Position numbers and translations under genes: made by a program. A DNA stretch of 64,000 nucleotides, taken from NCBI GenBank assembly GCA_015179125.1, contig WHVA01000312.1:1-64000 (forward strand). The letters run 5' to 3'. The notes under the pieces are model-generated. The model made no database searches. It had not been told where the DNA came from and worked only from the letters and a program-made list of their open reading frames with translations. This document shows positions 1 through 64,000 of the stretch, piece by piece. The stretch comes from Gautieria morchelliformis (taxonomy: Eukaryota > Basidiomycota > Agaricomycetes > Gomphales > Gomphaceae). Position 1 is the stretch's first letter. Each line of letters starts with the position of its first letter.

Positions 1-1022
1 AGCCGGATGTCAAATGCTTGGGGGCACTCGCGGGCATAGTGGCCTGGTTGTTGACATCGGAAGCAGGTGATAGTTCCGCGGCCTTTTCCGCGCATGCGGT
101 CAACATCCATCGGGGCAGGGCCACTCTTCGAGGGAGGAGGGCTATGGTTCCTAATAGGAGCGGGCGGAGAAAGCGTCGGAAATACTTTCCGCATGGGAAT
201 GACTGCGCTTCCGGATTTTGGCACAGGTGGAGTAGGACGAGTGGAACTGCGCGTCATATTCCGGCTCGTCTCCACGAAGGCCTCATTTGCTTCCCTGTTC
301 CGGGACACCCTCTGTGCAGCTTGGTACCACCCTTCCGGGTCATCAAAGTCCGGAGCTCCATCCCCAAGCAGCGCAACTTGGTTCTGGAGTGTCGGATCGA
401 GTCCTCGTCGGAATTTGATGACGATCGTCTTGTCGTCATCATACTCCGCAAGGTCGATGAGCTCCTGGAAGCGATCGATATAGTCATCGACCGGATCCTT
501 GGCCTGGTACCAGCTGGTCCCCTCGAGCTTCGTAAGGGCTGTGAGCTGCTCATTTTTTGGGCAGAACTGGTCGGAAAATGTTTTCTCGAAGGCGTCCCAG
601 TCTCGGAAGTAGTTCCCCTTGCCCTTTGCTTCATGTCGGATCACCTTGTTTGCAAAACGGGATGCGCGGTCCGACTTGAAAAAGGACAATGCCCAGTGAA
701 TCCGAGCCTGGTCGTTCGGAAAGAGGTCTCCGACAATTGCGAAGTAGATGCTGCATGTGTTGAAGAATGCGCGTCCCTTCTCCCGATCTCCGTCAAAGTC
801 CGCCGGAGTTGCGGGTTTGACCTTTGCTAACTTCGCAGACTTTCTCTCCTCCGCTAGTTCCGCTTTTCCGAAATCCGGATCATCCAACATTTCATTTCCA
901 CCACCTTGTGGAATATCTAACTTAGCCAAAATCGCTTGTAAGGCTGTTTCAATCGCGTCGGTCTTCATCCGGTTCCGCGTCAATTCCTCCTCCATATTCC
1001 GAAGACGATCGTCCGGATCCAT
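1..1022 (-). CDS. Ty3/gypsy Gag, N-terminal part, running off the left edge
   Basis: Retrotransposon capsid protein, which packages element RNA in virus-like particles. The reverse strand is open from the ATG at 1022-1020 to the window edge (about 340 codons). In order it has a short acidic N-terminus with a likely helix around MEEELTRNRMKTDAIE, the conserved gag core (WALSFFKSDRASRFANKV, RDWDAFEKTFSDQF), a basic/proline linker, and a CCHC zinc knuckle CFRCQQPGHYAREC near 20-62. The frame stays open upstream of 1022 as far as a TAG near 1230, so the true start could be upstream, but this is the first ATG. No frameshift is visible, unlike the copy at 3446-3980. Pol would lie outside the window. 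Family assignment is firm; activity is unknown. Confidence 0.82.
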   Translation of the reverse strand, partial: MDPDDRLRNMEEELTRNRMKTDAIETALQAILAKLDIPQGGGNEMLDDPDFGKAELAEERKSAKLAKVKPATPADFDGDREKGRAFFNTCSIYFAIVGDLFPNDQARIHWALSFFKSDRASRFANKVIRHEAKGKGNYFRDWDAFEKTFSDQFCPKNEQLTALTKLEGTSWYQAKDPVDDYIDRFQELIDLAEYDDDKTIVIKFRRGLDPTLQNQVALLGDGAPDFDDPEGWYQAAQRVSRNREANEAFVETSRNMTRSSTRPTPPVPKSGSAVIPMRKVFPTLSPPAPIRNHSPPPSKSGPAPMDVDRMRGKGRGTITCFRCQQPGHYARECPQAFDIR

Positions 1023-1256
1023 GTCGGAAGGAGAAATGTGGGACGGGATTTCCGGGGTTGGGAGCTCGACGTAAGAAGAAGGGCTGTCGTACGCTGTGTG
1101 TGCGGAAGAGGTTGCGATCTCCGAGTCGCTGTCTCCGATTCCGAACGCACCTATGGCGGCTGCGACACGCAGTACGACCGCCGGTCCTCTATGGGAGAGA
1201 CTTTTCTGCTGTAAGGGCAACCCTGGCTAGTTGTGGAGATCACACTACCACACAAC

Positions 1257-1339
1257 TGACAAGGGGAAATCCAAAGTCTGTATAAATGAACAGAGCATAC
1301 AAGAGAGGGGATTCTCACCTGACAAGGGGAAATCCAAAG
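1257..1339 (+). repeat. 20-bp direct repeat, two copies
   Basis: The 20-mer TGACAAGGGGAAATCCAAAG occurs at 1257-1276 and again at 1320-1339. It lies just upstream (in element sense) of the gag frame, so it is probably in the LTR or leader of the Ty3 element. No function is claimed. Confidence 0.7.
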
Positions 1340-1489
1340 AGAAAAGTCTAAGGACCCCAATGTCAGCGAGCCCGTATTATACTACGCTGCGCAGCCAGGG
1401 ACAACACTTGGCACCCGCCATCAACCCTGCACCTCCCTGACCCTTGATCGACCCTTGATGTCACCTATTACGCGAGTCGCTTGATTTCC

Positions 1490-1715
1490 GACACTGTTCC
1501 GAGGGTGGAACTCGGAAATTGGAGTGGAACTGGGAAGGCGAACAGAACTGGTGGAAATTCTCCCAGAAGCGGAATCATTTCCGAGAGCGGAGGCGGAGAT
1601 GGAATCGGAATCGGAAGCGGAGTCGGAAATGGAGTCGGAACTGGAAATGGAGTCGGAACTGGAAATGGAGTCGGAACTGGAAATGGAAAACAGGGTGTCC
1701 CCTGACATAAGCTGA
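1490..1715 (+). repeat. GGAA-rich tract with an 18-bp tandem repeat; likely Ty3 LTR/leader
   Basis: Purine-rich sequence dominated by GGAA and GTCGGAA words. Three perfect tandem units of GGAGTCGGAACTGGAAAT occupy 1631-1684. The same words recur in the solo LTR at 50872-51553, so this is probably the 5' LTR or leader of the gag at 1-1022. LTR ends could not be fixed here. Confidence 0.55.
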
Positions 1716-3445
1716 CATTGGTTGAGTATATACTATCCACTTTCCGCGATGATTCAGTCTTTTTTGAAACTGCGTCTTTGGCCACACTTCGCTTTTGATG
1801 CATGCAGTGCGTTTCACCTGCATTGGCATCATCATCCCTCATGCATACCTCATCTCCTTTTCGGTTAATTTTACGATGCATTCTCACTGTTTACGGTGAG
1901 GAATTTTGACGGCCTTGAGTGCACTCCCATTCCCTGCACGTCCTTTTCCTGTTACCGTCCCGTGGGAACTGTCTTGTATGGGTGTGGATCCCATTGTTCA
2001 GATCTCCAATGTTGTACACGCATCTTCACTTACGATCCCGGTGAAAAATTAGCACCCCGCAAAGGAGTCGGGGACTGGCGCCATTGCGCCGCTACGGATA
2101 CGGTAACTGTAAGGGAAACGCTGTGTATAGAAAGCCAGACTGGACAGCTCCATTTTTTGCTGTCACACCACCGTTCTGGACATGATTTATCAGCAGATGA
2201 GTCGGCATGGGCCTTAGACCCCAGACAGTAATACATCATAGACAGTAATACTGTTGTAAGTAGCGCAGTATCTAGAGACAAAGGAGCTCAGTGAATGGAC
2301 AATTCACTGAGCATGTATTGCTACTATACCTAGAGACGAAGGAGCTACAGTCGTAGTGTAAGCTATCGTACGTCTCAGTATACAGGAATGGCATGTACCT
2401 CAGCGAATGGACAATTCACTGAGGTACAACTAGCTATGGTGCGAATAATATACTGCCACGGTCGAGTATGACTGTGGCTACCTAACTACCAGTCCGTGTG
2501 TCGGACACGACCCTGCGTTCTCCGCTTACCCCCACTCATCCTCTAATCTCAATAAATACATCATATATATAATTCTATATTGCAGGCACGCGCTGCGCAT
2601 CATCACCCTCGACGTGTTGTTGACACGTCAAACAGTGATGCCATGCTGACTGCTATGCTCATCCCTGTCGCACGCATGACCCGTAAACACAGCGGAATTG
2701 TTTAGTACTTCCTACACCGAGTTCTTGTTCATTATGGGAAGCACAACACGGAAGCGCCTAACTGTCTCCTTTTAAGAGACCCTATGCTCCTGTAAGCAGT
2801 GCTGATTCTCGTATTAAGCCACGTCCTCCCATGCGCTCTATATTACTGAACATTGTTGTGCTGTATGCCATTGTCCTGACCGGGTCGGTGGGTCCCACTG
2901 TAGACCAGATGCTTCAATTCCTGGAACAATATAATAAGGTGCATCTTTGTCAACAATAACAGTGTTAACATTCATTCACTAGGTTTGGGATACCCTCGGG
3001 GTCATTGAGGCAAGGAGCATCAATTACAGTGCTCTAGACCCAAATGTTGCAGGTTGGGTTGATGGTATGCATGACAGTTTATTTAAATATATCCATTCCT
3101 GATTTAAACATATTCCAGTGACAAATATGTTTATTGGTGGGTAGATATGCACGTACAATCCTGTGCATCATTCAAACTTCAGTGTTAGGCTCCAAGAAAA
3201 ACACAGGGGTATTATCCAATCATTTGACTATTTACCAACCAGAAGACTCGGCAGTATCTCTTTAGTACCTTTGCCAGCTTGGGAACTTCTAACATGACAC
3301 AGCTTGTTGGTGTGCCTTTGAATCAAACAGTTAGGTGAGGATTCTGTAACACATCATGGGATATCAATGAGTCTCAGCAGGAATTTAATAATCAAGGGCA
3401 ATTCTTTGTTCCTGTCACTTATCTCAAACTTCAGCAGGGGCACAC
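1716..3445. other. No gene seen; contains two related hairpins (2286-2427)
   Basis: I see no convincing coding sequence. The only structure is a pair of hairpins that share the loop GGACA: 2286-2312 (perfect 11-bp stem around GCTCAGTGAAT) and 2395-2427 (14-bp stem with one mismatch). Similar words, TAGAGACAAAGGAGCT and TAGAGACGAAGGAGCT, lie next to them. Confidence 0.5.
2286..2427. repeat. Paired hairpins with a common GGACA loop
   Basis: The arms are GCTCAGTGAAT/ATTCACTGAGC in the first hairpin and GTACCTCAGCGAAT/ATTCACTGAGGTAC in the second, each closing on GGACA. They may be remnants of a small foldback element. The core CTCAGTGAAT also occurs near 55760, beside a copia LTR. Confidence 0.6.
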
Positions 3446-3980
3446 ATGTCACCTGCTGCGCATCACAAAATCCAATGCATGTTCCACCTCCAGCACAATG
3501 TGTTCCACATTTTTGGAACTGTCTTCGGCCATGGGCACTCTGCTTATGTCTGCCAGTGCGAAGAACTCTGGAAGGGGCTCAACCTTCTCCTCAATGGTCA
3601 TGAGCCAGATGTCAAAAGCTTGAGGGTGCTCACAGGCATAGTGGCGTGGCTGCCGACATTGGAAGCAGGTGATGGTTGGTTGCCTTTTCCCTGCATCCGG
3701 TCAACATCCATTGGGGCAGGACCATTCTTCGGAGGAGGGGAGCTAGGGTTCCGAGCAGGGGCCAATGGGGTGACTGTCAGAAATGTCTTCCATGTTAGAA
3801 TCAATATAGCTCCAGATTTTGGCAGATGTGGAGTGAGTGGGATGGGTGGAACTGCATGTTGTGCTCCAGTTCATCTCCACAAAAGCCTCATTCACTTCCC
3901 TCTTTTGGGACACCTTCCACATGGCTTGGTACCACATTACTGTGTAGTACGTACTACTTGTTCCTTGCCTTAGAAGCTTA
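3446..3980 (-). pseudogene. CpG-decayed second copy of Ty3 gag
   Basis: The reverse strand can be aligned with the gag at 1-1022, covering the C-terminal linker (MDVDRMQGKGN) and a damaged zinc knuckle that reads roughly CFQCRQPRHYACEHPQ. The last knuckle Cys is lost. Downstream it reaches MTIEEKVEPLPEFFALADI and a likely protease-proximal segment. Most differences from the other copy are CG to TG or CA, and the frame is broken. Tentatively a dead element fragment inactivated by methylation or RIP-like mutation. Confidence 0.7.
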
Positions 3981-4646
3981 ATCATAGATCTGTGATTCAT
4001 ACAAAGCCTATCATGTTAAAAAGGGCTCTGGAATGTCGTAAAATAATATGTACTTGACTCATATCCCTCCCACAAAGCTCGGGACAGAAAATTCAGTTTA
4101 AACATACCAGTTTCGCATCGCTTCCAGCACGACTCCGTTCGCTGACGGCAACGGGCACAAATCACTTGAGGCCACAGAAAGAGACCATATATCCCTGAAT
4201 GTGAGAGCTACATTGGACAAACTATGATAAGTTAGAGTGTTATGAGGTTATGCCTTCTTCGCAAGCTTCAGCTAATCTTCGGCCCTCAAGCTTGGGGCGA
4301 AACAACTGGTGCCTGCCGTGCCTGACTCTCATTATCAAAGCCGTCACACGGATAGAGGCGGGTGGGAGAGTGGCGAGTGGCGATGGCACGGCGGCTGGGA
4401 ACACGTCTGCGCTTCTGGGCAGTCAATAGGCAGAAGGAAGAGCCCGTCCGAGGCGGACATGTAACCGAGGCCTTGTGAGCCGCCTGTCGCAGGTGGGGAG
4501 ACTGCACCCCATGGAGCGGGAGGGGAATTTGCACTCGGAGAAAGTACCACTCCCACTGTACCTACGGGCTGTGGGTATTATATTCTGCCCACTTGGGGAA
4601 GTTTCGGTTTGTTTCTGTACAGGAGGGTGAGAAACACGCGAAGCTG
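3981..4646. other. No firm gene
   Basis: On the reverse strand a proline/serine-rich open stretch (about 4344-4556) looks protein-like, but it has no recognisable family and no clear splice context. It might be a further 3' exon of the gene at 4647-5091. Nothing else is supported. Confidence 0.3.
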
Positions 4647-5091
4647 CTAGATACATACACACTCATGTGTCCCATTTGTACTCAATGTCCGCAGCGTCCC
4701 TGGCAAGAGCTTGAGTGAGGAGGGAAATAGAGTAGCCATATATACTCACTGTTGTCTCCGTCTTGATGGTGCGCTTCATGCAGCTGTAATGTGACCTCAC
4801 ATTCCTTCAGAGCCTTCGCATTCTTCTGGTTCACACGGCGTTCCTGGGTTTTCTTCAGCTTGATTATGCGCTCCTCCGTTCTTCCGCACAGTCAGTTATC
4901 CCAGACCCGATCAGGAATATCTGTACGTACTTTTTCCTCGCACGCGCGTCCCTGTCCATATATCCAGTCGGTGCAAGCGCCTCCTCTGCGGTCACTTCTT
5001 CTTCGATCTGCTGACGCTTCCGGACATATGCCCATATCACAGGCTGATTAATGGGTATTTGAATCACGGGAGGAAGGGTGGCGGCAAACAC
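4647..5091 (-). CDS. Small lysine/glutamate-rich coiled-coil protein, 5' end unresolved
   Basis: No family recognised. Three reverse-strand exons join in frame: 5091-4931, 4880-4750 and 4699-4647. The introns are 4881-4930 (GTACGT...AAG) and 4700-4749 (GTGAGT...CAG), 50 bp each. The product contains VIWAYVRKRQQIEEE, then a charged helix TEERIIKLKKTQERR, which suggests a coiled coil. The frame opens at a GTG directly after a possible acceptor (GGTCTAG), so 5091 is probably an internal exon edge and the true ATG lies upstream. The junction lengths are consistent (345 nt, 115 codons with stop). Real gene or remnant cannot be decided. Confidence 0.4.
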
Positions 5092-6109
5092 CTAGACCAA
5101 CCTGGAGGTTAGGTGTTTCCGCCGAGTATGGGGGCAGAGGGATTCGGCCGGAGGTGATATCCGCGGGAGTTAGCCGGGAAGGCGGGAACTCCCGGTTGCA
5201 GGTCCCTGTGCAACCCACAACACGTCCATACCATGACGTGTTGTGTCGGAACGCGTCAGAGGCCGACGAGCCTCGAGCGCGAGGACGTGGCAGGCTATAC
5301 CACCACCCAAAGCGCTGGGAGCGGAAATAGGGAGCGGAGGGAGGGAGAGAAAATTTGCCTAAGCCTCACTAGAGCAGGGTAGATAGGTGGAGGCGAAAGG
5401 CAAGAGTGATGGTGCGAAATCACGGGTTTGTTATTTATAGAGGGAGCTTACTTCAGCTACCTTAATCAGCCCGGTTGGAGCGTTCGACTCGCTGCGCTCA
5501 TCATCGCTTCAACTACCCACGGAGTCTCGCACTATCTCCGTTTCCATGCACCGTCGACCTATGATCAATATCTTTAGCCGAGGGCACCATAACTCGCACA
5601 AGTCACACACCAGTCTGCGAATTTTCAGAACTTACTCCCGTCCACCGCTTGTCTCGCGAACTGTATTGTAGGGACACGTCATCGCGGGCCTCCAAGCCCG
5701 ATTACCTAATTCCCAACACGAGACATGCTTCTTCCATTCAAAATATTGTTATGCCCATGTTCCCGGTGCTTGGGCCGCATCAAAGTCGTTTGATTGTAGA
5801 CGTCTGTGGATCCAGCCCCTCATCTCGCCTGCTTGACATTCGACGTGCTTCGCAAGGAAGCTATAGGGACCTTAAGACGATATAGGAGCCCAATATTCAA
5901 CTTGAAGCCAAAGCTGATCCTTGTCGTTAAGTACCTATGCTCATATCCCGATCCATCGATGATCCACGACTAATGGCAGGCGATGCTGGCAGTGGAGAAA
6001 TTGGAACAGGAATAGGAGTGGTAAGCTCCGATATAGCAGGCACTGGAGTTCCCGCCGTGGGAGAGCTAGCTGCAGCATAAGGTGATTCTTCTCGGGTGTC
6101 TCCAGAGAT
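5092..6109. other. No recognisable gene
   Basis: GC-mixed sequence with short open frames on both strands and no conserved motif. An upstream exon of the 4647-5091 gene could lie at about 5100-5240, where a reverse-strand ATG opens about 40 codons. I could not fix splice sites. Confidence 0.3.
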
Positions 6110-6650
6110 TCATGACTTTTTTGCAGGTTGTTTGTCTTCCTCGTCTTCCGTCAGCTCGGGTTCAGTTCTCCGGAATAAGGAGTTCCAGTGATTGTTCCAC
6201 ATTCTTACACTCTTTTGCTTGTACTTTGTCTGCTGTTCTTGGACGTTGTATCGGTGTTGATACTTGGGTCGATTCTCAGCTTCGGCTACGTGACTCGATG
6301 AATGACCAAGTCCAGTTGAATACAAGACCCTGCCTAATTTCGCTTCGTTGTCCTCGTCGGCTCCCACGAAAATCTCCTTCATTGAGACTCGAATACAGCT
6401 GAAAGCCTCACCACGGCCCGTCGGATCATTCTCACTATGTAACTGCAACATAGCTTTGCCCTGTGTCGCGAATAAGAAATTCTTCGTCATGAGCTAGCCG
6501 TTTTTCGATAGCCCACTGTGATTCTTCGTCCTCGTCTCCCGCCTCAGCACCAGCATAGCCGGAGTCCTGCAAATGATGCCACACTGGGCGCAACTTCAAG
6601 GCAACCGTCGGACCCACTGCACACGCCCTCACCTCGCCCATTTTCCACAA
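6110..6650 (-). pseudogene. TAF1: TAF1-like (TFIID subunit 1) fragment
   Basis: TAF1 is the largest TFIID subunit and scaffolds the RNA polymerase II initiation complex. Two overlapping reverse-strand frames carry a conserved central (DUF3591) segment: VWHHLQDSGYAGAEAGDEDE and WAIEKRLA, then TKNFLFATQGKAMLQL, DPTGRGEAF, IRVSMKEIF, and AENRPKYQHRYNVQEQQ. Animal TAF1 has the pattern [21 protein letters not shown] followed by a FSVAEHQERY-like motif, which matches well. A frameshift separates the two frames near 6480, and the flanking TAF1 domains are absent. A CpG-depleted copy lies at 49560-50040. Family call is by motif memory, not a search. Confidence 0.6.
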
Positions 6651-7520
6651 GCCATTTGCACGCCAGGGACGAGCAGAATCCGGGGAAGCCAGTTAGTGGA
6701 GTGTTGCGAAACTGGGTGTCACTCTAAGAACGAAAACGATGAAGACGACTCAGCTCGCGACCTGATCCGGACGACAATTAGCTCAACTCAAAGCGTGGAA
6801 AAACTGGGGATAGGTGCGCACGTAGCTCAATCTCAAATATCTTGATTCCATGTTGATCCCTCCATATTGGTAGACGTGTGTTTCTATGATTATTGCATCT
6901 GGAAACCCCTCGAACCCATCGTGGGAACTGAGCCCCTCCCTATAAGATCTCAAAACCCTGCAGGCGGCACTATACCCAGCTCTATTGTGCAACAGCGCCG
7001 ACGACGCGGGATTCGTGGTCGGGTCGCACAGCATGAGGCCAAGTCAAGACTCCTCACACATCTCATAGCGCCTTGGGGAAAAATCTAGATTTGGTGCCCC
7101 TCGAGGAGATCCTCCGAGTTATTCTTCGCCTGATACCGCATTTGATCAAACATATTCCAGGCCAAATGTCGTCCCCCCATGGACAGTTGATGATTAAAAG
7201 ACCATCGATCAGCTGTGCCCCAAATGCATGTGCAGACTATTTACGGTAAGGCGCCTTATAAGTTCATCCTTGTGGATGTGGTTCGCCCTCTTTGCCGTAG
7301 TCTCGGCTTTACTTCCTCTGCTCAGTCCTTCCCTTGCGCAATTGACCCGCTTCTACAGGCCATGCTCCCAGGGACGAGGCGAATCGCATCACTATCCTCT
7401 GCGACGCAAGAACTGATATTGGACGTGCACGCTGTTACGCTCACCTTTGACGATGGCCCTGCTGTCTCGTGCACCCGCGTGTGGGTCGTGGTCTGGGTCT
7501 GTGCGATCAGGGTCGCGTCC
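6651..7520. other. No firm gene; possible decayed 5' part of the HAD phosphatase
   Basis: Short open frames exist, including a hydrophobic leader-like stretch near 7260-7340 (WFALFAVVSALLPLL). None connects to a recognisable domain. The part from about 7450 may be the upstream continuation of the HAD pseudogene at 7521-7842, but the alignment is weak. Confidence 0.3.
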
Positions 7521-7842
7521 ACTGTCCCAAGCCGGAATCCAACTCTCCCCCTTTACACCAGTCGCGACCGCACCCTTTCTTGCGGGTGCAAAATCCCTCG
7601 ATGTGGACCCCACCAAGTGTTCGTTCCCCCTGTGTGTATCTTGATATTCGTCCGATATGGCGTAACAGGCCTTGCGGTCGAAGACGCCGTCAATGGTGTG
7701 ATTGGCGGTAAGGCATCAGGCGCACGCAAGCTCGTGTCATCTACAACTACCCCACGCGAAGCCCTTGCAGCCTCTGGTGCTGACCAGTGACTGGATGGTT
7801 CCAGACTTGACTCAGCAGGTTGTTTTCCCAAACTCTCTTTGA
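7521..7842 (+). pseudogene. HAD-family phosphatase, C-terminal fragment (left copy)
   Basis: Resembles the C-terminal half of HAD phosphatases of the glycerol-3-phosphatase/2-deoxyglucose-6-phosphatase group. Visible are SQAGIQLSPFTPV, then APFLAGAKSLDVDPTKC, an intron at 7619-7668 (GTTCGT...CAG, 50 bp), then LAVEDAVNGVIGGKASGARK and TTTPREALAASGAD. The VED and GGK residues correspond to HAD motif IV and the following loop. About seven bases (CAGTGAC) are inserted before W-M-V-P-D-L-T-Q, which shifts the frame and creates a stop. The N-terminal catalytic DxD motif is missing. It is convergent with the glutamine synthetase fragment and has an inverted partner at 10504-10834. Confidence 0.6.
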
Positions 7843-8009
7843 CATGGTTATGTAGCCTGTCGGTTCGATGTGTGGAGGCTAAACTGGAGGACACAATTCG
7901 AGACTGAGCAAGAATCTGTAACTCTTATATATGGATTCCGCTCATATTTCGAGCTCAAGCTGGGGCGTGGTAAACCGTGTTTGGATATGGTCCGCATGCT
8001 GCAACCATA

Positions 8010-8293
8010 GTTGAGAATGGTCGTCTCCACAATAATTCCAGTTACCCGGTATGGGTCTAGAGAAGAGTGGAGTCAGCAGGGGCGCAATAATGTGTGGCGC
8101 AATTGTACGCAGAACAACACGCACCAATGTTCGAGGCAGGACGTCTGTCTTCCAGGTATCCATAACCCTGCCCAGCAACATGCCTTGGAATACGAATACT
8201 AGCTCCACGGTTTTCCGCGCCCCAGCTGAAGCTCGAGATATGGCCGGTTTCGTGCTTTCCGCTCAACCTCATATCATTATCCTCTCCGTACAC
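8010..8293 (-). pseudogene. GLN1: Glutamine synthetase C-terminal fragment (left copy)
   Basis: Encodes the C-terminal part of glutamine synthetase: [40 protein letters not shown] and EDRRPASNI, then an intron matching the one in the right copy, then the last exon (DPYRVT-like, ETTILN). The TAG stop is replaced by TAT, so the frame reads through. NRGASIRIP and the Arg/Glu residues of EDRRPASN are the family's ATP/glutamate-site signature. There is no N-terminal half. The fragment begins exactly at the fold-back point at 8294. Confidence 0.8.
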
Positions 8294-8410
8294 ACTGTAC
8301 GGAGAGGTTTACGGAGAAGACAATGACATGACATCCAGGTACGCCAGATAGGAGCCGACATAAGGAAAGAGGTTTTGATGGGGCCATCAAAACTTCTTTG
8401 CTTATGGTGG
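8267..8410. repeat. Nested fold-back fragments of glutamine synthetase
   Basis: Three short synthetase pieces in alternating orientation. VYGEDNDM is encoded on the minus strand (8293-8267) and again, head to head, on the plus strand (8296-8332, partly doubled as [11 protein letters not shown]). The two meet in a perfect 12-bp stem with a 3-nt loop (8281-8307). Next, minus-strand 8380-8336 matches the gene's leader and first codons (CATCAAAAC..., ATG at 8361, MSAPIWR). Then 8384-8406 repeats the leader words on the plus strand, making a second stem GTTTTGATGG/CCATCAAAAC. Confidence 0.7.
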
Positions 8411-8545
8411 GATTATATGGGGAGTGGGTACGGGTGCGCCAGAAGAAACATCATACAGGGGAGCAGCGCCATACATTTCGGGAGCCTGCTGTGTCCTCAA
8501 AGCTGTAATAAGTATTACACTGCCATTCTGACTTACGGCTCCTAA

Positions 8546-8670
8546 GATTCTGCAGTCCACAGATAGTAGTGATTCGGATACTTAGTTGTGTCAATCAATC
8601 CTCCTCAAGCGAAACACCTCGAGGAGGATCGATCAACCCAACTAAGTAACTATCTGTGGACAGCAGAATC
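8546..8670. repeat. MITE-like 125-bp foldback
   Basis: An imperfect palindrome with outer arms GATTCTGC and GCAGAATC, then CCACAGATAGT/ACTATCTGTGG, ACTTAGTTG/CAACTAAGT-like arms, and a centre TCCTCCTC/GAGGAGGA. This architecture fits a small non-autonomous foldback element inserted upstream of glutamine synthetase. No target duplication was confirmed. Confidence 0.55.
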
Positions 8671-8811
8671 ATTTTAGCAGTCATATGTTCCGAGGCATTT
8701 AGTAAAAGGAAAATACCCTGCTAAGTACCATCACTACTAATCACAGGCATAGCTTTCAGTACTTATATGACCAGTTTCTGCACCGTACCCACATCAAAAC
8801 TCCTTTGGCTT

Positions 8812-10113
8812 ATGTCAGCTCCTACCTGGCGTGCCGATCTCCTCAACCACTTTCTCGCCCTCCCGCAGGGTGACAAGATCCAGGCCGAATGTACGATTTT
8901 TTTTCTCGTCTTTGTGTGTAGGCCGCGCGCTCTGACACGCCAAATAAGATGTTTGGATTGACGGTGACGGTGGTCTGCGCTCAAATACAACCGTATGTGC
9001 TAAGCTTGCCGACAATACACCGCTCTGACACTTACCCTTGTTGTAGACGGTGGCGAAGCAAGTAAAGGACCCTGGTGACCTCCGTGTCTGGGATTTCGAT
9101 GGCTCGTCGGCCAACCAAGCTCCCGGCCATGATTCCGACGTATACCTCCGTCCCACTGCTATCTTCAAAGGCCCATTTCGTGGTGGGGAGAATATCCTAG
9201 TTCTCGCCGAGACATACAACAACGATGGCACGCCGAATAAAACAAATTTCCGCCATCATGCGAAGAAGTCGATGGACTTGGCCAAAGAGTCCGTTCCTTG
9301 GTTCGGTCTCGAACAAGAGTACACGCTCTTCGATGCCGATGGCTCACCCTAGGTTGGCCAAAGGGTGGCTTCCCAGGTCCTCAGGGTCCATACTATTGCG
9401 GAGCTGGTTCGTCCTCACTCCACAGATTGTATCAGGTGGACTGACCGCGTAAACACGTAGGAACTGGCAAGGTTTTCGCTCGTGATCTCATAGAAGCGCA
9501 TTACCGTGCCTGTCTCTACGCCGGCATTAACATCAGCGGTATCAACGCTGAGGTGATGCCGTCCCAGTGGGAATTCCAGGTCGGCCCATGTGAAGGTATC
9601 TCAATGGGTGATCACTTGTGGATGGCTCGCTACCTTCTCACCCGCGTCGCGGAGATGTGGGGCATCAAGGTGTCATTCCACCCCAAGCCACTGCAGGGTG
9701 ACTGGAACGGAGCTGGTTGTCACACTAATTACTCGACCAAGGAGATGCGTGAACTGGGCGGATTGAAGAAGATCGAGGAGGCGGTTGAGAAGTTGGCGAA
9801 GAAGCACGCGGAGCATATCCAGGTGTATGGAGAGGAGAACCATATGCGACTGACGGGAAGGAACGAAACCGGCCACATCTAGAGCTTCAGCTCGGGCGTG
9901 GCAAACCGTGGAGCTAGTATTCGAATTCCGAGGCACGTTGCTGGGCAGGGTTATGGATACCTGGAAGACAGACGTCCTGCCTCGAACATTGGTGCGTGTT
10001 GTTCTGCGTACAATTGCGCCACATATTATTGCGCCCCTGCTGACTTCACTCTTAATTCGCTAGACCCATACCGCGTAACTGAAATTATTGTGGAGACGAC
10101 CATTCTCAACTAG
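8812..10113 (+). pseudogene. GLN1: Glutamine synthetase, full-length but disabled
   Basis: Would make the cytosolic type-II glutamine synthetase (glutamate + NH3 + ATP to glutamine). Exons: 8812-8890, 8949-8992, 9047-9406, 9461-9991 and 10064-10113. The introns are 54-72 bp and GT-AG. The start is MSAPTWRADLLNHFLALPQG. Motifs in order: [104 protein letters not shown] and EDRRPASNI. Two lesions are seen: one T missing from the expected CCCTATGGTTGG at about 9352 (frameshift), and a TAG at 9880-9882 where GHIS-S is expected (TCG to TAG). Introns are present, so it is not retroposed. A base-call error could explain the first lesion but hardly both. Confidence 0.85.
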
Positions 10114-10503
10114 CGTTGAAGCACGCGGACTTCGTTTTACACGTTTTATGATTACCACCGTTGATGACCGTGAGCCCATATCCCGGCGTTGTAGGATGTA
10201 CGAGTGCACAGGATGTAGTCTTGACAGCGCAGGTCCGGGGCTCTAGAGCCAGAAGCACTATTTTCAGTGTCGTGTTAACAATCGACTATATCCACTCCAT
10301 TTTATGCCTGATGGAAGTACATAAACACATCTATAAGACGACCCTGAACAAGAAAGCAATGGTAGGGTCCAAACATGCATATGGGAATATCGCAGATCTA
10401 TTCTTGCTCAGTCTCGAATTGTGACCTCCAGTTTAGCCTCCACAAATCGAACCGACACGCTATATAACCATGTCAAAGAGAGATTGGCATATATGAAAAT
10501 AAC

Positions 10504-10834
10504 CTACTGAGTCAAGTCTGGAACCATCCAGTCAGCTAGGGCCTCTAGAGGCTGCAAGGACTTCGCATGGGGTAGTTGTAGATGGCGCGAGCGTGCGTGG
10601 GCCTGATGCCTTACCGCTAATCACACCATTGACGGCGTCTTCGATCGCAAGGCCTGTTACGCCAAATCGGACGAATATCAAGATACACACAAGGGGAACG
10701 AACACTTGGTGGGGTCCACATTGAGGGATTCTGCACCCGTAAGAAAGGGTGCCGGATGAGGCTTTCCATGAGTTACATCGTTGGCAGTCGTAACTGGTGT
10801 AAAGGGGGAGACTTGGATTCCGGCTTGGGACAGT
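10504..10834 (-). pseudogene. HAD-family phosphatase, C-terminal fragment (right copy)
   Basis: Inverted partner of 7521-7842. It reads SQAGIQVSPFTPVTTANDVT, HGKPHPAPFLTGAESLNVD and PTKC, an intron at 10654-10703, then LAIEDAVNGVISGKASG. The piece TANDVTHGKPHP, missing from the left copy, is the conserved HAD motif-III lysine region and makes the family call firmer. The tail reads DWMVPDLTQ followed by TAG, after a rearranged PREAL region. The N-terminal DxD half is absent, so this is a relic, convergent with the glutamine synthetase pseudogene. Confidence 0.65.
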
Positions 10835-11383
10835 GTTTGTGGGGTGTAGACGTTTGTAGCTTTCCGGAAGTGGTATCGTTTATTAGGGATGCAGGGAATT
10901 GGTTAACTAGATGGAGCATACCACTTGTTACGATAGTCCAACCCGGATTGGTCGACGATGACTCACGGATCTGCGCGATGATATATTACTGTCGATGAGA
11001 AAGATGGAGAGAGTCGCAAGGGTACCTGATTTAATAAATCTATAGCGCCAGGGAGAGCTACGACGCCACCCTTAAGAACCTCTTGCTCAAAGCGGTCGGC
11101 TTCGCCCTGGCAAGGCATCCACATGGTTACGGACAGAATAAAGCACTTTTATTCACTCACCTTGATCTTGGCGTCGTCTTTCAAATACACATGACCATGA
11201 CGTCGAACTGGCTAGGTCGTGCAACAAGCTGCATGGAGCTGCAACATGGGTAAGGAGATGGTGTGCATTGTTGAGGAAGAAAGGAAAAACACGTGTTATC
11301 GACGATCATGTCATTACAGCGTATGGACCGGGAGGCAGATTTTTAGCGCATCGCGACACAACTGAAGCAGATTTAGTGCCCGG
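10835..11383. other. No gene seen
   Basis: No conserved motif, repeat or RNA gene recognised in this stretch. Confidence 0.4.
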
Positions 11384-12075
11384 TTGGAAATTTTCATAGG
11401 ATATGCCCCGGGGTTTCCTAGTCGGACTCGGGGGACCCAACAAACTCATGGGCTGGCTTGTTCGCAACAGATGCGAACTGGAGGAGCGTTAGGGCACGTG
11501 CCGGATAAATTAGATCGCTTTGAAGTCAAGCACGAAGTGAGGGAGTTCAAAGATGGAATAACATTCAAGTTATTCGATCGCCTGGTGAACTGGAGTACCC
11601 AACGAAGTCTGTCGCGGAAGCCAAAGTAAAACCGGTGCTAAACAAGATGCCACAGGGTTTACTCCTGAAGCACCAATATTCCAAAGGAACAACGTAGTTA
11701 AGTGGATTCGATGCTCAGGTGCTCGCGGCGGTCAAGATGCACAGTGATGAAGTGACGCACATACTTCCCGGAGTGCTGACCAAATTTGATCTCACTTCGT
11801 GTGACAACGACCTTGGAATGGCATGCAAACTTTATCCTCTCATGGAGCCACATATCGATGTGCTGCTAAAGCTTGGAACTGGGACTGATTCGATTTCCGA
11901 GGGTGGAACCTGCTACCAGGAGCCCACACGTCTAGAAATCTCCTTGAACAATGAAGACCGCTTGGTTGAGGAAGATAGGATAATTTTACAGTCCGGTCCT
12001 GTCGAGAGGAAGAAAAAAGCACGGAGTATACTGAGAACGAGGCTAGGCCAACCACAGAGGATAGCATGTATGTAG
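11384..12075 (+). pseudogene. Unrecognised protein-coding remnant in two frames
   Basis: Two plus-strand frames read like real protein: 11384-11629 (GHVPDKLDRFEVKHEVREF, KDGITFKLFDRLVNWS) and 11719-12075 (VKMHSDEVTHILPGVLTKFD, MACKLYPLMEPHIDVLLKLG, EEDRIILQSGPVERKKKARS). A stop (TAA at about 11627) and a frame change separate them, and I found no intron that joins them. I do not recognise the family. It ends about 150 bp before the PNP gene. Most likely a degraded gene. Confidence 0.4.
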
Positions 12076-12227
12076 TACCTCAGCTAGTACAGTATGCAAT
12101 TAATGGTCGTCATGGACATCACTGCTGGGACATGTGTCACGTCACTCACGTGTTAAGCGCTTGTCACCATGTCCGCACCATAAGCGCTTTAGCGCTTTCG
12201 AGCACTATAATCTTTCTCTCTCTCACC

Positions 12228-13475
12228 ATGTCTGCTGAACAGCCGTCATTTGCTTCGACAATTGAGGTTCTACGAGAATATGTCCCCGATTCACTTTTAC
12301 ATCCTGCGGTTGGAGTCGTGTGTGGTTCGGGCCTGAGCACGCTTGCCTCCAGTCTGCGGAACAAAGTTTTGGTTAGCTACGACATTCTTCCAGGTTTCGC
12401 GAAGAGTACTGGTAGGTTCTAACGGCTCTTTTCCAGGTAGAAACCTTGTCTATAGGCCCTGAACGTATGCATCTTATGTTTATTCTATGACAGTGCCTGG
12501 ACATAGGAATGACCTTGCATTCGGTCTGCTGGGACCGGTGGACAATGGGGTGCCAGTGGTGGCCATGCTTGGAAGAGTTCGTACCATCTCAGTTATTGCG
12601 AGGGATACTCTAATGCCCCCCCTACACTGCAGTTACATCCTTACGAGGGACATACGCTGGCAAGTGTTGTGTATCCCATCCGGTTTATGGCCAAACTTGG
12701 CGTGAAAAATATTCTTAGTGAGCGATTTGGTTTTTTTTTCTACTATTTTAGAGGGTAATCGCCTCATTTTTCACTCATCTTTTCCAGTCACCAATGCTGC
12801 TGGATCGCTCAATCCAAAGCTAGCTGTCGGCACCAGTATGTACACCATTGATCCGTCCCTCTGCGAAGAATTAAACACGCTCCTTTCAGTCGTAGTAGTT
12901 CAGGACCATATCGCGCTCCCCAATCTTACTGGTTTCCACCCGCTCCTGGGCCCACAAACTGATGTTTCCCTGCCGCGCTTTCTCCCGCTATCTGATGCTT
13001 ACTCCCGTAGGCTTCGCAAACTCGTCTTCATGGCTGCTCATAGTCTTAATCTACCCGAAAATGCGCTGGCTGAGGGTACTTATGCATGGGTGTCAGGGCC
13101 AACTTACGAAACACCTGCAGAGGGGCGTTTCTTGCGTGCAGCTGGCGCAGATGTCGTCGGGATGAGTACAATACCTGAGGTCCTTGCTGCAAGGGAGATG
13201 GGAATTGAAGTCTCAGTCCTCAGCTTAGTCACCAATGCTGTTGTCATCCCCGAAGGATACAGTAGCATAAGGGAGGAGGTTGAAGCGGAGGTCAGTCCAA
13301 CGGCTGCCCCTCAGCTATATACTGATCAATCAATTGTCCTTGGCAGCTCGCCGGTCGGGCGGTGAAAGACGTCCCCGATGCCATCGTAGCACACGAGGAA
13401 GTTTTGGAAGTAGGCCGTGAAAAAGCAGATGTAATGAGACTTCTGGTGGAGAAAGTTGTGGAACTGATTCAATAA
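12228..13475 (+). CDS. PNP1: Purine nucleoside phosphorylase
   Basis: Cytosolic purine salvage enzyme: inosine or guanosine + phosphate to base + ribose-1-phosphate. Exons: 12228-12411, 12494-12576, 12633-12717, 12788-12835, 12890-13290 and 13347-13475. All introns are GT-AG and 54-82 bp, and the spliced product is 309 aa, as usual for the trimeric family. Seen in order: GVVCGSGLSTLA (phosphate-binding Ser), VPGHRNDLAFG, HPYEGH (phosphate/ribose His), KNILITNAAGSLN, VSGPTYETPAEGRFL (base-site Tyr and Glu), GADVVGMSTIPEVLAARE (Met-Ser ribose site), LVTNAV (base-site Asn) and AHEEVLEVG (ribose His). The ATG follows a CT-rich tract (TCTTTCTCTCTCTC), typical of fungal promoters. GAR transformylase starts 151 bp downstream on the same strand. 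Confidence 0.95.
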
Positions 13476-13626
13476 ATACACAGTCTGCAGTTTTGTGAGA
13501 AAGATTGTCCATTTGGACCCCCTCCCCTTAGATCTAGCACGCAAGCTAAGAAACACATGACGACGAATCTTTACCTGGGCGCGTCCACACATGCCCACAA
13601 CCTCACAACGTAAGCGCTCACTTTTT

Positions 13627-14383
13627 ATGTCTCGCCAACGACGATTAGTTGTCCTCATATCAGGCTCAGGTTAGCACATTTCGTTTCCAGTGTTGCTTAA
13701 TCGACCTTTTCAACGTCCTCTTATTAGGAACCAACCTTCAAGCCTTGATCGATGCCTGCGCATCTAATGCACTTCCACGCACCGAAATATCCTTAGTTTT
13801 CTCCAATCGCAAAGCCGCATACGGACTAACTCGTGCAACGCAGGCGTCCCCCGCAATTCCTACGGCGTATCTATCTCTTCAATCGTATTTGAAAACTCAT
13901 GGCAGCGAAGCTACCAGGGACGATTACGATGAAGTCGTCGCTTGGCGAGTACGGCAGGAAAAACCAGACCTAGTTGTTCTGGCTGGCTGGATGCATATAC
14001 TTGGAGAAAAGTTTCTGGATATTATGGACGGAAAGAAAGGAGATGCATCAGGACAAGAGATTGCTACCCGCGCAATCCCCGTCATCAACCTTCATCCCGC
14101 ACTTCCGGGTGCATTTGATGGCGCCAATGCACTCCAACGAGCCTACGATGCCTTCCAACGTGGTGAAATTACTAAAACAGGGGTCATGGTACACCGAGTC
14201 GTCCAAGAAGTCGATCGAGGTGAGCCAGTCGTCGTGCGGCAGATTGAGTATCGCGAAGGCGAGGCACAAGAGTCGTTTGAGAAGAGGTTGCATGAGACAG
14301 AGTGGCAAGTCATCGTAGAGGCCACAAGAAAGGTGCTAGAAGAAGTAGCACCCTCAGCCGACACAGATGGATATTGCTCGTGA
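13627..14383 (+). CDS. ADE8: Phosphoribosylglycinamide formyltransferase (GAR transformylase)
   Basis: Third step of de novo purine synthesis: transfers a formyl group from 10-formyl-THF to GAR. Exons are 13627-13669 and 13728-14383. The 58-bp intron splits the phosphate-binding loop GSG/TNLQAL, and the product is 232 aa, normal for the stand-alone fungal enzyme. The N-terminus reads MSRQRRLVVLISGSGTNLQA. Further motifs are VFSNRKAAYGL, LVVLAGWMHILGEKFL, VINLHPALPG (catalytic Asn and His) and GVMVHRVVQEVDRGEPVV (catalytic Asp). No lesions. The start is the first ATG, eight bases after TCACTTTT, and leaves only 151 bp from the end of PNP. Common regulation with PNP is an inference. Confidence 0.95.
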
Positions 14384-14523
14384 AGTTGGATGAAGCATGT
14401 GAGTCCTATCTTCACAAAAAGGTATACAGTAATATTTACTTCTTGAAAACTCCAGTTCCTGTTCCTCGTGAATAGTCGCTCTGCCGTGTATGGTCTATAT
14501 CGCATTCTTACTCCTGTCGTGTG

Positions 14524-14576
14524 CATTTTCAACTTTTACCGCTCTAAAGCGTTTAGAGCGGTAACATTTGAAAATG
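14524..14576. repeat. 53-bp near-perfect palindrome 140 bp after GAR transformylase
   Basis: Outer arms CATTTTCAA/TTGAAAATG enclose a perfect 13-bp stem TTACCGCTCTAAA/TTTAGAGCGGTAA with loop GCG. It could be a 3'-end signal acting on both strands, or a tiny MITE. Function not shown. Confidence 0.75.
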
Positions 14577-15229
14577 GAACATTGCTGAATGTCCCTGGGC
14601 GGCACACCTATTCAGGCAACGACAGATAGACTGTCTATTGCAACCTTAGAGTACTCCGAGTAGATGATATATACATCCCTTTTCAACTTTACAAGCAGCC
14701 CTGGAATCTGGATTCCCATGGCAGACCCATAAGCATGCCAATGTGGACTAATCTTGCATCTGAACAGTCAACCTCGCTAGGCTATCGAGATTCCCGACCT
14801 GGGTTAGCCATGATGCATGAGCAGGTGGTTTTGACTTAGAGACGTCTTGATTCTCAGTACGGAATTATGTTTCTGACAGCCTCATCGTATGAGTTGAGAT
14901 GCTTCGCATATGTCTAGACTCACCGCGTTTTCGGGGTCTCGAATTGTGAAGCCGTGCGACCAGCCGCATTCGGCTGGTGTACATACGTTTACTTTATTCG
15001 CAGCTTTGAAGTCTTCGGAATTGGATCGACTTCATCCACCCGCATCGATATGCCACACGTCTAGTACTATAGCCGTACGACCGATGGCTCGATATTTTGC
15101 GTGACGCGGAACTTCCACCGGGACAATGGCTCAAGGGTCCATGTGATGCGTGACACACCCAATAAGTACTATTTAGTGGTAACATGTTACGAGCGTCTAC
15201 TCTGCGGTCCAGAAGGACCTACTTACGCC

Positions 15230-15287
15230 GGTTAGGGCGGCGATGAGCGCTTGTGAGCGCCTATGACACTCATCACCGCCTCCAACC
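15230..15287. repeat. Imperfect inverted repeat upstream of IRE1
   Basis: Arms GGTTAGGGCGGCGATGAG and CTCATCACCGCCTCCAACC enclose GCGCTTGTGAGCGC. It ends 87 bp before the IRE1 ATG, so it could be a promoter element or a foldback insertion. Confidence 0.6.
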
Positions 15288-15374
15288 CCACTACGAAACC
15301 GAAAATACTTACAGTGCTATAGCCACCAGAGCGGCCTCCAGGTCTCCTCACAGTATGGTCAATTGCCCCACGCA

Positions 15375-18300
15375 ATGATTAAAATTATATCAATCCTGTT
15401 CTTGGTCGCTTTGCTGGGTTGTATCCATGCAGAAGTTATAACGGACAAAGTCTCTTCCCTGTCAACTCGACGACGGCCGAAGAGACATGAATATCTACCT
15501 GCGGAGTACCGCTTTACCTCGCCAGGCCAGGACGTGAACGTGCTGCGTTCTGACCCCGACGTCAGCGACGCTGAGCTTTTGGACGTGGTCGTTCTAGCAT
15601 CCGTAGACGGGAAACTCCATGGTCTCAATAGGACAACAGGGCGCACATTGTGGTCCATGGCGGATGACCCTGGCTCATTACATCCTTCACCATCAACTTT
15701 TGATTCGCTTGTCCGCACGCAGCACTCTTCTTACGAGTCAGACCAGGAATTCTTCATTATCGAACCGCAGTCGGGAGATATCTACGTTCTTCCCCCAATG
15801 GCATCACCATCTGACTCCCTCCAGCGTTTACCGTTCTCAATGCAACAGCTTGTCGAGATGTCACCATTTAGCTTCCCTGGAGACGAGAATCGTCTGTTCG
15901 TGGGAAGAAGGAGACTAGTATGATGATCATCAAGCTTGACACCGGGAAAGTGAAGGGAACTGTAAACGCAGACAAGGAATGTTTTTGGGACGATCAACAG
16001 GAGTCTACGGAGGAGATCGACTTGGACGAGCTGGATGGAACGAAGCCTCCTAAACATAAACTTCAATCCCCTGAAATTTATATTGGCCGCACAGGTGCGT
16101 GTGTCTGGATTTTAAATACTGGTTGATCTTGACGTGCCAAAGACTATCATGTTCGTGTCCATTCAAAGCACCAAGGCGTGGTTCAAAATTTGTATTACTC
16201 CTCCTACGGTCCGAACAACATTGACAGGGACAGACAATCTAAATGGAAACGTACCCCAGATGACCTTTATATCCAGTCGCTGCCGAACGGTCACATACTC
16301 GCCTTTCAAACTGATGGTTCTGACACATCGCAACGTACTGATTACGACGATATGCCCATCTGGGGCTGGGAATTTAAACAACCCATGTGAGTGTTGTCAA
16401 TATTTGGTAGTTTTACAGGACAGTTCAATTTGCATCCTCGCAGTGTGGCCATCTTTGACGTTCTTACCATCCCTTCTCGGCCTAACCCTCTCGCCCTACT
16501 GCAACCACGTCCCCACCTTGAACATCTAATGCCTCGGCGTTCGCCTACCTCTCACCAGTTGGCACATAGTCTCCCCGAAGCCATTTACGTTGGTCTTGTT
16601 GGAGAATCCCTCTACGCCATGGGCCACACCAACTTCCCACTGGTGGTCTTCGATCAAGAGCCTCCTCACATGACAGTTCAGGAAGGAGATGTGTCGACAT
16701 CGTCCATGTGTGATGGGCTACGGTGCTTAGCTGGGTCACGAAAGTCCGACGCGTCTTCGCAATGGTATCCACCGCCCTTGCTCGATGCCGTTCCCAACCT
16801 GCCTGGTTTGCTGGAGGAACGAGTCTCACTTGACCATAGATTAGGCCCCGGCAGCTCCAGCTCAGACGGCGACTCTAATGATTCGCGAGCGGGTGCTGAT
16901 GATACCGAGAAGGAACGGCAAACCCATGGAGAAGCTCGGCTAGGGAAATGGGGAATAATCGGTTTTGCAGCAACGGTGCTTGTCGCTCTGACAAAATTAT
17001 TTATTGGAAGTCGACAACCACCAGAATCCATTCAGCCTGTCGCACCATCTAAGGAAATTGGAACCGTAGATGACGGGGAGAAACCCGTATCGCAGTCTGA
17101 CCCAACCCCTCTTCCGTTACCGCCCCCTTCCCACCCGTCTGTTATCGAGATAGCACCCTCGCCGGAGCCAGATCCAATCCCACAAAGTCCCAAACCAATC
17201 CCACCTAGTCCCAAACCTGACCAGGAGCCGAATCTCAAATCTCAGCTACTTCCAGTGGAAGCTCCTGGGGAGCCCGAGGATGGAGATGAGAGTGAAAAGG
17301 AGGGTCCATCCGACATGCCACGAAAGAAAGGCCGGCGGCGAAAGCGGGGGAAAAAGAAGAAGACCGAGGCTGTAGAACCAGGAGCGGAAGCAGATGAAGA
17401 CGAATACGATTTTGTAGCGAAGGACGTCCCGGACGAGACACCTGTTGTTCCCCCGAGTCCCGCTTTGCCCACGCCTGTACCGTCGCCACCGTCTTCGCTG
17501 TTAGTGTCTGATACCGTTTTAGGTGCGTGATGCCTCTGGGGTATAAAAGGCACTAATAACCCTTGCGAATAGGCCTCGGTTCTCACGGCACCGTAGTGTA
17601 CGAAGGGTCTCTGCAGGGTCGTGCTGTCGCTGTGAAGCGGCTTCTACAAGACTTTGTGACCATCGCTGCACGTGAGGTCGAACTCCTTCAAGAATCTGAC
17701 GATCACCCAAACGTCATACGATACTTTTACAAAGAGTCCAAGGATGGTTTCTTGTACATTGCTCTCGAGCTATGTCCGGCGTCCCTTGCAGATGTCATCG
17801 AACGACCCGATGCGTTCTCTGCCATTTCCAGCGTCTTTGACCCCAAGCGTGCCCTCGCACAAGTTGCGGCAGGTTTACGGCATTTGCATATGCTCAAGAT
17901 TGTCCACCGAGACATCAAGCCACAAAATATCCTTGTTTCGCGGCCGAAAAATGGGCTCCATCGGATGCTTATATCTGACTTTGGGCTATGTAAGAAGCTG
18001 GAGGTGGATCAAACCAGCTTTTTACCGACTGTGCACGGTGTGATGGCCGCCGGCAGCTTTGGATGGCGTGCGCCTGAGATCTTGCGAGGCGACGTGAAGC
18101 TTGACGAACAACCCATGGATCCAGATGATATCTCATCGCGAGGAAGCACAGTTAGCGCCCACTCATCGTCTTCCAAGGGTGGGAAGCCTACGCGACTGAC
18201 TAAGTCCGTGGATGTTTTCGCGCTGGGTTGCTTGTTCTATTATACATTGACGAGCGGCATGCATCCATTTGGAGATCGTTTCGAGCGGGAGGTAAACATT

Positions 18301-18977
18301 CTCAAGGCCCGGATTAACCTGGACGCGTTGGAGCAGTTTGGAGAAGAAGGCTCAGAGGCGGCTCATCTCATTTCGACAATGTTGGATCAGGACGCGAAAG
18401 CGCGGTGAGAATGAGTGTTGTCACCTTTGACTTCTCGCATTGATAATGCATGTTATAGGCCGGATACAACCACCTGTTTAATTCACCCGTTCTTCTGGAC
18501 GCCTGCGCGCCGATTGAACTTCCTGCAGGATGCTTCAGATCGGTTCGAAATCATGTGTCGAGATCCACGGGAGACGCCACTTATCACGCTAGAGACGGGA
18601 GCATATGATGTAGTGGGGAACGATTGGCATAATCGGCTCGACAAAGTCTTTGTGGAGAACTTGGGGAAGTTTAGGAAGTACGACGGGCGCTCTGTACAAG
18701 ATCTTCTCAGGGCGTTACGAAATAAAGTACGTAGTGAAGTGGCATGGCGAGTGCGCTCTCGTCGTTATTTACATAACTCGTACGATTCCAGAAACACCAC
18801 TACCAGGATCTGCCTGACCATGTCAAGCGGCACCTAGGACCGTTACCTGAAGGATTTCTGGCCTATTTTACCCGACGATTTCCTGGTCTATTTATCCATG
18901 TGCATGGCGTAATTTGGCGTTGTGGCCTTGCCCATGAATCAATGTTTCGATCATATTTCGAACTTGCTGATCCCTGA
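15375..18977 (+). CDS. IRE1: IRE1 unfolded-protein-response kinase/endoribonuclease, with a 1-bp frameshift
   Basis: ER transmembrane stress sensor whose cytosolic RNase splices the HAC1-type mRNA. Exons: 15375-16094, 16143-16386, 16444-17522, 17573-18404, 18459-18726 and 18792-18977, with introns of 48-65 bp. Domains: signal peptide (MIKIISILFLVALLGCIHA); luminal beta-sheet domain (GKLHGLNRTTGRTLWSM, IIEPQSGDIYVLP, WGWEFKQP); membrane helix GIIGFAATVLVALTKLFIG near 16960; Pro/Lys-rich linker; kinase (VLGLGSHGTVVYEG, VAVKRLL, HRDIKPQNIL, ISDFGLCKKL); KEN RNase (KFRKYDGRSVQDLLRALRNK then KHHYQDLP, which retains the Tyr, Arg, Asn and His expected for catalysis). In exon 1 the G run at 15902-15904 is one base short of the expected GTG GGG AAG AAG, so the frame shifts before ETSMMIIKLDTGKV. 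A base-call error or a real null allele are both possible. Confidence 0.93.
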
Positions 18978-19109
18978 TACCTTTGAATCACCTTATTAAT
19001 GTATAACGCTAGGGTTGCCTGTGTACGTGTATCGTAGACAACGAGGAAGTTATCAAGCAGTTAGGACAGGATTATGAAGTATAAGAATAGGCTAGAAAGC
19101 TTACAATGG
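18978..19109. other. Short convergent intergenic spacer
   Basis: 132 bp between the IRE1 stop and the BTB stop. AT-rich words (TTATTAATGTATAA, GAAGTATAAGAATAG) may serve 3'-end formation of both genes. Confidence 0.4.
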
Positions 19110-20134
19110 CTACGATTTGAGGAGCTCATTCCATGGTGGTAAACCAAAAACACTCGGTAATTGGTTCCACACCTCCTGACGCTGCTCTAGGTCCACTCGC
19201 TTGATGCTTGCAACACAACGGTCGCAAGCGTTGACCTTGCGACGCAGAGGTCCCAACGGTGCGACAAGACCTGTCCCATGCTCTTCCAGTGCACGTGTAT
19301 AGGCCTCAGCGATGCCATCGGAACATGACGAATGACTGCTACATTTAGAACCCGGGCCACGGAAGAGCTGTTTGATGTTCGCGTGCTGAGTTGTCAAAAG
19401 AGTCTCGAAACCCAGGAGGCAAGTATGCATGTCCTCGCTAGAGAGACGGGCGACAGAACGGTCCGGCAACGTGTGCCCTGCCACGATATCGCGAAACGAC
19501 CATCGTACCACCGCATAATATGCCCATGGGAGAAGCTTCGCTACCTGGCAAGAACGGACAAGGTTGAGTAGAAGTATAGGATGTTCTGGGGCGTCGGAGG
19601 CAGAACCAAAGACTTCATTACGTATGCTCTTGTGGTCGGATTCCATGTCCACAAACTTAGTAGGGTATATTCGACAGAGGTGTTCGATGGCCTTTTCCTG
19701 GAGTGGACCGATCATATACTTGCTTGACATGCGGAGGACACCAGCAACCGCTGAGAATGGCGTGGGTTTGTTAGGAGAAAAAAACCTGAAGTTGGATAGC
19801 CTCGAGTATAGCCTGAAATACAGAAATATGTTACTCACCGTCCACATCCATCCATAGCTACGAGAAGATAGTCAAGGTCTTGAGCTGTGTCAGAGAGTCG
19901 GATTAAGGGGCAATCGTCATACTTCTCAGAGTCGGGAGGCTGAACGTTATCAAAAGAGGCAAGCTGAGAGAAAACTTCGGATATCTTTCCCAACCACTTC
20001 AAATAAACTCGAAAAACGGTGTTTTCTGCTAGTAGAACAACGCTCCCATCCTCCATGTACCAGTCGGGATGACGAGTCCACTTTACATCGCTGCTTGCAG
20101 AATCCGCGTTGGCTTGCTCGTCCTCAGGCTTCAT
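19110..20134 (-). CDS. BTB/POZ domain protein
   Basis: Typical basidiomycete BTB protein, of unknown target. Two exons, 20134-19839 and 19785-19110, with a 53-bp intron (GTGAGT...TTCAG), give 323 aa. The ATG at 20134 is followed by KPEDEQANADSA. The BTB fold is visible as WYMEDGSVVLLAENTVFRVY, then LKWLGKISEVFSQL, DDCPLIRLSDTAQDLDYLL, and the post-intron PTPFSAVAGVLRMSSKYMIG, LQEKAIEHL. The C-terminal helical part has a Cys-containing stretch RRKVNACDRCVASIKRV. A shorter 26-bp intron would leave extra residues and is too small for fungi. Its ATG is 109 bp from that of GWT1 on the other strand. Confidence 0.8.
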
Positions 20135-20243
20135 ACCGTTGATTTGGGGCAATGGGCGTTAAGATGATCAAAATCAAGGTGACCATTTCTAGTAGTGGCG
20201 TGGTTGTCACGAACCAACCCTGTCACTACTGTGACACGCCCAA
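20135..20243. promoter_or_regulatory. 109-bp divergent promoter between BTB gene and GWT1
   Basis: The two start codons face away from each other with only 109 bp between them. The spacer carries GTCACGAACCAACCC and GTCACTACTGTGACACGCC, which form an imperfect inverted GGCGTG...CACGCC pair. Shared control is inferred from layout only. Confidence 0.5.
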
Positions 20244-22212
20244 ATGCAAGATGACTATAAGGCTTCCAAAGAGGCATTCGTCTCATACCAATCTGGGTCC
20301 ACGGTTACACACATTAATCTAGTATCATCTGTTGCTCTGGTCAATTGATAACTTGTTCATCATTTGCTCTTGTCCTTATACTTCATTTTGCAGTCCTCCG
20401 TAGCGTTGCATTCCGCTTTACGGTCCCGACTGCCTCAAAACAATGGTTCGAACCTGATAACAGAGTTTATTTTGCTCATTATTCCCCTCTTGCTGTCTAT
20501 GACTGTCTTTGCCAATAAGCCCCTCTGGCTCGACGCCATCCTAATCAGCCCCACACTTTTGCTCCTCCTAGTTCCTGCTCGTTCGCAGCAATCACTTCCG
20601 TCCTCCCATCAGTCGCCAAGATCCCCCTCTCCGACACATAGCTCCAATATCGATGAGGTTAGGCACCCAAGCATCCCCGTGGCACCTCTTCCCGCGTTAA
20701 CAACCTATCGGACGCACATGCTCGTCATGACTTCCCTTGCTATTCTGGCAGTTGATTTTCCCGTTTTTCCGAGAACATTGGCCAAATGCGAGACTTTCGG
20801 GGTGTCACTCGTAAGCATGCCGTTTCTAGACAATTCCTAGGATCTAAGCCACCCATCGCTTAGATGGACATGGGAGTCGGTTCTTTCGTTTTCTCTCAGG
20901 GGATTATATCTGCCATACCTATACTCAAGAATCCGTCTCACCTTTCTGCGCCGATGCTTCCTAAGCTGACCGTGGTATTCCTAAAAATGCTGCCGCTGAT
21001 TTTTCTTGGTGTTCTGCGGGTAATTCTCGTCAAGGGGACGGAATACCCTGTGCGTTGTTGTTTATGTCGTCGATGGTTCTTCCGGACTCAGTGACATGCA
21101 GGAACATGAATCCGAGTACGGGACCCACTGGAATTTTTTTATCACCCTGGCAGCATTGCCACTGCTCCAGGTCATCTTACATCCCTTACTATCATACTCT
21201 GGCATTCTCGGTGTAGGTGTGGGAATTACGCTGTGTGAGTATTTCAACTTTTCCGCAGTGAATCCACTTTTACAATCGTATTCGAGTGCATCAATTTGCG
21301 CTCTCGAACACTTTCTTGCAAGATTGGACTTTGAATGCTCCTCGAACTGATATCATATCGCAAAACAAAGAAGGCCTTGTATCCCTCCTAGGTAAACACT
21401 ACTATCTTCCCTGTATATCCTTCCTTTATTGTCCAAGGTTACCTCGCAATCCACCTGCTTGGCCTCTTGACTGGAACCATTCTCCTCCCCCCCTCGCCTT
21501 CCGACTTCCGACGTCTTCAGAATCGCATGAAACGTGCCGGAAATCATGTTTCCGTGCCTTCCAAATCGCGCTCTAGGCAGGACGCCAAGACAGCGATAGA
21601 ACTGTGTTCCTATGCTGCTGTGTGGTGGGCTCTGTTTGGCCTCGGGCGCCTCGCTGGAGTCGGGGGAGGCGTGTCACGACGGCTTGTGCGTTCGCCTGCC
21701 GGCTTCTGTCGGGTTTGGAGGCTAACGGATCGTTTTACACGCTTTAGGCGAACGCCTCATATGTCTTATGGGTGGCAGCGTATAACACGTCGTTTCTAAC
21801 AGCTTACCTCGCCCTTGATAGTATTTTCTTCTCTCGTGCACCTGGTCGAAATCCCTCACGTACCTCGTCCAATGTTCTGTCTCCTACGTCAGCCGGGCGA
21901 GTTGAGCCACCACCGGAAACGGCAATATCGGGCTCGCAGCCTCCCCGAAAGACAGCTATGCTTCTAGAGGCAATCAACTTGAACGGGCTGCCGCTGTTCC
22001 TCCTGGTACGCATTATACTATGCGATGTTAAACCTTTATCACCGAACGTGTTTCGCTCTACCCAGGCAAATGTCGCCACTGGCCTGGTTAATTTGACGGT
22101 TCAGACAATGTACGCATCGGACGGCAAAGCGATGGCCATACTTTCGCTGTACGCATTCGGCCTTTCGGCCGTGGCATGGGCCACGAAGGAGCGGCGGGTA
22201 TGGAAAATGTAA
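20244..22212 (+). CDS. GWT1: GWT1 / PIG-W, GPI-inositol acyltransferase
   Basis: ER membrane enzyme that acylates the inositol of GlcN-PI during GPI-anchor synthesis, and the target of gepinacin/manogepix-type antifungals (established for the family). Eight exons: 20244-20339, 20394-20810, 20864-21049, 21102-21234, 21287-21391, 21438-21685, 21748-22005 and 22066-22212, giving an intact 529-aa protein. The start [14 protein letters not shown] matches the family's short cytosolic N-terminus. Diagnostic segments: [106 protein letters not shown] and [16 protein letters not shown]. It has many hydrophobic helices. All junction phases agree. This is the most complicated intact gene of the island. 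Confidence 0.95.
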
Positions 22213-22528
22213 CAAGCAATGGCCGTGTAAGCAGGGGATGGTTATTAACTACGTTACAAAATGTGCCCGCTGACTGGCGGGAACTGTCTATTTCGCCGCC
22301 AGGCGCCCATCGGAGAGGGCGGAAGGCTGTATTTATTTAGCAATGTGCTGCGGCATATGAGGGGTTCCACGGAGACTAGTGACTCTCAAGGCATATAATA
22401 TCACCCAGACTAAGATCTATAGCTGTCGTCATGCTGATTACAGTAACTCCCTGCCTGACATTCAACCATGGACTGGGTGGTCGAGACATCATGGAGCACT
22501 CCCGGGAGAGCCGGATCAACTGAGTGGC
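22213..22528. other. No gene; 3' region of GWT1
   Basis: Mixed sequence with no recognised motif. Confidence 0.4.
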
Positions 22529-22795
22529 CTATTGCATCCAGCATTCTGATTGTGAGATGGTACTTGTGTTCAGGCAACAGACCAAGGCCGTCACCGGCCC
22601 CTGAGTACTAGTATGAATACGTTGCGCAAGCGTAGCCACGGTGGCGGCTGCAGCTTTCAGCTCTTGATGTACCATTTCGCCATGCGTGATTCTGCCGGTC
22701 GAGGACCAAGCTTCTCCGATGCCTAAGTTTGAGTGGAGGTCCCCAAGGGTGGGCCAGTCCTCGTATATATGCATAGGATCAACGCTGAAGTGCAA
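22529..22795 (-). CDS. Hypothetical exon or small protein
   Basis: A reverse-strand frame of about 88 residues reads naturally (DPMHIYEDWPTLGDLHSNLG, HGEMVHQELKAAAATVATLA). I do not recognise it. It lies downstream of clp1 on the same strand. Frames up to about 22908 may be further exons. It could be a gene relic. Confidence 0.3.
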   Translation of the reverse strand: MHFSVDPMHIYEDWPTLGDLHSNLGIGEAWSSTGRITHGEMVHQELKAAAATVATLAQRIHTSTQGPVTALVCCLNTSTISQSECWMQ

Positions 22796-22985
22796 TGATC
22801 AATGCATGTAGTACCACTGCCCTGACTCGATACAAGATCAACGGCAGCATTGTACGGCGAGATCACATGCACATCGCCCGACTTCGGCGGCAATGATCGG
22901 TCGATCATGGACTGAACGTGATCGATACAGTAGTATTGGCCAATGGTATGCTACAACATTACACTAAGTTCGTGACCCGCACATA

Positions 22986-23991
22986 TTAGCTATTCAGGGT
23001 AGCCTGGTTCGTCAAGGCGTCTCGTAACACCTGCCACGCAACCTCCATCATCCGCCAGAGCGGCTGGTCAAACACGCCCAAGGTGGTCACGATGCCGTAC
23101 AGGGCATAGAGCCGATACCGAGTCATCTGCAGCGTCACGGTGGGGCACGTCCGGACCAATTCTCGGGCGAGTTTCGCGGGAGGGGGTATGCTCCCGAAGG
23201 CGGCGAGGGGCAACAGAGCCCGCTGGAGGTTTTCCTGGTTGTGCGTGTATAGGTACTCGACGAGGATGTTGAAGGTTTCTGGACGCTCGAAGATGAGGGG
23301 GACGACGGGGAGAGTCACGATAGAGCCGGGTAGCTCGGGGGTTTCGACGCGGGAGGCAGGGAGGGGCGGGAGGTGGGCGCAGTTCGCGGCCAGGAAGAGT
23401 TGATGGATGGGGTGGAGGCTTACTGGCCGATTTTGCAATGAGGATGACCTGGAGTAGACGGCGACGACATGGGTTGGGGGGTCTACGGAAACGTTGTTGA
23501 TGACGACGTCCATTTCGAGGGGAACTTCGCCGGTCGGGATATGTGTGACGGTTTGACATGCGGATGCGAACAAACTAGCGGGGCGGTCAGCCAGGCATCT
23601 ACGATGGGATAGAGGAAAATACGTACTCTTTTCCTTCGTCATGGATTACCCGTTGGATGAAGACTGCCGGGATTCCTTTCAGGCTTGGCCCGATGTAATC
23701 AAACGCGGCGTCAGATATGGGACAGAAGGGAGGCCGGCAAAGCTCTGCGGGCAGCGACGGGGTATGCTGCGCAGGGATTTGTGTTGGGGGCGCGAGTTGA
23801 TGGGCGGGCGTGGCGCGGCTGCCTCGGCGGGCAGCCTCGCGCGTCGCGTTTAGGCTGCGCGCGGGCGCATTAAGGTTCGTGGATTGAAGGCGACGGCGCT
23901 GCCGGCGCGCATTCGTGTCGTGATGTCTCCTGACGGAATGGAGCGGGTTCACGTTCTCATCATTCGAAACAGCCCGAGAGGAGGAGACCAT
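22986..23991 (-). CDS. clp1: Clampless-1 (Clp1)-like sexual development protein
   Basis: Clp1 proteins are needed for clamp-cell formation or dikaryon/filament development in Coprinopsis and Ustilago, downstream of the homeodomain mating-type factors. Exons are 23991-23627 and 23574-22986, with a 52-bp intron starting with the strong donor GTACGT and ending CTAG, giving 317 aa. Motifs: RPPFCPISDAAFDYIGPSLK, GIPAVFIQRVIHDEGK, the variable loop, VDPPTHVVAVYSR, PIHQLFLAANCAHLPPLP, VTLPVVPLIFERPETFNILV and EYLYTHNQENLQ. The N-terminus is Arg/Asn-rich. The start ATG is the first in frame. A copia element lies 442 bp upstream in the same orientation, in the likely promoter. Assignment is from remembered motif patterns, not a search. 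Confidence 0.75.
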
Positions 23992-24437
23992 GGTAGGAGA
24001 CAGACACGTGTGAGAAGATGGGAATGTGGGCTTGGGCGGGGAGGGAGGAGATACCTGTTCTCGTTGGGCTGGGACATCGGGCAAGGAGGAGATTTTAAGG
24101 GGATTCAAGGGGGAGCTACGACAAGCGTAGGTATACAAAGGGACAAGGGCCTGTCCCCTTGTGCAGGTTGCCCTTTGTCTGTGGATTGAAAGCAGACATA
24201 CCGGAGAGGGCTAGAGGAGTTGATAGGAACCATGGCGAGGAGTCTAAGCAACTGCAGTCCCCTTGTGGTTATGTAATGTACAGGTCGAAGCGGGATCACG
24301 TGATCAATTGTCGGACCGACGATGGTTGGCGTCAGTACTTGCCATTGTCCCGTGGGCAGAGTCCTGGGAAGTTGATACCAATGCCAGCTAGTGGCGGGAG
24401 CCATTATCCCAACGCTTCAACCGGTGGTGATAACATC

Positions 24438-24660
24438 TGTGGAACGAAGGAGTAAATATGATCTGATATTCTACATTGATCTCAAGTAGATCGTTCCTTT
24501 ATATACAAATTATAATGTCCATTATATTACCAATCTCTTCGAGCTGCTGTGCCGATGCGATGCCGGCGCACCAGCAACCCGGGGTCGAGAGCGATCTCGA
24601 ACCTCCGGCTAAATGCGTGCCGGCTCTGCCTCGGCAGTGTCATCGTTCCGATTACTAACA
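24438..24660 (-). repeat. Copia 3' LTR
   Basis: 223 bp, TGTGGAACG...TACTAACA on the plus strand. The last 17 sense codons and the stop of the polyprotein lie inside it. A purine tract (GAGGGGGAG, reverse strand, 24661-24669) directly precedes it in element sense and should be the polypurine tract. Confidence 0.93.
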
Positions 24661-27600
24661 CTCCCCCTCAGCGAGAAATCCCTTCGGTAAAATCCCAATT
24701 TCCCTAATAGATACCTATGTTGGTGCATGTCTAATCCCTTTGTAAATATGTCCGCTACGTTCTCCTTCGTCGGTACGTATGTAAGTGATGCCTCGTGAGA
24801 GGCCACTTTCTCACGGATAAAATGATATGCGACATTGATGTGTTTGGTACGCGCATGATACGTTGCGTCATGCGATAGTGTAATGGCGCCTAGATTGTCT
24901 GATCGAAGTGACGTGGGCTGGGTTTGATCGATTCCAAGTTCCTCGATGAAACGTCTCAGCCAGATTAATTGCTTGGCGCCCTCGGTAAGTGCCATGTATT
25001 CGGCCTCCGTGGTAGATAGCGCGATCGTTCGCTGCTTCTTCGAGCTCCATGCAATGGTTCCTCCTCCTAGCATAGCTACATAGCCACTAATAGATAGTGC
25101 GTCGTTTCTATTAGCATAATCCGAGTCGACAAATATTTCGAGGTCGAGACCAGCGTCTCGTCGGAATGTTATGCCGTCGTCACGTGACCCTTTGAGGTAC
25201 CTGAGCGCGTGTTTGATCGCCGTCCAGTGCTCGGGTCCATAAGTAGTAGTGAATTGGCTCAAGTGTTGTACGGTAAAAGCCAAATCAGGTCGCGTGCTGA
25301 GTGCTGCATACATGAGTGATCCGATCGCTTTGGCATAGGGTACTTCGGCAGTTGGACCTGTTGAGTCCATGGGTGTCGTGAGTTTGATCATTTTATGCAG
25401 GGGTGTAGATACCGAATGAGCCGTTGTCATGTTGAATCGATCGAGTATGATGTCGATGTAATGTCCTTGAGACATGATTAGCGTTCCCTCATCCCTATTC
25501 CTCTCAACTCTAATTCCCAAGATTTTCTTCATTTCTCCTAAATCTGTTAAAGGGAATTTCCCATGAAGCTCCCCCTTGAGCTTAATCATCCCTCCTTTGG
25601 AGTCAGCAAATAGTCCAAAGTCGTCCACATATACTGATATGACTTCGATTGAGTCCTTATCTTGTCTGATGTAGATGCATTCATCGGCTGTACTTTGATG
25701 GAAGCCGAGATCGAGTAGTAATTTGCGTAAGCGCTGATGCCAAGCTCGTCCCGATTGTTTGAGTCCGTAGAGCGCTCTGTATATTCTTAGAACGCGTCCA
25801 GATCCATCATCAAATCCGTCGGGCTGGCGCATGTAGATCTCCTCATCTATAGTTGAATTGAGGTAGGCGCCTTTGACATCCATCATTTCGATTTCCCAAT
25901 CGAGTGTGTTTGCGATTGCCAATAGAACACGTAGTGAATCGAATTTGACCACGGGTGAAGTTATCTCGTAGTAGTCCATTCCTGGCCTCTGTGTGAATCC
26001 TTGAGCCACGACCCTTGCTTTAGCCTTATCAAATTGTCCATCCGGTTGCGTTTTGACGGCGTATACCCATCGGCAACCGATAGCTATTCGTCCGGGTGGT
26101 AGTTCTGTTAATTCCCATGTTCTTAACGTTTTGTGTTGTTCCATCTCAATTTCCATCGCTTTCTCCCAGATCGGCGCATCATCACGTGATACCGCCGTTC
26201 TGTAATTCTCAGGTTCAGTGACGATTTCTCTCGTTATGTAAACCTGCTCGGTGCGTCCTGAATTATTCAGTTTCCGGTAATCCGGCCTTTGAGTGATACG
26301 CGCGCTCCGTCGGATCTCTGGAGCTGGCGCTTGTTCAGGTGGATCAGGAACGGGTGTCGTGTGGGGTGATGACGTCTGTGGGGTAGATGTGATCGGGTCC
26401 GGCACATGCTCGCGCGGTGAGTGCTCCCCCTCGAGCGGTGCCGTGTCATCATCGTCGTTGTCTGGGATAGGGTAGAGTCGGTTGTCATTTTCGTCGAATG
26501 TGATATTTCTCGAAATTTGAACATGTTTTGAGGCTTTATTGTAATACCTCCATGCTTTTGCATGTTCTGCTACTCCGACGAAGATGTGTTCTTCTGCCTT
26601 TGGATCAAGTTTAGCTCGTCGTTGATCCGGCACCATAACCCAACAATTTGTCCCGAATTCCTCTAGACGTGCTATGTTCGGCTTCTTGCCGAATAGTGCC
26701 TGGAACGGCGTTGCGTCATCTCCAAGCGCTCGCGTGGGTGATCGGTTTTTGATGTAACACGCGTAAGCCACGGCCTCGGGCCAGAGTATTTTAGGCAGGT
26801 TCTTGGCAAACATCATTGCCCGTGCGTGCTCGAGTAAGGTCCGGTTGAGTCGTTCGGCGATTCCATTCTGGGCTGGGGAGTATGGAGCTGTGGTTTCCAT
26901 GATAATGCCATATTTTGCACAAAATTCCTTGAAATTTTTATTGACATATTCCCCTCCATTATCCGAGCGAAACCTCTTCAGTTTCTGACCTGTTTGGGTC
27001 TCGAGGAATGCCTTGTATGTCTCGAAGTGTTTGAGCGCTTCATCTTTGGCGCTCCCAAAATAGATGACCATGTACCTCGATTTGATGTCCGTGAAAGAAT
27101 AAAAGTACTTTTCACGTGATGGTCCCTCAGTCTGGGCAGGCCCCCATACATCGGATACTGTCAGGTCACCGACCTGTTCTACAGTGTCCTCGGCTCTTTT
27201 GGGGAACGGCTCCACATGCCGCTTGCCTTGTATGCATGCCTTGCACTGGCTCGGCTCGTTTGACTCGTCGATCTCGAGTCCAGTAACTAGGTCGTTAGAT
27301 TTCAACAATTTTATGGAGTTTATGTTGACGTGCCCTAGTATCCTGTGCCATTTGTCCCATGACCGTCCCTTTGCCGCTGCGGCAAAGTCCCGTGCCTCGA
27401 CTGATCGAGTGACCCGTGCCTTCATACAGAACAGCCGCCCGCGCTTCTGTCCCTGTGCAAAGGTAACTCCGGTGCGTGATTTGAATTCGACGCCGGTGCC
27501 TGAAAAAGTGGCTGTGTTGCCCTTATCAATCAGACGCCCTACGCTGATAAGGTTGTTCGGCGCATCCGGTGCATGCTTGACGTCACGTAGTTCGATCGTG

Positions 27601-28631
27601 TTTGTCTTGGCGCCGATCTTGAATTCCATGTATATAGTGCCTCGGCCTTGTGTATGTAGTACCGCGCCGGGTGAAATTCCTTCGATTTCCGATGGTTCCT
27701 CGGCATAGCTAGCGAAATCATTTCGGCTTCGAGCTATATGTGTTGTTGCCGCTGAATCGGCTAGCCAGTCGGATGCGGATATAGCACTGTATGCTACCTC
27801 CTTAGATACAAATGCGAAGTCTTTTTCTTCTGCTTGTTTGACTGTTTCTTTGTTCCCTGATTTGAACCATTTCGGTGCTTGGCCTTCCTTGCCGCCACCT
27901 TTCGCCCAACAGTCCTTCACGTAATGACCCTTCTTGCCGCAATTTCGGCACTTTCCCTTTGTTGCTCCTGAGTCATCTTTCCTAGGTCTGTGACGTTGTT
28001 GCGCCTTAAGCGCCGTCTGCCGTGCCGATCCAGCTTTCCGTGCTCGATCCTCATCGAGGACCCGAGCTATTAATATATCAGCTGTTGTCCCGGCTCCACT
28101 GGCGTTTACTGCCGTAATAAACGCCGACCAAGAATCTGGTAATGACGTCAGCAACGTGTTCGAGAACTCGGTGTCACTGATGTAATGTCCCCGCGCATTC
28201 AATTCCTGTTGAATGCCGCGGAGCTTGCGTACGTGCTCCTCCATGTTCGCGCCGTCCTCGGCAAGCGTCCGGAAGAAATCTCTTCGGAGATTTACAATCC
28301 CCACTGCTCCCTTAGATTCGAATATAGCTTGTAGACTAGTCCATACAGCAAATGCAGACATCGTCTGATTGATGTAAACTAGTTGTTCATCGGCAACTCT
28401 GAGGCAAATTTCTTTTCTAGCCTTCTTGTCCTTCCTTCTCCAATCGTCGATCTCCTGCTGTTCGGTCGCAGTGACGTTGTCGGCATCTGCCGGTCTCGGT
28501 TCCGTCTCCCTGCCGATAGCCACGTCCCACAGATCTGAGTCATCGAGTATCCACTCGAGCCGCCGGCGCCACGCCGCGTAGTTATCCCCGTTCAAGGGGT
28601 CGATCTTGTACGTGTTGTTGCTACTCGACAT
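24609..28631 (-). CDS. Copia Gag-Pol polyprotein, 1340 aa
   Basis: Single frame from ATG 28631 (MSSSNNTYKIDPLNGDNYAA) to a stop at 24609. Order: UBN2-type Gag; CCHC knuckle CRNCGKKGHYVKDC; aspartic protease WLADSAATTHI (DSA where DSG is usual); integrase zinc HxxLGH...CKACIQGK; catalytic Asp in DVWGPAQ, RFRSDNGGEYVN, and Glu in NGIAERLNRTL; reverse transcriptase with CRWVYAVK, AQGFTQRPGMDYYE, MDVKGAYLNS and YVDDFGLF; RNase H with VDSDYANRNDALSISG, SSTTEAEYMAL and HARTKHINVAYH, ending KENVADIFTKGL. No frameshift or internal stop. It is likely transposition-competent, apart from the unusual protease residue. Confidence 0.95.
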   Translation of the reverse strand: MSSSNNTYKIDPLNGDNYAAWRRRLEWILDDSDLWDVAIGRETEPRPADADNVTATEQQEIDDWRRKDKKARKEICLRVADEQLVYINQTMSAFAVWTSLQAIFESKGAVGIVNLRRDFFRTLAEDGANMEEHVRKLRGIQQELNARGHYISDTEFSNTLLTSLPDSWSAFITAVNASGAGTTADILIARVLDEDRARKAGSARQTALKAQQRHRPRKDDSGATKGKCRNCGKKGHYVKDCWAKGGGKEGQAPKWFKSGNKETVKQAEEKDFAFVSKEVAYSAISASDWLADSAATTHIARSRNDFASYAEEPSEIEGISPGAVLHTQGRGTIYMEFKIGAKTNTIELRDVKHAPDAPNNLISVGRLIDKGNTATFSGTGVEFKSRTGVTFAQGQKRGRLFCMKARVTRSVEARDFAAAAKGRSWDKWHRILGHVNINSIKLLKSNDLVTGLEIDESNEPSQCKACIQGKRHVEPFPKRAEDTVEQVGDLTVSDVWGPAQTEGPSREKYFYSFTDIKSRYMVIYFGSAKDEALKHFETYKAFLETQTGQKLKRFRSDNGGEYVNKNFKEFCAKYGIIMETTAPYSPAQNGIAERLNRTLLEHARAMMFAKNLPKILWPEAVAYACYIKNRSPTRALGDDATPFQALFGKKPNIARLEEFGTNCWVMVPDQRRAKLDPKAEEHIFVGVAEHAKAWRYYNKASKHVQISRNITFDENDNRLYPIPDNDDDDTAPLEGEHSPREHVPDPITSTPQTSSPHTTPVPDPPEQAPAPEIRRSARITQRPDYRKLNNSGRTEQVYITREIVTEPENYRTAVSRDDAPIWEKAMEIEMEQHKTLRTWELTELPPGRIAIGCRWVYAVKTQPDGQFDKAKARVVAQGFTQRPGMDYYEITSPVVKFDSLRVLLAIANTLDWEIEMMDVKGAYLNSTIDEEIYMRQPDGFDDGSGRVLRIYRALYGLKQSGRAWHQRLRKLLLDLGFHQSTADECIYIRQDKDSIEVISVYVDDFGLFADSKGGMIKLKGELHGKFPLTDLGEMKKILGIRVERNRDEGTLIMSQGHYIDIILDRFNMTTAHSVSTPLHKMIKLTTPMDSTGPTAEVPYAKAIGSLMYAALSTRPDLAFTVQHLSQFTTTYGPEHWTAIKHALRYLKGSRDDGITFRRDAGLDLEIFVDSDYANRNDALSISGYVAMLGGGTIAWSSKKQRTIALSTTEAEYMALTEGAKQLIWLRRFIEELGIDQTQPTSLRSDNLGAITLSHDATYHARTKHINVAYHFIREKVASHEASLTYVPTKENVADIFTKGLDMHQHRYLLGKLGFYRRDFSLRGSVSNRNDDTAEAEPARI

Positions 28632-28705
28632 CGTCGATCGGTTATTGAGTCGTTGGAGTATAGAGTGTGATTTGGAGTAAGCTAGATGTGTAATAGTTTA
28701 GTTAT

Positions 28706-28722
28706 GGTCGGGGCCCATAACC
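28706..28722 (-). other. Copia primer-binding site, half-tRNA-iMet type
   Basis: Directly inside the 5' LTR the element strand reads GGTTATGGGCCCCGACC. The word GGTTATGGGCC is complementary to an initiator-Met anticodon stem-loop (CAT anticodon, ATAACC side), as in Drosophila copia, which primes from a half tRNA. The match to this fungus's own tRNA is inferred. Confidence 0.55.
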
Positions 28723-28945
28723 TGTGGAACGAAGGAGTAAATATGATCTGATATTCTACATTGATCTCAAGTAGATCGTTCCTTTATATACAAATTATAA
28801 TGTCCATTATATTACCAATCTCTTCGAGCTGCTGTGCCGATGCGATGCCGGCGCACCAGCAACCCGGGGTCGAGAGCGATCTCGAACCTCCGGCTAAATG
28901 CGTGCCGGCTCTGCCTCGGCAGTGTCATCGTTCCGATTACTAACA
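28723..28945 (-). repeat. Copia 5' LTR
   Basis: 223 bp, apparently identical to the 3' LTR at 24438-24660. Followed by the second copy of the target duplication ACATC. Confidence 0.93.
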
Positions 28946-28950
28946 ACATC

Positions 28951-29865
28951 TAGATCGAGCTGGTGTCATGCGAGCCTAGATATGATCATTGATCAAGCAT
29001 CTGCAGATCAGCGGATGACGGGGGAAGGTGTGTAGATAATTCTATGTACCCCACCCACAGAAAAAAAGATAAGTCCAGAACTTGGCCGAAACAGCTGCAT
29101 ATGAGCGTGCAAAAGCTCTTCAAAAAATAAAATAAAAATATATGCAAGTTTTTGACATGCTTATTTGCCTGTGTATAGCGCTAAACTTGAATAACAGGCT
29201 TCACATGCAGGATAAGGATACGAGTAACCTATGTGCAACAAATAAATCTCAGCAACACAGTTCCTGGACTGCAAAGCTAGGCAGCTGATTACACCGCTAG
29301 AATTTTACTATGGTGCAGATCACTTAGCACCGCAGGATACTGATTGTATTGGGGGATTATTATTAGCTTCAAACTTGGGTTAGAAATGTTCATGAACAGG
29401 TCTGACCCCAGATTGGCGGGTGGGTGCATATTGGCCTCGACAATCACCAAAAAAAGGCTGGTTCTTATCCTTCTTGTAGAAACACTCTTTGATGTCTTTT
29501 GATGACATTGTAAAATTGGAAGAGAAACTATGTTTTTGGCATTATCTGTGGCGCAAAGGACAAAACTCAATGATTATATACCGGTCGAACTTCTAAAAAT
29601 ATTTGTATATTAGACTCAGTAGAACGCGCGAGCGACAGCTTCCGGAATATGCCACTGGACTGAATTACTCCACCTGTTTCCGAGCATTCAGAGTTCCAAT
29701 ACTTACCTGCTCTGTAGGCATCCGGGCCGTCCGATGTTCCGTGGCACCACCGGAGTGCTGGTAAATATCGCTTACACTACCGCCGTACGGTTAGGGAGTT
29801 AAAATTTTTGAATCCTGAACCAGATTGGCGGCTGCACACAAGTAGCGGTGCCTAAGTGATCAGCA
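28951..29865. other. No gene seen
   Basis: AT-rich, with short frames only. The word CAGATTGGCGG occurs twice (near 29411 and 29820). Nothing else is supported. Confidence 0.4.
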
Positions 29866-31130
29866 ATGATAGGCAAGATTTTATGGTCGGCAGTTTATGT
29901 AAATCTTGCTGTGGTTTTGGGTGGGCATCTTTCTCTGTCCTCGGTGAGTTTCACGTTTTCGGGGGACTGAGCGCTCGTGCCAGATATTTACGCGATGTCA
30001 CTTCGGTTCGTGCTAGGATGTGTTAAGTACCCATAAAGGCTCCCTTCTCCGGTTCAAGTTGTTGGTTTTCTGCCGGTGCTCCCGCTCCTGCTCCTGCGCC
30101 TGCTCCAAGCATCTCCCTCAAACCGTACGACAAGTCGACTTGACTCATCTCTCAATATGGGTGCGTCTTTCCCTACCGTTATACAGCTTACCTCGAACTG
30201 TGTTGACCAGGTTACTCACAGCCACTCCATTGTTTCCCGTCATCCTCATCCATGCTTATCTCGACGTTCCTGTTATAACTGGCACATGGAAACTCATCGA
30301 GAAGTTTCTGAGCGAGAAGGGAGTGGAATACTTTACCCCGCATATTCCACCTCATGGTAGCATTGATGAACGGTCGATATCTCTCATCGATCAAATTGCC
30401 TCCCGGTATTGTGGACAAACTGTCCATCTCTTTGGGCAGTCTATGGTAAGTAGAGCTCTTTTCCATTACTTCCGTCATTCTCATGCAACTTACAGGGCGG
30501 AATTAATGCTCGAGACATTGCCTCTAGGGCAATGACCTCTGACCTAGGTTTTCAGATTAAGACCGTGACTACATTTGTATGCCACTTCAGTCATGACACC
30601 CGAGTTTCTAATATTTTGCAACAATTTCTCTCAACAGGGTAGCCCACACCGTGGAGTCAAAATGATAAATTTCGCTCCAGCCACGCCAAATGGTGGGTCT
30701 CTCCGATTCATTTTAGAAACATCATATTGACCTCCCTCAGCGCTGGGGGACCTTATTCGTTCAATCATTGGAAGCGACCTCGGAGCGTTCGGCAACCTCA
30801 CTGAGAATTATATGACCGACTACAACAGGAGAACCGTAAACAATCCTTCTGTGAGATATTTCAGTTGGGCGGGCCTAATCCAAATTCCATCGGGGATGTA
30901 CGCGTCAGTCGTGCTATATTCCACTTTTCACTCCTCTTTTGAGCTCATCGATAATGCAGTCTAGTCTTTCCATCTAGCAGACTCTATGGGCCGACGGATG
31001 GGTTGGTAAACGTCTCAAGTGCAACATGGGGCAATGACCTAGGCCCAGGCACTCACTTAGGTACCCTTGACGGACTAGATCAGTAGGTATTTACATCAAT
31101 CACCCTATAATCGACTGACCTGTTGCGACA
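29866..31130 (+). pseudogene. Secreted triacylglycerol-lipase-like gene, probably disabled
   Basis: Alpha/beta-hydrolase lipase, secreted. The start ATG 29866 opens a hydrophobic signal-like exon (MIGKILWSAVYVNLAVVL). After an Ala-Pro-rich segment come LLTATPLFPVILIHAYLDVP (usual HGY is HAY), WKLIEKFLSEKGVEYFTPHI, GQTVHLFGQSM/GG (nucleophile Ser split by an intron at 30445-30495), KTVTTF, GSPHRGVKMINFAPATPN, GSDLGAFGNLTENYMTDYNR, then LYGPTDGLVNVSSATWGNDL (catalytic Asp) and THLGTLDGLD. The catalytic His should follow in the next exon. At least five introns are plausible. An in-frame TGA after PYDKST (near 30145), where TLTHLSQYG is expected, and the HGY to HAY change suggest a pseudogene. 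Confidence 0.6.
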
Positions 31131-31330
31131 GCACTGCCATCGTCAGCATTGTAACCGTCGCAGCCACAATTCCACACCTGAGCGCTGCAGAAAATGGGCG
31201 GACAGCCCCCGTAGAGCCCATCGACAATAGCTTCGGACCATCACTCACTCGTGCCGTTGAAGGAGGAATCAACACCGCGCTTGCGCCCACGCGAGGCCTG
31301 TTTGCTTTGACCGGCTTGCGTTTTTAGTTC
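31131..31330 (+). other. Open stretch of unknown identity
   Basis: After a possible acceptor (TTGCGACAG) about 64 codons are open: AIVSIVTVAATIPHL, VEPIDNSFGPSLTRAVEGG, APTRGLFALTG, then stop. It could be the last exon of a fused or neighbouring gene. Family unknown. Confidence 0.3.
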
Positions 31331-32569
31331 ACATTCAATCCAGTACTTTGGTTGGGATGTTGCGTCGGGTTGCCGGCATCAGCAACAACGTTCTGTGTTA
31401 CTGCTACTATAACTGATGGTTTGAACGGAGGCGGCGCGGGGAGCCAGCCTCTGACTCTGTTCGCACTGTATGTCGGGCATGATCGTATGTCAAACAACAC
31501 CTAGTGGAACCGTAGATCTACCCACCTATGATTACACTAAAAACATCATATGACTGTCTTAGCTATCGACAGGCCGTTCCTTATTCTCTCGCTCTCTTTC
31601 GAAAGGATTTTATTTGCCGAATTTTTGAAAGGGCCTCTGGTGTCTCGTGGGAGTGGCACTCAGGGCATTTATTTGGTTTGCTGGTTTCTTTTCTTTTGCG
31701 AATGTCTTCATTGACGACCACCCCCTGGTGGATAGAATCTGCACGAGCGACGCTTTCGACGTTGGATTGCGAATATGCCGCGCGCATGTACAAGCTATGT
31801 AATTACTGTAACCACAATACAATAGTCACATAGATATCCGAAGAATTTTGAATTGCTTACCCTAAGATAGTCTTCTGACGCCCGCTGTGTGTGCTTCTTA
31901 GCGGTGATCGTTAGACAAGTACATAAACACCCTTGCCGACTTGAGCCTGCTTTGCCCTGCAGAAACCATGACCCGGTTGTCATGCCGTCTGTTATTCCAG
32001 TCCCACGGCCTTGGATCCAAAAAAAAAAAAGCATCCTATGCTTATGTCCATTCTTTTGCGCTGTGCCTATACTTTACCCCAGCTCGATCCCTCCCTCAAT
32101 TTCTGAAATTTGGGTGGTTCCTGAGTTCAGTTTCAGGCAGGCTCTTAGTAAGTTAGTACTCTAGTACTTAGTGCTCGAAATACTCTGATCCACCGAGCGT
32201 TCCTGATATACAGCAAGTGCTAGTGGACATAATAATCGAAGCTGACTTGGTGCGCGGTGCGGGTGAGGCCAAGGCACGGGGGAGCCGAAGAGGAACGGCG
32301 GCGGGGCCGTAGGCGAAGTGGGTGTTTTTTGTTGCTGTGGCGGCGCGGAGGGTGTGCTGCACACGCCGGGAAATCCGGGGGGGCGGAAGCAGGTGCGGGT
32401 GCGCGGGTCCTCGTCGTTGAGGTCGTCTTGGTAGTAGGCGAGGTCGAAGGACGGGGTGAATGGGCGGAGGACGGGACAGTGGACGGGAGCGGGGACGAGC
32501 CTCAGCTGATGGTGCTGACGCCCAGGCTGAGCATGGACTGGTCGCGGGAGTCGTCCGCGTGGAGGGGCG
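31331..32569. other. No firm gene; GC-rich 3' half
   Basis: 31331-32160 has only weak frames. From 32240 to 32640 the sequence is strongly GC-rich and open in several frames on both strands. Its His/Pro-rich reading (TPSFDLAYYQDDLNDEDP on the minus strand) is the most natural, but it has no start or splice support. Confidence 0.3.
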
Positions 32570-32803
32570 TTGGGGACGGGAGGGGGTGTGCGCCGGTGCG
32601 GGGTGTGTGTGGCACGGTGTGCGAGACGCTGTCGGGTGTTGGTCCTGAGCGAGAGGCAAAAACGGCAGGCAATACTGGAAGAACTGGAGGAACTGTATGC
32701 GGAGAAAGCAAAGAGAGGAAAAAGGCTTAGGGAGCTCAGATCACAGACCTCAGATCGTAGTCGAAAGCGGATCAAGCAGGAAACTGTGGTTGAGATCGAC
32801 TAA
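32570..32803 (+). CDS. C-terminal exon of an unknown coiled-coil protein
   Basis: The plus strand ends in a clear charged helix: SERQKRQAILEELEELYAEK, AKRGKRLRELRSQTSDRSRK, then RIKQETVVEID and stop. This looks like a real coiled-coil C-terminus with a basic patch. The upstream part lies in the GC-rich zone, and the exon start is not fixed (an acceptor GAGCGAGAG near 32660 is possible). Confidence 0.4.
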   Translation: MGTGGGVRRCGVCVARCARRCRVLVLSERQKRQAILEELEELYAEKAKRGKRLRELRSQTSDRSRKRIKQETVVEID

Positions 32804-33264
32804 AGGACCCCCGTGATGTGCACCGTATGGAATCGAGGGTCGATAGTACAAGCATGTTGCCAGTTAGCTGAGCGCCGAAAACTCTCCTGTTTTTGTTCTG
32901 CGACAATGAAAGTGATAACGAGCTCGCTCAGACGACGCGGCGCACAGCGAGACGCCGAGGAAGACGCTGAGCCCGTTGAGCCCAACGTTGAGACCGTTCT
33001 TTAGCACATCTCTAGCACCTATTGCCACAGTAAGGTCAAAGAAGGCGTGGCCACTGGCAGAAGGAGAATTCTTGAGCAGCGAGAATATCAAGGGTGGGAA
33101 CGGCCTGCCTCCTGGCCGCTAAGTCTGTCGATAACGGCTACTAATGAGTCATGGCCGGCTCTCCCTGCTGTTCGTGAATGAACAAGGCATTGTTCTGGAG
33201 CACGTCAACCGTTGGAGTCTTCTCCGGTCAAACCCCGCACGTATCTCGTACTACTTGCAAGTTA
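32804..33264. other. No gene seen
   Basis: Short frames without motif. Borders the truncated 3' end of the LINE. Confidence 0.4.
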
Positions 33265-36040
33265 CTATAATAACATTGGTGTGCCATAGTCATCTAGCTG
33301 CATCGATGTGAGTCTCCCATCTACCTTCCTTTGAATCCACTCCGCATATTCTTGGGGCACCCCTCTCATACGCATGTCGTGTACGAGCCGCCTAAGCATG
33401 ATGCTCGGGAAGGCGCCCTTTATGTCTAGGAACAGTATCCCCAATACCTTTCCCCTGCGCCACGCATCCTTAGCTGCTCCCACCATATAATGTATGGCGT
33501 CTGTAGTCATTCGCCCCGGGCGGCACCCGAACTGGTTGTTTGGAAGTAGAAGGTACCTTTCTGCCATCTTGACCATGTCCTCCGCTACGCATGCTGATAG
33601 TACTTTGCCTAGCGTGTCAAGTAGAGCGATTGGTCTATAAGCGCCAGGGATCGAGTAGTCTTTTTTCCCCGGCTTTCTCAATACTTTTGTGATTGAGTCT
33701 TTCCATTCGGCCGGGTACACTTCCAGCTGGAAGGTGGCACGGAACAGGGGTCCTATGTAGGGCAACAGTACGTCAATACATTGCTTTATTACTGCGTTGG
33801 GGATACCGTTGGCGCCAGGCGCTTTGAACGAGTTTAACTTCTCCGCCGCTCGCCGTATCTGTTCATCCGGTATGCCGGTGTACTCAAAAGCTTCTGGCGG
33901 GTATTGCTGTTCGTCCGAGTACGTTGTGGGGTCGTTGGTTGGTTCTGGGAAGAATGTGTGGAATAGCATCTCAGCCTTCTGCTCGTTCGTGTCAGCAACC
34001 CATGCGGTGCCATTGCTGCGCTTGGTTGATAGCGTCGGAATTCTTGCTCGTCCCCTGTCCGAGGGGTCGGCGGATGCGTATTTGTGTGCTGTCCATACCG
34101 TTGACTGGTTGGTTCTCTCCAGGAAATCCTCCCAATGTTCTTGCTTGGACTTCTCTATCGTTTCCGCGTACTTGTTCCTAGCCTTCTTGTATTTTTGGTG
34201 TGCCTCGTGCGTCGGATCGCCTCTGAGTTGATAGGCTCTCCTACCTGCTCGTCTGGCTTCCTTCCTTAGCTGAGCTAGTTCCTTGGACCACCAGCGTTTC
34301 ATGAATGGGGATGGCTTCGTTACCGGGACTAGTTCTTCCGTCGTCTGTGTGATCGCGTCAGTCATCACTTCTAGAATTTGTGAGAAATGCTGCTTGTCTA
34401 TCGGGTTTGGTTCAGTTATGGCCTGTCTTAGTCTTCCTTCGAGTGCTTCATTATACTGTCTCCAGTCTACCTGTCAGTAGTTCCGTCGTTGCACTGTGTT
34501 CGCAGCCTCCACCTTGACTTCGATCGTTGTGTCGATTGGGTAGTGATCGCTTTTCGTAGGTTGGTCTTCCGGTACTGTGTGGCATTGTGTTAGTCTTTCT
34601 ATTAAATCAGGTGTGAGGAAAACGTTGTCTGTGCGCGTATTGTTGCCTGTCGACATGGCTCTTAGCGTTGGGATGCCTTTGGGCAGCGCCATATGCAGTC
34701 CCCACTCCACCGTCGTATCTATTAACAGCTGGGCGTCGTCCAGGTTGCTTCTTGTGAATAGGTGGTTATTCCGTTCTTCGTCCCATTGCGGGTGATGGCG
34801 GTTGAAGTCGCCCAGCCATATCATTCCCACGTCGGTCTGTCTGTCGACTCCCGACATAACCTGTGCTCGCATGAATGTCTTCATTGCTTGTATGCTGTCG
34901 GAGTTGTTGCAGTCGCAATAAATGTTCGCTATTGTGATGTTGCCTACGCCTGTTTTCACTCTGATTGCTGTGACGTCCGGCGTGCCGACATCTATTGCCG
35001 CCCATGCGTTGGTTGCGATCCTTTTGTTGACTAGGATAGTGGCTCTCGTCCTCTTCTGTCTGTCTATGTAGTGTGTCTTTGGGTAGACCGTGTACCAGTT
35101 CGGTGTTGCTCGAGCGTTTCCTAGGAAGTCTATGTACGGTTCTTGTATTGCAATTATGTCGTATTTGTCCGGCGTGCTTGTCGATAGTATGTCGGATGTG
35201 GCCGTCAGTGACTTGTTGGCGTTCTGTTGTCTGATCCGCAATTGTGTTATTCCGTTGTCCACCTCCGTCATTAGGGTTGTGTGGCGTGGTTGTCTCCGTC
35301 GGTTATGTTTGGTCGGTCCGCCCCTTGCTCGTACTCGTCTAGAGTCCTCTGCCTCGTTCCGCCGCTTGTCCACCCCTGATCTCTGTGCCCCAGCGTCGGG
35401 TTTGTATTGGGCCTACTCCTGCTTCTGCTTCCCACTTCTCTTCCTTCTCTGTGGCTCCATCTGCGGCTCTCTTGTGGTCGTTGCTCAGCGCTGCTCCTGA
35501 CGAATGCGGTGTTGACTCGTTGGGTGGTCTCGTCTGTGTCTGTGGTTGGGCCTGTCTGATTGTGTTGCTCCCAGGTCCATGGTTGCTCGTTGGGAAAGTA
35601 TTTGTATGTTCCCTCCGGATCTGCGCTCTCTATCGTCTGACATGCCGCTACAAACTTGGGGCATGTTCAGTCCCACGATGCGTGGCCTTCCTTGTCGCAG
35701 TTCACACACTTGTAGCGGGCCGGGTCGATTTCTTCGCACTCCGCCGTTCTGTGGCCTTTGGCGCATGTTCCGCACGTATCCTCTCCCTTGCAGTCCGCTG
35801 CCATGTGTCTTGTGTTTTGTTTCTGACATTTTAGACAGCGCCTTGGTTCTCTCTTCATCCGCCTGGCCCACGCACGTTTTCCTGAAATGATTAGCCCGTC
35901 CCTTATGCTTAGGTTGGCCGATTCTATAGATGAAAACTTAGCTATTAGGTGTGCCGACCTTTGCCCTTGCATTCTTCTGCTCTCTGGTTTGATCCATCTG
36001 GTCGAGATCAGGGTGCCGCTTGCCAATTTCAAGTCTCTCT
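33265..36040 (-). mobile_element. LINE, truncated at both ends, with two CGA to TGA stops
   Basis: Element strand is minus. ORF1 (about 36035-35485) has a basic Cys/His segment CLKCQKQNTRHMAADC, CGTCAKGHRTAEC, CVNCDKEGHASWD, then TGA at 35667-35669 where D-R-TCPKF is expected. ORF2 starts about 35373 with an APE endonuclease (QQNANKSLTATSD, IIAIQEPYID, IWLGDFNRHHPQWDE, SDHYPID). It is broken by TGA at 34474-34476 (NY*QVDWRQYNEAL), then continues into reverse transcriptase (FKAPGANGIPNAVIKQ, YRPIALLDTLGKVLSACVAE, NQFGCRPGRMTTDAI, LFLDIKGAFPS). The frame ends at 33265 before the catalytic FxDD, so the 3' half is lost. The 5' side abuts Ty3 sequence at about 36040. Confidence 0.85.
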
Positions 36041-38322
36041 CTATTTTCCTTCTTCAAGGTTGATCTTGATATTGTGCGGTTGGTGGGGGGCTAGAGTGTC
36101 AGCGCGTGCTTTGCTGAACACATCTGCAAATTCGTGATATACTTCGGGAACATGTTTTTTAACGTTTTCAGAAAGCTCGGGAGAGCTTTCTCCCGATGTT
36201 GCTCCTCGGGCGAGGAGCTCAGGCGAGGCCAGATTGAGCTGAAACACTTCGGACCTTTCCAATCTAGACGCACACATGAAAGCGGGTGCATTGATTAGGG
36301 AAACGAGCGGTGCTTCAAACCTCGGAGGCGAGTTCTGAGGCGAGGTCGAAGGCGGGGGCGAAGATGCCGTAGGCGAGGTCGAAGTCGTAGCCGAAGCTGA
36401 GCAGGCTGACGTCACCGTGGTCGCTGGAGTCGTAGTTAGGTCGATGGTCTTGAAAGTAATACTGCCCAGTACCCAGTCAATCGACGGATTGTAGCGGGTG
36501 AGCCAGTTGTGGCCAAGTACCACCGAGCAACTCGAGTCGAGCGAGGTTACGTAGAAGGTAACCCATTGTTGTTCGCCAGTCGGAAAGCAGATACAGAGGT
36601 CTAGAGCTTGGGTAATGGTAGTGTTAGTACTACCGTCAAATAGTTTCAAGGGTATGGGAGAGACAGGATAAGCAGGCATAGAGTACTTCTGGACAAATAT
36701 GGATTCAATAAAACAGTCTGAGGACCTGCAGTCAACTAATGCAACAAAAGCGACGTTGGGAAGCAAAGGCAAGGTTAGATCTACATTAAGGGAATCTTTG
36801 GACAATGAATGAGAAGCGGCACTGAGTCTGAGCACACGGGTGAGGTTACCGCAATCCTCGGATCGTGTGGTTCCGAGGTTGCTACATATTTCTTCACCTC
36901 CGTAATGGAGGCCGAAGTCCCCTCGTTGGGGGTCTTCGCTGCCCGACCTTTAGAACCGCTACCGCTGGTAGACTTGTTCTTTGGGCAGTCCTTGACGATG
37001 TGGCCTTTGGTGCCGCAAAGTAGACAAAGGCCTTGGTCGACCCGACATTGGCGTTCCTCGGGAAGTAGTTTGCCATCCTTCCCGAGCTTGCTCAATATGT
37101 CAGGCTGGCTCTTGTTGTTCGAAGAGTTGTTGTTGGAACCCTTGCCGTTGTTGTTAGTCTTGTTGCGGTTCTTATTGTTGTTGGAACTGCTGGAAGACTG
37201 GTTGTTGTTAGTGGCATTGCTGCTGGACTGATTAGTGGCGCGTGCAGGCTGGGAGCTACGACCATTGATCATGGCGTCATATTCCTTACGCTCCCAGTAA
37301 CGGCTGTCGCATTCCAGCGCGAAGTTCCTAAGCTCGGCGAGGCTGCGGAATCGAGGGAAGTGAAGTAAGTCGTCCTTGATTCGTTTGGCCAAGCCCGTGT
37401 AGGCGAAGTGTCGGAGGGCCGCGTCGTTCCACTGAGTCTGAGTCGAAGCTTGGGCGAAGTCGATAAAGAATCACGCGGCCTTGTGGTGCTCTTTCATAAC
37501 GATCTTCTCGAGGTCCATCTCGGCTTGGGCAGCGTTGTCGTATGGGCTGAAGTTGAGCTCGAGCTCGGCCTTGAAGCTGTCCCAGTCCTCAAGCCAATCT
37601 GGCTTGCGTTGGACTTCGCCGAGGATCGCCGGCTCGAAATACTGTAGAGCTGAGCCGGACAGGTAAGAAATAGCATACTGCACCTTCGAGGCCCCAGTCT
37701 TGAACGCTGTGGGACAATCTCGGAAGTTGAGTACACATTGAAGGAAGAAGGTGCGAAGCTTGGCCTGGTCAGTACCGTCATAACTATCCGGTTCCTTGAC
37801 CTTGGCTTGTGCTTCGGACTTGCGAGGTTTCGCAAGTTTGATGAATACTCGACGCATAAGCTCGTTGTCCTCGAGGTCACCGAGGTCCTCGGGTGGGAGG
37901 TTGGGGAGGTCCCAATTGTTGTCGGAGCCTCCAGAGCCATCTCCTGGATCACCTGAACAATCACCGGGGTTAGCCCTACCTTTGCCTTTGTTACTAGGCT
38001 CGGCGGGGTCTGCGAGGGGTATCCCCGGGGACGGTGGTGAGTCGTCGGGGGCTTCCGAGAAACGTCGTTGTTCTGAGATACCCCGAAGGGTGCGGGAACG
38101 AGTCATCATGGACATAGTGAAGAAAAGGGATATGTAGGGTGTAAGCAGTTTGAAAATACTGTTACGGTACGATCCGTCGTAAGGTTGACTGAGGTCGGGG
38201 ATGAAACCCGAGGTACAGTCCGAGGTTACGGGGCGAGATTTGGATGGGGAAGTCGGAGAGGGACTAGGCTTCAGCTTATGTGCTGCGCCGACCCTACGCA
38301 TGAGTCCCAACTTCGGAGGCAA
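36041..38322 (-). pseudogene. Ty3/gypsy Gag and protease, interrupted
   Basis: Gag from 38322, or from the inner ATG at TMSMMTRSRTLRG, through KVKEPDSYDGTDQAKLRTFF, FKAELELNFSPYD and EKIVMKEHHKAA, a TGA at 37471-37473 (probably former CGA), then FFIDFAQASTQTQWND, an Asn/Ser-rich low-complexity linker, and the knuckle CLLCGTKGHIVKDC. A second frame (36835-36041) overlaps the gag end by about 55 bp and carries the retropepsin-like region NVAFVALVDCRSSDCFI and VTSLDSSCSVVLGHNWLTRY, then NIKINLEEGK, where it meets the LINE. The overlap might reflect programmed frameshifting or just an indel. Reverse transcriptase and integrase are absent. Confidence 0.8.
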
Positions 38323-38659
38323 ACGAATAAGAGGGGAGGTTTGGCTTATGACGTGAGGCTTAGAAACTAACTAAGGATCGAAGTTATACGATAGTTGATT
38401 TTCAGACTGAGGAGTAGGAATGCATACAGGGGGGTTTATATACGGGGCGAGGGTACAAGTCAGGGGCAAACATATTAGTGGAGATCAGGGCGAGGTCAGG
38501 GTGAGGTAATATATGAATGATGTGTGATGGAGCGGAATCAGTAACTAAGGGGATACGGGCATGGGATCAAGGTCGGATATGAGCTCTAGCTCAGGCTCGG
38601 GCTTGGAAGAAAGTTATACCGGTAAGTAAACGGCCAAAGGCCAGGTTCTTACAAAGCTG
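38323..38659. other. Probable Ty3 leader/LTR sequence, no gene
   Basis: Upstream (in element sense) of the gag above. GAGGT/GGGGC words are frequent, but no LTR ends were identified. Confidence 0.35.
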
Positions 38660-39057
38660 CATGACCTCAGGATGACGTCAGGAATGTCAGCAGATGAATA
38701 CACGGCTCAATTTCAGATCCTGGCAGGCAGGACAGGCTTTAATGATGAGGCACTCGAGGATGCCTATGCTCGTGGCCTTCCAGCAGGTATCCTTGACAAG
38801 ATCCACGCCCAGCCCTTTCTTCCACCAAACCTCAAAGGCTGGAAGGAAGCAGCCTGTCAGATTGACCGCAATCATCGCCGTCTGTTAGAGGTCAGGAAGG
38901 CACAGACACCTCATGTTCCTAAGCGCCCTCCTCCTGCCTGACCACTCCACACTCCTGCTACGGCACCTGTTGTCAGAGGGCCCACAGTCGAAACTGTTCC
39001 AGGAGAGAGTGTAGATCAAGAGGAGGTTCCCATACAGCACACCCGCTCCCTACTTGA
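38660..39057 (+). pseudogene. Ty3 gag C-terminal fragment, opposite strand
   Basis: The plus strand encodes MTSGMSADEYTAQFQILAGR, TGFNDEALEDAYARGLPAGI, LDKIHAQPFLPPNLKGWKEA and DRNHRRLLEVRKAQ, a conserved gypsy Gag segment. Stop at 38941. Its orientation is opposite to the element on its left, so it is a separate fragment. Confidence 0.75.
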
Positions 39058-40110
39058 GGATGTTGTGACAGACGCAACTATCCTATTTTAAATCATCTAT
39101 GTATAAAAGAAACTAATAAAGAAAGAAAGAGAAAAACAAAAAAAGTCAATCAAAAGAAACAAAAATTACATTTATGGTAGACGTTGGCACATACGACGAT
39201 CACACAAATTTATCACATGCTATATTACTCATAGATCGAGTGATGTACAGGAGTTCGAGCGTCGACCACGTGCGGTCGATCAGGGACGGCGCACCTATCG
39301 GGTGATGGCATCGGCCATGACGTCGACAGGCGCCAGGCCATAGGCACCGAGGGGTGCAGGCACCAAACGCCGCAGAAGAACAATAGACTGCGCAGGAGTA
39401 CAGGGTGCTGTGGAGTGACCTGAGAAAGTCTCCTGCAGTATACAATACTCAATAAGCTGCCCTACAGAAAGGACACAGAGACAGCAGCCCCATCTCCAAG
39501 CCCAGCATATATGATGGGCAGGGTAGACTCAGATCCATTTTCTATTTGAATCCCATGACACGTCTGACTGATTACTATCTTAACATCATGTGGACAGGGG
39601 CTTTGTATACTAGGTACAGATCTCTATTCCAAAGCCCAGACAATCCTAACACCACCCCCATCACCCCATGACTTTATGACTATAAATTAGTCACCCCTTA
39701 GTTACAAAGTAGTTTTTCGACCCATCCATCCAATATCTTGAACACTAGTAGTTACTATCAATATAGTATAAATAGCTAGTGCAAATGTACGAACAAAATC
39801 ATCCAGAATCGATTATTCTGCCTCCTGAAATCACTGTAGTCTTGTTTGATAGCTACAGAGCTCAGATCTTGATAGTTGATTCCAAATCTTCGTCGAGAGT
39901 CTATTATCACTGTTTACTCTATACTACCTTAAAAGCGAACGCTTTTGATTTGACTATCCCTTGGATCGACGCCGTTCTTCTGTCGACGCGGTCACGTGAC
40001 TCTCATTCATCAGTGCTGGACGCGCCGCGAAAGGCTTAGTCAGCACACAGAAGAGAGGCGAACATAGTGGTCCCAGTCACTGAGCAATGGATCTTATTCG
40101 TTGAAAGGCA
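39058..40110 (+). repeat. LINE 3'-end fragment, inverted copy of 61800-62890
   Basis: About 1 kb that is strongly similar, in inverted orientation, to the LINE tail at 61800-62890. Shared words include ATGTTGTGACA, GTGATGTACAGGAGTTCGAG and TCACCCCTTAGTTACAAAG. It lacks the poly(A) end. A frame at 39779-40039 looks open in both copies, but it differs mostly at amino-acid-changing positions, so it is probably not coding. Confidence 0.7.
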
Positions 40111-40134
40111 CTAATTAATATCTTAATCCAAAAC

Positions 40135-41095
40135 GGCGCGCCGTGCATGTGTGGGCAGGGTGCTGCACCTGCTGCGGGTGCGGGTGACTCTGGCTCTGCG
40201 ACTGCGCCTGGTGCTGGCCGCCCTGTCCCTATGCGCTTGTGCCTGCACCCCCGCACTCGCGAGCTGTTGCTGGGCCTGCTGCGTGGGATGCCGGCGCCGG
40301 CGGCGCCGGTATTCCCTGCGCCGGCACCGGCACCATCCCCCCAACCGGCGGATACGCAAAGTTCAGGCTGCGCGAGGAGGGAGGCGGCGGCTCAGACTCT
40401 ACTGTCGGTGCTGAAGCGGACGCCCACGCTGGAAAGAGGGGTGCACGGTGGGGTGTGCATGTGGAGCGGCGAGAGTGTGAAAAGGTGGGTGTGTGGCGGG
40501 GGAGGGAGCTGATACGAGTGGAGGAGATGCGTCGCGAGCGTGTGTGAGCTTGGGTGTTGATGCGGGTGCTGGTGGGCTGTGTGTGGCGCGTTAACTGCCA
40601 TGTTCGACACCTTCGCTCTTCTGTTGCGGTGTCCCAGCCCGTCGTGGAGTACCCTAACCGCTGTTAACCGCCGTGAGCTTGTAGCTGCGCCGTCAGCTGA
40701 TTGTATCCCAGGAGTGGCGTTTACCCGCTGCACGTAAAGGGCCCCTGCGTTTTCGGCTTGCGTTCTCTTTACATCGACGGGCCAGCTGTGCGCCCTGAAA
40801 TTCACGCTCATATAGCGGGTCAGATGTATTCAGTCTAGGGAGTCTCGTTGTGTTGTCGCTGCTGGGAAAGAGCATCGACAGTCACGGTACTCGCTTGGCG
40901 GGTATTATGTAACTGGATCACGGTTTTACACCTGCAGTAAAATAAGTAACAGCCTAGCACGAATGAGAACAGAGATTGACCAATCAATATGTCGGAAGAA
41001 GTCATCTTCACACTCGGGATGCCTGAGGTTCTGCGGGTGTGGCTTCACCTTGGGTCTGTTCCGTGCTGCCTCCGTGGTTGTCTGCGCAAATTGGA
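40135..41095. repeat. Segmental repeat, copy 1 (blocks A-B-C, uninterrupted)
   Basis: Block A (about 40135-40590, GC-rich) reappears inverted at about 51940-52390. Block B (40580-40915) reappears at 50527-50866. Block C (40930-41095) reappears at 51574-51740. This copy has no insert between B and C, whereas copy 2 carries a solo LTR there. Confidence 0.75.
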
Positions 41096-41771
41096 ATGCT
41101 TGGACAGCCACCAGGTATACGCGTGTCGGCATTTAGCAGGGATGCACGATTTATAGGGGTTAGTTGGGGAACAACTGTGCTGTTGTGCTTCTTTCGGTAA
41201 TTGTGCGATATTTACCATCGTACTCAAGTCTCTATTGCGTTCCACATGCATCCAGGTACGGAAATTAAGTGTGCCCTTCGGGTCGAATCGTCGATGAGAA
41301 CTGTGGTATAAGTAGACATCCGTAGAAAGTCAAGTACGCACAGTCATTAAGGTCGCACAGGCATTGAACATGTTCCCGCAACGCGGGGCTTACAATAAGA
41401 AAGATAGGGAGAGTCCATTCAGGGCAAATATGACTAGTTATATATGGGAATAAGGATATGCTGCACGGAGCAAGAAGGAGTAAGCAGCGGTGAGGTACCC
41501 TGGATAGCCGAATTGGGCGAGATGCTGCAAAGGGCTCTGTATACGAGCGCTCATCTACGGCAAACCGATTTCGAGGGTGTGGGTGGAAAATCGTTCAGGG
41601 GAACGCGTATGCGTCACGTGACGCATGTCAGCGCGGCATATGCCGCTCAAGTGCGGCACCTTTTCGCTCATCATACGATCCATTGAGGCAATTTGTGTCA
41701 GGTTGTAAAATTTCGATGAGTACCTTGGTAAGTATGGGATGCGTGCCTTCTATGAGCACATGATTTTCAAG
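41096..41771. other. Spacer with two perfect palindromes
   Basis: No gene. ATGCGTCACGTGACGCAT (41609-41626) is a perfect 18-bp palindrome centred on a CACGTG E-box. GCGGCATATGCCGC (41633-41646) is a perfect 14-bp palindrome six bases on. Both lie 3' of the Cys/His protein gene. Confidence 0.6.
41609..41646. promoter_or_regulatory. Adjacent E-box palindrome and 14-bp palindrome
   Basis: CACGTG within ATGCGTCACGTGACGCAT is the kind of site bound by bHLH dimers, and the TGACG flanks resemble bZIP half-sites. Binding is inferred from sequence only, and no neighbouring promoter is evident. Confidence 0.35.
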
Positions 41772-44054
41772 TTACAGTTTCACATGGGCCAACAGTCTCT
41801 CGTTGAAAAACCTCATGTTCTCCGCGACCGTCTTGCCTCTGCGTGAAAAGGCTTTTGTGGCCACGGCATCTATCTCGTTGTCGTCGAGCGGCTTCCTGCA
41901 CGTCTCCTCCAAATGTCTCCGGAGATGAGCTTTCCGGGCGTACGTCGTCGGCACACCATAGTTTGTGCACCCGTTGGGGCACGGCACCTTCAGCTCCTCC
42001 GCACGGCGAAGGTCAGCCTCGGATTTGATGATCTTGGCATCAGATAGGTCCAGCGACCCATTCTTAATGCGCCTAAGCTCACGCATGAGGTGGGACTTGA
42101 AGTGCCGTTTGCCGTTTACGGATACATCTGCGCCGCATGTCTTGCCGCATCCACTGTCCAAACGGCACCGGTATGAGTGCTGTGCGGTCTCCGTATGCTG
42201 CCCATCGCCGTCGACGTTATTTGATGGCCCGGGGTGCGGGCTTGGAGAGGAAGGTACTGGATATGACTGCATTGCCAGGGATCCCACCATCTCCAAACTG
42301 GCAGCATTTGCTGCCGGTGGGGTGGCCGTGGTGGTCCACGCCACCCCCTGGTTGTAATTTAAATCTCTGTTTGTGATGGTGGGCCTGTAGCATGCGTCAG
42401 GGTTATGTCTCTGTCTGTCGAACACACGCGAAGCCACGCACATGTTCTGCCCACCATCTGTATGGTTTGTCCTTCCGCTATCATGGGAGAAGGACATTCC
42501 GCGATATGGTGGTGCACCATTGTCACTGTATGGCACATTTTCCTGCGGTAGGTAAAGGCCTCTAATGTCTTGACCGCTTGAGAACTAGATCAGATATGTG
42601 TTATTTCACCCATAAAAATATTTGCCTACCCGGGATATTCCATCAAGGCTGAATATGAGCTGAAGGTCCGGTCTGTCTGACTGGGAGCTGCGTGGCATGA
42701 GATTGGCCCTAGCTCTTCCGCGCCCTCAGAAGCATTGTCGGCATACGCAGCTTGCGGTAGAAAACAGGGTCCTGTGTCTTGACCGCTTATAAACACGTCA
42801 GATATGCGCTATTGCACAAAAAGGTTTGCGCCTACCCCAAGTAATGCCTTGAATCCTCAGCGAATGTCCCATCTATCTGTCCACTGGGGGGGAATTCTTG
42901 CCTCACAAATTGCGGATACTCAGAGCGGGTGCCAGAGAGTGGTATGCCATTCGGAGGTTGAGATGGATAACTGTTAATGGGCCATGGGTGATAAAATCCT
43001 TCCGGCTGCCGGCTTAGGACAAAATGATTAATTTTATATTGTCACGTATAACGGCCACGTGCTTACCCGAAAGCATACTCCCCCACACGATAACCGACAG
43101 GTGAGCTTGTCGAGCCAGGGTGATGAGCCGCGCGGTACGGCATAATGTTTGTCACAGGCTCTTGGTTACCTACGTGGTCATAACCGGTGTAGGGTATGTC
43201 CTGCCGGACGGAACGGAACTGAAAGTACTCTGAGCGAGCACCGCTAACTGCTGCGCTGTTCTGGAGTGTCCGCTCGCCGTAAACATGCGCAACATTGTCT
43301 ATCCGTGGTGCGCAATGCCGCCATCCCTGTTGGCTGCTTGAGAAAAAGGTGAGTACTGTTCTAGCATGCTGTAGAATGCTTGTACCTACCTATAATCTAT
43401 CTGACCAGCCGAGTAATATGGCACATGTTCCGTCCCTGGTTGAAACTCTGCATCGGCGACTGGTCCAACGGCAACACATGGTGGAAACTGCGGAACAAAG
43501 TCATCTGCCGTCAGAAGCGGCGCATCTCTGTGTGTCAGCCAGTGAGCTTTTTTGTCTTCATTCTGATAGAACGTGGCGAAACATACTCAGAATGTTGACC
43601 GGCGTTGTCAGTCCAACCTGGGGTGACCGAGGTGCCAGCTGACACATCTCCAACAAGCTGCTCTGGCGGATACTCGAACAGGCATGCTTGTGGGTCGACG
43701 ACAGGTGCGTCCTGCTGGACGTGATCTACAGCCGCATAATATGGGGTGGCGTATGCGGCCGAAACCTCGTCACTCCAGTGTTCTGACACGCCTACATCAC
43801 CCTGAAACATTGTTAGTGGCGTACATCTCAAGCTTGAGAAGAATACTAACTCTTTTTTCCTGTGTAAAGGGCCGGTTAGTCCAAGCATATTCACTCGGAC
43901 CTGCCACTGATGGTTGTGGCTCATACAAATCATCCTGGGGACTGTTGTACTCGATCGGGACAGGGGATTGCTGCGAGGGAAAAGATGGCGCGGAGGCAGT
44001 TCCCGGGGACGTCGTACTAGTAGAGTAGTGCGTGTACTTGGTGTGGGACGCCAT
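41772..44054 (-). CDS. Cys/His-rich (zinc-finger-like) protein with duplicated exons, 654 aa
   Basis: Family not recognised. Seven exons on the minus strand: 44054-43851, 43801-43587, 43527-43390, 43336-43067, 43012-42836, 42785-42630 and 42576-41772. The introns are 49-59 bp GT-AG. The spliced frame is perfect (655 codons with stop). The long middle is Tyr/Pro/Gln-rich and disordered-looking (YATPYYAAVDHVQQDAP, SEYPQFVRQEFPPSGQIDG). Exons 6 and 7 start alike (GGQDTGPCFLPQ and GGQDIRGLYLPQ) after near-identical introns, and four junctions share phase 2, so exons were duplicated. The C-terminus has two Cys/His modules, CRLDSGCGKTC...HFKSH and CPNGC...HLRRHLEETC, with basic helices, fitting a nucleic-acid-binding domain. 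A transcription factor is likely but unproven. Confidence 0.8.
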
Positions 44055-44164
44055 CTGGGATCAGAGTATGTTGCGGTAAGAAAACGAACGCAAGCCTTTT
44101 ATATATCTACTTGGAGCATTCCACAAATAGTCATCCTAATCCACGACTGCGTTGAGTGCGATAC

Positions 44165-45340
44165 GCTGAGAACGGCGTTATAGAGTTTACAACGTGTCAA
44201 AAACGTTGAAACATGCATCAACGCCTCGCAGATCACACGACAAGAAGCATGGGTTAAGCATTTCAAATATAATGGCTGTGCTCAAGATCTCAATGATACA
44301 AATTTGAATACGATAGAAGCAGGGAAAAGGACGGGTAGTGACGCACTTGATCCAGTATCCTGGGGAATCACCCATCTTCCCATGCAATAGATTGTGGTAT
44401 GGCTCAGTTCATTGCGAACTCTTTATTCTCGATTTAAGTCATGTCCCGGTGCTCAAGGCCTCCGAGTCAGGGAGCAGTCAAACGTTGACCAAGTTCGGAT
44501 CGATCCAGTCGAGTCACAATAATAAGGCGTGCCTGACACTCTAACCACGAGGTGTAAACGCTAGCTTCTAGCCAAGAATATCTAACCATGGTTTGAGCAA
44601 TCACAGAAGCACGAGAAAATATCCCGGTGTACATGAGTGCCAAAGTGCCATCGGGGTTTACATAAAAACGTTTCCTGGCAGTGCCTCTATTTATGGACGT
44701 GGAAGGATGGCACTGCTGAGGACAGCTTCGACGTGTGAACGTTGTAATTAGCACGTGTCTGTTGCATTCCAACGCACCTATTTCGAAATGTTACCGCCAG
44801 CGAGCTGGAGCGTGACCACGGACCTTCTCGGAACCCAATAGTTTATCAGCCAATTGCCTTTCTCCAGGCTCTCGTCCAGTGATTATCGGTGAGCTCTAAT
44901 ATTTTCTTGGGCTTTTGTGAAATGGTCAACATTTGACTGCTCCCTGAAGGCCTGACGCCTTCAAGCTGGGCACAGCAAAGTGACTTACATCAAAATACTG
45001 AGTTTGCATAATGACACCAAGGATCGCGCAATCGATGGAATGGAAAGATGGGTGTGATTCTACCGAATAGGAGTGGATCAAGTAAGTACGTCACTTCCTT
45101 CCTCTTCTCCGATTCTATCGTATCTATTTGGATTGTTGAGAGCACAGCCGTTGTATTTGAAATCCAACCGCTTACCCCACGCTTCCTTTCCTGTGATCTG
45201 TGAGGTGTTGGTTTGTGCTAGTCTCAGACGCATTTGCTGAACAGGTGTGCCTTGGATGCCATCAGGTATCAACGTTTTTGACACGTTTAAGACTCTATAA
45301 TGCCGTTCTCAGGGTATCATTCTCAAGGGTATCGGACTCA
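44165..45340. repeat. Second inverted duplication, diverged arms
   Basis: The left arm (about 44165-44505, plus) and right arm (about 45340-44920, minus) share TATAGAGT, ACGTGTCAAAAACGTTGA, AGATCACA, TTTCAAATA-AATGGCTGTGCTC and GGGAGCAGTCAAA-GTTGACC. The right arm on the minus strand reads a protein-like segment (QMRLRLAQTNTSQITGKEAW, LDFKYNGCALNNPNRYDRIG). The left arm is more decayed. The spacer is about 415 bp. The underlying gene is not recognised. Confidence 0.6.
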
Positions 45341-45639
45341 ACGCAGTCGTGCATTAGGATAACTATTCGTGGAATGACCCAAGTAGATATATGAAGGACA
45401 TGCGTTCATTTCCCTGTCGCAACATACTATGATCCTAGATGGCGTCCCATACGGTCGGAGCTAGTGTCGGTACTTGGTAGGTCACGTAGCTGACTCTGGG
45501 TTCAACGTAGCTCCACAGATGGTTCTGTGGCGCGTTGCCCACGCTAGGTAGGCCTACTGCTTTCTACTTTGCTCTAGTACCCCTCCACCTTTCCCAACCT
45601 TGACAAGCCCGAGCCTCCTCCTCGCTCACTGGCCAGCTC
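45341..45639. other. No gene seen
   Basis: Nothing recognised between the inverted duplication and the WD40 relic. Confidence 0.4.
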
Positions 45640-46012
45640 GTTTCAGGATCTTTCGACCCCACTTGGACTGTCTACTCTATGGCGTTCTGTCAAGACGGCA
45701 AATGTATCATCTGACATGATCATTGGTGAGGGCCATCACAACCGGCGAGGTCGTTTCTGGACCATTCGAGGGCCACACACACGCAGTCAGCTCTGTCGCG
45801 GTGTCGTGGGACGGCTAGCGGATCGTGTCGGGATCGTATGGATGGGATGTAACGACCGGCGATGTCATTGCAGGGCCATTCAAAGATCACCGCGAGTGGA
45901 TCTACTCTGTTGCGTTGCCGCGGGACGGCAAGCGATTGTGTCGGGCTCTAGGGACAAAGCGATCCACGTGTGGGACGCGGACTCAAAACCGCTTCTTCGA
46001 ACAAACTTATAA
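45640..46012 (+). pseudogene. WD40-repeat relic, NACHT-WD40 style
   Basis: Across two or three plus-strand frames one can read about three WD40 blades: VYSMAFCQDGKCII, then TGEVVSGPFEGHTHAVSSVA, VSWDG followed by an in-frame TAG, RIVSGSYGWDVTTGDVIAGP, FKDHREWIYSVALPRDGK, and GSRDKAIHVWDADS. The high repeat identity is typical of basidiomycete NLR-like WD40 arrays. Stops and indels show it is dead, and no NACHT domain is present. Confidence 0.6.
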
Positions 46013-46532
46013 GTAACTTGACTCAGACGAAAATCAGAGTATTGGAGTGCAAGCGGATGATCCAGAATACATATATATACCATGTCTGACACTCCAGTCT
46101 AAACGTGCTTGCTGGTGAATCGGTAAACTCCCCGGCGGACTTTGTGAAATGACTAGGCGCTTCTGGCACACCGACCTCTTGCGTTCGAATCCCATGCGCT
46201 GGCGTTCATTTTTTATCATCTTTCTTTCACTGCATAAAGCGCCGGCACCTAAAAATCAGATGAAATGGAACTTGAGTTTCAGTACAAAACCAGCTAAAAT
46301 CAGTACTTGAGCACTGATTTTTAGCTCCCGAAGCATTCCCAGCCCCTTTGACCATGAACTGATTTCTCATAGTGAAAATGTCCCACTTTGTACTGTTTTT
46401 TTTAGCTCAAAAAGAACTTAATTCTAGCTTGTTTAGCACTAATAAAAAGTACATTCAGTACTAATTTTTAGGTACATCATTGCCTAGCAAGGATATGTGA
46501 ACCGGTACTGGACTGAAACAGGATGGAAATAG
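46013..46532. other. Spacer with MITE-like CAGTACT/AGTACTG words
   Basis: 46270-46470 is rich in CAGTAC...GTACTGATTTTTAG words, related in the same orientation to 50390-50500. It is probably a decayed small transposon family. A tRNA-like stretch lies at 46105-46210. Confidence 0.4.
46105..46210 (+). ncRNA. Possible tRNA-derived SINE head
   Basis: TGGTGAATCGG resembles a Pol III A box, and GCGTTCGAATCCC, about 70 bp on, is close to a B box (GGTTCGANTCC). A T-run (TTTTTT) follows at 46208. The arms do not fold into a proper tRNA (the T-stem has mismatches and the acceptor ends do not pair). It could be a tRNA pseudogene, a SINE head or chance. Confidence 0.3.
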
Positions 46533-47650
46533 TAGTGTTCTGCGGGCTCGGGCTCAAGCCCGGGCTTGGCCCGAGCCTGGCCCTTAAAAGCCCGAGCCTG
46601 GCCGGGCCCAAGCCTCCAAAAGCCCAAGAGAAGGGCTCGGCTTCGTTTTCAGAAGCCCTGAGCCCGGCCCTTAAGCCCGGGCTTTGGGCGCCAATGTGGA
46701 TCGTCGTTTGAGAAGTCCAAAAAAGTCAACTGTAGTTACAAAAAAAGTTTTGAATGGGTTGAAAAATTTCTCAGCTGTTTTTTCATCCCTCCGCTATCCT
46801 CACACTCTAAATCCCGATGCCTTGCATGGTCATCCCCAGTGAAAAGTGACGTGGGGCGAGTGCGGGTTGCTAGAGGCTTGGAGCCAGGGTGCGTTCAGTC
46901 GTGCTTTGTGACTTGCCTTTTTTTTTTCTGCGTTTTACCCACGTCTCCCAGATCTGTGACATCGCGAAGAAGCGCACTGCACGGTGTTCAAGGGGCGCAA
47001 GCCGGGGATGTACTCACTCAACTTTTCGCGCTACGGGGGCTTATCATCTCTGAGTCGATGGATAAGGTACGTGGGCCTGCTGCCATCTTGCTGTATTGCC
47101 GTGGTGACAGCTGCTGCGTAATGCTGATGCTGACACGCGCAGACAGACAGTGCGCATATGGGATATGGAGATCGGGGGGCATAGGACGACGCTGACGATT
47201 ATCGAGCTGGGGGACGTGAGTGGCTGTTTCTGCTTTTTGCGTGGCGGGGCGCTGATTCTCCGTTTTGCTGCATTTCCGCGTGTGTGCCGGTTCTCTGGTG
47301 CCGCCCCGCAGGCGCAGACTGAGGCAGGCGTGACCTCCGTCGGGATCTCCCTGTATGGGCGGCTTGTCGTGGCAGGCTCGCTCACCACCATCGTGCGCCT
47401 GTGGGACGTGCAGTCGGGACAGCTCATTCCCCAGCCTCATGAGGGACAAGGACAGCGTGCACAGTGTCGCGTTCACGCCCGACGCAACGACGACTGCCCA
47501 CACCTGCAGGCCTGGGCTTGAGCCCTAGCCTGGCCCTAGCCCGGCCCGGCCCTTCTTCCAGGGCCGGGTTTGGAATTCAACGAGCCTGAGCCCCTCCAGG
47601 CCGAGCCCAAGCCTGGGCTTTTGAGCCCAGCCCGGGCCCGCAGAACACTA
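46533..47650. mobile_element. Non-autonomous hAT-like element with captured gene fragment
   Basis: The ends are inverted: TAGTGTTCTGCGGGCTCGGG on the left and its complement (..CCCGGGCCCGCAGAACACTA) on the right, 15 perfect bases then one mismatch. The 8-bp target duplication GGAAATAG is exact (46525-46532 and 47651-47658). The TARNG start, the 8-bp TSD and the clustered GCCCGGGCTT-type subterminal repeats are hAT hallmarks. At 1118 bp it has no transposase. The interior carries intron-containing sequence of a Tup1-like gene. Confidence 0.88.
46952..47500 (+). pseudogene. TUP1: Tup1-like WD40 corepressor fragment inside the hAT-like element
   Basis: Tup1 is a general transcriptional corepressor with a C-terminal WD40 propeller. 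Pieces seen: CDIAKKR, VFKGRKPGMYSLNFSRYGG, LIISESMDK, an intron at 47069-47142 (GTACGT...GCGCAG), TVRIWDMEIGGHRTTLTII, another intron (47216-47311), EAGVTSVGISLYGRLVVAGS, TIVRLWDVQSGQLI, and in a shifted frame KDSVHSVAFTPDATTTAHT. The order and wording fit Tup1 blades. A preceding intron 3' end with a T-rich tract lies at 46920-46951. Frameshifts make it non-functional. The introns mean it was captured as genomic DNA. Confidence 0.6.
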
Positions 47651-48122
47651 GGAAATAGAGAGGTATGCAGCCACAAGGAAAATTCACTCGAGGTGGTGAA
47701 GAAGCAACATCAACGATTAAAACTCAGTCAGAAACGCCGGCCTGAAAAAAGTCAGGGAGTCCGTCACCCGTGCAGGATATGGCAGAGGCCTCAACGACCA
47801 CTACGCCCAGCACATTTGGCATGATGAGTTTGACATCGCCCTTGACAAGGGCTTTCCGCAAGAGTGACAACGCCAAGTATTCAGAGGACAGTGACGAAAT
47901 TGATGATGAGGCAGATGAGGGTCAAGAACAACATACAGGTACACCCGTATTACCTGCACGACATTCACTTTCATCTAGATCACCTGACCAAGTAAATCAT
48001 CGCTCGATGTCAAAGTCACCAGTGCTAGCAACCTCCATATGGGTAAAATTTGAAAGTGAGTGCTGGGAGTCCTAATGTTGAGGTGGACCCAGGAACTGCA
48101 TACCCCACCCACCTTAGCGTCG
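47651..48122 (+). other. Low-complexity open stretch, unrecognised
   Basis: About 47770-48075 is open on the plus strand with a Ser/Thr/acidic composition (MAEASTTTTPSTFGMMS, YSEDSDEIDDEADEGQEQ). It may be a remnant of a hypothetical protein. No family, no splice support. Confidence 0.25.
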
Positions 48123-49116
48123 TTACCTCTTCGGCAGCTTGGGGAGCCAGCGGTGTGCCATTGAGGCAAGATAGACTTGCTCAGCTTCGCTGCATGTTGC
48201 AATCCATATGTCACCACTCCGGTGATGGCCTACTGCACAGATCCACGGTGGGAGGTTCTCTGTATCCTCGTTGCTGTCAGCATCTGGTGCATATGTCCTT
48301 GTTTCAAACCAGCATTCAGCATCCTCAACCGCTTTGGCAATCTCTTCTCCAAGGTCCTCATCGGAGAGGTCTGAAAACAAGGGACTATTGCGATTAGATT
48401 GTGCGAGTGTAAGATCGAATCATGTATTGGGGAAGGGTGTTTTGACATCAGGAGGAGGCGGCGGGGCAGATGAGGTGGGCAAGGTGAGGACTGAAGCGTA
48501 GGTATGCTTGCTGTTGGATTGAAGGGCGTTTGAGAGTCCTATATGGGTGGATATTGCTTCAACTTGTTTGTTGATATTGTCTAACTGCAGATTAGGACGA
48601 GGATCTTTGAGTGGTAACTGGGCTAAGGAGATCAGGTTGCAGCTTTGGTGCAGAGCAGCAAGAGAGATTGTTGTCGATTTGGTGGCCTTGGTTTTAGGAA
48701 GGGCAATCCCATAGATTAGGTCATTAAGTTGCCCGAGTATGGTGGCTAGAGGAGCGGCAGCGAGGTGTCCTGGAGGTTCATCGGGCTGCGATGGTGGTGG
48801 TTGGACCGTGGGAGCCATCCTCCTCATCCCCCGGTGCATATGCAATATGCGCTGCATCCATGCCTGTATCGGACATGGTCAAGAGAAGATGTAAAGAGCC
48901 ACAGAGTCGGTATATCCGGCCGCTCAACCTTGAGCATGAAATCAATCAGACCTCTTAAGCCCTCTGAGTATGACCCATCATTCGCTGGATGTTTGTATGC
49001 ACTGTTGAGAACAGACATGGCAAGAGAGCCACCCTGCTCCATAGTCTGGGTGGCCTCGTGGAATGAGAGTAAGCTAGGGTGTAGAGCATACATCCTAAGG
49101 AATAAAACGGGAGCAA
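48123..49116 (-). pseudogene. Possible LINE ORF1-like relic
   Basis: Minus-strand pieces read like protein in several frames: MYALHPSLLSFHEATQTMEQ and LRGLIDFMLKVERPDIPTLW (49116-48900); a Pro-rich stretch with LATILGQLNDLIYGIALP and LDNINKQVEAISTHIG (48857-48420); and DEDLGEEIAKAVEDAECWFE, GHHRSGDIWIATCSEAEQVY (48380-48123). The order helix, Pro-rich linker, RRM-like block ending in GDIxI resembles fungal LINE ORF1 proteins, but I am not sure. Frames are broken. Confidence 0.35.
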
Positions 49117-49559
49117 ACATGATAAGATTGACAGAAGGAACAGTGTAACACCTCTATGTGCACCCAAATGTCAACATTTTCATCTAGTGTGCTGCGGGTC
49201 TTGACGTCAAATAGTTCTGGTACGCGATAAGGTATTACAGCGGCACAAAACCCATATAGACTGGACGTTGCGTCAGCACGCTTGTGGCTCATGATATAAA
49301 ATATTGTAATGGTGATATGAGCACATACCTAGATTGCCAAGGACAACACGCGGAGGACATTTGGCCGCAGAGATATAGGCTCGATCTGCATGAGCTGCAT
49401 CAAATCTAGTGATGCCCCAGATATAGTGAGCGGTGCATTTGACAGCATCATCTGCACGAGTGCATATATCAACCCCTCCATGAATAAACAGTTGAAGACA
49501 CTCATACCAATGCAAGTTGTGCTTACTGGCGGCACTATATCCCTCTTTATCACATGGCG
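49117..49559. other. No firm gene
   Basis: Minus-strand frames (for example HKRADATSSLYGFCAAVIPY) may be upstream parts of the relic at 48123-49116. No motif recognised. Confidence 0.3.
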
Positions 49560-50040
49560 GGACTGTTGGCCAGCATCATTTGCAGGACTCCTGCTTTGCT
49601 GGTGCTGAGGTGGGAGATAAGGGCAAAGAATCAGAGTTGTTTATTTAACAACAGCTAGCTCAGTGGATCACAATTAAGAATTTCTTACTTGTGACACAGG
49701 GCAAAGCTATATTGCAGTTATATGGTGAGGGTGATCTGACGGGCCGTGATGAGACTTTCAGCAGTATTCAAGTCTCCATGAAGGTGATTTTCATGAGAGC
49801 CGATGAGGACTACAAAGTGAAATTAGGTATGCTCATGTAGCATTCAACTGGATTTGGTCACTCATTGTCATGTAGCCAAAGCTGAGAATCAACCCAAGTC
49901 TCAACACCGATACAACATCCAAACAGCAGACAAAGTACAACCAAGAGATTGTAAGAATTTGGAACAATCAGTGGAATTCCTTAGTCTGGAGAACTGAACC
50001 CAAGCTGACGGAAGATGAGGAAGACAAATGACCTGTAAAA
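49560..50040 (+). pseudogene. TAF1: TAF1-like fragment, CpG-depleted copy
   Basis: Same segment as 6110-6650 but on the plus strand and more decayed: WPASFAGLLLCW-type frame over WHHLQDSCFAGAEVGDK, then GKAILQLYGEGD, GRDETFSSIQVSMKVIF and KAENQPKSQHRYNIQ-like words with stops. Differences from the other copy are largely CG to TG/CA. The matching 43-bp piece GTCTTGTATTCAACTGG...GTAG, or its decayed form, is retained in both. Confidence 0.55.
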
Positions 50041-50526
50041 AAACCACGAACCTCTGGAGACACTCAAGAAGAATCACCTTATGCTACACTAGCTCTCCCA
50101 TGGTGGGAAGTCCAGTGCCTGCTATACCTGTTACCACTTAGCTTCACAGTGTTGTGTTGTTGGTGTGGTATTGGTGGTAGGGTGGTAGAAGCAAGAAGTG
50201 TGGGAAGGTGGCGGAGTCTCAAATGACTTCTTTACTTTTGCACAAATTTATGAGTGAGGCGCCACATTGAGACGAAACTCCCACAGACCATGGGACGTCG
50301 ACAGAAGGTGTTCATGGACCCGGAGATTGATCATGATTAGGTAAAAAAAAGTTCATTCGTCATTGGTACTGTTTTACTTTGCATTTTGTCCTGTAACTAA
50401 ACTTCAGTACTTGTATAGTACTGATTTTTAGTCCTGTGAAATTACTTTTGGGGGAATAAATTTCAGTACAAGTTGGTACTGTAATTTAGCTACAGTGCAA
50501 GCGGAACTGAAATATAGCGCTTAATA
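50041..50526. other. No gene; MITE-like words
   Basis: CAGTACTTG-TAGTACTGATTTTTAGTCC and CAGTACAAGTTGGTACTG near 50405-50485 are hairpin-like and related to 46270-46470. Confidence 0.4.
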
Positions 50527-52390
50527 GATGGCCAGAGCGCGTTAACTTCCATGTTCGACACCTTCGCTCTTCTGTTGCGGTGTCCCAGCCCGGGAGTACC
50601 CTAGCTGCTGTTAACCGCCGTGAGCTTGTAGCTGCGCCATCAGCTGATTGTCTCCCAGGAGTGGCATTTACCCGCTGCACGTAAAGGGCCCCCGCTTTTT
50701 CGGCTTGCGTTCTCTTTACATCGACGGGCCAGCTATGTGCCCTGAAATTCATGCTCATATAGCGGGTCACATGTATTCAGTCTAGGGAGTCTCGTGTCGT
50801 CGCTGCCGGGAAAGAGCATCGACAGTCATGGTACTCGCTTGGCGGGTATTATATAACTGAATCACGGACTCTGTTACGTATCGAGATTTCCACTAAGTCG
50901 GAACTGGAAAGGACAGCGGCTTCAACTTATAGGTTGCGCCCCCAATGAACTATCGTCCTAGGTATTTCGGAAATGAGTCGGAAGTCGGAAAGTACTGAGC
51001 CAAAGGTTTGGTCGGAACTTGAGTCGGAACTGAGGCGGAAAACGGAAGACGGAGAGACTGAGATCTTGCTAGACTCGCTGTGCTAAGAACAGGAGATGGA
51101 GCGAAGGAAATCAAGTATCGAAGGTGATTATCTGATTGCAGAATAACAGACATACATGAGGGGGGTTTTATACAAAGCGCAGAGCAACAAGTAATGGTGT
51201 TGTACTAAACAAATTCCGGAGGAAGCGGAAGTCGAGTACAATGTGTGGGAACTAACTAATTGGGAACAATGGGACTACAAGGGGGGTTCAGGGTAAGGTA
51301 GAACAATGGCAAAGAACAAGGGGTCGGGAAAACATATCTGACAACGAACTACAAGGGTGACCGGATATACGGTTTTGATGGATGGCGAGGTGGGTTCGGT
51401 GGGTCCGAGTAATAGAGTCGAAAGAACAAGGGAAATGTACAAGGGGCGGAATGGCGGAAATGTCGGAGGGGCGGAACGTGTGGCGGAACTATTGGAGAGG
51501 CGGAATGTATGGCGGAACTGAGTGTCGGAAGTCGGAAATGAACGGTCGTAACAGACTCCCCGCATCATCCTCCCTCTTACACCTGCAGTAAAATAAGTAA
51601 CACCCTAGCATGAAGGAGAACAGAGACTGACCAATCAATATGTCGAAAGAAGTCATCTTCACGCTCGGGATGCCTGAGGTTCTGTGGGTGTGGCTTCACC
51701 TTGGGTCTGTTCCGTGCTGCCTGCGTGGTTGTCTGCGCACGATCTACTGGGCAGATACTAGGCCACAGGGCACTAGGAGGACACGGTACATACCGTGCAC
51801 ATCGCGCGCAACCACCATCGTCGTCTCGGACCTCATCCTCGCCCTCTGCATACACCCTGCACAATGTTGCATTCTTACCATACAACACACCAGCACCTGC
51901 TTCCTCTCTCGCAACACCAGCATCCACACACACAGGCCACCCGCACCCGCATCAACACCCAAGCTCACACACTCTCGCGACGCATCTCCTCCACTCGTAT
52001 CAGCTCCCTCCCCTGCCACACTCCCACCTTTCCACACTCTCGCCGCCTCTACATGCACACCCCACCATGCACCCCTCTCCCCAGCGTGGGCGTCCGCTTC
52101 AGCACCCACAGTGGAGTCTGGGCCACCGCCTCCCTCCTCGCGCAGCCTGAACTTTGCGTATCCGCCGGTTGGGGGGATGGTGCGGGTTCTGGCGCAGGGA
52201 ACGCCGCAGCCGGTGTCCCACGCAGCAGGCCCAGCAACAGCTCGCGAATTGGGGGGTGCAGGCACAAGCGCAGCTGCGCATAGGGACAGGGCAGCCAGCA
52301 CCAGGCACAGTGGCAGAGCCAGAGTCACCACCCGCAGCAGGTGCAGCACCCTGCCCACACATGCACGGCGCGCCACATTCCAGATCGACG
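50527..52390. repeat. Segmental repeat, copy 2 (blocks B - LTR - C - inverted A)
   Basis: Block B at 50527-50866, solo LTR at 50872-51553, block C at 51574-51740, and block A, inverted, at about 51940-52390. Compared with copy 1 at 40135-41095, the LTR splits B from C and block A is flipped and moved to the other side. Confidence 0.75.
50872..51553. repeat. Solo LTR of a GGAA-rich Ty3-like family, 682 bp
   Basis: Starts TGTTACG and ends CGTAACA (7-bp inverted termini, TG...CA), with an exact 5-bp target duplication GACTC (50867-50871 and 51554-51558). The interior has TCGGAACT/CGGAAGTCGGAA words like those upstream of the gag at 1-1022. No internal region remains, so LTR-LTR recombination is inferred. 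Confidence 0.88.
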
Positions 52391-53699
52391 AGTACTACAT
52401 GAGTGTGTGGGGATGGGGTGCTATGGGTGGGTCATGCACGCTCTTGGCGCCCGCGACCATTCCTCAAGCGCCGGACCCTATGTCGCCCCACCCACAACCC
52501 CACGGCTCCCCAGATACTGCACTGTCGCCATAGTCCCGTATCCGGCGCATGTCGACGCACATGCTCGACGTTGGCATTGACGAGTGCACGAGATTACTAA
52601 TGCGGTTTTTGTGCTGCGGTCCGTTAGGGCTTCTGCGCTTCTTGCGCGCTTCTTCCGAGCTTCTTTCACCGCTTCACGCTTCTTCTGCTCATCGATGCTA
52701 ACCCCGCCTCCCAGCTAATGAAACACTCCAACATTCTGCACGACTTCGCGAACCACTACGCCTCCCGCTCCCTGCGCACGCCACCGCGATGTCGCGAGCT
52801 GCCGGCGGCCTTGCCAACCCCGCCCCGCGCCATCCGAGGGCGCAGAGATGGCGCACTGTGCGGAGCTCGTAATGCGTTTGGTGGTGCATTTCCGGAGGCT
52901 TTCCGGGGTGGTGGGGGTGGCGCTAGTGGCATGGATGGGATAGGTATCGCGGCGGGGGCGGGGGTAGAGGAGAGGGAGTTGACATTGGGAGGGGTGGGGT
53001 TCGGGGGCGGTGCGAGTGGTGGGAGAGGGATGGAAAGGGGAAGAGGGAGAAGGTGAGGGAGAAGGGGGGAAGAGGAATCACGACGATATGGACGTGTGCG
53101 AGCGGGACAGGGACAGGGACAGGGATAGGGAGGGTGGGGGTGAGCGGGGTGAGAAGGAACGGGGCCATGATAGAGGTGAGATTGGCTCGTCCAGGCACAA
53201 CCTATGCAGGCGAGGCATGTGGTTCATGAGGTCAAAATTGCAAGGAGCCCAATACCCTTTTATCTATCCGATTTGCCAGAATGCGAAAGAGCCAGGCAGT
53301 AAGAGTGAACTCTCTTTTGATAGTCCACTTCCGATGCGTACTGACGTCTTATATCTTTCATTTTTTTCTCAGTTCCCAATTATCCTTGACTCTCCCAAGT
53401 TTGTCCCCTTACCCCAATAGCCTATCCAATCGTTCTCATATCATTTTCTAGGTGCCGGTGCTCCACCTTTGTCTATCTCAATTCCCACAAGGACATGAAG
53501 CGCCTCATGCTTCCTCTCTGCGGCTGCAAGAACGTATGGTGCAAGGGCTGCCAACGATACGTCGAGCCTCGGAGCCAGGTACCCAGCATTCTTGCGACGG
53601 GTCACTGGAGCTAGACGACCTGATGAATTATGGGGTTGGCAATATTGGGGGATGTTTATAAGTGTCATATATATGTATATATAGCTTAGCTCATCTATA
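52391..53699. other. GC-rich stretch, open frames of doubtful meaning
   Basis: 52718-53060 on the plus strand opens MKHSNILHDFANHYASRSLR then an Arg/Gly-rich run, and 53085-53150 encodes an Arg-Asp repeat (RDRDRDRD). An acceptor-like CCTCCCAG precedes 52715. A Pro/Ser-containing open piece with GAGAPPLSISIP occurs at 53451. These may be pieces of a hypothetical gene, but nothing is recognised. Confidence 0.3.
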
Positions 53700-54260
53700 T
53701 TTCATAAAATATATCAAAATTGAGGCAGTTGCCAGCACCTGTAAGGCATGCTTAATCCTAGCCCCAAAGTTCTTACTCACAGTCTGCTGCTCCCCCAGGA
53801 AAAGGTGTATACCCCATTGTCTAAACATCAATAGTTACATATCTTTGTACTAATATATGCATATTATTTTAAACATACCTTCTAATCAGACCTCTCAACC
53901 ATATATAATAATATAGTACAGGTATTGTCCATGCTTGCTTCTATATTCTATGATTGTACATCTAACATGTTTCATATATACTTCTAACATGTACTCATAT
54001 GGTCCATACTTGCCTCTACATTCTATCATCATACATGTAACAAGCTTCATATATACTTTTAATATATAATCATCCAAATCCTATCTGAAATTGCTCTGTT
54101 ATCTCAATACACACCATGCTTTAGCACATACAACCATATTTTTAAAATATCAGAACATTCAAAAAAATTTAGGATATCCACAATATACAAGTTGCTCAAA
54201 ATGATGGACTATGAATTCAGTTAGGGGTGATATTTTAAAAGATATCTCATATATCCTAGA
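53700..54260. other. AT-rich island, no gene
   Basis: Strongly AT-rich with TATATA runs and three variants of CATATATAC-TTCTAACATGT...CATA words (53930-54070), which look like a decayed short tandem array. No coding or RNA gene is seen. Confidence 0.5.
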
Positions 54261-54276
54261 AGAATGTACATTGTTG

Positions 54277-55706
54277 TCAATGTGAACATCCTCCATTGCC
54301 CAGGTTGGTGTCGCGAATGGAAATAGCCTCGTATTGTCGTACGAGGCTTGAATGGAAGACCGGTGATATACGACAGCTTTTCAGCTCATCGGGGAGTTCA
54401 AGGGTCACCGTCGAGGCGTCATTATGTGCCTCGACCATGCGGTATGGTCCGATGTACCACAGAACTAGTTTTCTGGCTCTTCCTTTTGGTAGAGTCAGGT
54501 TTTGGGTTGAGAGGTAGATGCGGTCGTTGGCTGCGTACCCGTCGCTTGCCATATGTTTCTCAAGAAGTTCATATGAACATTTGTGTCACCCGATGCTCGA
54601 TGATTGCATCATGTGCCACCATCAGGTTCCATCTGGCCCGATGTGCGAACCAGGCTACCCCTTTAAACAGGGTGTCCACAGCTATGGGGAGGTCTATCCG
54701 CGGCATATAGCTGTGGGTCAGCTCAAAGGTTGCGAACCCTGTGGTTGCGCTGACGTTGCTGTTGAGGGCGACCTCAACCATTGGGCATTTCAACGCCCAA
54801 TCCTTCTGATCGTCCCTGACTACTGCGCGCAATATCTGTCCGATCGAGCGGTTTGTGCGGTCAGTCGCTCCATCCATTTGGGGATGAAAGGAAGTCGACA
54901 TGAGGAGCTTAGTCCCCATGAGTCGCTGTAGTTCACGCCAGAAGATAGATGTGAGTTCGAGTCTCTATCTGAGATGAGGGAGTCTGGGACTCCATGGAGC
55001 CGGACAATTTCTTTTAGAAACAGCCAGGCTACTCCCGTGGCTGACACGCTCGTCGTTGTTGGGACGAGGTGGACGTGCGACGTTAGTCGGTCGATGACTA
55101 CCATCAGGTAGTCACAGTCATTTCATTTGGGCAGGGGCCCCATGAAGTCGATGCCGATCCACTGCCACGGCCTATCCGGAATTGGTAGGCTGTGTAGTAA
55201 ACCCTTGGGCCGTTGTGGCCCGGTTTTTGTTATCTGGCACTTTGCGCACAATGTGCAGAATGCCTTGATGTGTTTTGAGCTGATTCTTTGTCCAGATCAG
55301 GCCGTCCCGGATACCGAATCTCGGGTGAGCGTCCGGATGCTCCATGATCTTTGAGAACATGGGGTCCTTATGGTATGCATCTCGCAAGACCTTGGCCAGG
55401 TATATGCCCTGTTCAATGCTCTGGCACAGAGGTGCGCCGTCGTTGCCTGCGGTGATGACTCGGACATCATCGTCATTGTCGTCGCATGATGTGATGCCAT
55501 TCGTGGGCTTTTGTGAGCCCTCATTTAATGCAGCGGATTCCAATATCCGCGCCTCTGTCTTCTCTGCGAGGCGGTTAGACCATCTCGTCACCGCTGTTCG
55601 CAGCTCGATATACAGGTCGGTGGGCAGTAGCTCACCTTCCGGGTCTAAGTGCGCATCTGCATTTATGAAGACGTGGTCCGGAGGACTTGTTAGCGACTCT
55701 GGGTAA
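54277..55706 (-). pseudogene. Ty3/gypsy integrase relic
   Basis: Broken minus-strand frames in pol order. Upstream: LIWTKNQLKTHQGILHIVRK and neighbouring RNase H/integrase linker (55591-55172). Catalytic core: VVIDRLTSHVHLVPTTTSVS, KEIVRLHGVPDSLISDRDSN and MSTSFHPQMDGATDRTNRSI (D-D-E region). C-terminal: NSNVSATTGFATFELTHSYM, GRARKLVLWYIGPYRMVEAH, then LPDELKSCRISPVFHSSLVR. At least three frame changes. No LTR was identified for it. Confidence 0.8.
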
Positions 55707-56185
55707 TGGCAGGGAAGGTTCAGTAGAGTTCTTAGAAAGCTAGAATCAAATTCACTCTCTCAGTGAATTTATTGTCACTGTTATATTAATACAATACCTA
55801 GAATCAAATTCACTACAAGATTTTCAGGCAACATGCTATGGAAATATAAAGAATGCTACTCGCCTCTCTCAGTAAATTTATTGTCACTGAGAGAGGAGCA
55901 CTATCCTGTCTCAGAAGGCATATACATGCACCCGGCCCTTTAGCGCCCAATAGCTCGCGTGTCGAAGTCATTTCAGACTCCGCTGGGTGCAGTCGCTTGC
56001 GAAAATAGAAATAACAAAATGAAATGGAGAGGTAGGGAGTGACTGGAAAATTTCGAAAATAATCAGAGAAATGGATGCATGGTACAAGAACAATGTGAGA
56101 AGAGATTGAAACACCACACAATAAATCGAATATATTATGCTTGATTTTGGTGCAGGAGCATAAATGCACCCAACACGCCCCCTCA
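55707..56185 (-). repeat. 3' LTR region of the decayed copia element, with hairpins
   Basis: In element sense a purine tract GAGGGGG (about 56180) is followed by TGTTGGGTGCATTTATGC, the expected LTR start. The far end contains CTCTCTCAGT...ACTGAGAGAG (stem of 10) and two copies of CTAGAATCAAATTCACT. The CA end was not fixed. Confidence 0.5.
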
Positions 56186-56188
56186 AGC

Positions 56189-59100
56189 TTAATATATTGC
56201 GATTCTCTCGTTGAGGATCTTCACTCTAGGACTAGGAAGTCCTTTAGTGAGAATATCTGCCAACATTTGTTCGGTTGGCAAATAAACGAGCTTGGCTTCT
56301 TGATTTTTGATTATATCTCGAAGGAAATATAATCTGATGTCGAAATGCTTGGTTCTTGTGTGTTGTTGAGTGCCATACGTGATGGCAATGGCTGATTGAT
56401 TGTCTGAATAAACTTGGATGGGTCTGTTCAGCGGTTGGAAGATTTCAGAGATAAAATGGCGCATCCAGAGAGCCTCTTTGCCCGCATGGGTCAGGGCGAC
56501 GAATTCGGCTTCAGTTGATGAGAGGGCTACTATCGATTGTTTCTGGCAACTCCATGAAACAGTGCCTCCATCAATCTGAAATAAGTATGCCGAATATGAA
56601 CGCCTATGACTCTGTGAACCCCAATCCGCATCTGAATACCCCATCAAGCCGTCTCGATTTCTTCCAAGTGTGAGTTTGTAATGCTTCGTGCCTTTCAAGT
56701 ATTTGAAGACACGTTTAACTGCATTCCAATGTGTGCCACCTGGATTTTCGAGGAATTGTGAGAGCAATGACACCGCAAATGCAATGTCAGGTCGAGTGGC
56801 TACAGCTGCCCACATCAGTGATCCTATGGCTTGCCTGTATGGAATCTTCGACATGGCTTTCTTGCCTCTCTCTGTAGAAGGACATTGGTCTTTAGATAAT
56901 TTAACGGCTGGATCAAGAGGCGTAGCATAAGTCTTCGCATCTTCGAGATTGAATTTCTTGATGATCTTCTCGATGTATGCGGGTTGTGAAATTGCAATGG
57001 TTTTCTTCTGCCAGTCTCTTTCGATTTTGAGGTTCAATAGCCAATGAATCTCGCCTAGATCTTTCATACTGAAGACCTGAGCAAGATCCCGTTTGACTTC
57101 GTCCAGGACTGACTGATTCTCAGCTGTGATGGTAAGGTCGTCCACAGCTGTTGCAATAATCACATGCCCCTTTCCGCCACGTCTATAAAATACAGCCCCA
57201 TCTGTGGCTGACGTAGTGAATCCTAACTTGTGGAATTCACCACTTAGACGTTTGTACCATTCCTTTCCAGATTGTTTGAGGCCATAGAGTGCTTTCTTCA
57301 AAGTAGCACTTCGTCCTGTCTCCGGACTCATATCCATACGGCTGCTTCATGTAAATAGGTTCAGGCAACGTAGCATTGAGGTATGCATAGTCCACGTCCA
57401 TTTGATGAATAGGTCAGTCATTCCTAGCAGCAATGGCGCATATGATCCGTAGGGAGGATAACCGAGCAACAGGTGAGTATGTTCATCATAGTCGACTCCA
57501 AACTTCTGTGTGAAGCCTTGGGCGACCATTCTCGATTTAGGCATTATTGGTTTCCCTTCTGGATTACGCTTCCAAAGGTAGACCCATTTTTACCAACAAT
57601 ATTGGCTCCAGGAGGTGGTTTGGCTCGTTCCCACACTCCCTTGTCGATTAGGGCTCGTACTCTTTGTCCATTGATTTCTTCCACATAGGATTATTCAGAG
57701 CTTCATCTGCATTGCTAGGTTCAATTTGACTCAAATCTGGCGCCTTGTTATTTTTTGACCGTCGGTTGGAAATGCACTGATGGCACACTCATAGCTACTG
57801 ATGCCATCAATCTCGGAGGATAATTCTTGGTCGAATAGATCTTCTTTTTGGTCCTCAACATCCTCATAAGCTAGCGTAGTCATATGTGTGCCAGCTTGCC
57901 TCTGAGTATGAGATCTTGTTACGGGACCTGATGGGGCCGGCTGCACTTGTTGTTGATGGATCCTTTCGCTTCTCCTTATCGGTTCAGCTTCTCTAGGTCT
58001 GTCATCAACTCCCTGAATAGGTTGCAGCTCTTCAAGATATTCCTCTGGTGCACTTTCATCAATTTCTTCGATCTTTGCCTCTTCGCTGACTAAGCGACCA
58101 GGCACAGGCACTGATGCCGGAATGGCCTTCTTCTCCTCTCTAGACGTAGGTAGCTTGGATTCCTCAATAGAAATGATTGGGACCTTTCCCTTCTTCATTT
58201 CTGAATCAAACACAACGTTCCGCTCGACAGAAACTTTGTGCGAGTCAGGCCAATAAATATAATGACCATGGCTCTGCACAGAAATTCCTATCCACCGAGC
58301 TCTCTTGGCACAAGCTGCCAATTTATCTCCCTGAGTGACTTTAACGTAGATTTCAGTTCCCCACGCGTGAATGTCTTTGAGATTCGGTTTCTCATGGTGA
58401 ATCATCTCGTAGGGCGTTTTATCCGGTAGAGCTCTTGTATGCGTCCTATTCCTAAGATAATTGGCATGCTGTATCGCATAGCCCCATAATATCTTAGGAA
58501 GGCCTGATTCTAACAGCATGGCACGAGTTCTCTCAGTGAGAGTTCGGTTCAGACGTTCCGCAACACCATTAGACTCTGGTGTGTCGTGTACCGTCAACTG
58601 ATGCTTCGTGCCTTGTTTGGCTAGATGCTGTTCGAATTCAGAGCTCATATACTCGCCCCCTTGATCAGAAACAAGTGCCTTGATGTGCACATTTCTCTGT
58701 CGAAGCATTAAAGCCTCGTAGAGCTTGTACTTTGAAAATGCTTCTGATTTGTTGGCCATGAGATAGATCACCGATTCTCTTGAGTAGTCATCGATAAAGG
58801 AGACATAATATGACTTCTTATTGATCGTGAGGTGTCTTGCAGGTCCCCAGACATCAGAATAAATTCTGTCACTGAATTTTGATGTTCGGTCTCTGGGTTC
58901 TCGAGGAAGAGGTTTGCGTGCAATCTTGGCCTGAATACACGCATCACAGACAATTCTATCGCCTGTGGAGCTCAGTTCAATGCCCAATATCATGCCATGA
59001 TTTAATAGATGTTGTAGGGACTTCTGTGAGATGTGCCCCATTTTCTGATGAATTTCCATGGCAGACAAACACATATGGGCTTGAGCACTTGGTGACTGGA

Positions 59101-60103
59101 GGTCTAGTCAATATAAACCATTGACCTTCGGTGCTTGCATCAATACCTTTCCAGCAGCGTTAGATATCGTGCATTTCTGGCCACCAAGTCGAATATCGTA
59201 GCCAGCATCATCGCACCGACCGATTGAGACGAGGGTAGCAGCAATTTTTGGAGCATAATATGTATCTTGCAACGTGACTTCTACTGTTTTATCTCCAACC
59301 TTATTGGATAATACGAGCAGTCCTGAACTGAAGGCATCAAAGGTGCCTTTGTTGGCTGCTCGGATAGTCCTCGGCTGTGAGAATGGACAGTAGTTCCTCA
59401 ATAAATCTTTGTGAGGAGTCATATGCGATGTCGTTCCGGTGTCGAGTATGACTATAACTCCTGAGGATGTGCTCAGATTGAAATTAGAGCACTCGTCGAA
59501 ATTGGTGAAGGCAAGATGCCCATCATCACTTTCCTCAGAAGAGGACACTTCTTCGGCAACATTCACTTTTGCTTTACCCTTCTTCTTCTTGCCTTTGGCT
59601 TTTTTCTTCTGACGTGGTCCTTGACCTTCTTTACCACCTCCTTTAGCCCAGCAATTTTCGATGGAATGTCCAGGCTTTTTGCAGTTGGTGCATACATGCG
59701 CCTTCTGCCCCTTTTGGTCCTTCTTAGTAGATGAACCAATAAACACCTGCTCTTCTTGCGGGAGTGTTTTCTTCCTGTCATACTGAGCCTTTAGTACCCT
59801 AATAATATTATCAGGGACTAATGGCATCCCGCATTCTTCAAGCGAAGTGGTAAGGGCATTCATGACTGCCTCATAGGATGGTGGAAGTGACGCAAGGATA
59901 ATGTCCATGAATTCTTCTTCAGAAACTCTGGATCCCATCTCATTAAGACGAGCATATAGGTCTTGGGCCTTGTCCAAATGATCTCTCAAGTCTCCATCCT
60001 CAGGACATCTCATACTGCAGAGTTGTCTCTGCAGGCTGGTGAGGACCATCTTGGGCTTTTTGGTCATTTCATTGACCAGTGCATCTGTTTTGGAACCCTT
60101 CAA
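56189..60103 (-). pseudogene. Second Ty1/copia element, coding region with stops and frameshifts
   Basis: Order on the minus strand. Gag 60103-59500 lacks its N-terminus and has the knuckle CTNCKKPGHSIENC. Protease VILDTGTTSHMTPHKDLL. A TGA at 59108-59110, where the frame continues LDLQSPSAQAH on its far side (expected GLYWLD, so TGG to TGA). Integrase (59074-57731: HQKMGHISQKSLQHLL, CDACIQAK, VSDQGGEYMSSEFEQHL, SNGVAERLNRTL). Frame changes at 57347-57710, then reverse transcriptase/RNase H (57337-56189: LKKALYGLKQSGKEWYKRL, TAVDDLTITAENQ, GYSDADWGSQSHRRSYSAYL, ALSSTEAEFVAL, ADILTKGLPSPRV). It differs in family from the intact copy at 24.4-28.9 kb. Confidence 0.85.
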
Positions 60104-60804
60104 GACTTTGGTGTTATTGCTAACACTTCAATCTATCAGAACGTGTTGTTTACGAGACTCAAAGAATATTAAACAATGCTGCAGCACAACTCCGGAACTA
60201 ATTTAATATTTGTACCTTGGTTGCGATCCACGTAAGAACTAGTCCAAGTTAATACGGATGGAAGGCAATGCGTTTCTTAGCAGCACTGAACAATAAACTA
60301 AAAGACTGTAGGTTCAAGGACACTATCGGGGTCCAAGCGTATTCCAAAATATAAAGGAATGTACTTAGCAGGCGAGTTTATAAATGGACTGCCCTGATAA
60401 TCGACCAGCGCACAGCAATAAAACGAGGGACGAGTTTTGTGAACAAAGCGACTTGTGAAAGTCTCTAATCAGGAAAATCAACTGACTAGATCGTCTCAGG
60501 TATTGGAGTGCGAATGGCAAGACTTTCAATTGACAGACTCACTCTGTAGAATTACACCCGGAGGATTAGTCCAAGTGGCTAAGCAGTAAAGTAACTACTT
60601 AACAAGGAATTAGACACTAAAGTAAGTGAATAACCCTAGCTGGGATTAGCAGCTTAGTAAGATGCAAGTCACATGAGGTCACGTGTAGGATAGAAGATGG
60701 GTAGATTGGCTGATGAAAGGCAGGCAAAAAGGGCCTCCTTTTATATCGTATTGTACAGGCGCTTAACTAAGCGGTAGGACCTTCTATCTATTAATGGAAT
60801 GGGG
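60104..60804. other. Probable leader of the decayed copia, no gene
   Basis: AT-rich sequence upstream (element sense) of gag. The expected 5' LTR could not be matched to 55707-56185 by eye. Confidence 0.35.
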
Positions 60805-61033
60805 GAATGAGTCACGAAGAAGCTCTCGGAATGTGTGGGAAGGTTGCATCTGACTCATAATGACTCACAGTGACTTGAAATGACTCCTACTGGTGACTCC
60901 ACTAGGTTTTCCACCAATCAGGGCTTGATTTGTCAGGAATGAGTCATTAATTGGACTCATGTGATTTATGACAGCCTGGGTGAGTCATGGGCATGTGACT
61001 CACCAAGGTGTGCATGAGTCAGTTGAGTCATTG
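60805..61033. promoter_or_regulatory. Cluster of eight TGACTCA/TGAGTCA sites
   Basis: Eight complete TGA(C/G)TCA heptamers, plus several near-matches (TGACTCC, GGACTCA), lie in about 226 bp. This is the Gcn4/AP-1 type bZIP site. Such density is far above chance. It lies upstream of the decayed copia gag and may be its enhancer or another element's LTR. Binding is inferred. Confidence 0.6.
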
Positions 61034-61659
61034 AGGCTGTACAAGCAAATGACTAGGCTTTTCAAACTCAGAGGCTGAGTCTGAAGGAGCCACCTGACCG
61101 GATTTGTGGGTGACCGCAGGTGCACAAGCCGCGAGCGTCCGGTCGGAGTTTGAAATCAGAAGTCCGAAACAGAGTTGTGGGGACATGTGTATCCACAACT
61201 CTGCTGCACAGAAATAAGTGAGTTTGAGTGAAGACAGCCTCGGAAAAATAGGCAAAATTCATAGATAATTAGAGGGATGTTTGAATAGGCCTTATGAGGA
61301 CAGTAGACATTTTTTATGGGCGATAATTGGTTGTTTTTAAAGGCCTTTGATGCAGACTACAAATTTACAATAAAGAGACATTTGAGAGCTGGTTGAACAG
61401 CGGTTCCCATACAGTGGATGGCATGAGAGGAATGGATGGGACAACATGGACATACCATGCAAGGACAATGTCAGGGTTTGGCCATGTCCATGTCTATGTC
61501 TGTGTCATGCTAACTGTGGAGGTGAGCATGTTTGTCTTAGGTGTAAGTGGTGCATGAGAAAACCTCTATTCCCGAAGAATTATCAGTATCTGGTTGATAA
61601 ACATTTCCAAAAATTTGATGTATAAATTACAAACACAGTCAAATTCGAAGTGTCATGGC
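61034..61659. other. No gene seen
   Basis: Short frames only, followed by the LINE poly(A) end. Confidence 0.4.
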
Positions 61660-61680
61660 TTTTTTTTTTTTTTTTTTTTT
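61660..61680 (-). other. LINE poly(A) tail
   Basis: A run of 21 T on the plus strand, i.e. 21 A at the end of the minus-strand LINE. It marks the retrotransposition 3' end. Confidence 0.8.
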
Positions 61681-64000
61681 CATCCAATTTAACGTCTTTT
61701 GGGGCCATACCCTATGTAAGACGAAGTATACAAGTTCCTTCTTGTGACCGTTCCTTCCCTCCTTTCGCCCTCTTTCTCTGCTTGAACTCTTTGGGCGTAG
61801 CCCTGAGTGTGTCTTTTTAGATTAAGATATCAATTAGCACCTTTTAACAAGTGAAATCTATTGCTCAGTGGTTGAAACCACTGTGTTCGCCTCTCTTTTA
61901 TGTGCTGACTAAGCCCTTCGAGGCGCGTCCAGCACTGATGAATGAGGGTCACGTGACCGTGTCGACGGAAGAATGGTGTCGATCCAAGGGATAATCAAAT
62001 CAAAAGCGTTCGCTTTTAAGGTAGTATAGAGTAAACAGTGATAGTGGACTCTCAATGAAGATTTGGAATAAACTATCAAGATCTGAGCTCTGTAGCTATC
62101 AAACAAGACTACAGCAATTTCAGGAGGCAGAATAATCGATTCTGGATAATTTCGTTCATACATTTGTACTAGCTATTTATACTATATTGATAGTAACTAC
62201 TAGTGTTCAAGATATTGGATGGATGGGTCGAAAAACTACTTTGTAACTAAGGGGTGACTAATTTATAGTCATAAAGTCATGGGGTGATGGGGATGGTGTC
62301 AGGATTGTCTGGGCCTTGGAATAGAGATCTGTACCTAGTATACAAAGCCCCTGTCCACATGTTGTTAGGATAGTAATCAGTCAGACGTGTCATGGGATTC
62401 AAATAGAAAATGGATTTGATTTTACCCTGCCCAGCATATATGCTGGGCTTGGAGATGGGGCCACTGTTTCTGTGCCCTTCTTGTGGGGCAGCTGGTTGAG
62501 TATGTATGCTGCAGATGACTTTCTCAGGTTGCTCCACAACACCCTGTACCCCTGTGCAGTCTATTATTCTCTGCGGCGTTTGGTGCCCGCACCCCTCGGT
62601 GCCTATGGCCTGGCGCCTGTCGACGTCATGGCCAATGCCATCACTCGATAGGCGCGCCGTCCCTGATCGACCACACGTGGTCGACGCTCGAACTCCTGTA
62701 TATCACTCGATCTATGAGTAATATAGCATGACATAAATTTCGTGTGATCGTCGCCTGTGCCGATGTCTATCATGAATATAATTTCTGTTTCTTTTGATTT
62801 TTCTTTTGATTTTCTTTTCTTTCTTTATTAGTTTCCTTTTATATATAAATGATTTGAAACGAAATAATTGTGTTTGTCACAACATGTCTGTGCCTATGTG
62901 GGCGGGGTGTATGGTTCGCGTCTCGTGCCTAGTGTCTCTGTTCTTCTATCTTTTGCCTGTTCTCGCTTTTCCTGGCAGCATCGAGATGTCTCCGTATTGC
63001 TCTTTGAATCGCTTGGTGTCGTGTATGTACCTGAATAGATGTTCCATCACCTTGTGTCCTCCCATAACCTCTTGACCGACTTGGCCCCTCTCTTTAGTTT
63101 TCTCTCCAGCCTCCCTCTCTGCTCTTTGTAGGCTGGGCAGCAGAATAAGAAGTGGTGGACCGTCTCTGGAGCACTCTTGCATGCTGAGCATAGGGGCGAT
63201 GCTGTCTTTCCTATCTTGTGCAAGTGTTTGTTCAGCGCAATATGCTCCGTTCTCAGTTGTACCAGCAGACTCGCTTGTTTGCGCAGCATATTTCCTGTGA
63301 CCTTCGAGAACGCTGCCGACGGCATTGTGGGCTCAATCTTGTGCGCATAAACTGCTCTGGGAGACTTAGCAAATTTTTCCCCCGCTTCCCGCTTTAGCTT
63401 CGCATTGTGCCTTTGGACCTCTGCCGCTCTGCTCACTGGTAGTTTCCCCCGACACTCGATCGGTATGTACCCCGCGCCGCTATTCTGTCCTTCCGCCGCT
63501 CTTTTCGCCTCCTCGTCAGCTCTCTCGTTCCCTTCCACCCCTTCGTGCCCTGGCACCCATCTCAGAAGTACTTCGGCTCCTGTTTGTTGCTCTACGACTC
63601 CCTGTATCTGTCTGTGTAGAGTGTTTACCATGTATTGTCCAGGTATGGCTCATTCTTTTCGAGTGGCTTGAATGGCGGCCTGGCTGTCCATCGCTATTGT
63701 GTACCTCCCGCCCCTCTCGGCTTTCAACATCCTCGCTCCCATCGCCGCTGCTGCCATCTCCGCCTTGAACACAGTGTGCTCGCTTTCTGGGCCCAGGTGT
63801 AGCCTCGCCCTCTTCCTCTCTCTCCCGTTCTTGAATAGTACTGCCGCTGCCCCCACACCCCCGTTGATGCTCGACCCATCCGTGTACACCGTGATCTCTG
63901 CCTCGTGCTTGCTCATTTCGTTCTTCACTTGTTCTTTGTTTGGTGGGATCCTCACGTTGAAGGCCGGTGTCCATTTCGGTCCAAATACCACCGTTTGTAT
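61660..64000 (-). mobile_element. LINE 3' half with poly(A) tail, running off the right edge
   Basis: The minus strand encodes the C-terminal RNase H (ITVYTDGSSINGGVGAAAVL, HTVFKAEMAAAAMGARML, YTIAMDSQAAIQA, then VLLRWVPGHEGVEGNERADE) and the terminal Cys/His motif CSACKSAPETVHHFLFCCPA. A TGA at 63650-63652 (RKE*AIPGQY; a former CGA is likely) and a frameshift near 63060 (KRLWED / HKVMEHLFRYIH) disable it. The coding end is at about 62946. A long 3' region follows and ends in 21 A residues (T-run 61660-61680 on the plus strand). The 3' region is repeated, inverted, at 39058-40110. Confidence 0.85.

Follow-up and report, generated by a model that had tools for sequence, protein, structure and literature searches.

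A hAT transposon of Gautieria morchelliformis carries genomic DNA of a tup1-like gene between its ends

In the genome of Gautieria morchelliformis, the ends of a hAT element flank genomic DNA of a tup1-like gene copy, introns included. The element is located at positions 46533-47650 (1118 bp) of the window, the stretch of 64,000 nucleotides from contig C352 (WHVA01000312.1) that was analyzed. There is high confidence that it is a non-autonomous Pack-type hAT DNA transposon which captured tup1-like genomic DNA and is now without coding function. The assembly searched comprises 122 Mb in 1113 contigs. The parts of the element and its target site are as follows.

46525-46532, no strand: target-site duplication, left copy, 8 bp, GGAAATAG
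46533-47650, plus strand: non-autonomous Pack-type hAT element (very probable), 1118 bp
46533-46547, plus strand: left terminal inverted repeat, 15 bp, TAGTGTTCTGCGGGC
46533-46834, plus strand: hAT-derived left end, 82.6% identical to bases 1-292 of the full-length hAT, with GC-rich subterminal repeats
46835-46912, plus strand: deletion-scar region, assigned by BLAST to neither the hAT nor the donor
46913-47487, plus strand: captured genomic piece of the tup1-like gene, corresponding to donor bases 1567-2140
46952-47066, plus strand: captured exon, donor IWDIAKK... blade, from the donor alignment; frameshifted in the window element
47067-47146, plus strand: captured intron, with GT...AG borders placed as in the donor
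47147-47215, plus strand: captured exon, donor TARMWDME... blade, from the donor alignment
47216-47317, plus strand: captured intron, with GT...AG borders placed as in the donor
47318-47487, plus strand: captured exon, GVTSV...WDVQSGQLI blade, with a frameshift near its end
47488-47650, plus strand: hAT-derived right end, 80.4% identical to bases 4181-4326 of the full-length hAT
47636-47650, minus strand: right terminal inverted repeat, 15 bp, perfect complement of TAGTGTTCTGCGGGC
47651-47658, no strand: target-site duplication, right copy, 8 bp, GGAAATAG, identical to the left copy

The terminal inverted repeats (TIRs) of hAT elements are short and start with C/T-A-G-N-G. The TIR of the window element starts with TAGTG and is perfect over 15 bp, which fits a hAT-type start. 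An earlier sequence-only reading of this DNA had described the perfect TIRs, the exact 8-bp duplication and the subterminal repeats, and all of these were found; the subterminal repeats are GC-rich and fall into families D1-D4. The span it gave, 46525-47658, holds the element but includes both target-site duplications (TSDs). Its statement that transposase is missing was also correct, as the full-length hAT matches only bases 1-302 and 956-1118 of the window element, together with short matches in the subterminal repeats. The translations suggest that the left-hand 302 bp reach a short way into the coding start of the hAT itself. Part of the deletion-scar region is common to the sibling copies L017, L022, and L031.

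The full-length hAT is a 4326-bp element at C254:152431-156756 with ends of the same kind and an exact TSD, GTATCATT. Its first 292 bases and its last 146 bases show the identities to the window element listed above. The hAT dimerisation domain, PF05699, was found in it at 156181-156372 (47.8 bits, cut-off 21.4) with one TAG inside. Pfam, run on a single piece of hAT reading frame, returned no domain. PF05699 has at least 152 matches in the genome, among the candidates that were scored, and no match in 14 control genomes. In a comparison by eye of the PF05699 matches with the TIR sites, a hAT-type end was located within about 400 bp 3' of five PF05699 matches, on C131, C254, C256, C260, and C519. 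A full-length hAT with the same ends, a TSD and PF05699 places the window element among the hAT derivatives, and the C254 type is likely its parent type. A hAT with these termini, suggested earlier as something to look for, is thus present in the genome. The element that actually drove the movement was not found: the C254 copy has a stop within the dimerisation domain, so that its present activity is unproven, and its ends are only 80-83% identical.

The captured DNA was traced to contig C419. In a BLAST alignment of 584 columns, introns included, bases 381-952 of the window element are 81.5% identical to locus L020 (minus strand). Two tup1-like genes are found there about 6 kb apart on the same strand, one at C419:39000-42700 (L020) and one at C419:46500-49800 (L077 and L078), and the latter has Tup_N (32.6 bits, cut-off 28.7). 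The element is closer to L020 than to this neighbouring paralog, with 81.5 versus 71.3% by BLAST and 84.4 versus 76.4% in the multiple alignment. Furthermore, sibling elements contain donor bases 358-640, for which BLAST gave no match in the paralog stretch that was read. The closer identity and the presence of these bases in the siblings point to L020 as the donor. The Tup_N-bearing neighbour was rejected as the donor by its lower BLAST identity and by the missing upstream match.

The similarity between donor and paralog starts at donor base 995 and continues, apart from one gap, as far as the sequence was read. For donor bases 1-994 the part of the paralog that was read gave no match, and for this reason the donor is apparently a 5'-truncated tup1-like copy close to the Tup_N-bearing tup1. 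The donor copy has open WD40 exons, its upstream DNA differs from that of the paralog, and the codon positions suggest that both C419 genes are under constraint. An inverted copy of donor bases 296-407 is located upstream of the donor copy at C419:43486-43594 (about 110 bp, 84% alike, about 1.1 kb spacing), which places the left edge of the captured piece in a repeated stretch. Other tup1-like pieces, mostly 69-80% identical to the donor, were seen at C225:142256-142812, C186:49602-49780, C186:119466-119644, and C204:360218-360443. They may be genes, pseudogenes or further element copies.

The interior had been read as Tup1 WD40 blades interrupted by GT-AG introns. The donor match bears this out, and the comparison with the donor introns places the splice borders GT...AG at the donor positions; the reading frames, however, are broken. 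The proposed source, a host tup1 gene, holds in so far as the locus is tup1-like, but it is apparently the 5'-truncated copy and not the Tup_N-bearing gene. The view of the element as a Pack-type hAT that took a host gene as genomic DNA is supported by the intron-spanning donor match and by the donor's upstream DNA in the siblings.

Mapped against the donor and the full-length hAT were 20 elements, 17 of which carry tup1. Fifteen of these carriers have a donor match that stops at base 2136-2140; it stops at 1723 in L029, whose right end was not found, and at 2076 in L033. In 10 carriers the hAT resumes with base 4181 or 4182 at 0-3 bases after the donor end. The right hAT match of L021 and L042 begins 11-32 bases further in, and L026, L028, and L030 gave no right-side hAT match in the mapping against the hAT. 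The same join of tup1 to hAT is present in an alignment of 12 carriers, L030 and L042 included. This common right junction points to one capture. Where copies retain the left junction, the hAT part extends to about base 328, about 25 bp are assigned to neither source, and the donor then starts at about base 358.

The mapped copies retain different parts of the donor. The window-type subfamily has donor bases 1567-2140, and L017 has 1544-2140 in one undivided stretch. The L022/L025/L031 subfamily has about 360-524, 1543-1666, and 1928 or 1957 to 2140, and the L024/L026/L028 subfamily has 358-640, 1426-1606, and 1994-2140. To judge by this series, the subfamilies lost different internal parts after the capture. 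The piece was captured as genomic DNA, with upstream DNA of the donor locus included. Donor bases 641-1425 are in none of the mapped copies and were either lost early or never taken. The donor join of about 640 to 1426 was also found at five further places (C131:27618-28327, C180, C194, C212, and C1062). Donor bases 1428-1932 are undivided in C212, which suggests that the 640/1426 join is older than the second deletion in that line.

The chimera is amplified by transposition, with many insertions that bear hAT-type 8-bp TSDs. A search for the TIR with at most one mismatch gave 100 genome sites, compared with 2 for the reversed control pattern, which is more than chance would give. The whole window element has at least 76 matching stretches in the genome; this is a minimum, as scores were computed for 40 of the 282 candidates. 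From the genome matches of the element, 37 loci were fetched, one of which (L020) is the donor. Among the resulting 38 sources, all chosen for similarity to the element, the tup1 piece is present in 27 (the window and 26 fetched loci), and the donor is placed with the 11 not counted as carriers.

Both ends were identified at a plausible distance in 17 elements. An exact 8-bp TSD is present in 12 of these, a TSD with one mismatch in three (L024, L026, and L041), and none in two (L033 and L045). The flanks of L011, L012, and L013 are 95-99.8% alike, which indicates a single insertion that was duplicated along with its surroundings and leaves 10 independent exact TSDs; nine of these 10 elements are tup1 carriers. 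The tup1 piece is present in 14 of the 17 and absent from L041, L044, and L045. Some TIR-like pairs were dropped before the 17 were counted: surplus ones from the window, L010, L030, and L041, and the sole pairs of L017, L021, and L037. L021 is a true tup1 carrier; its ends are separated by 4844 bp, it has no TSD, and its inclusion would make the exact TSDs 12 of 18. The expectation of other copies with the same ends was therefore confirmed. L041 and L044 (1380 and 1359 bp) are internally deleted hATs that resemble the window element in ends and length; unlike it, their interior is hAT sequence without a tup1 match. Separately, the sister copy L014 contains a nested insertion of 1.7 kb (about 1872-3570) with inverted ends CCCAGTGAGAATCGACCAGGGAT and GCTAGAG at both sides, probably another terminal-inverted-repeat element. 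L038 contains a tandem repeat at about 440-1500 (GSDSHWVPILTGFRFSL-type unit), which is open in all three forward frames.

The capture may have started with a break inside a hAT copy that was repaired with tup1 DNA as the template. A repair-type capture is proposed because the right junction shares hardly any sequence and the left one has the filler of about 25 bp; we infer this mechanism from the two junctions, which come from seemingly one event. In the donor, the captured piece would span about 1.8 kb. As no mapped copy has donor bases 641-1425, this figure is not a length observed in a copy, and a contiguous capture is only a possibility. The transposase of full-length relatives would have moved the chimera in trans. 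It spread in insertions with 8-bp TSDs, and the subfamilies then lost their different internal parts. CpG sites would have been lost through cytosine methylation of a silenced repeat.

Divergence was measured in seven elements (window, L009, L010, L011, L014, L015, and L017). L013 and L016, near-duplicates of L011 and L015, were left out, as were carriers that miss parts of the stretch. Between the copies, codon positions 1, 2, and 3 and the introns differ by 10.7, 10.4, 11.1, and 10.3%, given as pairwise sums that are not independent. Between donor and paralog, the same classes differ by 8.5, 5.1, 19.7, and 30.1%. Within the captured part, the other copies diverge from the window copy by 6-19%. 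Stops are present in eight of nine exon translations, and the ninth, L017, is stop-free but out of the donor's frame. Where donor and paralog agree, one or more of these seven elements have a transition at 68 of 126 CpG sites versus 22 of 156 other C/G sites (p 1e-12); over all sites, the counts are 82 of 161 versus 37 of 215. From donor to paralog, transitions affect 8 of 151 CpG sites versus 17 of 196 other C/G sites. By these measures, the captured exons are neutral between copies, frameshifted, and losing CpG sites, unlike the donor pair. A protein-coding function of the interior was rejected because the codon positions diverge equally and the frames are broken. The CpG decay suggests silencing of the copies. 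A CpG decay signature in basidiomycete repeats has been reported earlier, clear in Microbotryum and weak in rusts (PMC4352252).

It was also considered that a function maintains the tup1 piece in the element, which would be transcribed and yield a truncated WD40 protein, or antisense or small RNA that tunes the resident tup1 genes. This would be in line with the intron borders, still GT...AG in the window element, with the many homologous copies, and with the apparent hAT coding start in the left end. The equal divergence of codon positions and introns, the stops and the out-of-frame L017, the CpG decay with the silencing it suggests, and the absence of different parts in the subfamilies argue against it, and we regard it as improbable, although a role as RNA may be compatible with the codon-position, stop, CpG, and deletion evidence. 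A related idea, that tens of silenced, methylated tup1-homologous copies act in trans on the resident tup1 genes through small RNA or spread of methylation, is given a very slim chance. If true, a hAT capture would have turned into an epigenetic modifier of a global corepressor.

Two other origins can be given almost no credence. Capture via a spliced transcript or a retrocopy has a published precedent as an inference for a fungal hAT, that of histone H3 in Pseudocercospora fijiensis (PMC6710886). It is contradicted here by intron sequence that aligns to donor introns, two of them in full and another at its end, and by the donor's upstream DNA in the siblings. Alternatively, the element could be an ordinary internally deleted hAT whose similarity to tup1 reflects chance or an independent WD40 sequence, or else a separate pseudogene near hAT ends. 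WD40 genes are indeed abundant in the genome (298 matches), and the deletion derivatives L041 and L044 are free of tup1. However, at the nucleotide level the match covers the introns of one particular locus and extends in the siblings to the DNA upstream of it, and the join of tup1 to hAT recurs in insertions with their own TSDs. A non-autonomous hAT with captured genomic DNA remains the strongly favoured explanation.

Pack-MULEs are non-autonomous TIR elements of plants that carry captured gene pieces. The Pack-TYPE elements of plants (PMC8903248) are of this nature as well; the window element differs in its fungal host. Gene capture by fungal hATs is already known for histone H3, which weakens the earlier suggestion that such a capture in a fungal hAT would stand out. 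In Pyrenophora tritici-repentis, a hAT has a captured histone H3 between its TIRs in 26 copies, with a long and a shorter, non-autonomous form; the long form still encodes transposase, the copies hardly differ from each other, the H3-like frames are mostly intact, and there are ESTs (PMC3538342). The likeness lies in a fungal hAT with a host-type gene captured between TIRs. Compared with that description, the window element is without transposase, its captured part diverges by 6-19%, its frames are broken, and its donor locus is identified. In Pseudocercospora fijiensis and relatives, a hAT of about 9.5 kb is present in hundreds of copies, with TIRs, identical TSDs, RIP at CpA, and a captured histone H3 without introns, from which a transcript or retrocopy was inferred (PMC6710886). 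This system shares with the window family the hAT with TIRs and identical TSDs and the amplified and mutated piece of a housekeeping gene. The window family, in contrast, keeps introns, is about 1.1 kb long, and decays at CpG rather than CpA. The capture with introns thus contrasts with the transcript-like H3 capture inferred in Pseudocercospora. No basidiomycete hAT gene capture was noticed in the literature searched, which is weak evidence of absence. The capture record in this one assembly is unusually complete, with the donor, a full-length relative, both junctions, a deletion series, and neutral decay. It provides a clean case for how DNA transposons acquire host DNA; it adds no new mechanism and, on present evidence, no new gene.

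Other features were observed in the window. No tRNA was found in it by ARAGORN in the bacterial setting. A Copia-type retroelement with an open frame of 1340 aa is located at 24609-28631 (minus strand), part of a second copia-type element (RVT_2) at 56189-57337 (minus strand), and a reverse transcriptase piece (RVT_1) at 33265-34368 (minus strand). Likely host genes encode a PNP_UDP_1 phosphorylase at 12718-13365 (plus strand), a formyltransferase at 13649-14383 (plus strand), and a protein kinase at 17563-18408 (plus strand). Pfam identifies the last as a kinase only; it is reminiscent of Ire1.
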